A stretch of 64,000 nucleotides of DNA from Streptomyces sp. WM6386 (lineage in GTDB: Bacteria > Actinomycetota > Actinomycetes > Streptomycetales > Streptomycetaceae), in contig NZ_JXTE01000021.1 in assembly GCF_000972385.1 (NCBI RefSeq), positions 1 through 64,000 on the forward strand. The letters are read 5' to 3'. Each line of letters opens with the position of its first letter. The first letter of the stretch is position 1. Shown piece after piece: positions 1 to 64,000 of the stretch. Below the pieces are notes generated by a model. The model did not search any database, was not told the DNA's origin, and saw only the letters and a program-made list of their open reading frames with translations. The position numbers and the translations under genes are program-made.

Positions 1-171
1 ACACCCGGCCGTGCGCGCGCAGCACCAGCCGGGACGCCCAGACGAAGGAGTCCCGGATGCTCGCCCCCATCACCTCGACGACCGCCCTCAAAAACGCCCC
101 CCGGCAGACCCGACCCGGCCACGGCCCCCGCCGAACCACTCCCCCTCTTCACCCAGTGGTTCGCGGAGGCG

Positions 172-705
172 GTGGCGGCCGGCCAGTCCGAACCGCACAC
201 GATGTCCCTGGCCACCTCGGACGAGGCCGGCCACCCGGACGTACGCACCGTGATGCTGCACGGCGCCGACACCACGGGCTGGACCTTCGCCACCCACGTC
301 ACCAGCCGCAAGGGCCACCACCTCGCGGCCCGCCCCTACGCGGCCCTCGGCTTCTACTGGCCCACCCTGGGCCGCCAGGTCCGCGTCCGGGGCCCGGTCA
401 CCGCGGCCCCCTCCCAGGAGGGCCAGGCCGACCTCCACGCCCGCTCGACAGGCGCCCTGGCCGCCGCGCTCACCGGCCGCCAGAGCGAAGTCCTTGGCTC
501 ACTGGAGGAGTTGGCCGAGGCCTCCGGGACAGCCTGGACCGAGGCCCAGTCACGACCCGACGCCCCGGTCCCGACGTGGACCCTGTACCGCCTGACCCCG
601 CAGGAGGTGGAGTTCTTCCAGGGGGACGCCCGGCGGCGCCATGTGCGGCTGGCGTATCGCCGTACGGGGGAGGAGGAGTGGACGTCGACGCTGCTCTGGC
701 CCTGA
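172..705 (+). CDS. Pyridoxamine 5'-phosphate oxidase-like FMN protein, 5' end disturbed
   Basis: PNPOx/split-barrel flavin family. Readable motifs are EPHTMSLAT near the start, a GRQVRVRGPV strand, and a C-terminal TWTLYRLTPQEVEFFQG typical of the PdxH-like group. The only in-frame start is GTG 172, which would remove the first family helix. In the same frame, bases 108-171 still encode family-like sequence (RPDPATAPAEPLPLFTQWF). A good ribosome site (AAGGAG, 45-50) precedes ATG 57, but that ATG is in another frame. Removing one C from the six-C run at 97-102 would join ATG 57 to this frame, giving about 215 residues, the usual length. So it is either a frameshifted gene or a sequence error. 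Substrate unknown; it is distinct from the true pdxH at 53930. Confidence 0.75.
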   Translation: MAAGQSEPHTMSLATSDEAGHPDVRTVMLHGADTTGWTFATHVTSRKGHHLAARPYAALGFYWPTLGRQVRVRGPVTAAPSQEGQADLHARSTGALAAALTGRQSEVLGSLEELAEASGTAWTEAQSRPDAPVPTWTLYRLTPQEVEFFQGDARRRHVRLAYRRTGEEEWTSTLLWP

Positions 706-783
706 CGGGACGGGCCCACGTCTGCCGATCACCGCCGCGACCCGCCCACCCGACCGACGTTCACCTGCTTCTTGCGTGGAGGC

Positions 784-806
784 CCTGGCGTTCACGCCGG
801 GGAGGA
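784..806. repeat. IS605-type end hairpin remnant (possible)
   Basis: CCTGGCG-TTCA-CGCCGGGG folds as a short hairpin followed by GGAGGAG, as at right ends of Streptomyces IS605/IS1341 elements (compare the end at 19257-19279). No coding sequence is seen between 706 and 1030, so this may be the edge of an element whose other remnant starts at 1031. A hairpin this short can arise by chance in this GC context. Confidence 0.3.
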
Positions 807-1030
807 GTCGTATCCGGTTGTCGCGACGCGGAGCGTCGCCGCATCCGGTGCAGGGCGCGGAGCGCCCGTCGGCAGTCGGCCCTTGCCGAGGTGATGCGAA
901 CGCGTGTGCCTGTGATCGCTGGTCGGGGTGGTGGCTGTGGGAACGGGGGCGTTTGTGCTGCTGTCGTACGTATGGTCCATCCAAGAGTTCGGGACGGCAC
1001 GGTGTCCCGGACGGGGACCGTGGGGGCGAG

Positions 1031-1225
1031 ATGACGCAGGTGAGGGTGGCTGCGGAGGTCGGGCATGCCCGGTACACCCACCGGCTGCGTGTGTCGCCCG
1101 CTGCTCGCACCGCCCTGGCGGCGGAGTGGGACCGATGCCGCTGGGTGTGGAACGAATGCGTCGCCAAGTCCAGGGCCGTACACCTGCACAACAAGGCCAC
1201 CGGCCAGAAGGCCACGTGCGGCCCC
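1031..1225 (+). pseudogene. tnpB: TnpB (IS605 family) 5' fragment
   Basis: The first 65 codons of a TnpB-type RuvC nuclease. GHARYTHRLRVS and WDRCRWVWNECVAKSR match closely the N-terminus of the fuller TnpB at 18021 (GHARYTYRLRVS, WDRCRWIWNECVAKSR). Homology ends at ATCGP, where the sequence passes into a GNAT gene on the other strand. The RuvC and zinc-finger parts are missing, so the product cannot be a nuclease. The junction around 1220-1228 is a short C/G stretch that fits both reading directions. Confidence 0.75.
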
Positions 1226-1344
1226 CGCACCCGCAGCGTCTCGGTCACCGTCAGCGGGACGGTGTGCAGCACCGGCCGCGAGTGCAGGAAGGTTCCGGCA
1301 ACGTCGAGAAACTCACCGGGATCCTCGATCACCACCCACCTCAT
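1223..1344 (-). pseudogene. GNAT acetyltransferase, N-terminal fragment
   Basis: Reading left from ATG 1344 gives about 40 residues starting MRWVVIEDPGEF, with LHTVPLTVTETLRVRG, the usual N-terminal block of a Streptomyces GNAT subfamily. The frame then enters antisense tnpB sequence, so the acetyl-CoA binding part is lost. No downstream remainder was found to the left of the tnpB fragment. Best read as a gene destroyed by the element. Confidence 0.6.
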
Positions 1345-1393
1345 CGCGCACCCCCGCCCACCGCGCCGCTCCCCCTTGCCACGCCCCTTCCCC

Positions 1394-2050
1394 TCATCGG
1401 CCCGCCACCTCCGGATCCGTGGCCAACCGGGCATGCAGATGCACATCCCGGAAGGCGTCCTGCCGCCCCGCCTCGAACATCGCGCCCCGGAGCGTCCCCT
1501 CGTAGGGGAATCCGCAGCGCTCGGCTATCCGGCAGGACGCGTCGTGGCCGAGTGCGTGGCCGAGTTCGAGGCGGTGGAGGCGGAGGTCGGTGAAGGTCCA
1601 GCGGGCGACGAGGGTGAGGGCGCGGGCGGCGACGCGGTGGCCGCGGGCCTCGGGGAGGACCCAGTAGCCGACGCGGGCGACGCGTACGACGTGGTCGATC
1701 TCGTGGACGCCGACGTGCCCCAGTGTCGTGTCGCTGACCGCGTCCGTGACGCGGAAGGAGACGCTGACGCCGTCCGCCGCGGCCGCCGCGCCCGCGCGGA
1801 GCGAGGCGCGGGCGTCGTCGAGGTCGGCGATCGCCTTCAGGGGGGTGTTCCAGCGCCGGAACTCGGGGTCGGAGCGGCCGCGCAGCCAGGTCTCGGCATC
1901 GGCGTCGGAGTCCGCGTCCCAGTGGCGCAGGCGCAGCCCGTGGCCGAGCAGTTCGGGAGCGGGGTGGCTCGGGGACCGTTCACGTGTATGGGCCATCGGG
2001 CCATTGAATACGGAAGGAGGGCCGCCGATCACCCCTCTCCGGCGGAACAT
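1394..2050 (-). CDS. GNAT family N-acetyltransferase (RimJ/RimL type)
   Basis: GNAT fold. LRLRHWDADSDADAETWL is the usual first strand, VARVGYWVLPEARGHRVAARAL is the acetyl-CoA pyrophosphate loop, and LELGHALGHDASCRIAERCGFPYEGTLR is the C-terminal RimJ/RimL block. ATG 2050 lies one base after the stop of the DUF35 gene, which suggests translational coupling. ATG 1996 (MAHTRERS) fits the family N-terminus better, so the first 18 residues are uncertain. Third gene of the DoxX-DUF35-GNAT leftward operon. Acceptor substrate unknown. Confidence 0.8.
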   Translation of the reverse strand: MFRRRGVIGGPPSVFNGPMAHTRERSPSHPAPELLGHGLRLRHWDADSDADAETWLRGRSDPEFRRWNTPLKAIADLDDARASLRAGAAAAADGVSVSFRVTDAVSDTTLGHVGVHEIDHVVRVARVGYWVLPEARGHRVAARALTLVARWTFTDLRLHRLELGHALGHDASCRIAERCGFPYEGTLRGAMFEAGRQDAFRDVHLHARLATDPEVAGR

Positions 2051-2051
2051 C

Positions 2052-2444
2052 TCATCGTCTCGGCCGGAACACCGGGATTCCCTGCCGGAAATCGACCTCC
2101 AGCGCCATGCCGGCCCGCAGTGTCTCCGGCGGGACGCCCACGAGCTCCGTCATCATCCGTGGCCCTTCGGCGAGTTGGACGACCGCGGCGACGTAGGGCG
2201 TGCGCTCCCCGAAGGGCGGCAGATCGTTGCGGTGGACGACGGACCAGGTGTAGAGCTCGGCCCGGCCGCTCGCCGGCTCCCACGTCACGTCCTCGCTCCA
2301 GCAGTGCGGGCAGAACTCGCGGGGGTAGTGGTGGGTACGTCCGCACGCCCCGCAGCGGCGTACGAGCAGCCGCCCTTCTTCGGCCGCCTCCCAGTACGTG
2401 CGCGTGAAAGCGTCGGCCTCCGGCAGATCGAAGCGCGCGTCCAT
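2052..2444 (-). CDS. DUF35 OB-fold/zinc-ribbon protein
   Basis: 130 residues. The N-terminal rubredoxin-like ribbon shows CGACGRTHHYPREFCPHC (four zinc cysteines) and is followed by an OB-fold ending DFRQGIPVFRPR. In known systems DUF35 proteins bind CoA thioesters and pair with a thiolase or MaoC-type hydratase, as in steroid side-chain breakdown. No thiolase lies beside it here. The start has a good GGAGGGG site. It lies in an operon between DoxX and a GNAT gene, under the palindrome at 2912. Confidence 0.85.
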   Translation of the reverse strand: MDARFDLPEADAFTRTYWEAAEEGRLLVRRCGACGRTHHYPREFCPHCWSEDVTWEPASGRAELYTWSVVHRNDLPPFGERTPYVAAVVQLAEGPRMMTELVGVPPETLRAGMALEVDFRQGIPVFRPRR

Positions 2445-2458
2445 GAGGAGCCCCTCCC

Positions 2459-2908
2459 TCAGAAAAGCCCCAGCGCCGCGTCCAGCGACCAGCTCTGCCA
2501 GGACATCCCGAACAGCGCGACCACCGATATCAGCCCCATCATGGCGTTCTGCCCCTGCTCGGCCCAGTCGTGGATCATCAGCGTGAAGTAGAGGACGTTG
2601 AGCAGCAGCCCGCCCACCAGAGCCACCGGTGTCAGCAGGCCGGCCACCAATCCCAGCCCCACCGCCAACTCCGCGTACACGACGACGTACGCCATCGTCC
2701 GCGGCCGTGGCGCGACCACCACCTCGAATCCCGAACGGACCGCGTTCCAGCGGTGCTTCGCGGCGACGTCGGCCGCCCACGCGATGCCGGTCCCCCGCTC
2801 GAACCAGCCCTTCTTGTCCTTGTGCCGCCAGCTCTCCAGCCACCACAGCCCGAGCCCGATCCGCAGCAGGGCCAGCCATTGCGCGCCGGTGAGCCAGATG
2901 GAGTCCAT
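2459..2908 (-). CDS. DoxX family membrane protein
   Basis: 149 residues with four hydrophobic segments: around LALLRIGLGLWW, YVVVYAELAVGLGLVAGLL, VALVGGLLLNVLYF and MMGLISVVALFGM. The conserved ESWRHKDKKGWFERG segment is typical of the actinobacterial DoxX subgroup. The biochemical role of this subgroup is not settled. First gene of a leftward operon with DUF35 and GNAT genes. The operator-like palindrome at 2912-2928 ends four bases before the start codon and no ribosome site is visible, so the transcript may be leaderless or nearly so. Confidence 0.85.
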   Translation of the reverse strand: MDSIWLTGAQWLALLRIGLGLWWLESWRHKDKKGWFERGTGIAWAADVAAKHRWNAVRSGFEVVVAPRPRTMAYVVVYAELAVGLGLVAGLLTPVALVGGLLLNVLYFTLMIHDWAEQGQNAMMGLISVVALFGMSWQSWSLDAALGLF

Positions 2909-2911
2909 GGA

Positions 2912-2928
2912 TCTGACGGTACGTCAGA
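2912..2928. promoter_or_regulatory. TetR-type operator palindrome, site 1
   Basis: TCTGACG-GTA-CGTCAGA, perfect 7-bp arms, immediately upstream of the DoxX start. The CTGAC-N5-GTCAG core recurs at 7882, 7907, 12002, 21475, 27094 and 27121. Confidence 0.7.
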
Positions 2929-3109
2929 TAAGGCCTCGCGGGGAAGACCGTGTGTTTCGCGTGGGGGAAACCTGTGCGGCGGCCCCGAAGCTGTGCGTCC
3001 ACAATGAATACGACGAGATTGTTGGCAATCTTGTCAGCACTCGCCTACGTTCGCAGACGCAAGGAGAAATCACAGCGATCCCGGGATCGTGCGAGCGAGA
3101 GGCATCACC

Positions 3110-4726
3110 GTGAAGCACAGGGCAGTCAAGCGCAGGAGCGTCGTGGTGGGCATCGGCGCGACCGCCGGTGTCGCGGCAATCGGCGGCATCGCCCTGAACG
3201 CGCAGGCGTCGGACACCGACAGCGGCTCGTCCTCCTCGGACACCCTGGTCTTCGACAAGGACGCCTACACGGAGCTGACGACGACCGTCACCGACACGGA
3301 GGGCACCGAGCACTCGGTGACCTACCACTTCTGGAAGGCGATCACCTACGTCGCCAAGCCGGTGGACGAGAAGTACCAGAGCCTGATCGTCAGCGTCCCC
3401 GTCAAGATCGACGGCACGACGGTCGACGCCTCGAACGCGCCGATCCTGTTCGCGAACTCCGTCGGCGGGTACATGCCGTCCTCCGTGGCGGACGCCACCG
3501 GGATCGGGGCCGGGGGCATGACCGGAGGCGGCATGCCCGGCGGCGGCGCTCCCAGCGGCGCTCCCAGCGCCTCGGCCTCCACCGGCACCGCCCCCAACGC
3601 GAACACCAACGCCACTGGCGGTGCCACCGCGAGCAACCAGCTCCTCGCCCTCGCCGCCGGCTACGTCGTCATCGAGCCCGGCGCCCGCGGCCGTACCCTC
3701 AAGAACTCCTCCGGCGAGTACTACGGCACCGCCCCCACCGTGATCGTCGACCTGAAGGCGGCGGTCCGGTACATCCGCTTCAACAAGGGCCGCATCCCCG
3801 GCAACACCGACCGGATCGTCTCCGCCGGCACCAGCGCGGGCGGCGCCGTCTCCGCGCTGCTCGGTGCCTCCGGCGACAGCAAGCTCTACGACAAGGACCT
3901 CAAGGCGCTCGGCGCCGCCGACACCTCCGACGCGATCTTCGCGACCGGCGCCTGGTGCCCGATCACCGACCTCGAGCACGCCGACGGCGCCTACGAGTGG
4001 AACTGGGGCACCAACGAGCTCAGCACCGGCAAGCAGGTCGACCAGGCGGTCTCGAAGGAGCTCCAGGCACAGTTCGCCGAGTACCAGGCGTCCCTGAAGC
4101 TGGGGGGCCTGGGCCGCTTCGGCACGCTGACCGCCCGGAACTACGACGCGTACCTGCTCAAGCAGTACATGGAGCCGGCCGCGACGGCCTACCTCGCCGC
4201 CCTCTCGGCCTCCGACCGTGAGACGTACCTGGCCAAGAACACCTTCATCACCTGGTCCGGCGGCAAGGCGACCTTCTCCTGGGCCGACTTCCTCACCCAC
4301 GTCGGCGCCCGCAAGAAGAGCGTTCCGGCCTTCGACGCCTTCGACCTGTCGGCCGGCGAGAACAACGAGTTCGGCGCGGGCACCACCGTGAGCCGCCACT
4401 TCACGGCGTACGGCGCCAAGAACGACTCCACGGGCCTCAGCAGCAAGCGGGTCGCGAGCGACATCCCCGAGAAGCTGAACCAGATGAACCCGATGTACCA
4501 CCTGGAGCGGAAGAACCCGGGCCGCTCGAAGCACTGGTGGATCCGCCTCGGCACCAGTGACACCGACACCTCGCACGTCGTCTCCGCCAACCTCGCCGCC
4601 GCCGCGAACGGCCTCGGGGACGACGTCGACCACCTCTACTACTGGGACCAGGGCCACGGCGCGAACACCGACCCGGGCGACTTCATCACCTGGATCGCCA
4701 AGGTGACGGGCCACAAGAAGCGGTAG
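3110..4726 (+). CDS. Secreted tannase/feruloyl-esterase-like alpha/beta hydrolase
   Basis: About 538 residues. The N-terminus KRRSVVVGIGATAG followed by an alanine-rich stretch to NAQAS looks like a Tat/Sec export signal. The nucleophile elbow is GTSAGGA, the acid candidate is in GTSDTDTSH, and the histidine is in YYWDQGHGAN, as in bacterial subtype-B tannases. A Gly/Ala/Ser-rich low-complexity insert (about residues 135-175) splits the N-terminal domain. GTG 3110 preceded by GAGAGG is a better start than 3089. Likely an extracellular esterase for plant phenolic esters; the substrate is inferred. A strong terminator follows. Confidence 0.75.
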   Translation: MKHRAVKRRSVVVGIGATAGVAAIGGIALNAQASDTDSGSSSSDTLVFDKDAYTELTTTVTDTEGTEHSVTYHFWKAITYVAKPVDEKYQSLIVSVPVKIDGTTVDASNAPILFANSVGGYMPSSVADATGIGAGGMTGGGMPGGGAPSGAPSASASTGTAPNANTNATGGATASNQLLALAAGYVVIEPGARGRTLKNSSGEYYGTAPTVIVDLKAAVRYIRFNKGRIPGNTDRIVSAGTSAGGAVSALLGASGDSKLYDKDLKALGAADTSDAIFATGAWCPITDLEHADGAYEWNWGTNELSTGKQVDQAVSKELQAQFAEYQASLKLGGLGRFGTLTARNYDAYLLKQYMEPAATAYLAALSASDRETYLAKNTFITWSGGKATFSWADFLTHVGARKKSVPAFDAFDLSAGENNEFGAGTTVSRHFTAYGAKNDSTGLSSKRVASDIPEKLNQMNPMYHLERKNPGRSKHWWIRLGTSDTDTSHVVSANLAAAANGLGDDVDHLYYWDQGHGANTDPGDFITWIAKVTGHKKR

Positions 4727-4793
4727 CCCCCGGCCGTACAGGCCCCCAGGACGCGGTGCCGGTTTCCCGTCATAAGTTCCCGGCCACCGCCCA

Positions 4794-4840
4794 CCACGGC
4801 GCCGAGCCTCCGCGTACGCGGACTCGGCGCCGTGGCTTTT
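4794..4840 (+). terminator. Rho-independent terminator
   Basis: Perfect 13-bp inverted repeat CCACGGCGCCGAG / CTCGGCGCCGTGG (4794-4806, 4823-4835), with a second CCGCG/CGCGG pairing in the loop and CTTTT directly after. It ends the tannase-like gene. Confidence 0.85.
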
Positions 4841-4974
4841 CCACACTCCTTCAGCACAACCAGGTGACGTACGCCACGAGCCCCACCCACTCCTCCTACA
4901 GGCGTGATCAATCCGAAACCAATTCCGGTCTTGACCGAGACCCATCAACCGGAACCCTGATTACGCTCGCGCAC

Positions 4975-6165
4975 ATGGCCGACTCCGCAGCGCCCTCCGC
5001 GTCCTCCACCGCCCGCCCCGTGTACGTCATCGGTGGCGGTCCGGGCGGGCTCGCCGTCGCCCACGCGCTGCGGGCCCAGGGCATACGTGCCGTGGTGCTG
5101 GAGAAGTCCGACCGCGTCGGGGCGTCCTGGCGGCGCCACTACGACCGGCTCCACCTGCACACCACCCGCCGCCTCTCGGCCCTCCCGGGGCTCGCGATGC
5201 CGCGCCGGTTCGGGCGCTGGGTCTCACGCGACGACGTCGTCCGCTATCTGGAGAAGTACGCCGAGCACCACGAGCTGGAGATCGTCACCGGCGTGGAGGT
5301 CTCCCGCGTCGAACGCTCCCCCGACGGCACCGGCTGGCTCCTGCACGCCACCGGCGGCCGCGAACTGACCGGCGCCGCGGTGGTCGTGGCGACCGGCTAC
5401 AACCACACGCCGCTGGTGCCGGACTGGGCCGGCCTCTCCTCGTACCCCGGCGAGGTCGTGCACGCCGCCGACTACCGCAACCCCAAGCCCTACGCCGGCC
5501 GGGACGTCCTGGTCGTCGGTGTCGGCAACACCGGTGCCGAGATCGCCGTGGACCTGGTGGAGGGCGGGGCGAAGCGTGTCCGGCTGTCCGTGCGCACCGC
5601 CCCGCACATCGTCCGCCGCTCGACCGCGGGCTGGGCCGCCCAGTACACGGGGGTGCTCGTACGACGGCTGCCGGTCGGGCTCGTCGACCGGCTCGCCCGG
5701 CCCATGGCGAAGCTCAGCGTGCCCGACCTGTCCGAGCACGGCCTGCCCCGCCCCGACACCGGCCTCTACACCCGGGTCCACGAGGGCGCCATCCCCGTCC
5801 AGGACGTCGGCCTCATCGACGCCGTACGCAAGGGCAAGGTCGAGGTCGTGGCCGCCGTCGACGGCTTCGAGAAGGACGAGGTGCTCCTCGCCGACGGCAC
5901 CCGCATCACCCCGGACACCGTGATCGCGGCCACCGGATACGCCCGCTCCCTGGAGGACCTCGTCGGCCACCTCGACGTCCTCGACACAAGGGGGTTGCCG
6001 GTGGTCAACGGCGCCCGCAGCCCGAAGGACGCGCCGGGCCTCTTCTTCAGCGGCTACGTCACTCCCATAAGCGGCACCTTCCGGGAACTGTCGATCGACG
6101 CGGAGAAGATCGCGAAGGCGATCGCCAAGGACGGGGCCCGGCAGGTCTCCAGACTGCCCGTCTGA
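4975..6165 (+). CDS. Flavin-containing monooxygenase-type oxidoreductase
   Basis: 396 residues. FAD Rossmann motif VIGGGPGGLA (about residues 18-27), VGASWRRHYDRLHLHT, the second dinucleotide (NADPH) motif VVGVGNTGAEIA near residue 180, and the ATGY motifs VVATGYNHTP and IAATGYAR. This is the YUC/FMO-like class found in actinobacteria; the substrate cannot be read. ATG 4975 is the start just before conserved sequence. It lies between the terminator at 4794 and a second FAD enzyme at 6320. Confidence 0.85.
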   Translation: MADSAAPSASSTARPVYVIGGGPGGLAVAHALRAQGIRAVVLEKSDRVGASWRRHYDRLHLHTTRRLSALPGLAMPRRFGRWVSRDDVVRYLEKYAEHHELEIVTGVEVSRVERSPDGTGWLLHATGGRELTGAAVVVATGYNHTPLVPDWAGLSSYPGEVVHAADYRNPKPYAGRDVLVVGVGNTGAEIAVDLVEGGAKRVRLSVRTAPHIVRRSTAGWAAQYTGVLVRRLPVGLVDRLARPMAKLSVPDLSEHGLPRPDTGLYTRVHEGAIPVQDVGLIDAVRKGKVEVVAAVDGFEKDEVLLADGTRITPDTVIAATGYARSLEDLVGHLDVLDTRGLPVVNGARSPKDAPGLFFSGYVTPISGTFRELSIDAEKIAKAIAKDGARQVSRLPV

Positions 6166-6319
6166 CGCAGGAACCCTCAACTCGCTGACGTACTCCTCTC
6201 GTTACTCCTGGGTCAGAAGTGGCGAGAGTGCTGTACGGCGCCACCGCATGGGGCCAGAATGTGAGCACTGTTCATGTTCTGGCTCCACTCCAACCTCTCG
6301 CACCTGACGGAGGATGCAC

Positions 6320-7834
6320 GTGGCACGCGAAAGACAGCTCCCCCAACTCCCCCAGCCCTCCCGGCTCTCCCGCCGCACCCTGCTGGGCGGTGCCGCCGCC
6401 ACAGCCGGTGCCGCCGCCCTCGCCGGCACCGCGGCCTCGCCCGCCGCCGCGGCCACCCGTGAGGCCGACGTGGTCGTCATCGGCGCCGGGCTCGCCGGCC
6501 TCACCGCGGCCCGCGACCTGGTGGCGGCCGGCAAGTCCGTGGTCGTCCTGGAGGCCCGTGACCGCGTCGGCGGCCGGGTCGTGAACCTCCCGCTCGCGAA
6601 CGGCGGGGTCACCGAGGGCGGCGGCGAGTTCATCGGCCCCACCCAGGACCGCATCAAGGCCCTCGCGGACTCCCTCGGCGTGGGAACCTTCGCCACCTAC
6701 AACACCGGCAAGAACCTCCTCTACAAGGACGGCAAGAAGACCGCGTACGCCACCGACGGCCTCCTCGGTTCGGTCCCGCCCATCGACGCGGCCGGCCTCG
6801 CCAACGCCGCGATCGTGCAGGCCACCCTGGACGACCTGGCCAAGCAGATACCGGTCGACGCGCCCTGGACCGCCGCCAAGGCCGACGAGTGGGACCGGCA
6901 GACCTTCGAGACCTGGCTGCGCGCCAACGCCGTCGTCCCGTCGGCCAAGTTTCTCTTCGACGTGGCCTGCACCTCGATCTTCTCGGCCGAACCCCGCGAA
7001 CTCTCCTTCCTGTTCGTGCTCTTCTACATCGCCGCCGCCGGCAACGAGACCAACGTCGGCACCCTGGAACGCCTCACCGAGACCGCGAACGGCGCCCAGG
7101 AACTGCGCTTCGTCGGCGGCTCCCAGCTGGTGCCGATCAAGCTCGCCGCCACCCTCGGCGACCGGGTGGTGCTGAACGCCCCGGTGCGCACCATCGCCAA
7201 GTCCGGCGCCAAGTACGTCGTGACGGCCGACGGAACCACCGTCACCGCCAAGAAGGTCGTCGTCGCCGTGCCCCCGCCGATCGCCGCCCGCATCACCTAC
7301 GACCCGCTGCTCCCGGCCTCCCGCGACCAGCTCACCCAGCGGCTGCCGATGGCCTCGGTCGGCAAGGCCATCGCGATCTACGACACCCCCTTCTGGCGGG
7401 CCGACGGCCTCAACGGCCAGGTCGTCAGCGACACCGGCGTCGTCAGCTCCACCTTCGACAACTCCCCGCCCGACGCCTCCTACGGCGCCCTGATGGGCTT
7501 CATCGAGGCCGACGAGGCCCGCAAGTACGACGGGGCGAGCGAGGCGGAGGTCAAGGCGGCCGTCCTGAAGGACTACACGACCTACTTCGGCGCGAAAGCG
7601 GCCTCCCCCACCTCCTTCGTCCTGCAACGCTGGAACAACGAGACCTACACCCGCGGCGGCCCCGTCTCCATCGCCGCCCCGGGCGTCCTGACCCAGTACG
7701 GCCCCTCCCTGCGCACTCCCGTCGGCGGCATCCACTGGGCCGGCACGGAGACCTCCATCCACTGGATGGGGTTCATGGACGGTGCGGTGCGGTCGGGCGA
7801 GCGGGTGGCGAAGGAGGTGCTGGCGGTGCTGTGA
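6320..7834 (+). CDS. Secreted FAD-dependent amine oxidase
   Basis: About 504 residues. A twin-arginine signal (SRRTLLGGAAATAG) runs to about residue 45, followed by the FAD motif VVVIGAGLAGLTAARDL and the GG doublet GGRVVNLP. The C-terminal FAD contact GGIHWAGTETSIHWMGFMDGAVRSG is the flavin monoamine oxidase (MAO/PAO) signature. GGAGG at 6309-6313 touches ATG 6314 directly, so GTG 6320 (six-base spacing) is the likely start. Probably oxidises an amine outside the cell, releasing aldehyde, ammonia and peroxide. Confidence 0.85.
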   Translation: MARERQLPQLPQPSRLSRRTLLGGAAATAGAAALAGTAASPAAAATREADVVVIGAGLAGLTAARDLVAAGKSVVVLEARDRVGGRVVNLPLANGGVTEGGGEFIGPTQDRIKALADSLGVGTFATYNTGKNLLYKDGKKTAYATDGLLGSVPPIDAAGLANAAIVQATLDDLAKQIPVDAPWTAAKADEWDRQTFETWLRANAVVPSAKFLFDVACTSIFSAEPRELSFLFVLFYIAAAGNETNVGTLERLTETANGAQELRFVGGSQLVPIKLAATLGDRVVLNAPVRTIAKSGAKYVVTADGTTVTAKKVVVAVPPPIAARITYDPLLPASRDQLTQRLPMASVGKAIAIYDTPFWRADGLNGQVVSDTGVVSSTFDNSPPDASYGALMGFIEADEARKYDGASEAEVKAAVLKDYTTYFGAKAASPTSFVLQRWNNETYTRGGPVSIAAPGVLTQYGPSLRTPVGGIHWAGTETSIHWMGFMDGAVRSGERVAKEVLAVL

Positions 7835-7881
7835 GCGATGCCGCCGGCGTGCTCTGCCCAACTTTGTGTGCACAGCCATTC

Positions 7882-7921
7882 CTGACACCGTGTCAGTTCC
7901 TTTAATCTGACACTGCGTCAG
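7882..7921. promoter_or_regulatory. Two tandem TetR-type operators (sites 2 and 3)
   Basis: CTGACACCGTGTCAG (7882-7896) and CTGACACTGCGTCAG (7907-7921), same CTGAC-N5-GTCAG layout, centres 25 bp apart, 33 bp upstream of the start of the CoA-ligase gene. Confidence 0.75.
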
Positions 7922-7953
7922 TTAATCGCTGTCACACAGGAGCGGGCGGACCG

Positions 7954-10179
7954 ATGCTTGGATCAACCCACGGCACCCTCACCACCGACTCCCGCCGGGC
8001 CCGGGTCATCGCTTGCGGCGAGCAACCCGGGCCCGCCGTCCACGGCAGGCCGGCCGAGGTCGACGACCTCGACGTCAGCGGCCGGCCGCTGTACTGCGAC
8101 GTCCCCGATCTGGACCGGTTCTTCCGGCCGGAGTCGGTCGCCGTGATCGGCGCCTCCGACGCCGAGGGGCGCCCGAACACCGGTGTCACCCGGCAGTTGG
8201 TGGCCTGGGCCGAGCGGGTCGGAGCCCGTCTGCACCCGGTGCACCCCACTCGTCCGTCCGTCTTCGGCATCCCCTGTTCTCCTTGCGTCGCCGACCTGCC
8301 CGAACAGGTCGATCTCGCCGTGCTGCTGGTCGCCGACCCCCTGCCCGTGGTCGAGGAACTGGCCGAAGCCAAGGTGAAGTTCGCCGTCGTCTTCGCCTCC
8401 GGGTTCGCGGAGACCGGCGAGGCGGGCGCCGCCGCCCAGGCCCGGCTCTCCGCGGCCGTGCGACGGTCGGGGATGCGGCTGCTCGGGCCCAACACCAACC
8501 TCAACGCCTTCGAGCGGTTCCGCGCCGACCTCGACGGACCGGCGATCGCCCTCATCACCCAGTCCGGGCACCAGGGCCGTCCCGTCTTCGCCCTCCAGGA
8601 ACTCGGCATCCGCCTCTCGCACTGGGCGCCGACCGGCAACGAGGCCGACCTGGAGACCGCCGACTTCCTCTCCTACTTCGCCGAGCGGCCCGAGGTCGGC
8701 GCCATCGCCTGCTACGTCGAGGGGCTGAAGGACGGCCGCTCCTTCCTGCTCGCCGCCGACCGGGCCGCCCGCCGCAAGGTGCCGGTGGTCGCGGTCAAGG
8801 TGGGCCGCACCGAGACCGGCGCCCGCACGGCCGCCTCCCACACCGGCAAGCTGACCGGCGCGGACGCGGTGGTGGACGCGGCGATGCGGCAGTACGGCGT
8901 GATCCGGGTCGACGGTCTCGACGAACTCCAGGACACCGCCGCCCTGTTGGCCCGCGCCCGCCCGCCGCACGCCGAAGGGGTCGTCGTCTATTCGATCTCG
9001 GGCGGCACGGGCGCGCACTTCGCCGACCTGGCGACGGAGGCGGGGCTGAGGCTGCCCACGCTCTCGGACACCAAGCAGGCCGAGCTGCACCAGTGGATAC
9101 CCGAGTACCTGAACGTGGCCAACCCCGTGGACAACGGCGGCCATCCCGTCGGCGACTGGCGCGGCCGGAAGATCATCGACGCGATCCTCGACGACCCGGC
9201 GGTCGGGGTGCTGATCTGCCCGGTCACCGGCCCGTTCCCACCCCTGAGCGACAAGCTCGTCCAGGACCTGGTGGACGCGGCCGAGCGGACGGACAAGCTG
9301 GTCTGCGTGGTGTGGGGCTCCCCGGTCGGCACCGAGCCGGCCTACCGCGAGGTCCTCCTCGGCTCCTCCCGGGTGGCCACCTTCCGCACGGTCGGGAACT
9401 GCATCACCGCGGTCCGCGCCTACCTCGACCACCACCGCTTCGTCACCGGCTACCACTCCCCCCTCGACGAGGCCCCGCGCACCACGTCCCCCTCCTTCCG
9501 CAAGGCGCAGGCCCTGATGCGCCCGGGCCAACAGCTGAGCGAGCACGCGGCGAAGCAACTGCTGCGGGCGTACGGCATCCGCGTACCGCGCGAGCAGCTG
9601 GTGACCAGTGCCGCGGCGGCCGTACGGGCGGCGGGCCAGGTGGGCTACCCGGTGGTGATGAAGGCGTCCGGCGCGCAGATCGCCCACAAGACCGAGCTCG
9701 GCCTCGTGAAGATCGAGCTCACGTCCGCCAGCCAGGTCCGGGACGCCTACCGGGAGTTGACCGACATCGCACGCTACGAGGGTGTCTCCCTGGACGGGGT
9801 CCTGGTCTGCCAGATGGTCGAGCGAGGTGTCGAGATGGTCGTCGGCGTCACCCACGACGACCTCTTCGGGCCGACCGTCACGGTCGGGCTCGGCGGGGTG
9901 CTGGTCGAGGTCCTGCGCGACACCGCCGTACGCGTGCCCCCCTTCGGGGAGGAACAGGCCCGGGACATGTGCGGTGAGCTGCGCGGGCGGGCCCTGCTGG
10001 ACGGGGTCCGGGGGCGCCCCCCGGCGGACCTCGACGCGCTCGTCGAGGTCATCCTGCGGGTGCAGCGCATGGCGCTGGAGCTCGGGGACGAGCTGGCCGA
10101 GCTGGACATCAATCCGCTGATGGTGCTGCCCCGTGGGCAGGGCGCCGTGGCACTGGACGCGCTGGCGGTGTGTCGCTGA
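7954..10179 (+). CDS. Acetate/acyl--CoA ligase family protein (NDP-forming)
   Basis: 741 residues. Order: CoA-binding Rossmann domain (FFRPESVAVIGASDAEGRPN from about residue 57), succinyl-CoA-ligase-like flavodoxin domains (SISGGTGAHFADLATEAGLRLP, ANPVDNGG), and a C-terminal ATP-grasp domain (GYPVVMKASGAQIAHKTELGLVKI, ELDINPLMVLP). This single-chain alpha-beta fusion makes acyl-CoA from acid, CoA and ATP, or the reverse. The usual phospho-histidine of the succinyl-CoA-ligase alpha part is not obvious (ITQSGHQGRP region). Two operator palindromes lie upstream; it is followed one base after its stop by an enoyl-CoA hydratase. Confidence 0.85.
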   Translation: MLGSTHGTLTTDSRRARVIACGEQPGPAVHGRPAEVDDLDVSGRPLYCDVPDLDRFFRPESVAVIGASDAEGRPNTGVTRQLVAWAERVGARLHPVHPTRPSVFGIPCSPCVADLPEQVDLAVLLVADPLPVVEELAEAKVKFAVVFASGFAETGEAGAAAQARLSAAVRRSGMRLLGPNTNLNAFERFRADLDGPAIALITQSGHQGRPVFALQELGIRLSHWAPTGNEADLETADFLSYFAERPEVGAIACYVEGLKDGRSFLLAADRAARRKVPVVAVKVGRTETGARTAASHTGKLTGADAVVDAAMRQYGVIRVDGLDELQDTAALLARARPPHAEGVVVYSISGGTGAHFADLATEAGLRLPTLSDTKQAELHQWIPEYLNVANPVDNGGHPVGDWRGRKIIDAILDDPAVGVLICPVTGPFPPLSDKLVQDLVDAAERTDKLVCVVWGSPVGTEPAYREVLLGSSRVATFRTVGNCITAVRAYLDHHRFVTGYHSPLDEAPRTTSPSFRKAQALMRPGQQLSEHAAKQLLRAYGIRVPREQLVTSAAAAVRAAGQVGYPVVMKASGAQIAHKTELGLVKIELTSASQVRDAYRELTDIARYEGVSLDGVLVCQMVERGVEMVVGVTHDDLFGPTVTVGLGGVLVEVLRDTAVRVPPFGEEQARDMCGELRGRALLDGVRGRPPADLDALVEVILRVQRMALELGDELAELDINPLMVLPRGQGAVALDALAVCR

Positions 10180-10180
10180 G

Positions 10181-11008
10181 ATGAACATGCCCGATTCCCC
10201 CCAAGAGCCGGAAAACTCCGCTGAGTCATGGATACGGCACACCACTGACAATCACGTCTGCCGCATCACCCTCAACCGCCCCGAAGCACTCAACGCCATC
10301 ACCCCTGACCAGCGGGAACGCCTCATCCGGCTGCTCGGCGACGCCTCCGGCGACCCGGATGTGCGGGCCGTCGTGCTGACCGGCACGGGGCGGGGGTTCT
10401 GTGCGGGCGCGGATCTACGAGGGGCGCCCACGGCGGGCGACCGTGTCCCCGGTGACGTCGCCCGCACGATCCGGCTCGGTGCCCAGCGGCTGATCACGGC
10501 CGTCCTCGACTGCGAGAAGCCCGTGATCGCCGCGGTGAACGGGACGGCGGCGGGCATCGGCGCGCACCTCGCGTTCGCCTGCGACCTCGTCCTCGCGGCC
10601 GAATCGGCCCGGTTCATCGAGGTGTTCGTGCGCCGGGGACTCGTGCCGGACGGAGGCGGGGCGTATCTGCTGACCCGGCTGATCGGCCCGCAGCGCGCCA
10701 AGGAACTGATGCTCTTCGGCGACGCGCTGAGCGCCGCCGACGCCGAGCGCCTCGGCCTGGTCAACCGGGTCGTGCCGGACGGGGAGCTGGACAAGACGGC
10801 CCGTGAATGGGCGGCCCGCCTCGCCGCGGGGCCGACCCGCGCCCTCGTCCTGACCAAGCAGCTCGTCAACGCCTCCCTCGACAGTGACCGCGCCACCGCG
10901 TTCGCCGCGGAGGCTGCCGCGCAGGAGATCAACATGACGACCGCGGACGCCCAGGAGGGGGTGGCGAGCTTCGTGGAGCGGCGCAGCCCGGAGTTCCGGG
11001 GGCGGTGA
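10181..11008 (+). CDS. Enoyl-CoA hydratase/isomerase family protein
   Basis: 275 residues of crotonase fold. CRITLNRPEALNAI starts the domain, GFCAGADLRG and NGTAAGIGAHLAFACDLVLAA give the two oxyanion-hole segments, and VRRGLVPDGGGAYLLTRLIGPQRAKEL carries the catalytic-loop region. The ATG lies one base after the CoA-ligase stop (TGAGATG), so the two are co-translated. Predicted beta-oxidation hydration step on the CoA thioester made by the ligase; chain-length preference unknown. Confidence 0.9.
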   Translation: MNMPDSPQEPENSAESWIRHTTDNHVCRITLNRPEALNAITPDQRERLIRLLGDASGDPDVRAVVLTGTGRGFCAGADLRGAPTAGDRVPGDVARTIRLGAQRLITAVLDCEKPVIAAVNGTAAGIGAHLAFACDLVLAAESARFIEVFVRRGLVPDGGGAYLLTRLIGPQRAKELMLFGDALSAADAERLGLVNRVVPDGELDKTAREWAARLAAGPTRALVLTKQLVNASLDSDRATAFAAEAAAQEINMTTADAQEGVASFVERRSPEFRGR

Positions 11009-11009
11009 C

Positions 11010-11951
11010 TCAGTCCCGCGTGAGGATCCGCAGGGCCCCCGCGTCCGGGTCGCCGAACAGGACGAACAGCTCGGGCTCGCGCTCGGTGCCACCGATCGTC
11101 CAGAGCGTCGGCGTCCCGCATCCCCCGTCGATGCGCAGGCCGACGCCGTCACGGTCCGCGTCCTCGCCCTTGTCCCCCCGCAGCACTTCCCAGGCGCCGG
11201 TTCCCTCGCACACGGTGTAGGGCGGGTCGGCGAACCAGTCGTCGTGCTCCGACACGGTGGGCAGCGCGGTGAGTCCGGCCCGTCCGCCCGGGTCCAGCCG
11301 CAGGACCGCGCCGTCCCTGCCACGCCATACGCCGGTGAGCTGCCCGTCGGACAGCGTCGGGGGCTCGTACTCCTTGACGATCCCGGTCTCGGTGGCCAGT
11401 ACGGCGCCCCCGAAGACGACCATGAACAGCACGAAGGAGACGCCCGCCGACAGGATCCAGGTCCCCGCACACCCCCATGCCCGCTCGCGGGACCGGCCGC
11501 CGCGCCTGAAGTACGCCACACCGAGCACCGGGAGGATCCCGAGGGCCACGAGGACGGCGGCCGTGGCGGCGAACGGCAGGCCGCTCGGCACGGCGACAGC
11601 GCCCGCCCAGACCGCTCCGAGCACCGTCGCCCACGCCAGGTGCCACGCCCACTCGGGTCCGCGGGCGCGGCGGACGCCGATCCGGGCGAGCACGGCGGCC
11701 GGCAGGGTCTGCGCACACGCGTGCAGCAGCCCCGCGAACGGCAGCCACAGCGGCGCGAGGAGGAACAGACAGACCAGCCCGAACGCGGAGCCCGAGCCGC
11801 CGTAGTCATCGCCCGTCGTGATGCCGACGTACCCGATCAGAAGGGCGGCCGGCAGCTGTGCCGCCCCCACCGCCGCGGCCGCGTTGACCGCGACCGAGTC
11901 CCCGGCCCGCCGGGCACGCCCGAGCTCCCGCCGTATGTCTCCCCACCCCAT
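11010..11951 (-). CDS. Uncharacterised membrane protein
   Basis: 313 residues with about five or six hydrophobic segments (residues 25-190: AQLPAALLIGYVGI, FGLVCLFLLAPLWLPF, WATVLGAVWAGAVAV, FAATAAVLVALGILPVLG, SAGVSFVLFMVVFGGAVLA). A soluble C-terminal domain follows with LTGVWRGRDGAVLRLDPGG and two cysteine-containing loops, probably outside the cell. No family recognised. It converges with the enoyl-CoA hydratase, ending one base from it. Confidence 0.75.
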   Translation of the reverse strand: MGWGDIRRELGRARRAGDSVAVNAAAAVGAAQLPAALLIGYVGITTGDDYGGSGSAFGLVCLFLLAPLWLPFAGLLHACAQTLPAAVLARIGVRRARGPEWAWHLAWATVLGAVWAGAVAVPSGLPFAATAAVLVALGILPVLGVAYFRRGGRSRERAWGCAGTWILSAGVSFVLFMVVFGGAVLATETGIVKEYEPPTLSDGQLTGVWRGRDGAVLRLDPGGRAGLTALPTVSEHDDWFADPPYTVCEGTGAWEVLRGDKGEDADRDGVGLRIDGGCGTPTLWTIGGTEREPELFVLFGDPDAGALRILTRD

Positions 11952-12001
11952 GCGCGCAGCGTACGCAGTCGCCTTCGCCGCCTTCGCAGACCCCTTCCTA
12001 T

Positions 12002-12016
12002 CTGACGAACCGTCAG
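12002..12016. promoter_or_regulatory. TetR-type operator palindrome, site 4
   Basis: CTGACGAACCGTCAG, 6-bp perfect arms, 18 bp before the flavin reductase start. Same layout as sites 1-3. Confidence 0.7.
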
Positions 12017-12033
12017 CTTCAATGGGAGGTGTG

Positions 12034-12627
12034 ATGGGACAAGCAGGTATGGCCGAGGCCGCCGTCCGCTACCTCCGGTCGGCCGGCGCGGCGCCCGTGG
12101 AGACACTGCCGCGGCCCGAGCTGCGCTGTGTCCGCGAGGACGAGCGTGCGCCGGTCGGACCGACCGAGTTCCGGCGGGTGCTCGGGAACTTCGCCTCCGG
12201 CGTGGCCGTCGTCACCTCACCCGCCGCCGACGGCGAGGACGGCCCCGCCGGCTTCGCCTGCCAGTCCTTCGCCGCCCTGTCCCTCGACCCGCCCCTCGTC
12301 GCCTTCATGGTCGGCCGTACGTCGACGACCTGGCCCCGCATCGCCCGCGCCGGGGTCTTCTGCGTCAACGTCCTCGCCGACCACCAGGGCGAGCTGTGCC
12401 GTGGCTTCGCGGTGAGCGGCGCGGACAAGTTCGCGGGCGTCGCCTTCGACCCGGCACCGGCGTCCGGCTCACCGCGCCTGGCGGACACGCTCGCGTGGAT
12501 CGACTGCACGATCCACGCGGTGCACACGGGCGGCGACCACCTCATCGTGGTGGGCCGGGTGGACGCGCTGGGGACGGGCGACGAGGACCGGGCACCCCTG
12601 CTGTTCCACAAGGGGCGGTTCGTCTAG
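12034..12627 (+). CDS. Flavin reductase family protein (HpaC/HsaB type)
   Basis: 197 residues. FRRVLGNFASGVAVVTS, GFACQSFAALSLDPPLVAFMVGRTSTTWPRI, GVFCVNVLADHQGELCRGFA and DHLIVVGRVDAL are the hallmarks of the short-chain flavin reductase partners of two-component monooxygenases. ATG 12034 follows GGGAGG at a good distance. No oxygenase component is adjacent, so its partner may lie elsewhere in the operator-linked regulon. Reduces FMN/FAD with NAD(P)H. Confidence 0.9.
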   Translation: MGQAGMAEAAVRYLRSAGAAPVETLPRPELRCVREDERAPVGPTEFRRVLGNFASGVAVVTSPAADGEDGPAGFACQSFAALSLDPPLVAFMVGRTSTTWPRIARAGVFCVNVLADHQGELCRGFAVSGADKFAGVAFDPAPASGSPRLADTLAWIDCTIHAVHTGGDHLIVVGRVDALGTGDEDRAPLLFHKGRFV

Positions 12628-12635
12628 GACCTGAC

Positions 12636-13940
12636 CTAGGCCACGGCCGGGACCAGCGCGGTCGGCCTCCGCCGGATCACCAGCGCCATCAGCGCCGCCG
12701 CCGCGCACAGCGCCCCGGACGCGTACCAGATCATGTCGTACTCACCGAAGACGTCCCGCACCACTCCGCCGACGAAGGCCACGAGCGCCGCCCCGACCTG
12801 GTGCGAGGCGAGGACCCAGCCGAAGACGATCGCGCTGTCGTCGCCGTAGTGCTCGCGGCACAGGGCGACGGTGGGCGGGACGGTGGCGACCCAGTCGAGG
12901 CCGTAGAAGACGATGAAGAAGAGCATCGGGGGGTGGACGCTCGGCCCGAGCAGCATGGGGAGGAACAGCAGCGAGACGCCGCGCAGGGCGTAGTACACCG
13001 CGAGCAGCCGGCGCGCGTCGAAGCGGTCGGTGAACCAGCCCGAGGCGATCGTGCCGACCACGTCGAACACCCCGATGACCGCGAGCAGCGAGGCCGCCGC
13101 CGTGATGGGCATGCCGTGGTCGTGGGCGGCGGGCACGAAGTGGGTCTGGATCAGGCCGTTGGTGGAGGCGCCGCAGATCGCGAAAGTGCCGGCGAGCAGC
13201 CAGAACGGGCCGGTGCGGGCGGCCTTGAAGAGCACGCTGACCGCGCGGCGGGCGGCGCCCGGCACGGGCTCCGGCTTGGGCACGAACTCCGTCGCCCCGT
13301 ACGGCTTCAGGCCCACGTCGGCCGGGTGGTCGCGCAGCAGCAGCCAGACGAAGGGGACGACCGCGAGGGCGGCCAGGGACACCGTGACGGCCGCCGGGCG
13401 CCAGTCGTGCTTCTCGACCATCCAGGACAGCACGGGCAGGAAAATCAGCTGGCCGGAGGCGGAGGCGGCGGTCAGGATGCCGGTGACCAGGCCGCGCCGT
13501 TCGGTGAACCAGCGGTTGGTGACCGTCGCCGCGAACGCCAGCGCCATCGAGCCGGAGCCCAGACCGACCAGCAGGCCCCAGCACAGCAGCAGCTGCCAGG
13601 CCGCCGTCATCCACACCGTCAGCCCCGAGCCGACCGCGATCACGGTCAGCGCCACGGCGACGACCCGGCGGATGCCGTAGCGGTCCATCAGCGCGGCCGC
13701 GAAGGGGGCGGTGAGCCCGTACAGCGCGAGGTTGATCGAGACGGCCGCGCCGATCGTGCCGCGCGACCAGCCGAAGTCCTCGTGCAACGGGTCGATGAGC
13801 AGTCCGGGCAACGAACGGAAGGCGGCCGCGCCGATGATCGTCACGAAGGTGACGGCGGCGACGAACCACGCACGGTGGATGCGGCGCGGCTTCTTTCCGG
13901 TGCGGGGTGCCTGTTCGGCGGCTTCGGTTGTCTGGGTCAC
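12636..13940 (-). CDS. MFS transporter (oxalate:formate antiporter-like)
   Basis: 434 residues with 12 predicted membrane segments. The first loop has GWSRGTIGAAVSINLALYGLTAPFAAALMDRYGIRR; a D-x-R-G-x-R-R-like loop and a WFTERRGLVTGIL segment follow, as in OFA-type permeases. Likely moves an organic acid, consistent with the CoA catabolic genes around it. Converges on the flavin reductase with 8 bases between stops. GTG start. Confidence 0.85.
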   Translation of the reverse strand: MTQTTEAAEQAPRTGKKPRRIHRAWFVAAVTFVTIIGAAAFRSLPGLLIDPLHEDFGWSRGTIGAAVSINLALYGLTAPFAAALMDRYGIRRVVAVALTVIAVGSGLTVWMTAAWQLLLCWGLLVGLGSGSMALAFAATVTNRWFTERRGLVTGILTAASASGQLIFLPVLSWMVEKHDWRPAAVTVSLAALAVVPFVWLLLRDHPADVGLKPYGATEFVPKPEPVPGAARRAVSVLFKAARTGPFWLLAGTFAICGASTNGLIQTHFVPAAHDHGMPITAAASLLAVIGVFDVVGTIASGWFTDRFDARRLLAVYYALRGVSLLFLPMLLGPSVHPPMLFFIVFYGLDWVATVPPTVALCREHYGDDSAIVFGWVLASHQVGAALVAFVGGVVRDVFGEYDMIWYASGALCAAAALMALVIRRRPTALVPAVA

Positions 13941-14011
13941 GACATAGAGCTTCCGGCCTGGCCGCCCGCGGATCCACTGGCCCGAAGGACAGCATTCGTT
14001 AGGATCGGGCC

Positions 14012-15016
14012 ATGGCCATCTCCGAGGAAGCGTTCCGCCCGCACCGCGTCGTCGTCCTCGCCATGGACGGCCTGCTCCCCTTCGAGCTCGGCATCCCGCA
14101 CCGCATCTTCGACCGCCCCAGGGACCACCTGCGGCGGCCTCTGTACGAGGTCGTCACCTGCTCGATCCGGCCACCGGGCCCGGTCCGCACGGACTCCGAC
14201 TTCGACGTCATGGTCGCCAACGGCCCGGAGACCCTCGCCACCGCCGACACCGTGATCGTCCCGGCGTCCTACGAGTTCGGCCCGGTCTACGAGGACGGTG
14301 TCCTCACCCCCGAGCTGGCCGCCGCGCTCGCCCACATCCGCCCCGGCACCCGGCTCGCCTCCATCTGCACCGGCGTCTACGTCCTCGCCGCCGCGGGCTT
14401 CCTCGACGGCCGCCCCGCCACCACGCACTGGGCCGACGCCGAGCACCTCCAGCGGCTCTTCCCGCAGATCAAGGTCGACCCGGACGTCCTGTACGTCGAC
14501 GACGGCGACGTCCTCACCTCCGCGGGCGTCGCCGCCGGCATCGACCTGTGCCTGCACATGCTCCGCCGCGACCACGGCAGCGCCGTCGCCAACGCGGTGG
14601 CCCGGCGCACGGTCGTACCGCCGCACCGCGAGGGCGGCCAGGCCCAGTACATCCGGCGCCCCGTACCGGAGCCCCAGCTGGCCACCACGACCACCGCCCG
14701 CGCCTGGGCACTGGGCCGCCTCCACGAGCCGATCCAGCTGCGGGACATGGCCGAGCAGGAGTCGATGTCGGTACGGACCTTCACGCGCCGCTTCCGCGAG
14801 GAGGTCGGCATCAGCCCCGGACAGTGGCTCACCCAGCAGCGGGTGGAGCACGCCCGGCACCTGCTGGAGTCCACCGACCTCTCCGTCGACCAGATCGCCC
14901 GCGACGCCGGCTTCGGCACGGCCCAGTCGATGCGCCAGCACCTACAGGCGGCGCTCGGCGTCACCCCCACCAGCTACCGGCGCACCTTCCGCACGGGGAG
15001 CGGGATCAACGGGTAG
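14012..15016 (+). CDS. GlxA-type transcriptional regulator (DJ-1/PfpI-AraC)
   Basis: 334 residues. Residues 10-190 form a DJ-1/PfpI-like sensor with ASICTGVYVLAAAGFLDGRPATTHW (the nucleophile-elbow Cys is retained in SICTG). Residues 230-330 form an AraC/XylS double HTH (MAEQESMSVRTFTRRFREEVGISPGQWL, QIARDAGFGTAQSMRQHLQAALGVTPTSYRRTF). Divergent from the MFS gene at 13940, 71 bp apart, so it may control that transporter. Its last 25 codons overlap the tail of the convergent gene at 14942. Confidence 0.9.
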   Translation: MAISEEAFRPHRVVVLAMDGLLPFELGIPHRIFDRPRDHLRRPLYEVVTCSIRPPGPVRTDSDFDVMVANGPETLATADTVIVPASYEFGPVYEDGVLTPELAAALAHIRPGTRLASICTGVYVLAAAGFLDGRPATTHWADAEHLQRLFPQIKVDPDVLYVDDGDVLTSAGVAAGIDLCLHMLRRDHGSAVANAVARRTVVPPHREGGQAQYIRRPVPEPQLATTTTARAWALGRLHEPIQLRDMAEQESMSVRTFTRRFREEVGISPGQWLTQQRVEHARHLLESTDLSVDQIARDAGFGTAQSMRQHLQAALGVTPTSYRRTFRTGSGING

Positions 15017-16564
15017 GTCCGCGACGGGTCCTGAGCCATCACGGACGGCATCGACGGACAGGCCGGCACCGGCATGCGAGCCCAGCAGGACGCCCTCGAG
15101 GGGCAGGCCCGCGGCGGCACGCGAGCCCTGCAGGACGGCGTCAGCGGCAGCAGCCGGTCCAGCGGGATCGACGGGCGGGTCCGCCACGGCCCCTGAGCCC
15201 GCGGCGGGGCTTGAGCCATCGCGGACGGCATGACCGGCAACAGCCGGCCCAGCGGGATCGACGGGCAGGTCCGCCACGGCCCCGGAGCCCGCGACAGCGT
15301 CAGGAGCGGCCGACCCGGCGATCCCGACAGCTGGGCCCGCCACGGCACCCGAGCTCACGGCATCGGCCACCGACCCCGCACCCTCCCGCCGTATCCCTGC
15401 TCTCCCCGCACCCTCCCGCCGTACCTCTCCCCACCACCCGAGCGCTGTCAACAGCAACGTCAGCACCACGCCCGCCAGGATCGCCGTGGACGGCGTCACC
15501 ACCTGGAGCAGCCCGCCGGCCAGGGACCCGGTCGCCGCGTACCCCGCGCCCGCGGCCGCGTACATCACGGAGTATCCCGCGGCCAGCGCGCCAGGCGGCA
15601 CCGCCTCCCGCAGCGACAGGTTGCGGGTGATCAGAGCACCCGACTGGAGCGTGCCCGCCAGGGCGAGGGCGACCGCGATCCCGGCCGCCCCCGGTATCAG
15701 CGCGGCGAGGCTCACGAAGACCGACATCCCACACATCAGCACCACACTGCGCCCCCGGAGCCGCCCCGGCCACGACCGCAGCCCGTACAGGAACGCCCCG
15801 AGCCCCGCCCCGATCGCCATGCCCGCCAGCATCGGCCCGGACCAGCCGACCCCGATGCCGCGCTGTTCCAACAAGGCAGGCAACGTCAGTTCCGCCAGAC
15901 CGAGCAGCGTGAGACTCGCCGCACCCGTGACATACACCGGCCAGGCCCGCAGCAGGACTCCGATCCGGCCCGACTCCCCGCCCCGCTCGCCCGTGTCCCA
16001 ACCGGCCGGCAACCACCATTGCCCCACGATCGACAGCGCCATCAACGCGGCCCCGAGCAGCAGCGGGAGACGCGGCGCGACCCCGAGGGCGAGCCCGGCG
16101 ACCGCGACCGGGGAGACGGCCCACACCCCGGACATCAGCATCGACTCGGCGGACAGCGCCTGTGCCACGGATCGCTCCGGGACCAGCGAGGTCAGCAGGG
16201 CCCGCTGCCCTCCGGCGGCCGCGGCCGGAGCCGCCCCGGCCAGGAACGCGAACACCCCGAGCACCACGGGATGCGCCCCGGCCAGCACCCCGAGCCCCGC
16301 GAACCCGACCGCCCCGCCCGCGAGCCCGAGCACCAGATGCCGACGGCCCCGAGCCGGGTCCATCCGCATCCCGAGCACCGGCGCCCCGATGATCTCGCCG
16401 ATCACATACGCCGCCGCGAGCGCCGCGCCCAGCGTGTAGCCACCGGGCCGCTCGCGCACCAGGAAGACCAGCGCCAACGGGGCCATGGCGACCGGCATAC
16501 GGGCGGCGGTGGCGGTCCAGGCCCAGATGAGGACCTGTTTGGTGGCGACGTCTCGGTAGGTCAT
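14942..16564 (-). CDS. MFS transporter with repetitive C-terminal tail
   Basis: 540 residues. The first ~390 form a 12-segment MFS carrier (MTYRDVATKQVLIWAWTATAARMPVAMAPLALVF; GEIIGAPVLGMRMDPARGRRHL), close to the Streptomyces family often called MFS drug/sugar exporters. The last ~150 residues are Ala/Gly/Asp/Pro-rich, repeat GAVADLPVDPAGPA-like units, and have no transporter features. This tail runs antisense into the 3' end of glxA by 75 bp. The frame stays open, but the tail is probably recent repeat expansion. Confidence 0.8.
   Translation of the reverse strand: MTYRDVATKQVLIWAWTATAARMPVAMAPLALVFLVRERPGGYTLGAALAAAYVIGEIIGAPVLGMRMDPARGRRHLVLGLAGGAVGFAGLGVLAGAHPVVLGVFAFLAGAAPAAAAGGQRALLTSLVPERSVAQALSAESMLMSGVWAVSPVAVAGLALGVAPRLPLLLGAALMALSIVGQWWLPAGWDTGERGGESGRIGVLLRAWPVYVTGAASLTLLGLAELTLPALLEQRGIGVGWSGPMLAGMAIGAGLGAFLYGLRSWPGRLRGRSVVLMCGMSVFVSLAALIPGAAGIAVALALAGTLQSGALITRNLSLREAVPPGALAAGYSVMYAAAGAGYAATGSLAGGLLQVVTPSTAILAGVVLTLLLTALGWWGEVRREGAGRAGIRREGAGSVADAVSSGAVAGPAVGIAGSAAPDAVAGSGAVADLPVDPAGPAVAGHAVRDGSSPAAGSGAVADPPVDPAGPAAAADAVLQGSRAAAGLPLEGVLLGSHAGAGLSVDAVRDGSGPVADLPVDPAPRAEGAPVAGGGDAERRL
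14999..15295. repeat. Imperfect repeats in MFS tail/glxA end
   Basis: The block AGCGGGATCGACGGG followed by GGTCCGCCACGGCC occurs at 15161 and 15251 (90 bp apart, 30 codons). A diverged copy (AGCGGGATCAACGGG) starts at 14999 inside the last codons of glxA. Confidence 0.7.
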
Positions 16565-16674
16565 GAGTCGAAGCTACGGCCCGGCACCGACAGCGCCCCA
16601 GGGGTTTTCCGGCACCTGTGGAAAACCCCTGGCATGTCCATAACGCCAGCGCCCCTCAGCGGACCAGCACCCCC

Positions 16675-17724
16675 TCAGAAGGTCAGCACCCCTCTGGCCA
16701 CCTTCCCCGCCTCCGCGTCCGCCACCGCCCGCTCGAACTCCTCGACCGGATACGTCTGCGTCACCAACTCGTCCAGCAGCAGCCGTCCTTCCCGATACAG
16801 CTCGGCGTACAGCGCGATGTCCCGCTGGGGCCTGGACGACCCGTACCGGCATCCCAGGATCGACTTGTCCAGGAACATGGACGCCACGACGAAGGACGCC
16901 TCGGCCCCGGCCGCCGGCATCCCGAGCAGCACGGCCTGACCGTGCCGGTCCAGCAGATCGACGGCCTGCCGGACGAGTTCCACCCGCCCGACGCACTCGA
17001 AGACATGGTCCGCCCCCGTCGGCAGCAGCTCCCGCACGCCCTCCGTGGAGGTCAGGAAGTCGCTCGCCCCGAACTGCCGCGCCACCGCCTCCTTGGCGGG
17101 GTTGGCGTCGACGGCGACGATCCGCAGCGCCCCCGCGATCCGTGCTCCCTGGAGGACGTTGAGCCCGATGCCCCCGGTACCGATCACGACGACGCTGTCC
17201 CCGCGATCCACCTTCGCCCGGTTGAGCACGGCTCCGACCCCGGTCAGCACCCCGCACCCGATGAGCGCGGCGGAGGGCAGCGGGATGTCCTGGGGGATAC
17301 GCACCACCTGCACGGCCTTCACCACGGTCCGTTCGGCGAAGGCGGAGTTGGACGCGAACTGGAAGACCGGCTGCCCACCCCGCGTGAACGGCTGCCCCGG
17401 CCGCCCGATCGCCTTGCGGCACATGGTCGGCCGCCCTCGGTCGCAGTCCGCGCAGGTGCCGCAGTTGGCCAGCGTGGACAGGGACACATGGTCCCCGGCC
17501 GAGACATGCGAAACCCCGTCCCCCACGGCTTCGACGACCCCTGCCCCCTCATGTCCCAGCACCACGGGCACCGGAAAGGGAATCGTCCCGTCCACCACGG
17601 ACAGATCGCTGTGACACAGCCCCGCCGCCGCGATGGCGACCAGCACCTCTCCCGGCCCCGGTCCCCGTACCTCCAGGTCGTCGACGACCTCGACCCGCTT
17701 TCCGTCGAACACCACGCCGCGCAT
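16675..17724 (-). CDS. Zinc-dependent alcohol dehydrogenase family protein
   Basis: 349 residues, class III-like medium-chain dehydrogenase. Catalytic zinc ligands are in GLCHSDLS and LGHEGAGVVEAVG, the structural zinc site is CGTCADCDRGRPTMC, and the NAD(P) motif is VVVIGTGGIGLN. The RRxE/NDMA-dependent subgroup is a reasonable but unproved guess. GGAGGAA precedes ATG 17724; GTG 17727 is an alternative. Likely oxidises an alcohol to an aldehyde in the cytosol. Upstream, across about 87 bp, is the RHH gene in the same orientation. Confidence 0.9.
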   Translation of the reverse strand: MRGVVFDGKRVEVVDDLEVRGPGPGEVLVAIAAAGLCHSDLSVVDGTIPFPVPVVLGHEGAGVVEAVGDGVSHVSAGDHVSLSTLANCGTCADCDRGRPTMCRKAIGRPGQPFTRGGQPVFQFASNSAFAERTVVKAVQVVRIPQDIPLPSAALIGCGVLTGVGAVLNRAKVDRGDSVVVIGTGGIGLNVLQGARIAGALRIVAVDANPAKEAVARQFGASDFLTSTEGVRELLPTGADHVFECVGRVELVRQAVDLLDRHGQAVLLGMPAAGAEASFVVASMFLDKSILGCRYGSSRPQRDIALYAELYREGRLLLDELVTQTYPVEEFERAVADAEAGKVARGVLTF

Positions 17725-17811
17725 CACCGGGTTCCTCCGAGGACACCCTGGCCGTCAGGCCAGGGAGGAATCGAAGCCCTGCAGAGGGAGGCAGGAAAAG
17801 CCGAGTCGCGG

Positions 17812-17970
17812 TCAGGACGATTCGGCGCCTGCCTCGACGGCGGCTCGCTTGACCTCCAGGCAGTAGACGATCTCGGAGTTGAGAGACCTGCGGGCAGATT
17901 TGGCCTGTTCGACCAGCCACTCGTGCAGATCAGCGGGCAGGCGGAGGGTGATGCGCTTCTCTTCATCCAT
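17812..17970 (-). CDS. Ribbon-helix-helix (Arc-type) DNA-binding protein
   Basis: 52 residues. The strand KRITLRLPADLHEWLVEQAKS and helix-turn-helix RRSLNSEIVYCLE fit the Arc/MetJ fold, used as an intertwined dimer to bind DNA through the N-terminal strand. ATG 17970 with GGAG just upstream. It lies divergently beside the TnpB element and upstream of the alcohol dehydrogenase. No toxin partner is seen, so a toxin-antitoxin role is not supported. Confidence 0.8.
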   Translation of the reverse strand: MDEEKRITLRLPADLHEWLVEQAKSARRSLNSEIVYCLEVKRAAVEAGAESS

Positions 17971-18020
17971 GACTCCAGAGTAGTGTCTTCCCGACTTTTC
18001 AATGGTGGTAAAGCGACACC

Positions 18021-19248
18021 ATGTCGACACGGCAGAAAGCAGAGCAGAGTGCCGGGCACGCTCGGTACACCTACCGGCTCCGCGTGTCGTCGACCGCGCG
18101 CAGCGCCCTGCTCGTCGAATGGGACCGCTGCCGGTGGATCTGGAACGAATGCGTCGCCAAGTCCCGCTGGACACACGGCCATAACCACGCCCATCCAGCA
18201 GATCAGTTGACGTGCGGCCCGGCCCAGCTCGACAAGATGCTGACCGACGCCCGCGCCCGCACGCCTTGGCTCCGCAACGGCGCGAGCGTGCCCACAGCAG
18301 CAGATCATTCGGGACTTCGCCAAGTCCCGCTCCAAAGCCCTGAAAGACATCGACAACCGGCTGCCCATCAAGCAGCGCGCAGGCATGCCCCGGCATAAGA
18401 AGAAGCGCGAAGCGACCCCGACACTGAACTACACCACCCGGGGTTTCCGCTTGAAGGACGGCCGGCTGCACCTCGCCGGGGGCATCGCCCTGACGGTGGT
18501 GTGGTCCCGCAAACTCCCCGCCGCTCCTTCCTCGGTCCGGGTGTACCAGGATGCGGGGGGGCACTGGTACGCCTCCTTCGTTGTCGCGACCGAGGTGCAG
18601 CCGCTGCCCGCCTCGGGAAGAGTGCTCGGCGTGGACTGGGGCATCAAGGAAACCGCTACTACCACCAGCGACGCTCACGACCTCCCCCACCCGCAGCACG
18701 GCAGGAAGGCCCAGGCGACGTTGACCCGGTACGACCGGATGGTGGCCCGCCGCAAGCCGAAGAAGGGACAGGCGTCGTCGAAGGGTCACCGCGAGGCGAA
18801 GAAAGAGCGCGCAAAAACCCACGCCAAGATCGCCCGACAGCGACAGGACACCAGCCGCAAATGGGCCAAGCGCGTCGTGCGCGATCACGACGCCGTCGCA
18901 GTGGAGGACTTCCGGCCTAAGTTCCTCGCGAAGACCACCATGGCCCGCAAGGCCGCTGACGCGGCGATCGGCGCCACAAAGCAGGCCCTGATCGAAATGG
19001 GCCGTAAGCACGGGCGGGACATTCGCCTCGTGCATCCCGCGCACACCACCAGGGACTGCGCGTCGTGCGGAGCGAGAACCAAGCACGCACTTCCTCTTTC
19101 TGAACGTACCTACACCTGCACCACGTGCGGAGCGGTGTCCTCGAGGGACAAGAACTCTGCCCGCGTGATGCTCGTCCGGGCTGGTCTCAACCCGGCTGGT
19201 GCTGAGGGTGCAAGTCCTTCGGGGGCGCTGCTCCCGGAGGCAGCCTGA
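18021..19248 (+). pseudogene. tnpB: TnpB (IS605/IS1341-type RNA-guided nuclease), one frameshift
   Basis: Codons 18021-18293 give the N-terminal TnpB domain; the rest is one frame over (18295-19248), together about 408 residues, the normal TnpB length. An extra base at about 18294 (between CCC and CAGCAGCAG) breaks the frame; skipping it restores PQQQIIRDFAKSRSKALKD. The RuvC triad is present: GVDWGIKET (D, codon 18634), VAVEDF (E, codon 18904) and SSRDKNSAR (D, codon 19147). The zinc finger CASC...CTTC is intact. No tnpA is nearby. Either a fresh pseudogene, a sequence error or, less likely, recoding. Confidence 0.9.
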
Positions 19249-19256
19249 GCCAGGAA

Positions 19257-19279
19257 TCCCCTTCCTGCCGGGGAGGGGA
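19257..19279 (+). repeat. TnpB element right-end hairpin
   Basis: TCCCCTTCC-TGCC-GGGGAGGGGA pairs as an imperfect hairpin just after the tnpB stop, followed by GGATGTCAA, the usual end of these elements. In known TnpB systems the omega (re)RNA ends here and its guide is the sequence to the right, which would be the last codons of the gene at 19285. Confidence 0.5.
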
Positions 19280-19284
19280 GGATG

Positions 19285-20436
19285 TCAAACAACCCCCTTG
19301 GGTTCCTTCGGCAGCCCGAGCATCCGCTCGGCGATGATCGTGCGCTGAACCTGGTCCGAGCCGCCGTAGATCGTGTCGGCCCGGGAGAACAGGAACAGAT
19401 GCTGAAACACGTCGAGTTCGTACGGCGCCGTGACCGACCAGTCGGCGGGCCCGACCCCCGCCGCCGCCCCCCGCACCTGCATGGCCAGCTCCCCGAGCCG
19501 CTGATGCCATCCGCCCCACAGCAGCTTGGCGACACTGGAGGCGCCGGCGTCCCCCGAAGTCCCCAGCGTCCGCAGGGCGTTCCACCGCATCACCCGCAGC
19601 TCGGCCCACTGCCGGACCAGCCGGTCCCGTACGACGGGATCACCCACCGCCCCACTGTCGACGGCCGCCCGCACCACCCGCCCCAACTCGGCGGCGAACC
19701 CGACCTGCTGGGCGAGTGTGGACACTCCCCGCTCGAACCCGAGCAGACTCATCGCGACCCGCCACCCGGCCCCCTCACCTGCGACGACATGCTCCACGCG
19801 CGCGTGCGCACCATCGAAGAACACCTCGTTGAACTCACTGGTGCCGGTCATCTGCCGGATGGGCCGCACCTCGATCCGCCCCGGCTGATCCATGGGAACG
19901 AGCAGGAAGGACAGGCCACGATGGCGGCTGGACCCCGGGTCGGTGCGGGCCAGCACGAAACACCAGTCGGCCTCCCGCGCCAGGGACGTCCAGATCTTCT
20001 GCCCGGTGACGCGATACGTACCGTCCCCGGCACGCTCGGCCCTCGTCCGGATCCCGGCGAGATCGGACCCCGCCCCGGGTTCGCTGTACCCCTGACACCA
20101 CAGTTCGTCGCCGGCGGCGATCGCCGGAAGAAAGCGCCCCTTCTGCTCGGGCGAGCCATGTGCGAGCAGAGTGGGCGCCAGCAGGTTCTCCCCGATGTGC
20201 CCGGAACGAGGCGGCGCACAGGACCGCGCGTACTCCTCGGCCCAGGCGACCTGTTGGGTGAGCGTGGCGGTCCGATTGCCGTACCCGCCCTCGCCCCATC
20301 CCAGCCCGATCCACCCGGCTTTCCCGAGGGTTCGCTCCCAACCGCGACGGTCCAGACCAGCCGAGGCATGTTCGCTGAGCCAAGCCCGAGCTTCCGCGCG
20401 GAAGGCCTCATCCTCAGCGGCAATTCCGAAGTCCAC
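19285..20436 (-). CDS. Acyl-CoA dehydrogenase family protein
   Basis: 383 residues. FAD/substrate motifs are WCQGYSEPGAGSDLAGIRT, YRVTGQKIWTSLA and FNEVFFDGA. The C-terminal DTIYGGSDQVQRTIIAERMLGLPK has Gly where classic enzymes carry the catalytic Glu of YEGTSQ, so the base must lie elsewhere or in a partner. GTG 20436 has GGGAGGAG at ideal distance. It follows the SDR gene leftward, with a dispersed repeat between. Its stop codon lies inside the right end of the TnpB element. Confidence 0.9.
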   Translation of the reverse strand: MDFGIAAEDEAFRAEARAWLSEHASAGLDRRGWERTLGKAGWIGLGWGEGGYGNRTATLTQQVAWAEEYARSCAPPRSGHIGENLLAPTLLAHGSPEQKGRFLPAIAAGDELWCQGYSEPGAGSDLAGIRTRAERAGDGTYRVTGQKIWTSLAREADWCFVLARTDPGSSRHRGLSFLLVPMDQPGRIEVRPIRQMTGTSEFNEVFFDGAHARVEHVVAGEGAGWRVAMSLLGFERGVSTLAQQVGFAAELGRVVRAAVDSGAVGDPVVRDRLVRQWAELRVMRWNALRTLGTSGDAGASSVAKLLWGGWHQRLGELAMQVRGAAAGVGPADWSVTAPYELDVFQHLFLFSRADTIYGGSDQVQRTIIAERMLGLPKEPKGVV

Positions 20437-20475
20437 AGACCTCTCCTCCCAAACGCCGGATGTGCCGACCCACCC

Positions 20476-20523
20476 AGGGGCGCGGGGAACTGCGCGACAA
20501 GCCACAACGAGCCCGCAGCCGCC
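20476..20523 (+). repeat. Dispersed intergenic repeat, copy 1
   Basis: Core GGGGCGCGGGGAACTGCGCG followed by ACAAGCCACAACG and GCCCGCAGCCGCC, between the acyl-CoA dehydrogenase and SDR genes. Other copies are at 32002, 32092, 41695, 52485 and 58692. Confidence 0.8.
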
Positions 20524-20546
20524 AACACACAGATCCACCCACCCCA

Positions 20547-21452
20547 TCAGGCGTTAGGACGTTCCCCCTCACGCGCGGCCCTCTCCATGGCAGCGAGCCG
20601 CTCCAGCAAAGGCATCGGATCCACCCCCACCGCCCCCGGCAAGAACTTCGCGATCCGCTCCGGCGTCCAGGAACCCTCCGCATACGCCGCGCGCAGCTCC
20701 CGCGGCTGAGCCCACACCGCGATCTTCGGCCCGGCGATCGTGTACACCTGCCCGGTGACCTCCCGAGCCCGCTCCGACAGCAGATACACGACGAGCGCGG
20801 CCACATCCTCCGGCTCCCCGATCTCCGCCAACTCCATGGGCACTCCGGCGGACATCCGCGTACGAGCCACCGGCGCCACCGCGTTCGCGGTCACCCCGTA
20901 CTTGTTCAACCCCAGCGCCGCACTGCGGACCAGCGAGATGATCCCGCCCTTCGCGGCGCTGTAGTTGGCCTGCGAGACGGACCCTTGGTGGTTCCCGCTG
21001 GTGAACCCGATCAGGGTCCCGGCCTGCTGCTTGCGCATGACGGCGGAGGCCGCCCGGAACACGGTGAACGTCCCCTTGAGGTGGGTGGCGACCACCGGGT
21101 CCCACTCCTCCTCGGTCATGTTGAACAGCATCCGCTCGCGCAGGATCCCGGCGACGCACACGACGCCGTCCAGCCGCCCGTACGACGACAGGGCCACGTC
21201 GACGACCCGCTGCCCGCCCGCCATGGTCGATACGTCGTCGGCGACCGCGACGGCCTGCCCGCCGGCCGCCTCGATCTCCTTGACCACGCCCGAGGCGACC
21301 TCGCTCGTCGGCGACCCACCGTCCACCGACACCCCGTAGTCATTGACGACGACGGACGCCCCCTCGGCCGCCGCGCCGAGCGCCACCGCCCGACCGATTC
21401 CGCGCCCCGCCCCCGTCACGGCGACCACCTTGCCTGCCAAGAAGTTCCCCAC
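20547..21452 (-). CDS. SDR family oxidoreductase (3-hydroxyacyl-CoA dehydrogenase-like)
   Basis: 301 residues. Cofactor motif TGAGRGIGRA (residues 14-23), VVNDYGVSVDGGS as in peroxisomal MFE-2-type dehydrogenases, and the catalytic YSAAKGGI with an upstream Ser (FTSGNHQG). The VNDYG signature favours (3R)-hydroxyacyl-CoA oxidation over fatty-acid synthesis. Divergent from the cyclase gene, with operator site 5 between them. Confidence 0.9.
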   Translation of the reverse strand: MGNFLAGKVVAVTGAGRGIGRAVALGAAAEGASVVVNDYGVSVDGGSPTSEVASGVVKEIEAAGGQAVAVADDVSTMAGGQRVVDVALSSYGRLDGVVCVAGILRERMLFNMTEEEWDPVVATHLKGTFTVFRAASAVMRKQQAGTLIGFTSGNHQGSVSQANYSAAKGGIISLVRSAALGLNKYGVTANAVAPVARTRMSAGVPMELAEIGEPEDVAALVVYLLSERAREVTGQVYTIAGPKIAVWAQPRELRAAYAEGSWTPERIAKFLPGAVGVDPMPLLERLAAMERAAREGERPNA

Positions 21453-21474
21453 GCCCGGCCCCTTCCCGCGGTTT

Positions 21475-21489
21475 CTGACGGACCGTTAG
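21475..21489. promoter_or_regulatory. TetR-type operator palindrome, site 5 (one mismatch)
   Basis: CTGACGGACCGTTAG in the SDR/cyclase divergent promoter, 22 bp from the SDR start. A second, differently spaced TGACCCGTCAG lies at 21496-21506. Confidence 0.6.
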
Positions 21490-21537
21490 ATTTTATGACC
21501 CGTCAGACACCCGTAGACAAGCCCCGGGGGAGCACCG

Positions 21538-22473
21538 ATGACACTGCCCGCGATGCATCCGGCGTTTCACGACATCGCCAAGCGCGTGAACAATTGGGGC
21601 CGTTGGGGCGCCGACGACGAGATCGGCACCCTCAACCTGATCACCGACGAGGTCGTACGCCAGGCCGCGACGGAGGTCAGGTCCGGCCGCCGCGTCCCGC
21701 TCTCCCTCCCACTGAAGGAGGACGGCGTACAGACGGGCCTGATACCGGGCCGGGTCAATCCCCTGCACGCGATGGTGCAGATCAACCAGGAGATCTTCGG
21801 CCCGGGCACGGTCGCGTGCAGCGACGACGCCGTGACGATGGGGCTACAGGCGGCCACCCACTGGGACGCGCTCACCCATGTCTCGCACTCGGGCGTGCTC
21901 TACAACGGCCGCCCCGCCGGCACCATCACCGCGCACGGCGGCGCCCGCTTCAGCGGCATCGACAAGGCACGGCACATCGTCTCGCGCGGCGTACTGCTGG
22001 ACGTGGCCCGCGCACACGGTACGGCACGGCTGGACGGTGCGTACGCCGTCACACCGGAGGATCTGGACGCCGCCGAGGAACTCGCGGGCACGCGCGTGCG
22101 GGCCGGCGACATCGTGCTCGTACGGACGGGGCAGATCCAGGCGTATCTGGCGGGCGACAAGCACGCGTACGGCTATCCGTCGCCGGGCTTGTCGATCCGT
22201 ACGCCGGAGTGGTTCCACGCACGCGATGTCGCGGCGGTCGCGAACGACACGCTGACCTTCGAGATCTTTCCGCCCGAGATCGAGGATCTGTGGCTGCCCG
22301 TGCACGCGCTCGACCTCGTGGAGATGGGGATGCTGCAAGGCCAGAACTGGAATCTCGAAGAGTTGTCCACAGCCTGTGGAGAAGCGGGCCGCTACACGTT
22401 CCTGCTGTCGGCGATGCCCGAGCCGTTCGTCGGGGCGACGGGCACTCCGGTGGCTCCGGTCGCCATTCTCTGA
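21538..22473 (+). CDS. Cyclase-family (kynurenine formamidase-like) metal hydrolase
   Basis: 311 residues of the PF04199 type. The metal site is ATHWDALTHVSH (His/Asp), with GVLLDVARAHG, AGDIVLVRTGQ and a distal WLPVHALDLVEMGMLQGQNWNLEEL. N-terminal NNWGRWGADDEIGTLNLIT is the conserved start of the actinobacterial subgroup. Family members hydrolyse amide or lactone bonds, or cleave rings. The context, with beta-oxidation genes and a shared operator, suggests ring opening of a catabolic intermediate. ATG just downstream of the divergent operator. Confidence 0.85.
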   Translation: MTLPAMHPAFHDIAKRVNNWGRWGADDEIGTLNLITDEVVRQAATEVRSGRRVPLSLPLKEDGVQTGLIPGRVNPLHAMVQINQEIFGPGTVACSDDAVTMGLQAATHWDALTHVSHSGVLYNGRPAGTITAHGGARFSGIDKARHIVSRGVLLDVARAHGTARLDGAYAVTPEDLDAAEELAGTRVRAGDIVLVRTGQIQAYLAGDKHAYGYPSPGLSIRTPEWFHARDVAAVANDTLTFEIFPPEIEDLWLPVHALDLVEMGMLQGQNWNLEELSTACGEAGRYTFLLSAMPEPFVGATGTPVAPVAIL

Positions 22474-22851
22474 CACGGCGGACACGGGCAAGGTCGGACG
22501 GCGGCGCCCCAACGCCCGCCCCGAGCACGGCATCGCGCCCCGCCGTCCGACTCGGCGCACCCTCCCCCAACGGTTCCTCTTGCCCCGGAGAGAACCGGCA
22601 CCGAATCACGACCCACACTCGCCGAGGGCTCCCGTCACCGGAACCCACGTCGTCCCCTCGCGGCGAATCGCTGACCACAAGCGTGAGCAAGCGGACACAC
22701 GGCGTCAACACCTGTTCGGGGATTTATTACTTACGCACCATTTGCTACGGGCGCGCACGGAAGCACATCGCGGCGCACCACCCGTCGATCGACAGGGAGG
22801 ACCGGGGCGCCCTGCAACCGCGCTCCGACCGCGCCACCTCGGACAGCGGCC
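22474..22851. other. Intergenic stretch without a recognised gene
   Basis: 378 bp between the cyclase and the convergent ATPase gene. It contains an unusually A/T-rich patch (GGGGATTTATTACTTACG, 22720-22737). Short open frames on both strands lack convincing composition. No hairpin terminator stood out. Confidence 0.4.
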
Positions 22852-23340
22852 TCAGACCGCCTCGTACGCCAGCCCCTCGTACCCCTCGAACGCCGAGGCG
22901 CCGCCGCCGAAGGACGCGGCACCCTCACGGCCCTTCGCCGCACAGCGGTCGAGTTCGCACCAGATGCGCTTACCGGCCCCTTCGGGGCTCCAGCCCCACC
23001 GGTCGGCGAGGCCGTCGACCAGGGCGAGTCCGCGTCCGCCCGTGGCGTCACCGTCGACGCAGCGCGGCACGGGGGCACGGCCACTGGCGTCGGCCACCTC
23101 GAGGCGGACGGTGGCCTGTTCGGCCGCGGCACAGGGCAGCGACAGACGCAGGACGGCCGGACAGCCGGTGTGCACCACGGCGTTGGTGACCAGTTCGGAC
23201 ACGAGCAGGATCAGGGTCTCGGCGAGCGCCTCGTCGGCCCCTATCCCGGACCCGGCAAGCCGCGAGCGGGCCCACCGCCGGGCTCGCCCCACCTCTGCGG
23301 GGTCGGGCCGGATCTCCAGCTGCACTTGAAGCACCTGCAC
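22852..23340 (-). CDS. ATP-binding (HATPase, anti-sigma/RsbW-like) regulator
   Basis: 162 residues. GHKL motifs: SELVTNAVVHTG (N-box) and GGRGLALVDGLADRWG (G-box), with KRIWCELD at the end. This is the Streptomyces family of small serine kinase/anti-sigma-like proteins with many paralogues. GTG start at 23340. Its target is not encoded beside it; the STAS protein at 29302 is a possible but distant partner. Confidence 0.85.
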   Translation of the reverse strand: MQVLQVQLEIRPDPAEVGRARRWARSRLAGSGIGADEALAETLILLVSELVTNAVVHTGCPAVLRLSLPCAAAEQATVRLEVADASGRAPVPRCVDGDATGGRGLALVDGLADRWGWSPEGAGKRIWCELDRCAAKGREGAASFGGGASAFEGYEGLAYEAV

Positions 23341-23833
23341 CGCTCACACCATCCGAACCGGCAGACACATAGCCTCGCGCCTCACGAGGGCCACGATCGT
23401 AGCCATTTTTTGCATGGCCAGAACAATGGCCACAGCCGGGATCACAGAACGTGAATCCCTTACGAGACAGCATGGTTGACGTACAGTCACCTCAACAAGC
23501 GCTTCGGGCATATTCCAGCGCGAAGGAGTACCCGGGTGGCATACTGTGCGACGCTCGTTGCGGGGAGTCGAACAGGTGGAGGCCAAGGACCCGCCGACCG
23601 TGCGAGAAGCGGCGCGCACCGCCGCATCCGGAGCCGCCACAGAGGCAACACCGGCATGGCTCGTGCTCGGAACCACTCGCATCCCACAGAAGGTACCGGA
23701 GCGACTCCCCGACTCCAGGCCGTGACGGGTCACGCATAGGACACAACCCGATATCAACACTCCGTAATTCCGGTATGCCACAATCCGCGACATTCGCGGG
23801 AGCGCTCCCGCCGCCCCCGCGGCCGACTCCCTG
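23341..23833. other. Intergenic region with a possible small ORF (23546-23725, +)
   Basis: 493 bp. A 59-residue frame from GTG 23546 (VRRSLRGVEQVEAKDPP...) has moderate protein-like composition. The overlapping frame from GTG 23536 has the better ribosome site (AAGGAG at 23523-23528). TTGACG near 23476 and CATACT near 23540 could be promoter parts. Nothing here is recognised; both frames are weak. Confidence 0.3.
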
Positions 23834-24712
23834 TCAGGCCGTCAGCTCGGCCGCGAGCAGCTCCTCACTCTCCGTGCGTCCACCGCCACGCTGTGCCCGC
23901 ACCCAGGCCCGCTTCAGATGCAGATGCACCTCGGACTCCCAGGTGAAGCCCATGCCGCCGTGCACCTGGAGGCAGTCGCGGGCGCCGCGTACGGCGGCCT
24001 CGTCGGCGAGCAGCCGGGCCGCGGCGATGTCGGCCGGGTCCTCGGTGACGGCGGCCGCGTAGACCGCCGCACGGGCCACCTCGGCCCGCACCAGCAGCTG
24101 GGCGCAGAGATGCTTGACGGCCTGGAACGCCCCGATCGGCTGCCCGAACTGCTCACGCGTCCGGGCGTGTTGCACCGCCAGCTCGCACGCGCGCGTGGCG
24201 GTGCCGAGCTGCTCGGCGGCGGTGAGGAGCACGGCGACGTGGTCGGTCACGGCGGCCCCGGATGTGCGATGCAGAGGAGTCAACGGGTCGACCGACCGCA
24301 GCGCCACGGCGTCGGCGGCATCGCCTAGTACGACGTCGGCGGCCTCCAGCCACTCCACCAGCCCGCCGTCCACGCCCGCCACGACCACCGACCCGTCGGC
24401 CGCCCCGGGCACCGCGCCCGCCGCGAGATGCGTGGCCACCAGCGGCCCGGGCAGCAGCACCCGCCCCGCCTCCTCGAAGGCCAACACGGCCTCGGAGAGC
24501 CCGAGTCCGACCCCTCCGCCGTCCTCCGGCACCCTGAGCGCGAAGAACCCGGCCTCCCCCAGCTCCCGCCACAGCGCCCGGTCCAGGCGGCCGGGCGAGC
24601 CGACGGCGGCCCACAGCGCCTCGCGGTCGAAACGCCGGGCCAGCAGCCCTCGTACGCCGTCCCGCAACGCGCGTTGATCATCGGTGAGTTGGAAACGCAC
24701 GGGAACAGTCAC
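23834..24712 (-). CDS. Acyl-CoA dehydrogenase, small subunit-like
   Basis: 292 residues, shorter than the usual 380. Readable motifs are FQLTDDQRALRDGVRGLLARRF, GLGLSEAVLAFEEAGRVLLPGP, ARTREQFGQPIGAFQAVKHLCAQ and VHGGMGFTWESEVHLHLKRAW. The middle beta-domain is reduced. GTG 24712 overlaps the stop of the upstream partner (GTGA). Short-plus-long pairs like this form alpha2beta2 dehydrogenases on bulky CoA substrates, as in steroid side-chain degradation (FadE26/27, FadE28/29). That assembly is inferred here. Confidence 0.85.
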   Translation of the reverse strand: MTVPVRFQLTDDQRALRDGVRGLLARRFDREALWAAVGSPGRLDRALWRELGEAGFFALRVPEDGGGVGLGLSEAVLAFEEAGRVLLPGPLVATHLAAGAVPGAADGSVVVAGVDGGLVEWLEAADVVLGDAADAVALRSVDPLTPLHRTSGAAVTDHVAVLLTAAEQLGTATRACELAVQHARTREQFGQPIGAFQAVKHLCAQLLVRAEVARAAVYAAAVTEDPADIAAARLLADEAAVRGARDCLQVHGGMGFTWESEVHLHLKRAWVRAQRGGGRTESEELLAAELTA

Positions 24713-25842
24713 CGCCCCTTCGGCAGCCCCAGGATCCGTTCGGCCACGATGTTCTGCTGGATCTGCGAGGTGCCGGCGGCGATGGTGTACGACAGCGAGG
24801 ACAGCCGGTCCAGGACCCACGGCCGGTCGAGGTCGAGGGCGTCGGGACCCAGGACGTCGGCGGCGGCGTCGTAGAGCTCCTGCCGCGCCTGCGAATACCT
24901 CAGTTTGAAAACCGAACCCCCGACACCGGGGACTCCCCCGGAGGCCTCCGCCTCGCTCACGTTCCACTGCGTGAGGCGCCACAGCGCCCGGAACTCGGCG
25001 TTGAGCCGCCCGAGCCGCCGTCTGAGCTCCGGCTCGTCCCACCGGCCGTTCTTGCGCGCCTCACCGGCGAGTTCGCGCAACACCCGCCTGCACGCGACCA
25101 CTTCGCCCACGAAGGCCGTGCCGCGCTCGAAGGACAGCGTCACCATGGTCACGCGCCAGCCGTCGTTCTCGTCCCCGACCCGGTTGCCGACCGGCACCCG
25201 GACCTCGTCGAGGAACACCTCGGCGAACTCGGCGGACCCGACGAGGGTCCTCAGCGGCCGTACGGTGATCCCCGGAGCGTCCATGGGCAGGGCGAGCCAC
25301 GTGATGCCCCGGTGTTTCGCGGCCGCCGGGTCGGTGCGCACCAACAGTTCGCACCAGTCGGCGACTTCGGCGTGCGAGGTCCAGATCTTGGACCCGCTCA
25401 CCACGTACTCGTCGCCGTCCCTGCGCGCGCGTGTCCGCAACGCGGCGAGGTCGGACCCGGCGTCGGGCTCGCTGAACCCCTGACACCAGACCTCCTCCCC
25501 GCGCAGGATCGGCGGCAGCCACCGCGCCCGCTGCTCGACGGAGCCCTCCGCGGCGATCGTGGGCCCGGCGTGCAGCAGGCCGACGAACCCCGCGCCCACA
25601 TAGGGCGCCCCCGCCTCCTCGGTCTCCTCCAGGAAGATCAGCCGCGTGGTCGGCGAGGCGTCCCAGTGCACGTCCGCGTACCCGGCGTCGTACAGCATCC
25701 GCTGCCAGCCCATGTCGTAGGCGCGGCGCCCGGGCCAGTCGTCCGGGGGCGGCTTGGGCGGGAGCGTGGGCAGCACCCGGTCGAGCCACTGCCTCAACCG
25801 CGCCCGGAACTCCTCCTCTTCGGGAGAGTGGGAGAGGTCCAC
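24709..25842 (-). CDS. Acyl-CoA dehydrogenase, large subunit-like
   Basis: 377 residues. WCQGFSEPDAGSDLAALRTRA, YVVSGSKIWTSHAEVADWCELLVRTD, FAEVFLDEVRVPVGNRVG and a C-terminal SLSYTIAAGTSQIQQNIVAERILGLPKG. Ala replaces the catalytic Glu of the YEGTSQ motif, as in heterotetrameric family members. GTG 25842 lies six bases after the amidohydrolase stop; its own stop overlaps the small subunit's start, so the three genes form an operon. Confidence 0.9.
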   Translation of the reverse strand: MDLSHSPEEEEFRARLRQWLDRVLPTLPPKPPPDDWPGRRAYDMGWQRMLYDAGYADVHWDASPTTRLIFLEETEEAGAPYVGAGFVGLLHAGPTIAAEGSVEQRARWLPPILRGEEVWCQGFSEPDAGSDLAALRTRARRDGDEYVVSGSKIWTSHAEVADWCELLVRTDPAAAKHRGITWLALPMDAPGITVRPLRTLVGSAEFAEVFLDEVRVPVGNRVGDENDGWRVTMVTLSFERGTAFVGEVVACRRVLRELAGEARKNGRWDEPELRRRLGRLNAEFRALWRLTQWNVSEAEASGGVPGVGGSVFKLRYSQARQELYDAAADVLGPDALDLDRPWVLDRLSSLSYTIAAGTSQIQQNIVAERILGLPKGR

Positions 25843-25850
25843 GGGCTCGC

Positions 25851-27053
25851 CTACCGGTCCCGGTCCAGATCTAGGTCGAGCATGCGGATGGCGTTGCCCC
25901 GCATCAGCTTGTAGACGGTCTCGTCGTCGAGGCCCTTCACATGGTCGAGGGCGACCTCCTTGGTGTGCGGGAAGGTCGAGTCGACGTGCGGGTAGTCGGT
26001 CTCGAAGGTGGCGTTGTCACGGCCCACCACGTCCAGCGAGGCGACGCCGTGCTTGTCACGGAAGAAACAGCAGAAGATCTGCCGGTAGTAGTACGTCGAC
26101 GGCGGCTCCGGGATGATGTCGCGCACCCCGCCCCAGGCGCGGTGCTCCTCCCACACGTCGTCGGCGCGTTCGAGGGCGTACGGGATCCAGCCCATCTGGC
26201 CCTCGCTGTAGGCCAGTTTGAGGCGCGGGAACTTCACCAGCACCCCGCTGAAGAGGAAGTCCATCATCGAGGCCATGGCGTTGTTGAAGCTGAGCGCGGC
26301 CTGGACGGCGGGCGGGGCGTCGGGGGAGGCGGCCGGCATCTGGGAGCTGCTGCCGATGTGCATGTTGACGACCGTGCCGGTCTCCTGGCAGACCGCGAAG
26401 AACGGGTCCCAGTGGCCGGAGTGGATGGAGGGCAGGCCGAGGTGGGTGGGGATCTCGGAGAAGGTCACGGCCCGCACCCCGCGTGCGGCGTTGCGCCGGA
26501 TCTCCGCGACCGCCAGCTCCACGTCCCACAGGGGGATCAGGCACAGCGGGATGAGCCGGCCGCCGCTGTCGCCGCACCACTCCTCGACCATCCAGTCGTT
26601 GTAGGCCCGCACACAGGCCAGCGCGACCTCTTTGTCCTGCGCCTCGGCGAAGGTCTGCCCGCAGAAGCGCGGGAAGGTCGGGAAGCACAGGCTGCCCTCG
26701 ACGTGGTTGAGATCCATGTCCTTGAGCCGCGCGACGGGGTCCCAGCAGCCGCGCCGCATCTCCTCGCGGGTGATGCCCTCCAGGGTCATCTCGTCGCGGT
26801 CGAAGCCGACGGCGGCGATGTTGCGCTTGTACGGGAACTTCAGGTCCTCGTAGATCCACCAGTCGGTGGGCGGACCGTCCGGGTCCATCGTGATCTGGTA
26901 CTTGCCGGCGACGTAGGCGAGTTCACCGATCCCGGCGGTGAGTGGCTGCGGTCCGCGGTCCTGGTACTTGGCGGGCAGCCAGGTCTTGAACAGGTGCGCG
27001 GGCTCGATCACATGGTCGTCGACGCTGATGATGCGGGGCAGTTCGGTCGGCAT
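25851..27053 (-). CDS. Amidohydrolase family protein (PF04909 type)
   Basis: 400 residues. The metal-dependent TIM barrel starts with ISVDDHVIEPAHLFKTWLP (D-x-H), and shows NMHIGSSSQMP, FPRLKLAYSEGQMGWIPYALERAD and ETDYPHVDSTFPHT. Relatives act as decarboxylases, lactonases or hydrolases on aromatic or polyketide-like acids. GGAGGAG precedes ATG 27053. First gene of the leftward operon with the acyl-CoA dehydrogenase pair, controlled by the divergent operators at 27094-27135. Confidence 0.9.
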   Translation of the reverse strand: MPTELPRIISVDDHVIEPAHLFKTWLPAKYQDRGPQPLTAGIGELAYVAGKYQITMDPDGPPTDWWIYEDLKFPYKRNIAAVGFDRDEMTLEGITREEMRRGCWDPVARLKDMDLNHVEGSLCFPTFPRFCGQTFAEAQDKEVALACVRAYNDWMVEEWCGDSGGRLIPLCLIPLWDVELAVAEIRRNAARGVRAVTFSEIPTHLGLPSIHSGHWDPFFAVCQETGTVVNMHIGSSSQMPAASPDAPPAVQAALSFNNAMASMMDFLFSGVLVKFPRLKLAYSEGQMGWIPYALERADDVWEEHRAWGGVRDIIPEPPSTYYYRQIFCCFFRDKHGVASLDVVGRDNATFETDYPHVDSTFPHTKEVALDHVKGLDDETVYKLMRGNAIRMLDLDLDRDR

Positions 27054-27093
27054 GATCTCCTCCGCCGGACGGTGTTCACCTGACAGGCACGAT

Positions 27094-27135
27094 CTGATGG
27101 GGCGTCAGATAGCATGTCACCTGACGAGTCGTCAG
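27094..27135. promoter_or_regulatory. Two TetR-type operators (sites 6 and 7)
   Basis: CTGATGGGGCGTCAG (27094-27108, one arm mismatch) and CTGACGAGTCGTCAG (27121-27135, perfect 7-1-7 palindrome), in the divergent promoter between the amidohydrolase operon and the acyl-CoA ligase. Confidence 0.75.
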
Positions 27136-27152
27136 CCAAGCAGGGGGCACCC

Positions 27153-28661
27153 ATGAACGAGACCCCGCACTCCCTGAGCTCCTCCCGCACCCTCTGGGAA
27201 CTGGTCACCCGCCGCGCCGACCTCACCCCCGACCGTCCGGTCCTTCTCCAGGACGACCGCTCCCTGAGCTTCGGCGAGCTGCACGCGCGTGCCGAGCGGG
27301 TGGCGGCGGGGCTGTACGACATGGGCGTACGCCCCGGCACGGTGGTCGCCTGGCAGCTGCCCACCCGGATCGAGACGGCGGTGCTGTCCTTCGCGCTGGC
27401 CCGCCTGGGTGCGGTCCAGTCGCCGGTCATCCCGTTCTACCGGGATCGTGAAGTCGGCTTCGCGCTACGGGAGTCGAAGGCCGAGTACTTCGCGGTACCC
27501 GGCGAGTGGCGGGGCTTCGACTACACCGGGATGGCGCGGCGGCTCGGCGCGAAGGGCGTCTTCGAGGCGTACGACCGGCTGCCCGACGGCGATCCCGGCC
27601 TGCTGCCCGCGCCGCCCTCCTCGGGCACCTCGGTCCGCTGGATCTACTGGACCTCGGGCACGACCTCCGACCCCAAGGGCGTGCTGCACACGGACCGTTC
27701 ACTGATCGCGGGCGGCTCGTGCCTGGCCCACGCGCTGCGGCTGAGGCCCGACGACGTGGGCTCGATGGCCTTCCCGTATGCCCACATCGCCGGCCCCGAC
27801 TACACGGTGATGCTGCTCCTGTACGGCTTCCCGGCGGTGATGTTCGAGCAGTTCGCGCTGCCGGACGCGCTGGAGGGCTATCGCCGGCACGGGGTGACGG
27901 TCGCGGGCGGATCGACGGCGTTCTACTCGATGTTCCTGGCCGAGCAGCGCAAGCGGCCGGAGACCAAGGTGATACCCACCCTGCGGCTGCTGGCCGGTGG
28001 GGGCGCGCCCAAGCCGCCGGAGGTGTACCACGCGGTCGTCCGGGAGATGGGGGTGCAGCTCACGCACGGGTACGGCATGACCGAGGTGCCGATGATCACC
28101 ATGGGGTCGCCGGACGACACCGTGGAGAACCTCGCGACGACCGAGGGGCGGCCGCCGGACGGGATGGAGATACGGATCGTGGACGGGGAGGTGCGGCTGC
28201 GCGGGGAGGCCGTGTGCCAGGGGTATCTGGACGCGGGGCAGACGGCGGGGGCCTTCGACGAGGACGGGTTCCTGCGCACCGGTGACCTCGGGATGCTCAG
28301 GGACACCGGGCATCTGGTGCTCACCGGACGGCTCAAGGACGTGATCATCCGCAAGGGCGAGAACATCTCGGCGAAGGAGATCGAGGACCTGCTGGCCGCG
28401 CACCCGGCGGTCGGGGACGTGGCGGTGATCGGGCTGCCGGACGAGGAGCGCGGGGAGCGGGTGTGCGCGGTGGTGGAACAGCCCCCCGGGACCGAGGAGT
28501 TGACCCTGGCGGCGATGACGTCCTATCTCCGCACGGAAGGGCTCTCGGTCCACAAGCTGCCGGAGCGGCTGGAGGTGGTGGACGCCCTTCCGCGCAACGA
28601 GACGCTCCGCAAGGTGCTCAAGTACAAGCTGCGGGAGCGCTATTCGGGGACGGTGAAGTAA
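27153..28661 (+). CDS. AMP-forming acyl-CoA synthetase
   Basis: About 502 residues of the ANL family. P-loop YWTSGTTSDPKGVLHT, HGYGMTEVPMI, TGDLGMLRDTGHLVLTGRLKDVIIRKGENISAKEIEDLL hinge, and C-terminal LPRNETLRKVLKYKLRERY with the catalytic Lys (RKVLK). Activates a carboxylic acid as an adenylate and then CoA thioester, the expected entry step for the acyl-CoA dehydrogenases next door. ATG 27153 follows CAGGGGG. Its 3' end overlaps the convergent EF-hand gene by 22 bp. Confidence 0.9.
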   Translation: MNETPHSLSSSRTLWELVTRRADLTPDRPVLLQDDRSLSFGELHARAERVAAGLYDMGVRPGTVVAWQLPTRIETAVLSFALARLGAVQSPVIPFYRDREVGFALRESKAEYFAVPGEWRGFDYTGMARRLGAKGVFEAYDRLPDGDPGLLPAPPSSGTSVRWIYWTSGTTSDPKGVLHTDRSLIAGGSCLAHALRLRPDDVGSMAFPYAHIAGPDYTVMLLLYGFPAVMFEQFALPDALEGYRRHGVTVAGGSTAFYSMFLAEQRKRPETKVIPTLRLLAGGGAPKPPEVYHAVVREMGVQLTHGYGMTEVPMITMGSPDDTVENLATTEGRPPDGMEIRIVDGEVRLRGEAVCQGYLDAGQTAGAFDEDGFLRTGDLGMLRDTGHLVLTGRLKDVIIRKGENISAKEIEDLLAAHPAVGDVAVIGLPDEERGERVCAVVEQPPGTEELTLAAMTSYLRTEGLSVHKLPERLEVVDALPRNETLRKVLKYKLRERYSGTVK

Positions 28662-29152
28662 CGGGCGAAGGCGGAGACGATCTCCTCCTCGCCGATCCTG
28701 CCGTCGCCGTCGGTGTCGAGCGCGGTGGCGGCGGTGTCGGCGATCCCCTGCGCGACACCGAGGATCCGGAGCACGCGCGCGATGTCCTCGACGGTGGCCG
28801 CTCCGTCGCCGTCCGGGTCGGCGACGGCGAGGGCCGCGTGCAGGAAGGGGCGGGCGATCTCGGCGAACCGGTCGGGATTGTCGCGCAACCGCTTCACGGC
28901 GCCGTTGACGAACTCCTCGCGGGTGATGCGCTGGTCGCCGTCCCGGTCCGCGATGCCCGCCATGCCCTGCCAGAACGCCTCCGCGCCGACATACAGGGCC
29001 TGCCCCTTGTCGGACCGTGCCGCCGTACCGAACTCCGCGAGCAGCGCCTTGGCCGCCACGCTGAAGTCCGCCCGGTCGATGTAGCCGTTGCCGTCCTGGT
29101 CGAAGGTGGCGAACCGGCCGGCGATCCTGCGCTCGTACTCGCTGCTGACCAT
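28640..29152 (-). CDS. EF-hand calcium-binding protein (calerythrin-like)
   Basis: 170 residues with four EF-hand loops: DQDGNGYIDRAD, DRDGDQRITREE, DPDGDGAATVED and DTDGDGRIGEEE. Loops 1, 2 and 4 have complete acidic ligands; loop 3 ends in Asp. The spacing matches prokaryotic calerythrin/sarcoplasmic calcium-binding proteins, probably a cytosolic calcium buffer or sensor. Converges on the acyl-CoA ligase; followed upstream by a STAS gene in the same direction. Confidence 0.9.
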   Translation of the reverse strand: MVSSEYERRIAGRFATFDQDGNGYIDRADFSVAAKALLAEFGTAARSDKGQALYVGAEAFWQGMAGIADRDGDQRITREEFVNGAVKRLRDNPDRFAEIARPFLHAALAVADPDGDGAATVEDIARVLRILGVAQGIADTAATALDTDGDGRIGEEEIVSAFARYFTVPE

Positions 29153-29301
29153 GTCTTCTCGGGCCGCCTTACGTCACGTGGGGTGCATCTGGTTCGGAGC
29201 GTACGACGCCGGGGCGGGGCGGGGAGCGGGAAAGCGGCGGTTGTGCCAAGACCGGGGGAATTTTGGGACAACGGTGTGGCAGAAGCGGCAGTGCCCCCGG
29301 T

Positions 29302-29682
29302 TCACGCCGACAGGGGCCCCGCTTCGTCCTCCGTCGCCGAATCGACGTCCACGTGGACGTCGAACAGCCGCCGCACTCCGAGCGCCCCCAGCACCCTGTT
29401 GACGTGGGAGCCGTCCACCGCGCCCTGGGCCGGCAGTATCAGCCGCAGCTGTCCCTGGCAGGAGCGGATGAGGCGGCGGGAGGCTATGAGGACGCCGACG
29501 CCGCTGGAGTCGCAGAAGAAGACCTCGGAGAGGTCGAGGACAAGACTGTGGCGGCCCTCGGCCACCACGTCGTGCACCCGCTGCCGCAGCACCGGCGACG
29601 TCACCAGATCCAGTTCGCCCGACACATGGAGCACGGCCCAGTCGCCGTGCTCGCCGCCGGTCACGTTGAACCCCACCACCAC
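29302..29682 (-). CDS. STAS-domain anti-sigma factor antagonist
   Basis: 126 residues. WAVLHVSGELDLVTSPVLRQRV and LVLDLSEVFFCDSSGVGVLIA are the SpoIIAA/BldG signature; Ser of DSSG is the usual phosphorylation site. Acts by binding an anti-sigma kinase. It lies upstream of and divergent from the ECF sigma gene at 30011, which has its own zinc anti-sigma factor, so a direct link is not certain. GTG start within a run of three GTG codons. Confidence 0.9.
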   Translation of the reverse strand: MVVGFNVTGGEHGDWAVLHVSGELDLVTSPVLRQRVHDVVAEGRHSLVLDLSEVFFCDSSGVGVLIASRRLIRSCQGQLRLILPAQGAVDGSHVNRVLGALGVRRLFDVHVDVDSATEDEAGPLSA

Positions 29683-30010
29683 GCCCTTCGCTCGCCGGGA
29701 CTTCCCGGAACGGCCCGCAAACGGAAGCCGTTCCTACGCTTCCTTGCAGCGCGGCTGCCCAGCGGCGGTTCCCTGAAACACAAGCCAGGAAACGGAAACC
29801 GATCGGAAGAGGCTTGTTTTAGTCGCCTTCGATCCTGTTCGATCGTGAATGGACGCAGAGTGGAAGGAAGACGAAGGTCCACTATCATCGACCGCTCTCT
29901 CGGGGGCGCACATTGCTACAAAGGGGCGTGCGCTGTCAGACGTGCCGACTACATTCGAGGAGACGGTGGGTCCAGGCTTGACGAGTCGCGAACGACGGTG
30001 AGGGGGCGGC
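29683..30010. other. Divergent promoter region, STAS/ECF sigma
   Basis: 328 bp without a gene. It is A/T-richer than its surroundings (29770-29890) and holds several GTTTC/GGAAAC-like elements that may be promoter parts for one or both sides. No operator palindrome was clear. Confidence 0.4.
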
Positions 30011-30595
30011 ATGGCGAAGAAGGACGCACCTCCCCGCTGGGACCGCAAGATGCAGCAGCGGCTCGCACGCGGTGAGGCGGCCGCCCTCGGCGAGCTCTAC
30101 GACCGGTTCGCCTCGCTGGTGCACGGCCTCGCCCACCGCGTGCTCGGCGACGAGCGCGCCGCCGACGGCATCACCCGCGAGGTCTTCGCCCACGTCTGGG
30201 AACACCCCGACGCCTACGACCCCAAACAGGGCCCCCTGCGCTCCTGGGTCGCCACGCTGACCCACCGCCTCGCCGTGCAGCGCCTGCGTGCCACCGAGAC
30301 CGCGGCCCTCGCCCAGGGCGGCCGCGGCACCACCGAGGAACTGGAGCGCAAGGTCCGCCACGCCTCCGTCGCCGCCCGCGCCGACTACATCGTCCAGTCC
30401 ATGCCGTCCCCGCTGCGCGCCGCCCTTGAGCTGGCGTACTTCCAGCGCCGCGACTACCGCCAGACCGCCGCCGACCTCGGAGTCACCGAGGACGAGGCCC
30501 GCCGCCGCCTCCGTCTGGGCCTGCAGCTCCTCGCCACGGCCCATGACACCGGCGCCGCCCCCGGAGCGCCTCCCGGCTACGGAGGTGCGGCGTGA
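30011..30595 (+). CDS. ECF-type RNA polymerase sigma factor
   Basis: 194 residues. Region 2: ALGELYDRFASLVHGLAHRVLGDERAADGITREVFAHVWEHP. Region 4: LRAALELAYFQRRDYRQTAADLGVTEDEARRRLRLGLQLL. Region 3 is absent, as in ECF factors. ATG preceded by GAGGGGG. Its stop overlaps the GTG of the next gene (GTGA), so sigma and anti-sigma are coupled. Promoter targets cannot be read from the window. Confidence 0.9.
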   Translation: MAKKDAPPRWDRKMQQRLARGEAAALGELYDRFASLVHGLAHRVLGDERAADGITREVFAHVWEHPDAYDPKQGPLRSWVATLTHRLAVQRLRATETAALAQGGRGTTEELERKVRHASVAARADYIVQSMPSPLRAALELAYFQRRDYRQTAADLGVTEDEARRRLRLGLQLLATAHDTGAAPGAPPGYGGAA

Positions 30596-31992
30596 ACGAG
30601 GCGAACCGCTTCGAGGCGTACGACGAGCACGAAGGCCGGGAGGGACAGGAGGACCCGGAAGGCCAGGAGGACCGGGAAGGCCAGGAGGACGAGTCCCTCA
30701 GCGGTGCGCACCAGCAGGGCGAGCTCCCGCCCCCGGCAGACGACGGCGCCGGCGGCCCGACCGACGGCGACGGCCCCGGCCCCGCCGCCGAGCCGCCCCG
30801 CATACCGCTCCCGCGCGCGTCCGTCGAGGACACCGGGCACCCCCTGCCCCCGCTGGAGACACCGCCGCCCCCGCCGCCCCTCGCCCTGGAGCACCCCGTA
30901 CTGAAGGCGCTCCTCGGCGCCTGGGCGCTGGCCGCCTGCTCGCCCGCGGAGACGGCGGCCGTCGAGGAGCACCTCGGCGACTGCGGCTCCTGCGCGGACG
31001 AGGCGCTGCGGCTGCGCGGGGCGGTCGGCCTGCTCCACCCGCAGGAGAGCCTCGACCTCGATCCCGGGCTGCGCACCCGCGTCCTGGAGGGCTGCCTGGG
31101 CCGCCGCCCGCCGCGCATCCCGGTACCCGACTGGGCGGCGCCCTACGACGCCGAGACCGCGCGCCTGGACGCGCTGCTGCGGGACATGGGCGATGCCGAG
31201 TGGCACGCGCCCGTGCGGCTGCGCTGGTTCGAGGCCGACGAGGCGACGAGCCGCCGTACGACGGTCGCCGGCGTCATCGCCCACCTGCTCACGGTCGACG
31301 GCCTGGTCGCCCTCGCGCTGGGCCTGGACGACCCGCTCGGCGACATCACCGCGGGCTCACCGACCCCCGCGGCCCGCACCGAGGCGTTCTGGCGCGGCTC
31401 CCACTTCCCGCCGACCCGCTCCGTCCGGGGCCCCTGGCGCGAACAGAGCCACGACCTGGTGCGCACGGTCTCCTTCACCGGCGGCGGTTCCGGCAAGCTC
31501 TCGGTGTCGTACGGCGACTTCGAACTCCCCCTGCACGACGCCATGCTGGACCGGGCCTTCGAGTGCTGGGTCCACGCGGAGGACATCGCCGAGGCGGTCG
31601 ACTACCCGTACGGCCCCCCGTCCCCCCGCCATCTGAACCGCATGATCGACCTGGCCGCCCGCATGCTCCCCGCGGCGCTGGCCGTGCGGCGCCGGACCGG
31701 GTTGGCCGGGCCGCTCCGTGGGCGCCACCTCGTCCCGGCGGGCGAGCCGGGGCGCAGCCTGCGGCTGGAGATCGAGGGTTCGGGTGGCGGCGAGTGGCTG
31801 ATCCCGCTGGACTCCCCGGCGGCGGTGGGCTCCGCGGAGTACGAGGTGGCGCACGTGGCCCTGGACGGCGTGGAGTTCTGCCAGCTGGCCGCGGGCCATG
31901 TGCCTCCGGCGGAGGCGGCGGCGGGACAGGTGGGTGACCGGGAGGCGATCAGGGACGTGCTGTTCGCGGTCGCGTCGTTGAGCCGGATCTAG
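30592..31992 (+). CDS. Zinc anti-sigma factor with MDMPI-like domain
   Basis: 466 residues. An acidic, glutamate/glutamine-rich N-terminus (EGREGQEDPEGQED...) and a proline linker precede a zf-HC2 ZAS motif near residues 120-145 (AACSPAETAAVEEHLGDCGSCADE, H-x3-C-x2-C). A C-terminal mycothiol-dependent maleylpyruvate-isomerase-like/DinB-type helical domain follows (LDALLRDMGDAEWHAPV, VAGVIAHLLTVDGLVA, FECWVHAEDIAEAVDYP). No membrane segment, so a soluble anti-sigma. Probably inhibits the sigma factor translated just before it, with release by redox or mycothiol signals as an untested idea. Confidence 0.85.
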   Translation: MNEANRFEAYDEHEGREGQEDPEGQEDREGQEDESLSGAHQQGELPPPADDGAGGPTDGDGPGPAAEPPRIPLPRASVEDTGHPLPPLETPPPPPPLALEHPVLKALLGAWALAACSPAETAAVEEHLGDCGSCADEALRLRGAVGLLHPQESLDLDPGLRTRVLEGCLGRRPPRIPVPDWAAPYDAETARLDALLRDMGDAEWHAPVRLRWFEADEATSRRTTVAGVIAHLLTVDGLVALALGLDDPLGDITAGSPTPAARTEAFWRGSHFPPTRSVRGPWREQSHDLVRTVSFTGGGSGKLSVSYGDFELPLHDAMLDRAFECWVHAEDIAEAVDYPYGPPSPRHLNRMIDLAARMLPAALAVRRRTGLAGPLRGRHLVPAGEPGRSLRLEIEGSGGGEWLIPLDSPAAVGSAEYEVAHVALDGVEFCQLAAGHVPPAEAAAGQVGDREAIRDVLFAVASLSRI

Positions 31993-32001
31993 GGGCGGGT
32001 T

Positions 32002-32139
32002 GCGGATTCGTCGGCGGCTGCGGGCCGGGTGTGGCTGGTCGCGCAGTTCCCCGCGCCCCTAAAAGCAGGCCGGTTCACTGGACGCACCTCCAGGGGCGCG
32101 GGGAACTGCGCGACCAGCCCCCACGCATCCGCAGCCGCC
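32002..32139. repeat. Dispersed repeat, copies 2 and 3 as an inverted pair
   Basis: One copy on the minus strand (32002-32060) and one on the plus strand (32092-32139) face each other across 31 bp. Together they make a long inverted repeat between the convergent anti-sigma and purU genes, where it could act as a bidirectional transcription stop. Confidence 0.8.
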
Positions 32140-32162
32140 CTGCGACCGAACCCCCCGAGCTC

Positions 32163-33044
32163 CTAGGCGAACACGACCGTCCGCCGCCCGTTCAGCAGAA
32201 TCCGCCGCTCCGCATGCCACTTCACGGCCCGCGCCAGCGCCTGGCACTCCACGTCACGCCCGATCGCGACCAGCTGGTCCGGGGTCACGTCATGCCCGAC
32301 CCGCTCGACCTCCTGCTCGATGATCGGCCCCTCGTCGAGGTCAGCCGTCACATAGTGCGCGGTCGCACCGATCAGCTTGACCCCCCGGGCGTGAGCCTGG
32401 TGGTACGGCTTCGCACCCTTGAAGCTCGGCAGGAACGAGTGGTGGATGTTGATGATCCGCCCGCTGAGCTGCTTGCAGAGGTCGTCCGAGAGCACCTGCA
32501 TGTACCGGGCGAGGACAACGAGCTCCACGCCCTGCTCACGCACCAGCTCGAGCAGCTGCGCCTCGGCCTCGGCCTTGTTCTCCCGCGTCACCGGAATGTG
32601 GTGGAAGGGAACGTCGTAGGACCCCACGAGTTCGGCGAAGTCGGTGTGGTTGGAGACCACGGCGGCGATGTCCACCGGCAGCGCACCGATACGGGCCCGG
32701 AACAGCAGGTCGTTCAGGCAGTGCCCGAACTTGCTGACCATGAGGACGACCCGCATCTTCTCCTCGGGCTGGTGGATCTGCCAGTCCATGTGGAAGGCGT
32801 CACCGATCGCCGCGAAGCTGGCCCGCAGCTTCTCCACCGTCACCGGCGCTTCCGCCGAGAAGTGGACGCGCATGAAGAACAGACCCGTGTCGTGGTCGCC
32901 GAACTGCTGGCTGTCCTCGATGTTGCAGCCGGTCATGAAGAGATAGCTCGACACGGCGTGCACGATGCCCTGCTTGTCGGGGCAGGACAGGATGAGGACG
33001 TACTGCTCGGCGGGCGCCGCGGCTCGGGTGGACTGCTCGTTCAT
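32163..33044 (-). CDS. purU: Formyltetrahydrofolate deformylase
   Basis: 293 residues, standard length. The N-terminal ACT domain (YVLILSCPDKQGIVHAVSSYLF; NIEDSQQFGD) is followed by a formyltransferase-like domain with MVSKFGHCLNDLL, LARYMQVLSD, and the catalytic NIHHSFLPSFKGAKPYHQA, then TADLDEGPIIEQ with the active-site Asp. Hydrolyses 10-formyl-THF to formate and THF, supplying one-carbon balance. Leftward, preceded by the small conserved gene at 33091. Confidence 0.95.
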   Translation of the reverse strand: MNEQSTRAAAPAEQYVLILSCPDKQGIVHAVSSYLFMTGCNIEDSQQFGDHDTGLFFMRVHFSAEAPVTVEKLRASFAAIGDAFHMDWQIHQPEEKMRVVLMVSKFGHCLNDLLFRARIGALPVDIAAVVSNHTDFAELVGSYDVPFHHIPVTRENKAEAEAQLLELVREQGVELVVLARYMQVLSDDLCKQLSGRIINIHHSFLPSFKGAKPYHQAHARGVKLIGATAHYVTADLDEGPIIEQEVERVGHDVTPDQLVAIGRDVECQALARAVKWHAERRILLNGRRTVVFA

Positions 33045-33090
33045 GCAGGACAGGGTCCCATACCCACCGGCACCGCAGAGAACGCGTCCG

Positions 33091-33591
33091 TCACGCGGAC
33101 CGGGTCATGATCTGCAGCGCGTGCAGCGAGCGCGGCGGCTGGTCCGGGTCGTCCCCGTCGGCCGTCGCCATCCGCACATGGGCGTCGTGCGCGGCCCGTA
33201 CCGCCTCCGGCCAACCGGGGTGGTCGAGGTAGGCGGAGACGGGTGCGTCCGGGCCGACCTGGTGCATGATCCGCAGCACCCGCAGGACCGCGGTGTCGAC
33301 GAGGGCCGACTCCTGGGAGTCCCGGAAGATCGTGCCGACGTATTTCTCGGCGGACCAGTTGTCCAGCCAGGTGTCCTCGACGAGGCGGTACACGGCGTCG
33401 GTGACGTCCCCGTACCCCTCGACACCGGCCAGCCAGACGTCCCGCTGGAACCCTGGGTCGGAGAGCATGTGCAGCGCGGAGCGCACATTGCTGCGCCAGC
33501 GCCACCACGGCATGTCGTTCAGTGGCATGCCGCCCATGGTGGATGAGCGACGGCCGCGACGGGAAGAGTTCTCCGAACCTTGCACGGTCAT
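33091..33591 (-). CDS. Conserved Streptomyces hypothetical protein (SCO4402-like)
   Basis: About 166 residues. NDMPWWRWRSNVRSALHMLSDPGFQRDVWLAGVEGYGDVTDAVYRLVEDTWLD and SQESALVDTAVLRVLRIMHQVGPDAPVSAYL read as an all-helical domain. I recall this as a conserved neighbour of purU in S. coelicolor; function unknown. The start is uncertain: ATG 33591 (GAGGAA upstream) or MGGMPLNDM further in. Confidence 0.7.
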   Translation of the reverse strand: MTVQGSENSSRRGRRSSTMGGMPLNDMPWWRWRSNVRSALHMLSDPGFQRDVWLAGVEGYGDVTDAVYRLVEDTWLDNWSAEKYVGTIFRDSQESALVDTAVLRVLRIMHQVGPDAPVSAYLDHPGWPEAVRAAHDAHVRMATADGDDPDQPPRSLHALQIMTRSA

Positions 33592-33708
33592 CGATCGTAC
33601 GTTCCTCGTCACACGCGCCTCACCGGCCCCCGCAATTCACCTTCGCGTCACCGACTGTTGACCGTAAGTCACTCCCGGGTTGGCCATGTGGCGGAAGCGT
33701 GTGTGCCC

Positions 33709-35016
33709 ATGACCGGCAGGCGACGCATCCGCAGCACCTTCCTCCCCAGGCTCCACCCGGCCGTCAGAGCCACCGCCCTCGCGGCGACGGCACTGGCCGC
33801 GTGTGCGTCACTGACCGTCGGTTGCGGGGTCATCCCCGGTGCCACGGGGGGCTCCGGGGATGACCCGATCAAGGTCATGACCTGGGCCCCGATGAAAACC
33901 GGCGCCACCAACAAGCCCGGTATGCCCGCCTTCGCGCAGGCGTACGCCCGTTGGATCAACTCGCACGGCGGCATCAACGGCCGCGAGCTCTCCGTCCTGG
34001 TCTGCAACGACCACAACGACGCCGTCTCCGCCGCCAAGTGCGCCCAGCGCGCGGTCGACGAGGAGGCCGTCGCGGTGGTCGGCTCCTACAGCCAGTACGG
34101 CGACGCGTTCTTCCCGACGCTCGAGGGCGCCGACATCCCCTACATAGGCGGCTACGGCATCACCAACGCCGAGTTCGACAGCGTGACCTCCTACCCGGTC
34201 AACGGCGGCCAGCCCAGCCTTCTCGCCGGCCTCGGCAAGGAACTCGGCGGCAGCTGCGGGCCCGTGGCACTGGTCCGCCCCGACAGCATCGCGGGCGACG
34301 AACTCCACGTCATGCTCGACTCCGGCCTGAAGGCCGCCGGCCACCCCGTGGCGGACGACCAGCTGGCCGCGGAGGACGCCACCGAGTACTCGGCGCAGTC
34401 CGAGCGCGCCCTCGCCCACACGACCGGCGACCCGGCGCAGAAGGGGTGTGTGCTGCCCGCGCTCGGGGACCGCACCAGCACCTTCATGGACTCCTTCCGC
34501 CGCGCCCGTGAGGACTTTCCCGACGTCCGCACCGGCACGGTCCTCGGCAGCGTCGACCAGACGGTGATAGACGCCTCCGGCGGGGCGTCTGGGCCCTACG
34601 AGGGGTCGTACATCACCGGCTGGTACCCGGTCGCGACCGACCAGCGCTGGGACCCGATGAAGAAGGTCATCAAGGAGCAGGCCTTCGACGACAACCGCAT
34701 CGATCCCGCGGACGCCGGAGTGCAGACCACCTGGCTCGCGTACACCGTGTTCAAGGCCGCCGTCGAGTCGCTCGGCGACGGCGAGCTGACGTCGACCGCC
34801 GTACGCAAGGCGCTCGACGCCGGTCTGAAGGTCAACACGGGCGGACTGACGCCGACCCTCAACTGGGAGTACGAGAACGGCCTCGGGGCCATCGGCCTGC
34901 CGCGCCTGGTCAACACCGAGGTGACGCTGCAGGCCGTACGCAAGGGCCGGCTGGTGGCGGCGCGCAAGGGCTTCACGGACGTACGCAGGACGCTGGCGAA
35001 CGCCGACGTGAGCTAG
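33709..35016 (+). CDS. ABC substrate-binding lipoprotein (LivK/Peripla_BP_6 type)
   Basis: 435 residues. The signal peptide ends in a lipobox (SLTVGCG, Cys about residue 43). Mature part: type I periplasmic-binding fold (YARWINSHGGINGRELSVLVCNDHNDAVSAAKCAQRAV, AVVGSYSQYGDAFFPTLEGADIPYIGGYG). No permease or ATPase genes adjoin it, so it may serve a transporter elsewhere or a sensory role. A stem at 35033 ends the transcript. Confidence 0.85.
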   Translation: MTGRRRIRSTFLPRLHPAVRATALAATALAACASLTVGCGVIPGATGGSGDDPIKVMTWAPMKTGATNKPGMPAFAQAYARWINSHGGINGRELSVLVCNDHNDAVSAAKCAQRAVDEEAVAVVGSYSQYGDAFFPTLEGADIPYIGGYGITNAEFDSVTSYPVNGGQPSLLAGLGKELGGSCGPVALVRPDSIAGDELHVMLDSGLKAAGHPVADDQLAAEDATEYSAQSERALAHTTGDPAQKGCVLPALGDRTSTFMDSFRRAREDFPDVRTGTVLGSVDQTVIDASGGASGPYEGSYITGWYPVATDQRWDPMKKVIKEQAFDDNRIDPADAGVQTTWLAYTVFKAAVESLGDGELTSTAVRKALDAGLKVNTGGLTPTLNWEYENGLGAIGLPRLVNTEVTLQAVRKGRLVAARKGFTDVRRTLANADVS

Positions 35017-35032
35017 GTCCGGGACCGGGCAC

Positions 35033-35058
35033 CGGGGGCCGCGAGAGGGCGGCCCCCG
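35033..35058. terminator. Bidirectional terminator hairpin
   Basis: CGGGGGCCGC / GCGGCCCCCG, perfect 10-bp stem with a 6-base loop, between convergent genes at 35016 and 35063. No U-tract, which is usual for Streptomyces. Confidence 0.7.
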
Positions 35059-35062
35059 TCGG

Positions 35063-36703
35063 TCACAGCTGGGTGCGGTTGCGTTCGGTCAGGCCGTACG
35101 TCTTCGCGATCGCGTTCCACAGCTTGGCCGCGGTGATCTTCTGCGTGCTGGCCTCGCCGCTCGCGGTGTTGCCGGCCTGGGTCTGGCCGGTGGTGCGCGC
35201 CTGGCCCTTCTTGCAGCCCTTCTTGCCGGCGGTCTGGTCGGCCCACGTCGCGTAGTGGTTGTCGGCCGACGCGGACGCCTGCCACGCCTTGGTGAGGGCG
35301 GTGGTCAGCTGGGCGTGGTTCGGGAGCCGGTCGACGGAGAGGGTGGACAGGCGGGTCACCAGGTCGTTGCGCTGGGTGGCCGCGTCCCGCAGGTCCTTGG
35401 CCGCCTGGCCGAGGTTCTTGCAGGCCTTCACGTCCTCCACCGCGCTGATCACCGAGGCCCGGCTGTCACCGCTGTCGGCCAGCAGCTTGTCAAGCTCGAC
35501 GGCCTGCGCCTTTGCCGGGTCGGCGGACGGCGAGGCGGACTCGCTCGCCGGCGCGGTCGCGGCGACGGTCTTGTTGCCGTCACCGTCGTCCCCGCCGCCA
35601 CCGGCCAGCAGCGCGCCCGCGCCGATGCCGAGGACGGCGATACCGATGCCGACAGCGGCGATGAGCGGCACGCGCGAGCGGTTTCGGCCTCCGCGGCCAC
35701 CGCCGTCGTCGTGGTGGTCACGGTGTCCGTACGACGGCTGCTGCTGCCCCGTGTGCGGCGGCTGCGCCCGCTCGAAGCGCGGCAACTGCTGCGTGGCCCC
35801 TGCCGGGCTCTCGCCGCCCGGCCCGCTGCGGAAGAGGTTGTCGAACTCGGCGGGCGGCTGCCGCTCCCCGCCGTGCTGCCCGGGCACGGGCGCGATGTAC
35901 TGCGTGGCCTCGGCGTCGGGCCCGGACACGGGCGGCAGCGGCCCGCCGCTCTGCGGGGCACGCCCCAGGAACTGCGTCTGCTCCGAGACCCCCTGCGCGG
36001 GCACCTCGGGCGGCAGCGCCCCGGGCGCGACCGGCGGGATGTACTGCGTTGCGCCCTCGTCCGGGGACGCGGCGACCGGCGGGATGTACTGCGTGGCGCC
36101 CTCGTCCGCCGGGGGCAGGGGTACGCCGGTGGCGCCGCCGTGTCCGGCGGGCGTGCCGTACGCGTCGGTGGCGGGCGGCAGCGGGGCGCCGGGAACGCCG
36201 TACCCTCCCCCGGCGTCCGGGTTCACCGGCGGCAGGTAGTACGAGGTGGGCTGGTCGCTGTCGTGACCGGCGGGCGGCAGAGGCGCACCCGGGCCGGCGC
36301 CGTGCTGGGGGTTCTGGTCCACCGGCGGCAGGTAGTACGACGTGGGCTGGTCGTTGTCGTAGCCGCCGGGCTGCGGCAGCGGCTGCGAGGCGTCCTGGGC
36401 GCCCCACTGCTGGGCCTGTGCCTGGTACGGGTCGGGCGCCCCCCACTGCTGTTCCTGCGGCGCACCCCAGCCCTCGCCCTGCTGCGGGGCGGGCGTCTGC
36501 TGCTCGGGTCCCCACGGGGTGCCCCAGGCCTGGCCGCCGGGCGGGGGCGCGGGGGTCGGGTTCGGGACGTGCGGGGCGGACTGGTAGCCGCCGGGTCCGC
36601 CCGTCTGGCCCGGCAGCAGCGGTTCGCCGCCGTCGGAGGGCAGCACGATGCCTTCGCGCGCCACGCGCGGCGAGGGCTCCTCGCCCTGTCCACTCTGCGT
36701 CAC
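35063..36703 (-). CDS. Disordered-cytoplasmic, single-pass membrane protein
   Basis: 546 residues. The first ~330 are proline/glutamine-rich with repeated units (QPTSYYLPPV twice; DEGATQYIPPVA twice; EATQYIAPV once). A basic stop-transfer segment (HRDHHDDGGGRGGRNRSRVP) and one membrane helix (LIAAVGIGIAVLGIGAGALLAG, about residues 355-375) follow. A ~150-residue extracytoplasmic domain with two cysteines (KACKNLG, KKGCKKG) and an alpha-helical DLRDAATQRNDL region completes it. Family unknown; conserved in Streptomyces as I recall. GTG/ATG start at 36703. Confidence 0.8.
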   Translation of the reverse strand: MTQSGQGEEPSPRVAREGIVLPSDGGEPLLPGQTGGPGGYQSAPHVPNPTPAPPPGGQAWGTPWGPEQQTPAPQQGEGWGAPQEQQWGAPDPYQAQAQQWGAQDASQPLPQPGGYDNDQPTSYYLPPVDQNPQHGAGPGAPLPPAGHDSDQPTSYYLPPVNPDAGGGYGVPGAPLPPATDAYGTPAGHGGATGVPLPPADEGATQYIPPVAASPDEGATQYIPPVAPGALPPEVPAQGVSEQTQFLGRAPQSGGPLPPVSGPDAEATQYIAPVPGQHGGERQPPAEFDNLFRSGPGGESPAGATQQLPRFERAQPPHTGQQQPSYGHRDHHDDGGGRGGRNRSRVPLIAAVGIGIAVLGIGAGALLAGGGGDDGDGNKTVAATAPASESASPSADPAKAQAVELDKLLADSGDSRASVISAVEDVKACKNLGQAAKDLRDAATQRNDLVTRLSTLSVDRLPNHAQLTTALTKAWQASASADNHYATWADQTAGKKGCKKGQARTTGQTQAGNTASGEASTQKITAAKLWNAIAKTYGLTERNRTQL

Positions 36704-36905
36704 CGGGACTCCTACGAATGGGGGACCTTGTGAATCGTCGGCTCACGCTACCGGGTCCCCCGAGCCCGGTGCCACGCAGCACAGGACTGGACCGGTGTCC
36801 CTGTGACCGCGGTAACAAAACCGGGCCCGCATCCGCTATACAGACGCTCCTTTCGCCTCCGGAGCCTTCGTTTCCTGCGCGTTCACGCCCTCGTACCCCG
36901 GGGTT

Positions 36906-38291
36906 TCACGCCGCCGCCTGCAACTCCAGTCGCGCCCCGAACTCCCGTACCACGGCCTCGTCCTGGAACGGCTCCAGCCGCTGCTGGAAGTCCTCCAGGT
37001 AATCGGCGCCCCGGTTGGAACGGACGGTCTCCAGCAACTCCACGGCCTTCAGCCCGGTGTGGCAGGCCTGTTCGATCTCCCGTTGCTGCACCTGCGCGGT
37101 GGCGAGCAGCACATAGCCGATGGCCCGGCGCCGCGCCTTCGTCTCGGGAAGCCCGTCCAGCGACTCCTGCGCCCGCCGTGCCGCCGCCTCGGCCTGCCCG
37201 AGGTCCCGGTGGCAGTGCGCCAACTCGTCGGCGAGATAGGCCTCGTCGAAGTGCGCGATCCACGCCGGGTCGTCCCCGGAGGAAGGATCCGCCGCCTCCA
37301 GCGCGCCCACCGCCCGCCCGGACGCCAGCTGCGCCGCCCGCGCATCGCCCATCAACGCGTGCCCGCGTGCCTCGGCCGCGTGGAACATCGCCTCCGCGCG
37401 CGGCGTCACGCGCCCCCGCGCCCCTTCCTGTGCCGCACGCGCCAACTGCGCGATCTCGCGCGGGTTTCCTAGCTGCGCGGCGAGATGGCTCATGGACGCG
37501 GCGAGCACATATCCACCGTAGCCACGGTCCCCCGCCGCCTGCGCGAGCCGCAGCGCCTGGATGTAGTACCGCTGCGCCAGCCCCGGCTGGCCGGTGTCGA
37601 TCGCCATGTACCCGGCGAGCTCCGTCAACCGCGCGACCGTGGCGAACAGTTCACGCCCCACGGCCTCCCGGTACGAACCGGCGAGCAGTCCGCTGACGAC
37701 ACTGTTGAGGTAGTGCACGACGACCGGACGCACATGCCCGCTGCCGTACTGGTGATCAAGGTCGACGAGCGCCTGGGTCATCGCCCGCACGGCCGCCACA
37801 TCGGACTGGCCCACCCGCGGTCCCGCCTGCCGGGCCACCTGCGAGTCCGGCGAGGAGATCAGCCAGTCGCGGCTCGGCTCGACGAGCGCGGACGCGGCGA
37901 CCGAGGAGCCGGACAGGAAGTCCCGGCGGCCCACGTCACTGCGCCACAGTTCACAGACCTGCTCGATGGCCCCCAGCACGGTCGGCGAGAACTGGAGACC
38001 GACGCCCGACGCGAGGTTCTTGCCGTTGGCCATGCCGATCTCGTCGATCGTGACCGTACGCCCGAGTTTGCGGCCCAGCGCCTCCGCGATGATCGCCGGG
38101 GCGCGTCCCCTCGGCTGCTGCCCGCGCAGCCAGCGTGCCACGGACGTCTTGTCGTAGCGCAGGTCGAGACCGTGCTCGGCGCCGCACATGTTGACCCGGC
38201 GGGCCAGCCCGGCGTTCGAGCAACCCGCTTCCTGGATGAGCGCCTGCAACCGTTCGTTCGGCTGTCGCGCGACGAGAGGCCTTGCGGCCAT
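36906..38291 (-). CDS. XRE-type regulator with TPR domain
   Basis: 461 residues. The N-terminal HTH (LQALIQEAGCSNAGLARRVNMCGAEHGLDLRYDKTSVARWLRGQQPRG) is followed by a linker (VGRRDFLSGSSVAASALV) and helical TPR-like repeats (ATVARLTELAGYMAIDTGQPGLAQRYYIQALRLAQAAGDRGYGGYVLAA; AEARGHALMGDARAAQLASGRA; LADELAHCHRDLGQAEAAARRAQESLDGLP). This architecture is shared with Streptomyces developmental/secondary-metabolism regulators of the NsdA kind. GGGGG six bases before ATG 38291. Ligand unknown. Confidence 0.85.
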   Translation of the reverse strand: MAARPLVARQPNERLQALIQEAGCSNAGLARRVNMCGAEHGLDLRYDKTSVARWLRGQQPRGRAPAIIAEALGRKLGRTVTIDEIGMANGKNLASGVGLQFSPTVLGAIEQVCELWRSDVGRRDFLSGSSVAASALVEPSRDWLISSPDSQVARQAGPRVGQSDVAAVRAMTQALVDLDHQYGSGHVRPVVVHYLNSVVSGLLAGSYREAVGRELFATVARLTELAGYMAIDTGQPGLAQRYYIQALRLAQAAGDRGYGGYVLAASMSHLAAQLGNPREIAQLARAAQEGARGRVTPRAEAMFHAAEARGHALMGDARAAQLASGRAVGALEAADPSSGDDPAWIAHFDEAYLADELAHCHRDLGQAEAAARRAQESLDGLPETKARRRAIGYVLLATAQVQQREIEQACHTGLKAVELLETVRSNRGADYLEDFQQRLEPFQDEAVVREFGARLELQAAA

Positions 38292-38532
38292 GGCATACCC
38301 CCTGGGAACAACCCCTGAAGCGAAAAGATCCGGCCGTGAAGATCAATGCCCCACGGACATACCGAAAATGCGAGGCATGTGAGGATTGCCGGGGTAAAAG
38401 ACGGAAGCCACCCCACATGTGGCTACCCACCTCCCCCCACAGATCCTCCTGCGCGCCCCCACACATGCATCCATGCGCCCCAGATGCGGAATCGATGCGC
38501 TTCCCCCGCGCGCGGTACAGCCGTAACCCGAG

Positions 38533-39210
38533 GTGGGCGCGGGAGTTGTGTTGGGCGTGGAAGAGACGATCGCGAGCACCGAAGCCGCACAGATTCCGAA
38601 GCAGCGCGGGGAATCGCTGCTGGAGACCGCCGTACGCTACGCCGAGGAGCGCCACTGGGACGTGTTCCCCGGCACCTGGCTGGAAGCCGTCGACGGGGTG
38701 CAGCACTGCTCCTGCGGCGACGCGGCGTGCGCCGCGCCCGGCGCGCACCCCTCGCGCGAGGACTGGGCGACGCAGGCCACGGGCAGTGCGACCGTCGCGC
38801 GCCGGTTGTGGTCGAAGCAGCCGCTCGCGTCGATCCTGCTGCCGACCGGGCGGACCTTCGACGCGATCTCCGTTCCGGAGACCGCCGGGTTCCTGGCGCT
38901 GGCGCGAATGGAGCGGATGGAGTTGACACTGGGGCCGGTGACCCTGTCGCCGGATCGCCGGATGCACTTCCTCGTACTGCCGGGTGCTTCGGTGAAGGTG
39001 CCGGACCTGGTGCGCAAGCTCGGCTGGACGCCGTCGTCGCTCGATCTGGTCGCGCTGGGCGAGGGCGCGTTCGTGGCAGCGCCTCCCACGCGGTACGGGT
39101 CCAGCGGGGCCGTGCAGTGGGCCTGCAGGCCCACGCCGGCGAACCGGTGGCTGCCGGACGCGGAGGAGTTGATCTCTCCGCTCGCCTACGCGTGCGGGCG
39201 GGACCGCTGA
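38533..39210 (+). CDS. Bifunctional primase/polymerase N-terminal domain protein
   Basis: 225 residues. LETAVRYAEERHWDVFPGTWLEAVDGVQHCSCGDAACAAPGAHPS is the PriPol-like opening with a CxC-x4-C-x5-H cluster, followed by WSKQPLASILLPTGRTFDAISVPE and LVALGEGAFVAAPPTRYGSSGAVQWA. No helicase or full primase part, so probably a regulatory or repair relic in the Streptomyces group. Start uncertain: GTG 38533, 38548 or 38557 (MEETIAST). Confidence 0.75.
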   Translation: MGAGVVLGVEETIASTEAAQIPKQRGESLLETAVRYAEERHWDVFPGTWLEAVDGVQHCSCGDAACAAPGAHPSREDWATQATGSATVARRLWSKQPLASILLPTGRTFDAISVPETAGFLALARMERMELTLGPVTLSPDRRMHFLVLPGASVKVPDLVRKLGWTPSSLDLVALGEGAFVAAPPTRYGSSGAVQWACRPTPANRWLPDAEELISPLAYACGRDR

Positions 39211-39240
39211 AAGTTCTCCGCGCCCCGTAGGTTGGCTTCC

Positions 39241-40014
39241 ATGACGTCGGCAGTGAGTGTGCGCGGGCTCTGGAAGCGGTTCGGCCAGCAGGTCGCCGTC
39301 GCCGGGATCGATCTGGAGTTGCCCGCCGGGAAGTTCATCGGGCTCGTCGGACCCAACGGGGCCGGGAAGACCACCACCCTCTCCATGATCACCGGGCTGT
39401 TGCGGCCCGATCAGGGCTCTGTCGAGGTCGTCGGACACGATGTCTGGCGGGATCCCGTCGAGGTGAAGGCCCGGATCGGCGTCCTCCCCGAAGGACTGCG
39501 CCTCTTCGAACGCCTCTCCGGGCGGGAACTGCTCGCCTACTCCGGGCGGTTGCGCGGGCTGCCCGGCGCCGAGGTCGACAAGCGGGCCACCCAGCTCCTC
39601 GACGTCCTGGACCTGGCGGGCGCGCAGCACAAACTGGTCGTCGACTACTCGACCGGCATGCGGAAGAAGATCGGACTCGCGGCGGCCCTGCTCCACAACC
39701 CCGAAGTGCTGTTCCTGGACGAGCCGTTCGAGGGCGTCGACCCCGTCTCCGCACAGACCATCCGGGGGGTGCTGGAGCGGTACACGGGGTCGGGCGCGAC
39801 CGTCGTCTTCTCCTCCCACGTCATGGAGCTCGTCGAGTCGCTGTGCGACTGGGTGGCCGTGATGGCCGCGGGACGCATCCGGGCGCACGGCCCCCTGGCC
39901 GACGTACGCGGTGCCGCGCCCTCGCTCCAACATGCCTTCCTGGAACTCGTCGGGGCGGGCGCGCGGAACACCGGGTCCGATCTCGACTGGCTGGGCGGCG
40001 GGGCGCCGCGATGA
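39241..40014 (+). CDS. ABC transporter ATP-binding protein
   Basis: 257 residues. Walker A GPNGAGKTTT (about 37-46), Q-loop replaced by LPEGLRLFERLSGRE, signature YSTGMRKK, Walker B VLFLDEPFEGVD and H-loop SSHVMELV. An exporter-type ATPase of the ABC-2 class. Its stop overlaps the ATG of the permease gene (ATGA), so the two are coupled. Substrate unknown. Confidence 0.95.
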   Translation: MTSAVSVRGLWKRFGQQVAVAGIDLELPAGKFIGLVGPNGAGKTTTLSMITGLLRPDQGSVEVVGHDVWRDPVEVKARIGVLPEGLRLFERLSGRELLAYSGRLRGLPGAEVDKRATQLLDVLDLAGAQHKLVVDYSTGMRKKIGLAAALLHNPEVLFLDEPFEGVDPVSAQTIRGVLERYTGSGATVVFSSHVMELVESLCDWVAVMAAGRIRAHGPLADVRGAAPSLQHAFLELVGAGARNTGSDLDWLGGGAPR

Positions 40015-41633
40015 GCGCCGACGTCACCGCCGTCGTCGTACGGCTGAAACTGTCACTGTTGCGGAACGGGCTGAAGCAGTCCGGTGGGCGACGTGCCGCG
40101 TACATCGCGTCGGCGGTCGTCACCCTGCTGTTCGCCGCGCTCCAGCTCCTCGGGCTGATCGCGCTGCGCGGGAACGAGCACGCCGTGTCCGTCGTCGTGC
40201 CGCTGGTGGCGGTGCTGGCGCTGGGGTGGGCGGTGATGCCGCTCTTCTTCCCCAGCGGGGACGAGACGCTCGATCCCACGCGCCTGGTGATGCTGCCGCT
40301 GCGCCCCCGGCCCCTGGTGCGGGCGCTCCTCGCGGCCTCGCTGGTGGGGATCGGGCCGCTGTTCACCCTGTGCCTGCTCGTCGGGTCCGCGATCTCGGTG
40401 GCGCACGGCGGACTCGCGTACGCCGTCGGCGTCGTCGCGGTCGTGCTGGCGCTGTTGGTGTGCGTGGCTCTCGCGCGGGCCGTCGCCGCCGCCAACGTCC
40501 GGCTGCTGACCAGCCGTAAGGGCCGGGATCTGGCCGTACTGAGCGGGCTGGTCATCGCGATCGGGGCGCAGCTCGTCAACTTCGGTGCGCAGCGGCTGGG
40601 TTCCAGCGGGCTCGCGGAGCTCGATCCGGCGGGCGAGGTGTTGACGTGGGTGCCGCCGGCTTCCGCGATCGGGGCGGTGGAGTCGGTGAGCGAGGGGTCG
40701 TACGGGGCCGCGGTCGTCCAACTCGCGCTGAGCGCGGGGGCGCTGGCGGGCCTGATCGCCGTATGGGCCCGGCATCTGACCCGGCTGATGACCGCCCCCG
40801 ACGGGTCCACCCTCCAGTCCGCCGGCGAGCCGGCCTCGCGCGAGCGGACGTCGACCGGGCTCGGGCGGCTGCTGCCCTCCCCCAGTGCCAAAAGCCTGGG
40901 AGGTACCCCCAGCCGCACGGTGACGGTCGTGGAGCGCAGCCTGCGGTACATCTGGCGCGACCCGAAGACCAAGGCGGCGTGGGTGACCTCGCTCGCGATC
41001 GGCCTGATCGTGCCCGTGTTCAACGCGCTGCAGGGCACCGGCTCGATCTACTTCGCCTGCTTCGCCGCGGGGATGCTCGGCATCCAGATGTACAACCAGT
41101 TCGGCCAGGACACCTCCGCGTTCTGGATGGTCGCCCTGACCATCTCCTCGACCCGGGACGCCTACGTCGAACTGCGCGGCCGTGCGCTGGCCCTGCTGCT
41201 GATCACCCTGCCGTACGCCACCCTCGTGACCGTCCTGACCACGGCGCTGCTCGGCGACTGGGCGCGGCTTCCCGAGGCGCTCGGCCTGTCCTTCGCCCTG
41301 CTCGGCGCGATGCTGGCGACGGGCGCGTGGGCATCCGCCCGCTTCCCGTACTCCATCCCGCAGGAGGGCTACAAGAACGTGGCCCCCGGCCAGGCCGGAC
41401 TCGCCTGGATCTCGATCTTCGGCGGCATGGTCGGCGCGGCCCTGCTGTGCGCCCCGGTCATCGTCCTGACGATCTGGCTGAACGTCAGCGCGGGCGGGGA
41501 CGACTGGACCTGGCTGCTGCTGCCGACGGGCGCCGCGTACGGGGCGGCCGTCGCACTGGCGGGCCTGCACCTGGCGGCACCGAGGACGGCGGCAAGACTC
41601 CCGGAGATCCTGGCAGCGGTGAGCAAGGGCTGA
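40011..41633 (+). CDS. ABC transporter permease
   Basis: 540 residues with about 12 membrane segments in two halves (e.g. AAYIASAVVTLLFAALQLLGLIAL, VVVPLVAVLALGWAVMPLFF; AWVTSLAIGLIVPVFNAL, GLSFALLGAMLATGAWASA). The cytoplasmic linker between halves carries the in-frame mini-repeat at 40875-40911. Partner of the ATPase at 39241; likely a half of an efflux ABC-2 system. ATG overlaps the ATPase stop. Confidence 0.9.
   Translation: MSADVTAVVVRLKLSLLRNGLKQSGGRRAAYIASAVVTLLFAALQLLGLIALRGNEHAVSVVVPLVAVLALGWAVMPLFFPSGDETLDPTRLVMLPLRPRPLVRALLAASLVGIGPLFTLCLLVGSAISVAHGGLAYAVGVVAVVLALLVCVALARAVAAANVRLLTSRKGRDLAVLSGLVIAIGAQLVNFGAQRLGSSGLAELDPAGEVLTWVPPASAIGAVESVSEGSYGAAVVQLALSAGALAGLIAVWARHLTRLMTAPDGSTLQSAGEPASRERTSTGLGRLLPSPSAKSLGGTPSRTVTVVERSLRYIWRDPKTKAAWVTSLAIGLIVPVFNALQGTGSIYFACFAAGMLGIQMYNQFGQDTSAFWMVALTISSTRDAYVELRGRALALLLITLPYATLVTVLTTALLGDWARLPEALGLSFALLGAMLATGAWASARFPYSIPQEGYKNVAPGQAGLAWISIFGGMVGAALLCAPVIVLTIWLNVSAGGDDWTWLLLPTGAAYGAAVALAGLHLAAPRTAARLPEILAAVSKG
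40875..40911 (+). repeat. In-frame mini-palindrome in permease gene
   Basis: CCTCCCCCAG (40877-40886) and CTGGGAGG pair around TGCCAAAAGC, followed by TACCCCCAG. It encodes PSPSAKSLGGTPS in the soluble linker. I recall similar palindromes scattered in other Streptomyces genes; here it behaves like a small inserted element that keeps the frame. Confidence 0.6.
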
Positions 41634-41694
41634 AGCGTCTTTCGGGCCGACTGCTCGGGCGAGCCATGTGGCGCAGGATGCCTGCAACCCCCCA

Positions 41695-41742
41695 AGGGGC
41701 GCGGGGAACTGCGCGAGCAACCACAACCGGCCCGCACCCGCC
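41695..41742 (+). repeat. Dispersed intergenic repeat, copy 4
   Basis: GGGGCGCGGGGAACTGCGCG, then AGCAACCACAACC and GCCCGCACCCGCC, between the permease stop and the convergent hydrolase. Confidence 0.8.
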
Positions 41743-41777
41743 ACACGACAGAACCCCCCGAGCTCTTAGGCGCCAAA

Positions 41778-42719
41778 TCACCCCGTGAGCCCATCAATGA
41801 ACGGCTCGATCGCAGCCCGCCAAGCCTCCGGCTGGTCATAGTGCACAAGATGCCCCGCGTCAGCGACCTCCGCATACTCCCCCCGCGGCAGCACCCGCAC
41901 CATCTCCTGCGCCTCCGCCCGCCCCAACTCCCCGTCAAGCCCGCGCACGACCAACGCGGGGCACCGCACCTGCGCCAACTCCTCCCAGTGCGCGTCGAAC
42001 ACCCACGGCTCCCGGGACTTCAGCATCTGCTCATGCTCGAACACCGGCCGCCACCCGTCCGGCGACTCGGCCATCACCTCGGCGTAGAACTCCCCCCGCG
42101 CCGGATTGGGCCGCTCCACCCACGGATCGTCCTCCCCGAACCACTTGCGTACGTCGGCGAGGGTGGCGAAGGGCACGGGCCAGGCCTTGAACCAGTCCGC
42201 CCACTCCCGCTGCGAGGCCGTACCGAGCGCGGAGGCCCGCATGTCGCAGATGATCACTCCGGACACCAGGTCCGGCCGCTTCGCGGCGAGCTGCCAGGCG
42301 GTCAGCGCACCCATGGCGTGGCCGATCAGGACGGCCGGGCCGAGGCCGAGCTGTTCGAGGGCCGCTTCGGCGTCCTCGACGTAGGCCTCGCGGGTGAAGG
42401 AGGCCTGCGGGGGCTTGTCGCTGCGGCCGTGGCCGCGCTGGTCGAGGGCGACGGCCCGGTGGCGTTCGGAGAGCCAGCGGGCGGTGGAGGCCCAGTGGGA
42501 GGCGCGGCCCATGAGGCCGTGCAGTAAGAGCACGCCGGGCGAGGGGTCGAGGGCGCCCTGTGCGGTCCGCTGACCGACGTGCCGCCCGGCGGTCTCACCG
42601 CTCTCCCGGACGCCGTGCTCCGTCGCGTCCCTCGCCGGGTCGGGCTTGGGAGGGTCGCCGAACTCCCAGGCCGCGAGACGTACGCCGCCCGCCCCGGTCA
42701 CGTCGATGCGCCGCGCCAT
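41778..42719 (-). CDS. Alpha/beta hydrolase fold protein, nucleophile position Ala
   Basis: 313 residues. PGVLLLHGLMGRASHWASTARWL (oxyanion HG), VALDQRGHGRSDKP, the elbow LIGHAMGALTAWQLAAKRPDL, LVVRGLDGELGRAEAQEM (acid region) and EVADAGHLVHYDQPEAW (His). In the elbow, Ser is Ala (GHAMG, codon GCC), so a standard hydrolase mechanism is not possible unless another residue acts. A long Gly/Thr insert occurs after residue 20. ATG 42719. Confidence 0.85.
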   Translation of the reverse strand: MARRIDVTGAGGVRLAAWEFGDPPKPDPARDATEHGVRESGETAGRHVGQRTAQGALDPSPGVLLLHGLMGRASHWASTARWLSERHRAVALDQRGHGRSDKPPQASFTREAYVEDAEAALEQLGLGPAVLIGHAMGALTAWQLAAKRPDLVSGVIICDMRASALGTASQREWADWFKAWPVPFATLADVRKWFGEDDPWVERPNPARGEFYAEVMAESPDGWRPVFEHEQMLKSREPWVFDAHWEELAQVRCPALVVRGLDGELGRAEAQEMVRVLPRGEYAEVADAGHLVHYDQPEAWRAAIEPFIDGLTG

Positions 42720-43292
42720 TGGTCCTGGCACCCCCTCAACGGGTTCGTCGAAGTCCGTTCCGGCACCGCACCCCGAGGGACGCCGAGTCGGCCGGTCCTG
42801 TGAACCGTGTGCTGCCTGCCCTGTCTGACGTGCCTGCTGTCGTGCCGCCCCCTCCCTGAAGCGCACGTTCCGCCCGACGTGTCACCCGAAGGCTATCGAA
42901 AGCCCATTCGAGAATGCGGTTTCCGCCGACAACACCCCTCGTTTGAGTGACCTTGTTCAGGGATTGATCGTCGGCGCCGAGGGGAGATCTTCAGCGGGAG
43001 GCGGACCGGCCGGGGAAACCGGTCCGAGGGGAATGACCCTGGGAGCTCGGGGCTCCGGGTCAGCACAGGGGAGGACAGGCCCCGGCGCCACATGGCGCCG
43101 GGGCCCTCCACACGTCTGCGGCACATCCTCCCCGCCCCCTCAGGTCATATGCCTCACGCGACAGCCTCGCACGCGGGGCGTCCGAGCGCTGCGATTCGGC
43201 ACAGTGAATCTTGGAATCGACGAGATCACCGGGATGCCACAACTGCCTCTGATGTCCCGGCAGTTGAACACCCGACAGAAGGTGTACGACAG
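42720..43292. other. Intergenic region with three hairpins (43003-43105)
   Basis: 573 bp between dmdR1 and the alpha/beta hydrolase. Three stems follow each other: GGACCGG/CCGGTCC (43003-43009, 43019-43025); TGACCC..GGAGC / GCTCC GGGTCA (43034-43062); GGCCCCGGCGCC/GGCGCCGGGGCC with an ACAT loop (43078-43105, 12 bp, perfect). The last could end dmdR1 transcripts. The group could be a structured leader or small RNA. An open frame antisense to dmdR1 begins here (see findings). Confidence 0.55.
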
Positions 43293-43985
43293 TCAGCGCT
43301 TGGCGACGAACACATGCGAGGCGACGTCCGACTCCAGCTCGGCCGCCTCACCCCCGCTGCCCACCAGCACCCCGCCGGCCGACTCCGTCACGCTCACCAC
43401 CGAACCGGGCTGCACACCCGCCCGGCGCAGCGTGTACATCAGCTGCGCGTCGGTCTGGATCGGCTCGCCGATACGCCGGACGACGACTGTCTTGCCCTCC
43501 AGCCCCGGGTCCAGGTCGGCCAGCGACACCATGCCCTCGTCCAGGAACGGGTCGGCGCCGTCCTTCTCGCCGAGCTCCTCCAGACCGGGGATGGGATTGC
43601 CGTACGGCGACTCGGTGGGATGGCGGAGCAGCTCGAGCACCCTCCGCTCCACGGCTTCGCTCATCACATGCTCCCAGCGACACGCCTCGGCGTGCACCTG
43701 CTCCCACTCCAGCCCGATGACGTCGACGAGCAGGCATTCCGCGAGCCGGTGCTTGCGCATCACGCGCGTCGCCAGCCGACGCCCCTCGTCGGTCAGCTCC
43801 AGGTGCCGGTCGCTCGCCACGGACACCAGCCCGTCGCGCTCCATCCGCGCCACCGTCTGGCTGACGGTCGGCCCGCTCTGGTCGAGCCGCTCGGCGATCC
43901 GGGCGCGCATGGGGACCACACCTTCCTCCTCCAGCTCGAGGATGGTGCGGAGATACATCTCCGTGGTGTCGATCAGTCCGGACAT
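43293..43985 (-). CDS. dmdR1: DtxR/IdeR-type iron regulator (DmdR1-like)
   Basis: 230 residues. N-terminal winged helix (MSGLIDTTEMYLRTILELEEEGVVPMRARIAERLDQSGPTVSQTVARMERDGLV), dimer/metal domain with LAECLLVDVIGLEWEQVHAEACRWEHVMSEAVERRVLELL (Cys-His-Glu ligands: EAC, EHVMSE) and a C-terminal SH3-like domain. Represses siderophore and other iron genes with Fe(II). Length and sequence match Streptomyces DmdR1. A dre site lies upstream toward the divergent SIS gene. Confidence 0.9.
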   Translation of the reverse strand: MSGLIDTTEMYLRTILELEEEGVVPMRARIAERLDQSGPTVSQTVARMERDGLVSVASDRHLELTDEGRRLATRVMRKHRLAECLLVDVIGLEWEQVHAEACRWEHVMSEAVERRVLELLRHPTESPYGNPIPGLEELGEKDGADPFLDEGMVSLADLDPGLEGKTVVVRRIGEPIQTDAQLMYTLRRAGVQPGSVVSVTESAGGVLVGSGGEAAELESDVASHVFVAKR

Positions 43986-44279
43986 ACGTGCCCCTCGATG
44001 AGATCTGCCGGAAGCGCAACGACTTCGCGGCGCGTGCGCTGGCCCTGGCTTCAATTCTGACGCATAGCACTGACAACCGTGCCGCGCCGGTGAAACGAGC
44101 TGGTTTCGGCAGCGATCCGAGGCGCGCTCCGGGGCCGGGCGGGGGCTGTCCGGGGACCGCGCGGGGGGCTGTACGGCGGTGCGGCGGGCTTGGTGTCGGC
44201 GATCCGATGGCGTCGGTGCCGGGCGGAGGCGGGTTCGCGCACGGGCCGTGACGGCTCGGCCCCGCCGTATTGACACCGC

Positions 44280-44295
44280 AGTGGTCCAGACCGCA
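44280..44295. promoter_or_regulatory. Candidate DasR-responsive element (dre)
   Basis: AGTGGTCCAGACCGCA matches 13 of 16 positions of the dre consensus (AGTGGTCTAGACCACT). It starts 5 bp after a TTGACA hexamer (44270-44275), so DasR would overlap this promoter. It lies between dmdR1 and the SIS gene; DasR control of dmdR1 has been reported in Streptomyces. Confidence 0.6.
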
Positions 44296-44332
44296 CGGTG
44301 ATCCGCGACACAGCCGACCCGAAGGGGCCCGT

Positions 44333-45088
44333 ATGAGCGACGGCACGCCCGCCGACCGGTTCTTCGACGCTGCGATCGGCCTGCTGCAGCGGGTCCGCGA
44401 GGAGGAGGCCGAGCACATCGACGCGGCCGGGGCGCTCCTCGCCGACACCGTCGCCGCCGGGGGCCGGCTGTTCGCCTTCGGCGCCGGGCACTCCTCGCTC
44501 GCCGCGCAGGACGTCGTCTACCGCGCCGGCGGCCTCGCGCTGATGAACCTGCTCACCGTCCCCGGTGTCGTCGGCGTCGACGTCATGCCCGCCACGCTCG
44601 GCTCCGCCCTGGAGCGCGTCGATGGCCTCGCGACCGCCGTCCTCGACTCCTCCCCGCTCCGCGCGGGCGACACCCTCGTGATCATCTCCCTCTCCGGCCG
44701 TAACGCCCTACCCGTCGAGATGGCGATGAGCGCACGCGCGCGTGGCGTGAAAGTCATCGGCGTGACCTCGGTGGCGTACGCCACCGAGACGACCCCCCGC
44801 CACTCCTCCGGCACCTACCTCAAGGACCACTGCGACGTCGTCCTCGACTCCAAGATCGCCATCGGCGACGCGGAACTTACCCTCGACACCGTCCCCGCCC
44901 CCTTCGCCCCCGCCTCCACGGTCGTCACCTCGGCACTCCTCCAGGCCGCCGTGGCCACGGCTGCGGCCGGCCTGGCGGCACGGGGCATCGAGCCGCCGAT
45001 GCTGCGGTCGGGGAACGTGGACGGGGGGCTGGCGTGGAACGCGCGGGTGTTCGAGGAGTACGGGGACCGGATCTTCTACCGGCAATAG
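44333..45088 (+). CDS. SIS-domain sugar-phosphate isomerase-like protein
   Basis: 251 residues. LADTVAAGGRLFAFGAGHSSLAAQDVVYRAGGLALMNLL, GDTLVIISLSGRNALPVEMAMSARARGVKVIGVTS and the AGxHSS / SxSGxN phosphate loop mark the SIS domain of sugar-phosphate isomerases. AAGGGG precedes ATG 44333. The dre site upstream suggests amino-sugar regulation. Possible N-acetylglucosamine-6-phosphate link is inferred. Confidence 0.85.
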   Translation: MSDGTPADRFFDAAIGLLQRVREEEAEHIDAAGALLADTVAAGGRLFAFGAGHSSLAAQDVVYRAGGLALMNLLTVPGVVGVDVMPATLGSALERVDGLATAVLDSSPLRAGDTLVIISLSGRNALPVEMAMSARARGVKVIGVTSVAYATETTPRHSSGTYLKDHCDVVLDSKIAIGDAELTLDTVPAPFAPASTVVTSALLQAAVATAAAGLAARGIEPPMLRSGNVDGGLAWNARVFEEYGDRIFYRQ

Positions 45089-45094
45089 AGCCCC

Positions 45095-46006
45095 TCAGAG
45101 CTTGCTCGTCCGCCCCTCCTCGAAGTAGTGCCCGTCCGCCAGGTCCGCGAGCAGCCCCGCCTCCTCCGGCTTCCAACCCAGCCGCTGCTGCGTGAGGGTG
45201 CTGGACGCCCGCAGGCTCAGGGAGACGAAGTGGCCGATCCAGCCGAAGTGGGCGGCGGCTTCGGCGTGGGGTATCCGGACGACCGGGAGGTCCAGTCCGT
45301 GGCCTATGGCGGTCGCTATGGCGTGGAGAGGCACGCCCTCGTCGCCGATCGCGTGCAGGCGGACGCCCGCCGGGGCCTTCTCCAGGGCCAGCCGGAACAG
45401 GCGGGCCGCGTCGAGGCGGTGGACGGCGGGCCAGTGGTTCGCGCCGTCGCCGACCATGGCCGACATGCCCCGGTCGCGGGCGATGTCGATCAGCTGGGGG
45501 ACGAAGGCGCCGTCGCCGCGGCCGTGGACGGACGGGGGGAGGCGGACGAGCGTGGCGCGTACGCCGCGTTCGGCGAGGGCGAGGGTGGCCTCCTCGGAGG
45601 GGACGCGGAAGGGTGCCACGGATGCCGGGTCGGCCGGGTCCTCCTCCGTGGCGTACGTGCCCGGCGGGACCAGGAACACCGAGGTCGTCACAAGGGGTTT
45701 GCCGGTGCCTTCGAGTGCCGCGCCCATCGCCTGGATGGCGTGCAGGTCGATCGCGCCCGAGGCGGCGATGTCGGAGAAGTCGTGCTTGAAGGCCGTGTGG
45801 ATGACGCCGTCCGCCGCCGCGGCGCCACGGCGAAGGCTGTCGAGGTCGTCGAGGTCGCCGCGGTGCACCTCGGCCCCGGCGGCCGTCAGCGCCGCGGCGG
45901 AGGAGTCGGAGCGGGCGAGGCCCACGACCTCGTGTCCCGCGTCGATGAGTTCGCGCACGACGGCGGAACCGACGAACCCGCTGCCTCCGGTGACGAAAAC
46001 GCGCAT
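45095..46006 (-). CDS. NAD(P)-dependent epimerase/dehydratase (extended SDR)
   Basis: 303 residues. VTGGSGFVGSAVVRELIDAGHEVVGLARSD opens with the Rossmann motif (TGGSGFVG), then RGDLDDLDSL, GVIHTAFKHDF and a catalytic-region TTSVFLVPPGTY. The usual YxxxK is not clear (RVPSEEATLALAERG region), as in atypical SDRs. GGAGG before ATG 46006. Divergent from the LysR gene, which may control it. Confidence 0.85.
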   Translation of the reverse strand: MRVFVTGGSGFVGSAVVRELIDAGHEVVGLARSDSSAAALTAAGAEVHRGDLDDLDSLRRGAAAADGVIHTAFKHDFSDIAASGAIDLHAIQAMGAALEGTGKPLVTTSVFLVPPGTYATEEDPADPASVAPFRVPSEEATLALAERGVRATLVRLPPSVHGRGDGAFVPQLIDIARDRGMSAMVGDGANHWPAVHRLDAARLFRLALEKAPAGVRLHAIGDEGVPLHAIATAIGHGLDLPVVRIPHAEAAAHFGWIGHFVSLSLRASSTLTQQRLGWKPEEAGLLADLADGHYFEEGRTSKL

Positions 46007-46146
46007 GGTGATGCCTCCGAACAGAGGGATGGTGTCTGGGGTGCCCTCATCGTCCGGAGCAGGTGCCGTCCGCGTCCAAAGCCTGTTTCTCATCGGGCAA
46101 TACGGTTTGGGCATCACCGCAGTTCAAGCCTGAGTAGGCTCCCCAT

Positions 46147-47079
46147 ATGACCGACCTCGACCTCCGCCTGGTCCGGTACTTCACGGTCGTCGCCGAGCAT
46201 CGGCACTTCGGCCGCGCGGCCACGGCCCTGCACATCACCCAGCCGTCACTGAGCCGGCAGGTGCAGCGGCTGGAGCGGCAGCTGGGCGCCCGACTCCTCG
46301 ACCGGACCCCGCAGGGGACGCGGCTGACGGAGGCGGGGGAGGTCTTCCTGCCCCATGCCGAAGCGCTGCTCCGCGCGGCGGCGCAGGCGGCCACACACGC
46401 GCGTGCCGCCGCCCGGCCGAACCGCATGACGGTCGGCTTCACGTCGGGCCTCATCGTCACTCCGGCCGTACGGGCGGTTCGCCACCGCTACCCGGACGCC
46501 GACGTGCAGACCACACACCTGAACTGGGGCGACGTATGCGAGGCCCTCCTCGACCACCGGGTCGACGCGGTGGTGACCCGGCTGCCGTTCCCCACCGACG
46601 GCCTGCATGTGACGGTCCTCTACGACGAGCCGCGTGTCCTCGTCGTCCCGCTGGACCATCGGCTGGCCGGCAAGGACTCCGTCACCCTCGACGACATCGC
46701 CGACGAGCCGCTGCCCCGGACGGCTGATCCGGTGCGCAGCGCCTTCTGGCGGTTCGAGCCCCGGCCGGACGGGCGCCCGGCACCCGACGGGCCGCTCATC
46801 GAGGCGATCGAGGACAAACTGGAACTCGTCGCCGCCGGCGAGACCCTGGCGGTCTCCGTCGTCTCCGTCGGGAGGGCCCTGCGCCACGATCTCACCACGG
46901 TCCCCCTGGACGGCGTCGAGCCGAGCCACGTCGTCGTCGCGACCCGGGCCGGGGACCGCGGCCGTGTGGTGACAGCCTTCCGCAAGGCGGCGAGGGAGCA
47001 GCTCACGGCCCCGACATCGCAATGGACGGATCAACGGCGCGACTCCTGGCGTTCGTCCCATGACAGAGATCGAGATTGA
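46147..47079 (+). CDS. LysR-family transcriptional regulator
   Basis: 310 residues. The N-terminal winged HTH (LRLVRYFTVVAEHRHFGRAATALHITQPSLSRQVQRLERQLGARLLDRT) is followed by a substrate-binding periplasmic-like domain (MTVGFTSGLIVTPAVRAVR). Divergent from the epimerase at 46006, 140 bp apart, the classic LysR layout, so it probably controls that gene. Inducer unknown. Confidence 0.9.
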   Translation: MTDLDLRLVRYFTVVAEHRHFGRAATALHITQPSLSRQVQRLERQLGARLLDRTPQGTRLTEAGEVFLPHAEALLRAAAQAATHARAAARPNRMTVGFTSGLIVTPAVRAVRHRYPDADVQTTHLNWGDVCEALLDHRVDAVVTRLPFPTDGLHVTVLYDEPRVLVVPLDHRLAGKDSVTLDDIADEPLPRTADPVRSAFWRFEPRPDGRPAPDGPLIEAIEDKLELVAAGETLAVSVVSVGRALRHDLTTVPLDGVEPSHVVVATRAGDRGRVVTAFRKAAREQLTAPTSQWTDQRRDSWRSSHDRDRD

Positions 47080-47099
47080 GGTGTACGCGCGGCGGGGAA

Positions 47100-47552
47100 G
47101 TGGATCTCGTGTCTGATGTTCGAATAGAGCCCGCCGTGGGCGACGCCATGCTGGAGCAGTGGCGATACGTCCACAACGTGATCGTTCCGGCCGACGAGCT
47201 GGACCTCGCCACGGTGCGGGAGCGCGGCGCGCGGTACCGGCTGGAGAACGCGTACGTCGATGACGTGCTCGTCGGCTGCTCCACGGTGCGGCCCCCGGAG
47301 GGCGGGGCGGCGACGGTCATCGCGCGCGTGCTGCCCGAGCACCGGCGGCAGGGGGTCGGGACGGCGCTGTACGAGAACGGGCTCGCCCACGCACGCGTGC
47401 TGGGCGCCACCACGATCGAGACCTGTGTCCTGGCCGTCAACGAGGACGGTCTGCGCTTCGCCGAGAAGCACGGATTCACCGAGGTCGAACGCTATGTGCT
47501 GCCGCCCGAGACCGACCTGTGGGTCGACCTCCGGCTGGATCGGGCACCGTAG
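47100..47552 (+). CDS. GNAT family N-acetyltransferase
   Basis: About 150 residues. VRIEPAVGDAMLEQWRYVHNVIVPADEL, ATVIARVLPEHRRQGVGTALYENGLAHARVLGA (acetyl-CoA loop R-x-x-G-x-G/A) and FAEKHGFTEVERY. A small single GNAT domain. GTG 47100 has GGGGAA upstream; GTG 47109 is possible. Follows the LysR gene in the same direction. Confidence 0.85.
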   Translation: MDLVSDVRIEPAVGDAMLEQWRYVHNVIVPADELDLATVRERGARYRLENAYVDDVLVGCSTVRPPEGGAATVIARVLPEHRRQGVGTALYENGLAHARVLGATTIETCVLAVNEDGLRFAEKHGFTEVERYVLPPETDLWVDLRLDRAP

Positions 47553-47685
47553 AGACAGAAGCGGCGTACAACGATTCCCCCAACTTGCGGGAACCCGGTG
47601 TGTGCTGCGTCACGTTCCAGTTAGATGATTGCAAGTGAGCGAACCGACGTGCCGTACGGACGGACGCAGCCTGCAGGGGGTCCAG

Positions 47686-49068
47686 GTGAGTGCTTCGCGG
47701 CGTAGTGGGACCACCGACGAGCTGGGGCCGAACGAGCCCGAACAGCCCGACGGCGCGGATCTGCTCGCCGCCCTGCTCGACGGCATGGACGCGGCACTGT
47801 GTGCCTTCGACGCCGACGGCGTCGTCACCCACTGGAACCGCGAGGCCGAACGGATCCTGGGCTGGACCGCGGCGGAGGCGGTGGGGCGTCAGGGGTTCGC
47901 CGGGTGGGCGGTGCGCAGCGCGGACGCCCAGGAGGTCGAGGGGTGGCTGCTGTCCGCCATGCGGGCTCCCGGGCGGCAGGTGCACGAGTTCGCCCTGCTG
48001 ACCAAGGAGGGCGGGCGGGTCCTCGTACGGACCCAGTCGGCCGCCGTACGCGGACCCGACGGGAAGCCGGCCGGGGTGTACTGCGCCTTCAGCGAGGTGC
48101 ACGCGCAGATCGACCTGGAGCGGTCGATCGCGCTGAGCGAGGCCCTGTTCGACGACGCCAGCTGGGGTGTCGTGCTGGTCGACGCCGATCTACGGCCGGC
48201 CGTGGTCAACGCGCACGCGGCCCGGGCCCTCGGTGTCGGCCGTACGTCCGTCCTGGGCCGACCCCTCGGGGAGCTGCTCGCGCAGGGCGTGGAGGAGCTG
48301 GAGAGCGCCCTCACCCATGTGCTGGCCGAGGGCGCGCCGCCCGCACCCGCCGAGATCTGGGTGAGCGTACGCACACCCGAGGGCGATCAGCGGCGCTGCT
48401 GGCGCTGCGGCTTCGTACGCCTGGCCTCGCCGCTCGCCGAGGAGCCGGTGCCGCTGGGCGTCGGATGGCTCTTCAACGACGTCACCGAGGCCAAGCAGGC
48501 CGAGCAGGAAGCGTCCCTGCTCCGCTTCCGCACCAACCAGCTGCACCGCGCGGCCCGCGCCGCCGCCGAGTGCGAGGACCCGGCCGAGGCCGCCACGATC
48601 CACCTCGACTTCGCCCTCGCCGGCTTCGCCGACCACGCGCTCATCGACCGGGTGGCGGGGGAACCGGCCGCCGAGTCGGACACACCGGTACGGCTGGTAC
48701 GGGTCGCCTCGACGCCTTCCGGGGCGCCCGGCCCGAGCCTGCTGACCGGACAGGCCGGATTGCCCGTGCGCTACGCCGAGGGACATCCGGCGCTCCAGTG
48801 CGTGGACCGTACGGGCGCCGTACGGGCCAGCGTGGGGGCGGTACCGCCCGAGAAGGCACGGGAGTGGGCCCTGGCCCGGCAGTGGCCGGGAGACGCCGTA
48901 CACGCGCTGTGCGCGGTCCTGCGGAGCCGGGGGCGGACGCTCGGGGTCGTGACGTTCCTGCGGGGGGCCGGGCGCAGCCAGTTCGAGCGGTCCGACGCGG
49001 TGTACGCGGAGGACGTGGCGGTGCGGATCGCTTCGGCGCTGGATCTGGCGGGGGCTCTACGCCGGTGA
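47686..49068 (+). CDS. PAS/GAF sensor protein
   Basis: About 460 residues. A PAS domain (LLAALLDGMDAALCAFDADGVVTHWNREAERILGWTAAEAVGRQGF), a second PAS-like segment (FDDASWGVVLVDADLRPAVVNAHAARALGVGRTSVLGRPLGELL), then a C-terminal GAF-like region (LRFRTNQLHRAARAAAECEDPAEAATIHLDFALAGFADHALIDRV; ALARQWPGDAVHALCAVLRSRGRTLGVVTFLR). It has no kinase or PP2C effector, unlike related RsbP-type proteins. GTG 47686 follows GGGGG; the frame is open back to 47629. Confidence 0.8.
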   Translation: MSASRRSGTTDELGPNEPEQPDGADLLAALLDGMDAALCAFDADGVVTHWNREAERILGWTAAEAVGRQGFAGWAVRSADAQEVEGWLLSAMRAPGRQVHEFALLTKEGGRVLVRTQSAAVRGPDGKPAGVYCAFSEVHAQIDLERSIALSEALFDDASWGVVLVDADLRPAVVNAHAARALGVGRTSVLGRPLGELLAQGVEELESALTHVLAEGAPPAPAEIWVSVRTPEGDQRRCWRCGFVRLASPLAEEPVPLGVGWLFNDVTEAKQAEQEASLLRFRTNQLHRAARAAAECEDPAEAATIHLDFALAGFADHALIDRVAGEPAAESDTPVRLVRVASTPSGAPGPSLLTGQAGLPVRYAEGHPALQCVDRTGAVRASVGAVPPEKAREWALARQWPGDAVHALCAVLRSRGRTLGVVTFLRGAGRSQFERSDAVYAEDVAVRIASALDLAGALRR

Positions 49069-49232
49069 GGTGAGCGTCGGTTCGGTGGGGCGAGGCTGAC
49101 GTGCTTCCTGTAGCAGCAAGATCGGTTGCGCGTTCGAGGATTTGGGGTTCTTCGCACGAATGAGCGCAGCTCGTCCGCATATACCTCCTGGACGGATCTT
49201 GGTTAGTAATTTCGGTCCTGTACTTCAGAGAG

Positions 49233-49550
49233 GAGGTCAGTCGCTCCCCGACCGCAAGGTCGTCGGCTGACCAGCCCAAGTCATCGCGATCCGAGAGGTC
49301 AGGGAGGTGCCCCGATGACTACGTTTCCTGCAGGCGAGCAGACCCACCAGGCTGTGCTTTGTCAGCAGCCTGCTCTGGAATCCGTGGGAGCAGACACCCC
49401 TGGGAGCAGGGACGAAACGGCTCACGGACACCCCGCCATCGCGCGGGGCACCGGCAGGGAACATGGGCGAGGGGAGACCGACGGGCCCGGCACCGAAGCC
49501 CGTCGGCGTCACGCCAAGGCAGAGAACGGGAGCGGTGACGCTCCTGCGCA
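49233..49550 (+). ncRNA. Predicted omega-RNA of the IscB element
   Basis: Strongly structured, as expected for an IscB guide-RNA scaffold 5' of the gene. Hairpins: outer GGTCAG (49235-49240)/CTGACC (49267-49272), enclosing CGACC-GCAA-GGTCG (GNRA tetraloop, 49249-49262); CCCTG-GGAG-CAGGG (49398-49411); CCCCGC/GCGGGG (49431-49448); CCGACGGGC/GCCCGTCGG, 9 perfect pairs (49478-49506); and GGAGCG-GTGA-CGCTCC (GNRA, 49529-49544). In known IscB systems the guide is the ~16 nt directly 5' of the scaffold, here about 49205-49232. The boundaries are estimates. Confidence 0.65.
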
Positions 49551-50949
49551 AGACGAGTCGTACACGGGTGGTGTCGGCGCGAGCAGGGTTTTCGTCCTCT
49601 CCAAGGACGGGCAGCCGCTCATGCCCTGCCACCCGGCCCGCGCCCGCGAACTCCTGGGCAAGGGAAGGGCGGTTGTCGCCCGGCAAGTGCCTTTCACCAT
49701 CCGGCTGAAGGACCGCACGTTCGCCGAGTCGGAAGTCGACGGCGTACAACTGCGCATCGACCCGGGCTCCAAAGGCACGGGCCTCGCTCTCACCGACGAG
49801 AAGAAGGAAGTCGACGGACAAGGCGCCGTAATCACCGTCAGGCGAGGGCTGATCTCGGTCGAACTCCAGCACCGTGGCGACCAGATCCACCTGTGCATGC
49901 AACAGCGCGCCGGTTACCGACATAGACGGCGCTCCGCCAACTGCCGTTACCGAGCACCACGCTCGAACAACCGAACTCGCCCCACAGGGTGGCTCCCACC
50001 CTCCTTACGCCACCGCGTCGACACCACCGCCTCCTGGACAGCCCGGCTGTGCCGCTACGCGCCGATCGCCGAGATCCACCTAGAAAGCGTCGCCTTCGAC
50101 ACCCACGCCATGAGCGCGGGCCGAGCCCTCACCGCGGTGGAGTACCAGCAAGGAACCCTGGCCGGTACCGAAACCCGGGCCTACCTACACGCCAAGTGGA
50201 ACAGCGCCTGCGCCTACTGCGGCGCAACCGGCGTACCCCTGAACATCGATCACGTCAGACCACGCAGCCGAGGGGGCTCGAACCGCATCTCCAACCTCGT
50301 CCTGGCCTGTGTCCCCTGCAACAAGGTCAAGGGCAACACCCCCGTCGAAGCCTTCCTCGCCCACCAACCCGACCGCCTCACAAAGATCCTCCAGCAAGCA
50401 AAAACCCCGCTCCATGACGCAGCCGCCATGAACGCGACCCGCTGGCAGCTCACGGAAGCGCTGAGTGGCCTCGGCCGCCCGGTTCACACTTGGTCGGGCG
50501 GCCGTACGAAGTGGAACCGCAGTGCCATGGGGCTGGCCAAGACCCACACCTTGGACGCGCTCTCTGTCGGGCGTCTGGACCACGAGAGTGGCGACACAAT
50601 CGTGCGCTTCCCCGCGCAGATTCTCCTCGCCAAAGCGGCTGGGCGCGGCTCATACTCTCGTACCACGCCGGACCGATTCGGCTTCCCTCGCCTGCGGCGG
50701 GCTCGCGTCAAGCAACACTTCGGGTACGTCACAGGAGATCTCGTACGAGCCACCATGCCCACCGGGAAGTGGGCGGGCACCTGGACCGGCCGTATCTCGG
50801 TGCGGGCCAGAGGGCAGCACAGCCTCACAACGCCGGAGGGACGGATCAACGTCTCCTACTGGAATCTGCGGCTGCTGCAACGCGGCGACGGATACGGCTA
50901 CAGCGTCCGTGCCGAAGGGACACCGTCAACATCCCGGAAAATCGGTTGA
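49315..50949 (+). CDS. iscB: IscB RNA-guided nuclease (RuvC-HNH)
   Basis: 544 residues. Domains: PLMP motif (VLSKDGQPLMPCHPARARELLGKG, about 95-120), RuvC-I LRIDPGSKGTGLAL (D149), arginine-rich bridge helix QQRAGYRHRRRSANCRYR, RuvC-II EIHLESVAFD (E257), HNH CAYCGATGVPLNIDHVRPRSRGGSNRISNLVLACVPCNKVKGN (H313) and RuvC-III KTHTLDALSVG (H411, D414). All catalytic residues are present, so both nicking domains look intact. GGGAGGTG precedes ATG 49315, but the first ~90 residues overlap the predicted omega-RNA and look non-protein-like. There is no tnpA in the window. Confidence 0.95.
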   Translation: MTTFPAGEQTHQAVLCQQPALESVGADTPGSRDETAHGHPAIARGTGREHGRGETDGPGTEARRRHAKAENGSGDAPAQDESYTGGVGASRVFVLSKDGQPLMPCHPARARELLGKGRAVVARQVPFTIRLKDRTFAESEVDGVQLRIDPGSKGTGLALTDEKKEVDGQGAVITVRRGLISVELQHRGDQIHLCMQQRAGYRHRRRSANCRYRAPRSNNRTRPTGWLPPSLRHRVDTTASWTARLCRYAPIAEIHLESVAFDTHAMSAGRALTAVEYQQGTLAGTETRAYLHAKWNSACAYCGATGVPLNIDHVRPRSRGGSNRISNLVLACVPCNKVKGNTPVEAFLAHQPDRLTKILQQAKTPLHDAAAMNATRWQLTEALSGLGRPVHTWSGGRTKWNRSAMGLAKTHTLDALSVGRLDHESGDTIVRFPAQILLAKAAGRGSYSRTTPDRFGFPRLRRARVKQHFGYVTGDLVRATMPTGKWAGTWTGRISVRARGQHSLTTPEGRINVSYWNLRLLQRGDGYGYSVRAEGTPSTSRKIG

Positions 50950-50962
50950 TCGGTCGCCGATC
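50948..50962 (+). repeat. Hairpin at iscB stop (possible element right end)
   Basis: GATCGG-TCG-CCGATC overlaps the iscB stop codon. It could be the transcription stop or right-end hairpin of the element. Confidence 0.45.
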
Positions 50963-51006
50963 GCTTCCTAGTGTGTGCCTCACGCCGAGAGGAGGTGATC
51001 GGGTAC

Positions 51007-51045
51007 ATGAGTGAAACCCGGACGCGCGAGGTGGCTGCGGGCTAG
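51007..51045 (+). CDS. Possible 12-residue leader ORF
   Basis: MSETRTREVAAG. GGAGGTGATC (50991-51000), complementary to the 16S 3' end over ten bases, lies six bases before ATG 51007. A hairpin GCGGGC-TAGCG-GCCCGC (51037-51053) contains the stop codon. The arrangement resembles a leader peptide, but the peptide itself is not recognised. Confidence 0.3.
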   Translation: MSETRTREVAAG

Positions 51046-51095
51046 CGGCCCGCCATCCCACCCAGTGTGGTGTCGGACCAGCGTGTGAGCGAAAC

Positions 51096-51215
51096 ACGCA
51101 GCCGGCCCAGACCCACGCAGCCGGCCCAGACCAACGCAGTCACCCGACCCGCAAGCTCGCCGGTACGTCCGGCCGGCTCCCCCGCTCAGGCGGTGGAACC
51201 CGAGCTTGCGGGTCG
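51096..51215. repeat. 19-bp tandem repeat and 15-bp inverted repeat
   Basis: ACGCAGCCGGCCCAGACC(C/A) occurs twice head to tail (51096-51114, 51115-51133) plus ACGCAG. Next, CGACCCGCAAGCTCG (51145-51159) and CGAGCTTGCGGGTCG (51201-51215) form a perfect inverted repeat with a 41-base loop. It lies in the untranslated region before the leader peptide at 51290; role unknown. Confidence 0.8.
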
Positions 51216-51289
51216 TCTGCGTTCCTGGAGGATTTTCGGGAGTGATCTGCGACACCCGCGTTTCTTGCGGCGCGCAGTACTCTGACCTC

Positions 51290-51364
51290 ATGCTTTCGCT
51301 CGTTCGACGCCGCCACGTGGACTACGTCCGCGTCACGAGCATGGGCTGTCGACGCTCCATCTGA
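51290..51364 (+). CDS. Actinobacterial putative leader peptide
   Basis: 24 residues, MLSLVRRRHVDYVRVTSMGC-RRSI. The RRRHVDYVRVTS core with a Cys near the end fits the Streptomyces family of putative leader peptides (RRHVDL-RV-S--C). These precede sulfur-related and other genes and are thought to act by cysteine-sensitive attenuation. Stop 80 bp before the oxygenase start at 51444. Confidence 0.65.
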   Translation: MLSLVRRRHVDYVRVTSMGCRRSI

Positions 51365-51443
51365 GCTTCCGGCCCCTTTCTGACGCAGCCACCCGCTGCC
51401 GTTCCCTGCTTTGCTCCCTCTCCTCCTTCTGTGGACGAACTCC

Positions 51444-52472
51444 ATGACGAACGTGTCGACGAACCCGTCGTACCAGCAGCTCCCGATCATCGATCTCTCC
51501 GCCGCCGATCGCGGTCCCCAAGCGCGTGCGCTGCTCCGTGCCCAGTTGCACAGTGCCGCCCATGACGTGGGGTTCTTCCAGCTCGTCGGCCATGGGGTCG
51601 GTCGGGAGGAGGTCAGCTCCCTGCTCTCCGCCATGCGGAAGTTCTTCGCCCTTCCCGAAGCGGAGCGACTCGCCATCGACAACGTCCGCTCGCCGCACTT
51701 CCGCGGGTACACGCGGACCGGGGATGAGCGGACGGGGGGCAGCAGGGACTGGCGGGATCAGCTCGACATCGGGGCCGAGCGGGAGGCTCGGATATTGGGG
51801 GCCGACGAGCCTGCCTACTGGTGGCTCCAGGGGCCCAACCAGTGGCCCGACTCACTGCCCGAGCTGCGGACCGCCGCGCTGGGGTGGGTCGAACGGCTCA
51901 GCTCCGTCGCCGAGCGGCTTCTGCACGAGCTGCTCGCCTCGATCGGGGCGCCCGCCGACTTCTACGACCCGATCTTCGGGGCGCACGCCCATCCGCATCT
52001 GAAGCTCGTGCGCTATCCGGGGAGTGCCGGGGACGGGGCTGATCAGGGGGTCGGTGCCCACAAGGACTACGGGTTCCTGACCCTGCTGCTTCAGGACCAG
52101 GTCGGCGGGCTCCAGGTGCAGCGTGAGGACGGGCGGTTCCACGATGTGCCGCCGCTGGACGGGGCGTTCGTCGTGAATCTTGGTGAGCTGTTGGAGGTGG
52201 CCACCAATGGGTATCTCGTCGCCACCAATCACCGGGTCGTCTCCCCGCCCGGGGCGACCGAGCGGTTCTCCGTCCCGTTCTTCTACAACCCGCGTCTCGA
52301 CGCGCGCGTGGAGCCCCTGACCTTCCCGTACGCCTCGGCCGCGCCCGGTGTCTCCGACGACCCCACCAACCCGCTGTTCGCGGAGTACGGCTACAACGAG
52401 CTCAAGGGCAAGCTGCGGGCGCACCCGCTGGTGGCGGAGCGGCACCACGGCACCTTGCTGACTCCGGCCTAG
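51444..52472 (+). CDS. 2-oxoglutarate/Fe(II) oxygenase, isopenicillin N synthase family
   Basis: 342 residues. N-terminal LPIIDLSAADRG and GFFQLVGHGVGREEVSSLL; iron ligands in GAHKDYGFLTLLLQDQVGGLQV (H-x-D) and LVATNHRVVSPPG (distal His); RFSVPF supplies the Arg/Ser of the RxS motif. A cytosolic oxygenase on a small molecule; substrate not known. ATG 51444 chosen as the first before conserved sequence. The leader peptide at 51290 implies attenuation control. Confidence 0.9.
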   Translation: MTNVSTNPSYQQLPIIDLSAADRGPQARALLRAQLHSAAHDVGFFQLVGHGVGREEVSSLLSAMRKFFALPEAERLAIDNVRSPHFRGYTRTGDERTGGSRDWRDQLDIGAEREARILGADEPAYWWLQGPNQWPDSLPELRTAALGWVERLSSVAERLLHELLASIGAPADFYDPIFGAHAHPHLKLVRYPGSAGDGADQGVGAHKDYGFLTLLLQDQVGGLQVQREDGRFHDVPPLDGAFVVNLGELLEVATNGYLVATNHRVVSPPGATERFSVPFFYNPRLDARVEPLTFPYASAAPGVSDDPTNPLFAEYGYNELKGKLRAHPLVAERHHGTLLTPA

Positions 52473-52484
52473 ATCAACGCCCCA

Positions 52485-52532
52485 AGGGGCGCGAAGAACT
52501 GCGCGATCGGCCACATACGGCCCGCAGTCGCC
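52485..52532 (+). repeat. Dispersed intergenic repeat, copy 5 (diverged)
   Basis: GGGGCGCGAAGAACTGCGCG, then ATCGGCCACATACGGCCCGCAGTCGCC, between convergent genes ending at 52472 and 52554. Confidence 0.75.
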
Positions 52533-52553
52533 CGCGCCCCTCAGGCACCCCTC

Positions 52554-53678
52554 TCAGTGGGCGATGTCCTCGTACCCCAAGACATCCTGCGGGCTGCGCG
52601 AACCCGGCCCCACATACCGCGCGGACGGCCGCACCAGCCGCCCCGTCCGCTTCTGCTCCAGGATGTGCGCCGACCAGCCCGCCGTACGCGCGCACGTGAA
52701 CATCGACGTGAACATGTGGGCCGGCACCTCGGCGAAGTCGAGGACGATGGCCGCCCAGAACTCGACGTTGGTCGCGAGCACCCGGTCGGGACGGCGGGCG
52801 TGCAGCTCGGCCAGGGCCGCCTTCTCCAGCGCCTCGGCGACCTCGAAGCGCGGCGCGCCCAGCTCACGGGCCGTGCGGCGCAGCACGCGCGCGCGGGGGT
52901 CCTCGGCGCGGTAGACGCGGTGGCCGAAGCCCATCAGGCGCTCGCCCTTGTCGAGGGCCTGCTTGACGTACGCGTCGGCGTCCCCGGTGCGCTCGATCTC
53001 CTCGATCATGTGCAGGACGCGGGAGGGGGCGCCGCCGTGCAGCGGGCCGGACATGGCTCCCACGGCGCCCGAGAGGGCGGCGGCGACGTCCGCGCCGGTG
53101 GAGGCGATGACCCGGGCCGTGAACGTGGACGCGTTCATGCCGTGCTCGGCGGCGGACGTCCAGTACGCGTCGACCGCGGCGATGTGCTTGGGGTCGGGTT
53201 CGCCGCGCCAGCGGATCATGAAGCGTTCGACGACGGACTGGGCCTTGTCGATCTCGTGCTGGGGGACCATGGGGCGGCCCTGGCCGCGGGCGGACTGGGC
53301 GACGTACGACAGGGCCATGACGGCCGCCCTCGCGAGGTCGTCGCGGGCCTGCGCCTCGTCGATGTCGAGGAGGGGTTTCAGGCCCCAGACGGGCGCCAGC
53401 ATCGCGAGTGCGGACTGGACGTCCACTCGGATGTCGCCGGAGTGCACGGGGATCGGGAAGGGCTCGGCGGGCGGCAGGCCGGGGCGGAAGGCGCCGTCGA
53501 CGAGCAGGCCCCAGACGTTGCCGAACGAGACGTTGCCGACCAGGTCCTCGATGTCGACGCCCCGGTACCGCAGGGCGCCGCCTTCCTTGTCCGGTTCGGC
53601 GATCTCCGTCTCGAACGCGACGACTCCTTCGAGGCCAGGTACGAAACCGGGGTCAAAGCCGGGGTCGAGGTCGGACAT
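52554..53678 (-). CDS. Citrate synthase-like protein
   Basis: 374 residues. FETEIAEPDKEGGALRYRGVDIEDLVGNVSF is the N-terminal citrate synthase block, with the catalytic histidines in GPLHGGAPSRV and GFGHRVYRAEDPRA. Shorter type II-like 'citrate synthase 2' as found in Streptomyces. Condenses acetyl-CoA with oxaloacetate, or possibly propionyl-CoA (2-methylcitrate). GAGGAG seven bases before ATG 53678. Divergent from pdxH, 251 bp apart. Confidence 0.9.
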   Translation of the reverse strand: MSDLDPGFDPGFVPGLEGVVAFETEIAEPDKEGGALRYRGVDIEDLVGNVSFGNVWGLLVDGAFRPGLPPAEPFPIPVHSGDIRVDVQSALAMLAPVWGLKPLLDIDEAQARDDLARAAVMALSYVAQSARGQGRPMVPQHEIDKAQSVVERFMIRWRGEPDPKHIAAVDAYWTSAAEHGMNASTFTARVIASTGADVAAALSGAVGAMSGPLHGGAPSRVLHMIEEIERTGDADAYVKQALDKGERLMGFGHRVYRAEDPRARVLRRTARELGAPRFEVAEALEKAALAELHARRPDRVLATNVEFWAAIVLDFAEVPAHMFTSMFTCARTAGWSAHILEQKRTGRLVRPSARYVGPGSRSPQDVLGYEDIAH

Positions 53679-53929
53679 CAGGCGGCTCCTCATGATGTGT
53701 GCGACAGGTCCTGTCGGGGGCGGTGTGGGGGCAACTTGCGGAGGGGACGGCTCCGGATGGTCGGTTGGCCCTGTGATGCCCCGTACGGCGGGTGGTCACC
53801 CCACCGCGGCGGCATCTGCACCATATCCCCGAGTGCCACCCTTGGGGAGTCCTTGCGGCACTGAGTGCCACCCTGGTGCGGTGGGCCCCGACCGGCTCTC
53901 CGGCGGATTCCATACGGCAAGATGACGGC

Positions 53930-54616
53930 GTGACCGACGCAGACGCCGTCTCCCGCGAACCCGTTCCCTTCCCCGATCCCGCCGCCATGCGCAAGCAGTA
54001 CCGGGCCGAGGGACTTGCCGAGAGCGATCTCTCCGCCACGCCCGTGGGGCAGTTCGCGCGCTGGTTCAAGCAGGCCGCGACGGAGGCCCAGCTGTTCGAG
54101 CCGAACGCCATGGTGGTCTCCACGGCGGACGCGGAGGGCCGGCCCACCTCTCGTACGGTGCTGCTGAAGCAGTTCGACGAGCAGGGGTTCGTCTTCTACA
54201 CGAACTACGACTCCCGCAAGGCGCGCGACCTCTCCGAGAATCCGTACGTCTCGCTGCTCTTTCCGTGGCATCCGATGGCCCGGCAGGTCGTCGTCACGGG
54301 TGTCGCGCGCCGTACCGGGCGGGACGAGACCGCCGCGTACTTCCGGACCCGCCCGCACGGTTCGCAGCTCGGGGCGTGGGCCAGTGCCCAGTCGTCGGTG
54401 ATCGCCACACGGGCGGACCTGGAGGCGTCGTACGCCGAGCTCGCGGCCCGGTATCCGGAGGGCGAGCAGGTGCCGGTGCCGCCGAACTGGGGTGGTTTCC
54501 GGGTGGCTCCGCAGGCGGTGGAGTTCTGGCAGGGCCGGGAGAACCGGCTGCACGACCGGCTGCGGTATGTGGCGGAGCCGGACGGGAGTTGGCGGGTGGA
54601 GCGGCTCAGTCCCTGA
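53930..54616 (+). CDS. pdxH: Pyridoxamine 5'-phosphate oxidase
   Basis: 228 residues, full-length. Readable blocks: [76 protein letters not shown] (FMN site), [12 protein letters not shown] and [27 protein letters not shown] (PNP C-terminal domain with RLHDR). Oxidises PNP/PMP to PLP. GTG 53930. Its last 11 bases overlap the TetR stop on the other strand. Confidence 0.95.
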
Positions 54617-55214
54617 GGGCGATCTCCACCAGTGCCGTCCATTGGGCGACCACTTTGTCCCGCCGTGTCCCGTCGTCCGTGAGCAGGTTGGCCAGGCCCA
54701 GACCGCGAGCCATGTCCAGCAGGCCCTGGACCGTCTCCCGTACCCCCGGCGCGGACTCGTCCGCGCCCAGCAGCTCGACCGCGATCCGGTGCGTTTCCCT
54801 GCCTACGCGGGCCTCCAGTTCCGTCACGCGCGGGCGGAGTTGCTCCTCGTTGGAGGCGGCGACCCACAGGTGGAGGGCGGCCCGGAACAGCGGACCGGTG
54901 TAGAGGTCGACGAGCGCCGAGACGACCGCTCGCCGGTCGCCGGCCGCGCCTTCGGGGAACAGGGCCCTGAGCGCCGTGGAGCGTTCCTCGGCGACGTACT
55001 CCACCGCCGCCGTGAACAGGTCCTCCCGGGTCGGGAAGTGGTGCTGGGCGGCGCCCCGGGAGACGCCCGCGCGTTCGGCGACCACCGACACCGTGGAGCC
55101 CGCCCAGCCGTGTTCGGCGAGGCAGGACACGGCGGCTTCCAGGAGGCGCTGCCGGGTGGCCCGGCTGCGGTCCTGTTTGGGAGTACGTTCCACACGGTCG
55201 CCGACCGTGCTCAC
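54606..55214 (-). CDS. TetR-family regulator
   Basis: 202 residues. [57 protein letters not shown]; the rest is ligand-domain helices. GTG 55214 overlaps the enoyl-CoA hydratase stop (GTGA), so it is the last gene of the leftward operon and probably autoregulates it in response to an acyl- or aryl-CoA. No operator was identified. Confidence 0.9.
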
Positions 55215-55945
55215 AGCGCCCATGCGGGGTCCCGTCGTTCCAGAAAGGCCGTGATGCCCTCGCGGGCCTGTGCGGAGGCGAACAGGCGGGCCGAGAGTGC
55301 GGTGAGGTCGGCCGCGTCCCGGTCGAAGGCTTCCAGCACCCTAGCGGTGAGCAGCTGTTTCGTCTCCGCCAGGCCTTCGGGGGCCGCCTTGCGCAGGCCG
55401 TCCAGGATGGGTTCCAGTACGTCGTCCACGGCGTCGCCGGTCGCCGTCAGGAGGCCGATGCGGGCGGCCTCGGCGGCGTCGAAGCGTTCGCCGGTGAGGT
55501 AGTAGCGGGCGAGGGCGCGGGGGTCGGTGCGGGGCAGCAGCGGCAGGGAGATCACCGCAGGGGCCACCCCGATCCGTACCTCCGTGAAGGCGAAGCTCGA
55601 CTCGTTGGCCGCCACCCCGATGTCACAGGCCGCCAGCAGGCCCAGTCCGCCCGCGCGGACGTGGCCGGTGACCCGGGCGAGCACCGGTTTGGGCAGCTCG
55701 ATGATCTGCCGGAGCAGTCCCACCAGGGCATGGGGGTCCGGTGGGTCCTTGAGGTCGGCGCCCGCGCTGAACGCGTTCCCGGTGTGGGTGAGGACGATCG
55801 CGCGGACGTCGCCGTCCTTCCCCCCTTCGGCCAGGGCGGTCGCCAGCTCGCCCACCAGCGCGGCCGACAGGGCGTTGCGGTTGTGCGGTGAGTCGAGGGT
55901 GAGGGTCTCGATTCCCCGCGCGCGTGCGCGGCCGATCAGTGTCAC
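55211..55945 (-). CDS. Enoyl-CoA hydratase/isomerase family protein
   Basis: 244 residues, a short crotonase. TLTLDSPHNRNALS, FSAGADLKDP (oxyanion), VTGHVRAGGLGLLAACDIGVAA (Gly-rich second oxyanion), and TEVRIGVAPAVISLPLLPR. The usual catalytic Glu pair is not obvious. GTG 55945 overlaps the CoA ligase stop. Confidence 0.9.
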   Translation of the reverse strand: MTLIGRARARGIETLTLDSPHNRNALSAALVGELATALAEGGKDGDVRAIVLTHTGNAFSAGADLKDPPDPHALVGLLRQIIELPKPVLARVTGHVRAGGLGLLAACDIGVAANESSFAFTEVRIGVAPAVISLPLLPRTDPRALARYYLTGERFDAAEAARIGLLTATGDAVDDVLEPILDGLRKAAPEGLAETKQLLTARVLEAFDRDAADLTALSARLFASAQAREGITAFLERRDPAWAL

Positions 55946-57510
55946 TGGAGCTCCCTCAGTCGGCGGCGCAGGATCTTCCCGGAGGCGGCCCGCGGTACCC
56001 CGTCGATGAAGGTGACCTGGCGGACGCGTTTGTAGGGGGCGACGCGTTCGGCGACGTACATCATGACCTCTCCTTCGGAGAGGTCGGTGACGGTGGGTCG
56101 GCGGACCACGTACGCGTGCGGGACCTCGTTGCCGTCGTCGTTGTAGACGCCGATGACGGCGGCGTCGGCGATGCCGGGGTGGGTGAGGAGGAGGGCTTCG
56201 AGCTCGGCCGGGGCGACCTGGAAGCCCTTGTACTTGATGAGTTCCTTGACGCGGTCGACGACGAACAGCCAGCCGTCGGCGTCGGCATGGCCGACGTCGC
56301 CGGTGTGCAGCCAGCCGTCGGGGTCGATCATGGCGGCGGTGGCGTCGGGACGGCCCAGGTAGCCCTTCATGACCTGGGGGCCGCGGATGAGGATCTCGCC
56401 GTCCTCGGCGACGCCGACGTCCTTGTCGGGGTCGTCGAGGGAGACGATGCGCATCTCGGTGCCGGCGACGAGGCGGCCGACCGTGCCGGGGGGTGCGTGG
56501 CGCATGGCGGCCAGGGGGACGACGTGGGTGCCGGGCGAGAGTTCCGTCATGCCGTACGCCTGGCCCACGGGCGGCAGGTTCAGGCGCTGCGAGCAGGCCT
56601 CGGCGAGCTTGGCGTCCAGGGGGGCGGCGGCGCTGAGGATGTAGCGCAGCGTCGACAGGTCGTACTGGGTGACCAGCGGGTGCTTGGCGAGGGCCAGGAC
56701 GATGGGCGGGGCGACGTACAGGCCGGTGATGCGGTGGTTCTGGATGGCCGCGAGGAAGGTCTCCAGGTCGAAGCGGGGCAGGACGACGACGGTGGCACCG
56801 TTGCGCAGGGGCCCGTTCATGAGGGCTGTCAGACCGTAGATGTGGAAGAAGGGCAGCACGGCGAGGATGCGGTCGCCGGGGCCTACCGCGAGGGCGGGTG
56901 AGAGCTGCGCGAGGTTGGTGGCCAGCTGGCGGTGGGTGAGCATGACGCCCTTGGGAAGGCCGGTCGTGCCCGAGGAGTACGGCAGTGCCGCCACGTCCTC
57001 CACGGGGTCGATGTCGATGACCGGTTCCGGGGCCGTCGAGCCCAGCATGTCGATGAGCGAGCGGTGTCCGGGGGCGCTGTCGCAGACGAAGATCTCCTCG
57101 ACGCCGCCCGCGAGTTCGGCCGCCCGGCGGGCCGTCTCCAGCAGTGGGGAGACGGTGACGATCCAGCGGGACGCGGAGTCCCGCAGCTGCTTGGCGAACT
57201 CCTCGGGTGTGGCCAGCGGGTGCACGGTGGTGACGGTCGCTCCCGCGCGCGTGGCGGCGTAGAACGCGGTGGGGTACGCGATCGTGTTGGGGCTGTGCAG
57301 CGCGAGCACGTCCCCCTTGGCGACCCCGGCCTCGGCGAGACCGGCGGCTACGCGTCGGTGGAACGCGTCCAGTTGGGCGTACGTGAGGGTGGTGCCGTCC
57401 GTGCCGTCGATCAGTGCGGGGTTCTCCCCGAACTCGGCCGCCCGGCCCAGGACGGCCTCGTGGATGGGGAGTTCGACCGGCGGGACGTCTGCGTACTCGC
57501 TGCGGAACAC
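55942..57510 (-). CDS. 4-coumarate/cinnamate--CoA ligase (ScCCL-like)
   Basis: 522 residues, the size of S. coelicolor ScCCL (SCO4383), to which it reads as the counterpart. P-loop PYSSGTTGLPKGVMLTH, GQAYGMTELSPGTH, HTGDVGHADADGWLFVVDRVKELIKYKGFQVAPAELEALL and catalytic Lys SGKILRR. Activates aryl-propenoates (cinnamate, 4-coumarate) to CoA thioesters. In the operon with acyl-CoA dehydrogenase and hydratase. Confidence 0.9.
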   Translation of the reverse strand: MFRSEYADVPPVELPIHEAVLGRAAEFGENPALIDGTDGTTLTYAQLDAFHRRVAAGLAEAGVAKGDVLALHSPNTIAYPTAFYAATRAGATVTTVHPLATPEEFAKQLRDSASRWIVTVSPLLETARRAAELAGGVEEIFVCDSAPGHRSLIDMLGSTAPEPVIDIDPVEDVAALPYSSGTTGLPKGVMLTHRQLATNLAQLSPALAVGPGDRILAVLPFFHIYGLTALMNGPLRNGATVVVLPRFDLETFLAAIQNHRITGLYVAPPIVLALAKHPLVTQYDLSTLRYILSAAAPLDAKLAEACSQRLNLPPVGQAYGMTELSPGTHVVPLAAMRHAPPGTVGRLVAGTEMRIVSLDDPDKDVGVAEDGEILIRGPQVMKGYLGRPDATAAMIDPDGWLHTGDVGHADADGWLFVVDRVKELIKYKGFQVAPAELEALLLTHPGIADAAVIGVYNDDGNEVPHAYVVRRPTVTDLSEGEVMMYVAERVAPYKRVRQVTFIDGVPRAASGKILRRRLRELQ

Positions 57511-57527
57511 GGTTCCTCCAAGACGGC

Positions 57528-58676
57528 CTAGTACGACTTGGGCAGGCCCAGGGTCTGGTGGGAGACGTAGTTGAGAATCATCTCCCGGCTCACCGGGGCA
57601 ATACGAGCCACGCGCGAGGCCGTTATCAACGAGGCGAGCCCGAATTCCCGGGTGAGGCCGTTTCCGCCGAGGGTGTGCACGGCCTGGTCGACCGCCTTCA
57701 CGCAGGCCTCCCCCGCCGCGTACTTCGCCATGTTGGCGGCCTCGCCCGCGCCGACGTCGTCGCCGGTGTCGTAGAGACGGGCCGCCTTCTGCATCATCAG
57801 GCGGGCCAGTTCGAGGTCGATGTGCGCCTGCGCCAAGGGGTGCGCGATGGCCTGATGGGCGCCGATGGGGGCGTTCCAGACGGTGCGGTCGCGGGCGTAC
57901 TCGATGGCTTTGGCGAGCGCGTACCGGCCCATGCCGATCGCGAAGGCGGCCGTCATGATGCGTTCGGGGTTCAGGCCGGCGAAGAGCTGGAGCAGGCCCG
58001 CGTCCTCGTCTCCGACGAGTGCGTCGGCGGGGAGGCGTACGTCGTCGAGGGTCAGCTCGAACTGCTTCTCCACGGCGTGGAGTTCCATGTCGATCTGGTG
58101 GCGGGTGAAGCCTTCCGCGTCCCGGGGGACGATGAAGAGGCAGGGCTTGAGGCTGCCGGTGCGGCCCTCTCTATGGGACACGGTTTCGGCGCGGCCGACT
58201 ATGAGGGTGGCGTCGGCTATGTCGACGCCGGAGATGAAGACCTTGCGGCCGGTGAGGAGCCAGTCGGTGCCGTCTTTGCGGGCCGTGGTGGTGATGCGGT
58301 GGCTGTTGGAGCCGGCGTCGGGTTCGGTGATGCCGAAGGCCATGGTGCGGGTGCCGTCCGCGAGGGCGGGGAGCCACTCGCTCTTCTGGGCGTCGGTTCC
58401 GAAGCGGGCGATGACTGTGCCGCAGATGGCCGGGGAGACGACCATCATGAGGAGGGGGCATCCTGCGGCGCCCAACTCCTCCAGGACTATGGAGAGTTCG
58501 GAGATGCCGCCGCCCCCACCGCCGTATGCCTCCGGCAGGTTGACGCCGAGATAGCCGAGCTTGGCTGCTTCGGACCAGAGGTCTTCTCGGTTGTAGGTGC
58601 GGCCGTGGCGTTTGCCGAGGGCGGCTACGGCTTTGCGGAGGGCCGTGTGTTCTTCGGATTCGATCGTGGGTGGCAT
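57528..58676 (-). CDS. Acyl-CoA dehydrogenase
   Basis: 382 residues. GYLGVNLPEAYGGGGGGISELSIVLEELGAAG, FGITEPDAGSNSHRITTTARKDG, VFISGVDIADATLIVGRA, and C-terminal LGGNGLTREFGLASLITASRVARIAPVSREMILNYVSHQTLGLP. Lacks a clear Glu in the classic C-terminal site (RIAPVS in place of YEGTS). GGAAGGAG seven to eight bases before ATG 58676. Oxidation step of the operon. Confidence 0.9.
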   Translation of the reverse strand: MPPTIESEEHTALRKAVAALGKRHGRTYNREDLWSEAAKLGYLGVNLPEAYGGGGGGISELSIVLEELGAAGCPLLMMVVSPAICGTVIARFGTDAQKSEWLPALADGTRTMAFGITEPDAGSNSHRITTTARKDGTDWLLTGRKVFISGVDIADATLIVGRAETVSHREGRTGSLKPCLFIVPRDAEGFTRHQIDMELHAVEKQFELTLDDVRLPADALVGDEDAGLLQLFAGLNPERIMTAAFAIGMGRYALAKAIEYARDRTVWNAPIGAHQAIAHPLAQAHIDLELARLMMQKAARLYDTGDDVGAGEAANMAKYAAGEACVKAVDQAVHTLGGNGLTREFGLASLITASRVARIAPVSREMILNYVSHQTLGLPKSY

Positions 58677-58691
58677 GGGACTCCTTCCGGG

Positions 58692-58735
58692 TGCGGGTGG
58701 TCCGTGGCTGGTCGCGCAGTTCCCCGCGCCCCTTT
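58692..58735 (-). repeat. Dispersed intergenic repeat, copy 6
   Basis: On the minus strand: GGGGCGCGGGGAACTGCGCG, ACCAGCCACGGACCACCCGCA. Lies between the biotin carboxylase and acyl-CoA dehydrogenase genes, inside the operon. Confidence 0.8.
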
Positions 58736-60584
58736 AGGTGGGTTCGACTACCGCCAATAGAGAGCCGACTGTGACCTGCTGGCCCAAGGTCACGTGGAGC
58801 GCCGTCAGCGTTCCTGCTGCCGGGGCCGAAATGCGGTGTTGCATCTTCATCGCTTCGAGCCAGACGATCGGTTCACCGGCCTCGACCTCGGCCCCCTCGG
58901 CGAGGCCTTCCGCGATCCTGACCACCGTTCCCGGCATCGGGGCCACCAAGGAACCCGGGGCCAGCTGGGCCGTGGGGTCCGAGAAGCGGGGCAGTGCCCT
59001 GAGCCGGGTCGCGTTGACGTAGACCTCGTCGCCGTACCTCGTCACGTCGAACTTGCGCTGCACCCCCTCCACTTCGAGTACGGCCAGAGCAGCGTCCGCG
59101 TGCACGACCCGCACGCCGTCCGCGTCCAGGCCGTCGCGTGTGTGGCGGTAGCGGACCTCGTGCTCCTCTCCTGCCAGTTCGTAGCGCCTGGTCTGGGGCT
59201 GGGAGGGGACGTTGCGCCAGCCTCCGCCGAAGCGGGAGCGGCGGCTGTGGGCGTCGGACAGGGCGGCGGCCAAGGGGGCGTACGGGTCCGGGGACGGGGA
59301 CGTCAACGCGGTCAGGTGGCGGTCGTAGAACGCCGTCGTCATCGCCGCCGACGTGAACTCCTCGTGCCGCAGGCTCCGTACCAGCAGGTCCCTGTTGGTC
59401 CTCGGGCCGTGGATCGTGGCCCGTTCCAGCGCGCCCGCCAGTTTGCGGAGCGCCTCCGCGCGCGTGGGGGCGTGGGCGATGACCTTGGCGAGCAGGGGGT
59501 CGTAGTGGACGCCGATCTCGGTGCCGTCGTCGTAGCCGGTGTCGAGGCGGACGGAGCCCGGGACGGTCAGGCGGTGGAGAGTGCCCGTCTGGGGGGTCCA
59601 GTCGGTCGACGGGTCCTCGGCGTAGAGGCGGGCCTCGATGGCGTGGCCACGCGCGCGTGGAGGTTCGCCCGCGTCCAGCGCGCGGCCTTCCGCCACCGCG
59701 ATCTGGAGAGCCACCAGGTCCACGTCGAACACCGCCTCCGTCACCGGATGTTCGACCTGGAGGCGGGTGTTCATCTCCAGGAACTGCGCCTTGCCGTCGG
59801 CGACCAGGAACTCGACCGTACCGGCGCCCACGTAGTCGACCGCGCGGGCGGCCCGTACGGACAGCGCGTGCAGCTCGGCCACGAGCCCCTCGGAGAGTCC
59901 GGGTGCCGGGGACTCCTCGATGACCTTCTGGTGGCGGCGCTGGAGGGAGCAGTCGCGGGTGCCGAGCGCCCAGACCGTGCCGTGCGTGTCGGCGAGGATC
60001 TGGACCTCGACGTGGCGGCCGTTCTCGATGTACGGCTCCAGGAAGACCTCGCCGTCCCCGAAGGCACTCGCGGCCTCGGCGCGCGCTCCCTCCAGTGCGG
60101 CGCCCAGCTCCTCCATGCGGCGCACGATCCGCATCCCGCGCCCCCCGCCGCCCGCGGCCGCCTTCACCAGCAGGGGCAGATCGGCCTCCGTGGGCTCGCC
60201 CAGCGGCGCGAGGCCCATCAGCTCCTTCGCGCGCGTCTTGGACGCCATCGCCTCGATCGACGACGGATTCGGGCCGATCCACACCAGCCCCGCGTCCAGG
60301 ACGGCGCGTGCGAAGTCCGCGTTCTCGGAGAGGAAGCCGTAGCCGGGGTGCACGGCGTCCGCGCCGGCCGCGACCGCCGCCTTCACGATCAGGTCGCCGC
60401 GCAGATACGTCTCCGCCGGGGTCGCCCCCGGCAGCCGTACCGCCGTGTCGGCCACGCGCGCGTGGAGGGCGTTCGCGTCGGCGTCCGAGTGCACGGCGAC
60501 CGTCCGGATTCCCGACTCACGGCAGGTGCGGAAGACGCGGCAGGCGATCTCGCCCCGGTTGGCGACCAGAACGGTTCCGATCAC
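58734..60584 (-). CDS. Acyl-CoA carboxylase biotin carboxylase/carrier subunit
   Basis: 616 residues. Biotin carboxylase N domain (VLVANRGEIACRVFRTCRESGIRTVAVHSDADAN, VHPGYGFLSENADFARA), ATP-grasp (LLVKAAAGGGGRGMRIVRR, EFLEMNTRLQVEHPVTEAVFDVDLVALQIAVAEG), C domain (YAEDPSTDWTPQTGTL), and a biotin carrier domain with EAMKMQH (Lys about 580). The KELMGLAPLGEPT segment before the ATP-grasp is several residues shorter than in relatives. GTG 60584 (AAAGAG upstream). Confidence 0.9.
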   Translation of the reverse strand: MIGTVLVANRGEIACRVFRTCRESGIRTVAVHSDADANALHARVADTAVRLPGATPAETYLRGDLIVKAAVAAGADAVHPGYGFLSENADFARAVLDAGLVWIGPNPSSIEAMASKTRAKELMGLAPLGEPTEADLPLLVKAAAGGGGRGMRIVRRMEELGAALEGARAEAASAFGDGEVFLEPYIENGRHVEVQILADTHGTVWALGTRDCSLQRRHQKVIEESPAPGLSEGLVAELHALSVRAARAVDYVGAGTVEFLVADGKAQFLEMNTRLQVEHPVTEAVFDVDLVALQIAVAEGRALDAGEPPRARGHAIEARLYAEDPSTDWTPQTGTLHRLTVPGSVRLDTGYDDGTEIGVHYDPLLAKVIAHAPTRAEALRKLAGALERATIHGPRTNRDLLVRSLRHEEFTSAAMTTAFYDRHLTALTSPSPDPYAPLAAALSDAHSRRSRFGGGWRNVPSQPQTRRYELAGEEHEVRYRHTRDGLDADGVRVVHADAALAVLEVEGVQRKFDVTRYGDEVYVNATRLRALPRFSDPTAQLAPGSLVAPMPGTVVRIAEGLAEGAEVEAGEPIVWLEAMKMQHRISAPAAGTLTALHVTLGQQVTVGSLLAVVEPT

Positions 60585-60680
60585 GAAAGATTCTCTTTCC
60601 ACTAGATCACCGCAACCATCAATTGAGGAACCACGACGGCGAGCAACCAGGTCCGCGAGAGCGGCGCCGGTTTAGGCGCA

Positions 60681-62279
60681 CTAGGGGCGAAAGATGCCGA
60701 AGCCACCGCGCGCGCCCTCGTACGGCGCCGTGTGGATGGCCGACAGGCACAGGCCGAGGACGGTGCGGGTGTCGCGGGGGTCGATGACGCCGTCGTCGTA
60801 GAGCCGCCCGGACAGGAACATCGGCAGCGACTCGGACTCGATCTGCCGCTCCACCATGGCCCGCAGCGCCGCGTCCCCCTCCTCGTCGTACGGCTGCCCC
60901 TTCGCCGCCGCCGACTGGCGGGCCACGATCGACAGGACGCCGGCGAGTTGCTGCGGGCCCATGACGGCCGACTTGGCGCTGGGCCAGGCGAAGAGGAAGC
61001 GGGGGTCGTAGGCGCGCCCGCACATGCCGTAGTGCCCGGCGCCGTACGAGGCTCCCATCAGTACGGACAGGTGTGGGACGCGGGAGTTGGACACCGCGTT
61101 GATCATCATCGCGCCGTGCTTGATGATGCCGCCCTGCTCGTACTCCTTGCCGACCATGTAGCCGGTGGTGTTGTGCAGGAAGAGGAGCGGGATGTCGCGC
61201 TGGTTCGCCAACTGGATGAACTGGGCCGCCTTCTGGGACTCCTCGCTGAACAGGACCCCCTGTGCGTTCGCCAGCACGCCGACCGGATAGCCGTGCAGCG
61301 AGGCCCACCCCGTCGTCAGGCTGGTCCCGTACAGCGGCTTGAACTCGTCGAAGTCGGAGGCGTCGACGATCCGGGCGATGACCTCGCGGGGGTCGAAGGG
61401 CACCTTCAGATCGCCGGGGACGATCCCCAGCAGCTCCTCCGCGTCGTACTTGGGCGGCTCGGCCGGGTCCGGATCGCCGTACGCCTTGCGGTGGTTGAGA
61501 CGTGCCACGACCCGGCGTGCCTGCCGTAGCGCGTCCTGCTCGTCGACGGCGAAGTAGTCGGCGAGTCCCGACACGCGTGCGTGCATCTCGGCACCGCCGA
61601 GGGACTCGTCGTCGCTCTCCTCCCCCGTGGCCATTTTCACCAGCGGCGGACCGCCCAGGAACACCTTCGCGCGCTCCTTGACCATGATCACGTGGTCGGA
61701 CATGCCCGGGATGTACGCGCCCCCGGCGGTGGAGTTCCCGAAGACGACGGCGACCGTCGGAATCCCGGCGGCGGAGAGGCGGGTCAGATCCCGGAAGATG
61801 GCCCCGCCGGGAATGAAGATCTCCTTCTGGGACGGCAGGTCGGCGCCCCCGGACTCCACCAGGCTGATGCAGGGCAGCCGGTTGGCGAGCGCGATGTCGT
61901 TGGCGCGCAACGCCTTCTTCAGCGACCAGGGGTTGCTGGCGCCCCCGCGCACGGTCGGGTCGTTCGCGGTGATCAGGCACTCCACGCCCTCGACGACCCC
62001 GATTCCGGTGACCAGGGAGGCGCCGACGGTGTAGTCGCTGCCCCAGGCGGCGAGCGGGGACAGTTCCAGGAAGGGCGTGTCGGGGTCGAGGAGCAGTTCG
62101 ATGCGCTCACGGGCGAGCAACTTGCCGCGTTTCCAATGCCGTTGAACGTACTTCTCGCCGCCGCCCGCGAGGGCCTTGGCGTGCTCGGCATCCAGTGCGG
62201 TGAGCTTGGCGAGCATGGTCTCGCGGTGGGCGCGGTAATCGGGGCCGTTGGTGTCCAGCGCCGACGACAGGACGGTCAC
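60681..62279 (-). CDS. Acyl-CoA carboxylase carboxyltransferase (MCC beta-like)
   Basis: 532 residues. HWKRGKLLARERIELLLDPDTPFLELSPLA, VGASLVTGIGVVEGVECLITANDPTVRGGASNPWSLKKALRA, GAIFRDLTRLSAAGIPTVAVVFGNSTAGGAYIPGMSDHVIMV, and MGASYGAGHYGMCGRAYDPRFLF are typical of methylcrotonyl/geranyl-CoA carboxylase beta subunits. Works with the biotin subunit at 58734. GTG 62279 overlaps the AtuA-like stop (GTGA). Confidence 0.95.
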   Translation of the reverse strand: MTVLSSALDTNGPDYRAHRETMLAKLTALDAEHAKALAGGGEKYVQRHWKRGKLLARERIELLLDPDTPFLELSPLAAWGSDYTVGASLVTGIGVVEGVECLITANDPTVRGGASNPWSLKKALRANDIALANRLPCISLVESGGADLPSQKEIFIPGGAIFRDLTRLSAAGIPTVAVVFGNSTAGGAYIPGMSDHVIMVKERAKVFLGGPPLVKMATGEESDDESLGGAEMHARVSGLADYFAVDEQDALRQARRVVARLNHRKAYGDPDPAEPPKYDAEELLGIVPGDLKVPFDPREVIARIVDASDFDEFKPLYGTSLTTGWASLHGYPVGVLANAQGVLFSEESQKAAQFIQLANQRDIPLLFLHNTTGYMVGKEYEQGGIIKHGAMMINAVSNSRVPHLSVLMGASYGAGHYGMCGRAYDPRFLFAWPSAKSAVMGPQQLAGVLSIVARQSAAAKGQPYDEEGDAALRAMVERQIESESLPMFLSGRLYDDGVIDPRDTRTVLGLCLSAIHTAPYEGARGGFGIFRP

Positions 62280-63946
62280 AGCAGCTCCTCCGGGATGTCC
62301 AGGTGGCGGGAGCGCAGCCATTCGCCGAGGGCCTTGGCCTGCGGGTCGAAGCGGTGCTGGGCGGCGACGCCGGCGCCGAGGATGCCCTCGACGACGAAGT
62401 TGAGGGCGCGCAGGCCCGGAAGGGTGCGGCGGGTGACGGGCAGGTCTGCGGTCTCCGGGAGGAGTTCGCGCAGCCGGTCGACGGTCAGCGCGTGGGCGAG
62501 CCAGCTCCAGGCCTCGTCGGTCCGGGCCCAGACACCCACATTGGCGTTCCCGCCCTTGTCGCCGCTGCGGGCGCCGACGACGAGCCCGAGAGGGGCCCGT
62601 CGCGTGGGCCCCGACGGGAGCGGCTCGGGCAGGGACGGTTCCGGCACGTCGTCGAGTACGAGGGTGTCCTGGGCCGGCGCCACGGCCAGCCGCCGTCCGT
62701 CGTGGAGGACGGCCACATGGGAGACGGTGTCATGGGGGACGTACACATCCTCGAAGACCCCATAAGGCGCGCCCTTTCCAGGTGGCGCCAGCACATGGAA
62801 GCCGGGGTAGCTCGCGAGCGCGAGCTCGATGGCGGCCCCGCTGAGCGCCCGCCCCACGGCCTCCTGGTCCGGGTCCCGTACGACGAGCCGCAGCAGCGCG
62901 CTCGCGGTCTCCTCGGTGCCGGCGTCGGGGCGGTCGGTGCGGGCCAGATCCCAGCGGACGTCGGCGGCCTTGGCGAGTACGGGATCCATCTGCTGCCGCA
63001 CCAGGGCCGCCTTGGCCTCGATGTCGAGCCCGGTCAGCACGAAGGCGACCTCGTTGCGGAAGCCGCCGAGCCGGTTGAGGCCGACCTTGAGGGTGGGGGG
63101 CGGGGGTTCGCCGTGGACGCCGTCGATGCGGACGCGGTCGGGGCCGTCCTGGGTGAGGCGGACCGTGTCGAGGCGGGCGGTGACGTCGGGGCCCGCGTAC
63201 CGGGCACCGCCCGTCTCGTACAGGAGCTGCGCGGTCACCGTGCCGACGTCGACGAAGCCGCCGGTGCCGGGGTGTTTGGTGATGACCGCCGTGCCGTCCT
63301 CGTGGAGCTCGGCGAGGGGGAAGCCGGGGCGTCGGACGTCCCCCTCCTGGAAGAACGAGTAGTTCCCGCCGCTCGCCTGCGTCCCGCACTCCAGCACATG
63401 CCCGGCGACGACGGCCCCCGCCAGCCGGTCGTACTCCCCGGGCCCCCACCCGAAGTGCGCGGCGGCGGGCCCGGTGACCAGGGCCGCGTCCGTCACGCGC
63501 CCGGTGACCACGATCTCGGCGCCCTCGCGCAGACAGGCGGCGATGCCGAAGCCGCCGAGATAGGCGTGGGCGGCGAGGCTGCCGGGGTGCTGTGCGGTGA
63601 GGTCGTCGCCCTCGACGTGGGCGACGCGGACGGGGATGCCGAGCCGGTCGGCCAACTCCCGCACCCGGTCGGCGAGTCCGGCGGGGTTGAGGCCGCCGGC
63701 GTTGGTCACGAGGCGCACACCCCGCTCGTGCGCCAGGCCCAGGCACTCCTCCAGCTGCCGCAGGAAGGTGCGGGCGTAACCGGCGCCGGGGTCCTTCAGG
63801 CGGTCGCGGCCGAGGATCAGCATGGTCAGTTCGGCGAGGTAGTCGCCGGTGAGGACGTCGAGTTCGCCGCCGGTGAGCATCTCGCGCAGGGCGTCGAACC
63901 GGTCGCCGTAGAAACCGGAGGCGTTCCCGATCCGGAGGATGTTCAC
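62276..63946 (-). CDS. AtuA-like acyclic terpene utilization family protein (DUF1446)
   Basis: 556 residues. ILRIGNASGFYGDRFDALREMLTGGELDVLTGDYLAELTMLILGRDRLKD and LVTNAGGLNPAGLADRVRELA are the family opening; GAEIVVTGRVTDAALVTGPAAAHFGWGP follows. A C-terminal domain (LGLVVGARSGDKGGNANVGVWARTDEAW) is the AtuA/DUF4387-like part. Found with acyl-CoA carboxylases in terpene and leucine/isovalerate routes. GTG 63946 overlaps the upstream gene's stop. Confidence 0.9.
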   Translation of the reverse strand: MNILRIGNASGFYGDRFDALREMLTGGELDVLTGDYLAELTMLILGRDRLKDPGAGYARTFLRQLEECLGLAHERGVRLVTNAGGLNPAGLADRVRELADRLGIPVRVAHVEGDDLTAQHPGSLAAHAYLGGFGIAACLREGAEIVVTGRVTDAALVTGPAAAHFGWGPGEYDRLAGAVVAGHVLECGTQASGGNYSFFQEGDVRRPGFPLAELHEDGTAVITKHPGTGGFVDVGTVTAQLLYETGGARYAGPDVTARLDTVRLTQDGPDRVRIDGVHGEPPPPTLKVGLNRLGGFRNEVAFVLTGLDIEAKAALVRQQMDPVLAKAADVRWDLARTDRPDAGTEETASALLRLVVRDPDQEAVGRALSGAAIELALASYPGFHVLAPPGKGAPYGVFEDVYVPHDTVSHVAVLHDGRRLAVAPAQDTLVLDDVPEPSLPEPLPSGPTRRAPLGLVVGARSGDKGGNANVGVWARTDEAWSWLAHALTVDRLRELLPETADLPVTRRTLPGLRALNFVVEGILGAGVAAQHRFDPQAKALGEWLRSRHLDIPEELL

Positions 63947-64000
63947 CTGGCCTCCCCCTTCGGCTCCCGCCCGTCCCCCGGCGGCCCCGCGAAGGCCTGG
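63943..64000 (-). CDS. C-terminal end of an operon gene (partial)
   Basis: The last 18 residues of a gene that enters from the right edge (ending GREPKGEAR). Its TGA stop overlaps the GTG start of the AtuA-like gene, so it belongs to the same operon. Too short to identify. Confidence 0.5.
   Translation of the reverse strand, partial: QAFAGPPGDGREPKGEAR

What the first reader, a model, noticed from the sequence alone, without database searches (positions are those of the whole stretch)
49315..50949. Catalytically intact IscB, an RNA-guided nuclease, in a Streptomyces chromosome
All parts of an IscB are readable: PLMP motif, split RuvC (D149, E257, H411/D414), arginine-rich bridge helix and a full HNH (H313). 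IscB proteins are the ancestors of Cas9 and work with an omega-RNA. No disruption was seen.
Basis: partly seen in the sequence, partly recalled or inferred. Interest (0 to 1): 0.9.

Follow-up and report, generated by a model that had tools for sequence, protein, structure and literature searches.

The report
RNA-guided nuclease targeting rival sRNA alleles
A genuine IscB (an ancestor of Cas9) sits in a Streptomyces chromosome with its guide RNA overlapping its own gene, and the guide matches the small-RNA gene next door as other Streptomyces carry it but not as its own host carries it, which looks like a natural RNA-guided selfish homing gene.

Summary
Two things were missed. (1) The omega-RNA overlaps the gene: a Shine-Dalgarno and ATG lie inside it, and the frame runs through it to the PLMP domain in 29 of 32 related loci. 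(2) The locus is fixed beside the core sRNA Ms_IGR-5 and carries its 16-nt guide internally. In 30 of 32 such loci the guide matches an RTG-flanked site of Ms_IGR-5 as found in another genome at >=13/16 (17 of 32 perfect over the 14 TAM-proximal bases), while the resident allele never does (0 of 32; 3-8 mismatches in those 14). Guides address three sites in the sRNA. The IscB tree conflicts with its flanking genes. Best reading: an RNA-guided counterpart of free-standing ("intronless") homing endonucleases that cuts non-self alleles of the neighbouring sRNA gene and spreads by recombination with an immune allele. Activity and homing are inferred, not shown. Family: IscB; new variant.

The parts
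49111..49210 (+). Conserved left block of the immobile IscB locus with a -10-like TAGTAAT (49204-49210; TAGCGT in many relatives); probable omega-RNA promoter
   Evidence: blastn blocks start at about 49111 or 49232 in IscB+ loci; alignment. Promoter assignment is inference.
49220..49235 (+). omega-RNA guide GTACTTCAGAGAGGAG (16 nt)
   Evidence: Lies directly 5' of the guide-adaptor stem; 15/16 match to the Ms_IGR-5 allele of L022 (GTACTTCGGAGAGGAG followed by GTG), 10/16 to the window's own allele. Occurs once in the own genome; with guide plus RTG as one pattern and up to 3 mismatches no other site has an intact RTG.
49236..49482 (+). omega-RNA scaffold (Rfam RF02033 HEARO)
   Evidence: 69.1 bits, E 4.1e-13, gathering 83; 30 of 78 predicted pairs show standard pairs differing on both sides over 32 loci
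49483..49545 (+). Probable 3' extension of the omega-RNA, with a terminal hairpin at 49528-49545
   Evidence: G-C to A-U changes in the hairpin stem
49302..49307 (+). Shine-Dalgarno GGGAGG in the loop of a predicted omega-RNA hairpin; the start codon 49315-49317 lies in its stem (49279-49285 pairs with 49314-49320)
49315..49587 (+). N-terminal extension of IscB (91 codons) encoded by the omega-RNA region; frame kept open in 29 of 32 loci
   Evidence: low confidence, probably disordered, in the model
49588..50949 (+). IscB body: PLMP, RuvC-I D149 (49759), bridge helix about 198-213, RuvC-II E257 (50083), HNH 299-341 with H313 (50251), RuvC-III H411/D414 (50545-50556), C-terminal WED/TAM-interacting region (by analogy)
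50946..50974 (+). Ms_IGR-5 promoter, -35 TTGATC, 17-nt spacer, -10 TAGTGT; its -35 contains the IscB stop codon TGA (50947-50949)
   Evidence: Same motif upstream of Ms_IGR-5 in the IscB-less loci printed and. Function inferred.
50982..51221 (+). Ms_IGR-5 sRNA gene (Rfam RF02471), the inferred target gene
   Evidence: 54.7 bits, gathering 45; similar DNA in 118 of 121 genomes of the genus searched
50979..50994 (+). Site 1, resident allele CTCACGCCGAGAGGAG, followed by GTG: mismatched to the own guide
51015..51030 (+). Site 2, AACCCGGACGCGCGAG followed by GTGG: identical (16/16) to the guide of the IscB in L014 (S. griseorubiginosus)
50991..51006 (+). Site 3, followed by ATG: the position addressed by the L019 guide (9/16 in L019's own allele, 14/16 at best in others)

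Best explanation
An immobilised IscB-omegaRNA locus that behaves as an RNA-guided free-standing homing endonuclease. The element lacks the right end of mobile relatives and is fixed beside the core sRNA gene Ms_IGR-5. Its omega-RNA carries a guide inside the conserved block, not copied from flanking DNA, that matches Ms_IGR-5 alleles of other streptomycetes next to an RTG motif. The resident allele is mismatched, so the host is not cut. When the locus meets a chromosome with a matching allele, for instance after conjugation, IscB would cut there and recombination would copy IscB together with the resistant sRNA allele. Expression may limit itself, because the same RNA is the IscB reading frame (SD and ATG inside a scaffold hairpin) and the omega-RNA, so ribosome and IscB would compete for it. 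Shown here by sequence: intact IscB, covarying omega-RNA, start codon in the omega-RNA, guide-target matches, lack of self match, tree conflict with the flanks. Inferred: nuclease activity, TAM use, transfer by homing, autoregulation.
For: Guide match to non-self Ms_IGR-5 alleles: 30 of 32 loci at >=13/16 beside RTG; shuffled guides reach >=14 in 0 of 3200; 9 IscBs with no Ms_IGR-5 downstream reach at most 11. Over the 14 TAM-proximal bases, which OgeuIscB needs for cleavage (PMC9640706, passages), 17 of 32 guides have a perfect and 12 more a one-mismatch non-self target, while all 32 self sites have 3-8 mismatches. Self matches >=13/16: 0 of 32 against 4.3 expected by re-pairing, P=0.005. Guides address three sites of the sRNA. 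L160 and L162 match each other's alleles perfectly over those 14 bases (15/16 and 14/16 overall). The IscB topology is rejected by the flanking genes and the reverse (AU p <=4.7e-4 in each of six comparisons; 11 loci). DNA similar to the target gene is in 118 of 121 genomes and was not found in the plasmid and phage collections. A right-end motif of mobile Streptomyces IscBs has no copy near this gene; the stop codon lies in the sRNA promoter.
Against: No cleavage or transfer was observed. The mean-based self test gave only P=0.068 with 24 loci and 0.011 with 32; at >=12/16 there are 3 self matches against 6.7 expected, P=0.054; requiring a perfect 14 gives P=0.37 because few pairs qualify. 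Loci are related by descent, so permutation P values are optimistic. In self sites the bases next to the RTG mostly match and mismatches lie mainly distal, which could allow binding without cutting. The tree conflict shows exchange, not its cause; the left- and right-flank trees also reject each other at 5% (0.035 and 0.008), and distance correlations are unclear (IscB against flanks 0.24-0.41, flanks among themselves 0.14-0.58). The window guide has no 16/16 target among the 97 other alleles; its best is 15/16, 13 of 14 proximal. Two loci do not fit with RTG: L009, which has a boundary deletion (15/16 without the RTG condition), and L181, which has an unrelated guide and a stop in its IscB.
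Confidence: 0.5

Rival explanations
1. Relic: the element once inserted in Ms_IGR-5, the guide is a decayed copy of that flank, the sRNA was later restored beside it, and the mismatch to the resident allele is drift.
For: In mobile Streptomyces IscBs the guide is the host flank and the right flank begins with or near ATGA, and Ms_IGR-5 site 1 reads GGAG-GTGA in many alleles, so an original insertion there is natural.
Against: The L014 guide (site 2) sits behind the same promoter block as site-1 guides (GATCGCTAGCGT as in L005), which an insertion flank would not give; for L026 only TAGCTTCG is shared with L010, and for L019 this was not examined. Drift predicts self matches at least as good as non-self; they are worse. 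ORF, catalytic residues and omega-RNA pairs are maintained.
Confidence: 0.21
2. Regulator: partial, TAM-proximal pairing lets the nuclease bind the start of the resident Ms_IGR-5 gene without cutting and repress it, like TldR proteins or Cas9 with a short guide (recalled examples).
For: Site 1 lies at the sRNA start just after its promoter; in self sites the positions nearest RTG nearly always match (27 site-1 guides); 8 contiguous bases match in the window.
Against: Sites 2 and 3 are downstream; nothing in this model explains near-perfect matches to other genomes' alleles; the nuclease residues are intact.
Confidence: 0.13
3. Defence or incompatibility: the locus cuts incoming chromosomal DNA that carries a foreign Ms_IGR-5 allele, protecting the resident locus, without spreading itself.
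For: Same guide-target data; the reciprocal pair L160/L162.
Against: The IscB tree departs from its flanks, as expected if the locus itself moves; no similar sRNA in plasmid or phage collections and no hit of two guide-target patterns in viral contigs.
Confidence: 0.1
4. Ordinary vertically inherited IscB of no special function, with chance guide similarity to a purine-rich SD-like sequence.
For: Site 1 ends in GGAG-GTG, an anti-16S-like motif (recalled), so the last four bases are shared by all site-1 guides.
Against: Matches extend over most or all of the 16 nt, include sites 2 and 3 that are not SD-like, and shuffled or non-adjacent guides do not reach them.
Confidence: 0.06

Closest known systems
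IscB / HEARO OMEGA nucleases (OgeuIscB and others)
   Same: Domain order, catalytic residues, HEARO-type omega-RNA with a 5' guide
   Different: The omega-RNA is described as lying in the 5' UTR of IscB (PMC9755519, section 9); here it contains the start codon and codes for the N-terminus. The guide is internal to a fixed locus rather than the flank of a transposon.
Free-standing homing endonucleases of phage T4 (SegF and kin, intronless homing)
   Same: Cleavage site away from the insertion site of the nuclease gene; promoters of downstream genes embedded in the nuclease gene (PMC2988022, passages). That the self allele is immune in the phage case is recalled.
   Different: Those recognise DNA by protein (recalled); here the specificity would be a 16-nt RNA guide, in bacterial chromosomes.
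[quoted passage not shown]
   Same: RNA-guided nuclease of an insertion sequence cutting copies that lack the element (PMC11870625, abstract and passages)
   Different: There the guide records the insertion site; here the target gene stays intact beside the nuclease and immunity would come from an altered allele.
Mobile Streptomyces IscB copies (genome G544, five copies 84-89% alike)
   Same: Same family and omega-RNA type
   Different: Guide equals the host left flank; the right end is followed by ATGA in 4 of the 5 copies, not found in L174. The window clade shows neither.

Membership tests
IscB | Profile match above the curated cut-off | tested here: met
   NF040563 418.7 bits, cut-off 175
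IscB | PLMP motif, split RuvC, arginine-rich bridge helix, HNH | tested here: met
IscB | Associated omega-RNA with guide 5' of the scaffold | tested here: met
   HEARO 69.1 bits, E 4e-13, but under the gathering score of 83; covarying stems
IscB | RNA-guided DNA cleavage | not testable with these tools
   no assay
IS200/IS605-type IscB transposon | Right end and guide equal to flanking host DNA | tested here: not met
   Right-end motif of mobile copies: one match with 2 mismatches in the 64 kb window, at 767, far from the gene; the ORF runs into the sRNA promoter; the guide is inside the conserved block
Homing endonuclease (free-standing) | Target is a conserved gene near the insertion, present in genomes without the element beside it | tested here: met
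Homing endonuclease (free-standing) | Resident allele is not a target | tested here: met
   By sequence only: 0 of 32 at >=13/16; all 3-8 mismatches in 14
Homing endonuclease (free-standing) | Horizontal spread at one locus | tested here: inconclusive
   Tree conflict with flanks; mechanism not shown
Homing endonuclease (free-standing) | Cleavage and biased inheritance in crosses | not testable with these tools
   needs a mating experiment

The most novel reading that the evidence does not exclude
A natural RNA-guided gene drive in bacterial chromosomes: a Cas9 ancestor that re-aims a 16-nt guide at successive sites of one core sRNA gene in competing strains, in an arms race that diversifies both guide and sRNA, and whose mRNA is at the same time its guide RNA.
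Probability: 0.43. Interest if true: 0.9.

Novelty: new variant of a known kind. Interest (0 to 1): 0.72.

Why it matters
What OMEGA nucleases do for their hosts or for themselves once transposition is lost is an open question. This locus offers natural guides, natural matching and non-matching alleles, and a predicted TAM, so a cleavage assay and one cross could test whether a Cas9 ancestor acts as a homing nuclease. It would also add a guide RNA that doubles as the coding start of its own effector, and could explain why a conserved sRNA varies at just these sites.

Tried and rejected
Before comparing relatives I suspected a 1-base frameshift between the omega-RNA and the PLMP domain; relatives showed that the long frame is the conserved one. 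Selection on the amino acids of the extension was not shown: third-position excess P=0.085 (codons 2-56), 0.079 (57-90), 0.028 (2-28), 0.47 (29-56), against <0.0002 in the PLMP region. Guide aimed at phages or plasmids: no match. Guide aimed elsewhere in the own genome: none with RTG. A second IscB locus (L148, L149, L152) has guides unrelated to Ms_IGR-5 (at most 10/16) and no target in the fetched loci at 2 or fewer mismatches. Rfam was run on the window region only; the run on other loci failed, so HEARO was not scored in relatives.

Rows left out of the 32-locus test: duplicates (13 groups collapsed); L028 (guide region deleted); L163, L180, L182 and L183 (script found no guide; the last three not looked into); L031 and other IscBs without Ms_IGR-5 downstream in the fetched stretch (nine of these served as control). 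The 66 other alleles are 61 from loci with no IscB directly upstream, 40 of them short stretches around the sRNA, and 5 beside IscB remnants or a damaged IscB (L020, L028, L034, L035, L037); one, L120, is truncated. One of those genomes (G012) has an IscB elsewhere, and G040 an IscB remnant some 5 kb away. L030, L032, L181, L184 and L185 are damaged or partial IscBs and were kept in. For the trees 11 of 18 loci were used: L003, L005, L014, L017 and L018 lack a flank gene in the stretch; L013 (odd citA distances) and L019 (divergent IscB) were dropped. Several thresholds were tried; all are given.

Full report
Observation. The ORF at 49315-50949(+) is 544 aa without internal stop. It matches NCBIfam guided_IscB at 418.7 bits (cut-off 175) and Pfam RRXRR and HNH. 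Its nearest solved relatives by sequence are IscBs, and the top four Foldseek matches of its predicted structure are IscB complexes (mean pLDDT 58.9, so only the RuvC/HNH core is reliable). It is the only IscB found in its genome. The genus is taken as Streptomyces from its named relatives. IscB is present, over the family cut-off, in 41 of 392 genomes of the genus but in only 8 of 296 genomes sampled over the phylum, the window's own counted in both.

Omega-RNA. Rfam HEARO matches 49236-49482 with 69.1 bits, E 4e-13, below the gathering score of 83. An alignment of 32 related loci predicts 78 pairs; 98.2% of cells form standard pairs and 30 pairs show standard pairs that differ on both sides (structure and counts come from the same alignment, so they lean towards it). 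A further hairpin at 49528-49545 with G-C to A-U changes suggests that the RNA is longer than the Rfam model.

Gene inside the guide RNA. The PLMP region begins only at residue 92. No ATG, GTG or TTG lies in frame between 49387 and there in the window; the in-frame starts are ATG 49315 and two GTG codons, all inside the omega-RNA. The ATG is preceded by GGGAGG at 49302-49307. In 29 of 32 loci the frame is open from this start position to PLMP (28 ATG, one ACG), at seven different lengths; L004 (ACG and a TAG), L017 (+1) and L185 (stop, partial gene) break it. More distant Streptomyces IscBs have ATG, GTG or TTG after a Shine-Dalgarno-like sequence at the same place, but in the lineage of L148, L149 and L152 the frame is not kept open. 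In the predicted fold the start codon pairs (49314-49320 with 49279-49285) and the Shine-Dalgarno is in the loop. Hence translation and omega-RNA folding should exclude each other (inference). Selection on the amino acids of the extension could not be shown. The one report read on this point describes the omega-RNA as 5' UTR (PMC9755519, section 9). An overlap with the reading frame was not seen in the listings (15 of 26, 7 of 7, 15 of 92 and 25 of 113 papers listed), nor IscB homing of this kind in those (12 of 370 and 12 of 19 listed); the papers by Weinberg 2009 and Altae-Tran 2021 are not held, so either may be in print.

A fixed locus. In 15 of the 18 loci a relative of the window's PAS-type gene and of citA or pdxH lie within the fetched flanks of about 4 kb (order and orientation vary, in L014 both are on one side); partial IscBs or remnants stand near the same genes in L020, L032-L035 and L037. 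Downstream, the IscB stop codon lies in TTGATC, the -35 of a TTGATC-N17-TAGTGT promoter, followed by the sRNA Ms_IGR-5 (54.7 bits, gathering 45). The IscB-less loci printed keep this promoter and sRNA; 118 of 121 genomes have similar sRNA DNA. Its transcript is marked as validated by RNA-seq in S. lividans (PMC8079986, passages) and was found in S. avermitilis (PMC8780764, passage). By contrast, a mobile Streptomyces IscB subfamily, with five copies in genome G544, has host DNA directly left of the scaffold, and in four of the five the right end is followed by ATGA. That right-end motif has no copy near the window's gene.

Guide and target. The 16 nt before the scaffold were compared with Ms_IGR-5 alleles at sites followed by RTG. 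For 32 distinct loci, 30 guides match an allele of another genome at >=13/16 (best 13 to 16; 31 without the RTG condition). Shuffled guides reach 14 in 0 of 3200 and >=13 in 0.44%; guides of nine IscBs with no Ms_IGR-5 downstream reach at most 11. Site 1 is the SD-like 5' end; site 2 is AACCCGGACGCGCGAG-GTGG, identical to the guide of L014 and, in another allele, 15/16 to that of L026; site 3 precedes ATG (L019, 14/16). The L014 guide is a 16/16 match to the window's own site 2. Before the L014 guide stands the same GATCGCTAGCGT as before the site-1 guide of L005, so there the guide was exchanged, not the flank; for L026 the shared stretch is shorter and L019 was not examined.

No self match. 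In none of the 32 loci does the resident allele match at >=13/16 (maximum 12), against 4.3 expected on re-pairing (P=0.005) and 6.95 expected from the 66 other alleles. At >=12 there are 3 against 6.7 (P=0.054); the mean self match is 9.19 against 9.86 (P=0.011). OgeuIscB needs about 14 TAM-proximal pairs and tolerates mismatch only at positions 15-16 (PMC9640706, passages). On that scale 17 of 32 guides have a perfect and 12 more a one-mismatch non-self target, while self sites have 3-8 mismatches. Thresholds there: <=0 P=0.37, <=1 P=0.036, <=2 P=0.003, <=3 P=0.009. An earlier mean-based test with 24 loci gave P=0.068. Alleles with no IscB beside them (61) are hit by more of 30 guides than alleles of the 32 IscB loci (0.245 against 0.148, one-sided P=0.02). 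Self mismatches of 27 site-1 guides lie mainly in the RTG-distal half, because the last four bases never vary.

Horizontal exchange. For 11 loci the IscB tree and three flank trees reject each other (AU p<=4.7e-4 in all six comparisons). The trees of the left gene and of the two right genes also differ at 5%, but far less (0.035 and 0.008), and both accept the tree of all flank genes together (0.36 and 0.19). Distance correlations do not separate the cases cleanly. So IscB has moved relative to its neighbours while staying at the same place, as homing would do; other recombination would also do it.

Conclusion. The simplest account is a selfish RNA-guided homing locus: IscB cuts non-self alleles of the neighbouring sRNA and is copied with a resistant allele. 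A relic of an old insertion, a repressor and a barrier function remain possible. By family it is an IscB; by arrangement it is a new variant. On checking, the odds of the main reading were lowered slightly (0.52 to 0.50, novel case 0.45 to 0.43) because the flank trees also disagree with each other and the kept promoter block is clear for only one of the switched guides.

Noticed in passing
51290-51364 (+): Short ORF MLSLVRRRHVDYVRVTSMGCRRSI upstream of the oxygenase gene; resembles actinobacterial leader peptides (recalled).
   Followed up: no
L148, L149, L152: A second IscB lineage whose whole fetched 4 kb aligns between three genomes (79-82%), with similar but varying guides; possibly another fixed, guide-switching locus with an unknown target.
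   Followed up: partly
L082, L084, L085, L088, L089: Distant IscBs of the same phylum also have long N-terminal extensions, four of the five starting MQKL-ERNTYTP, so a reading frame through the omega-RNA may be wider spread (HEARO not scored there).
   Followed up: partly
L173-L177 (genome G544): Five IscB copies 84-89% alike: a mobile subfamily whose elements end before ATGA in four of five.
   Followed up: partly
49315-50949: A predicted protein identical to the window's own (P0023, 420 aa) starts after the PLMP motif, so automatic annotation hides the domain.
   Followed up: yes
50988-50999: Ms_IGR-5 begins with AGAGGAGGTGAT, nearly the complement of the 16S rRNA 3' end (recalled); relatives such as L025 carry GAAAGGAGGTGATCC.
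   Followed up: no
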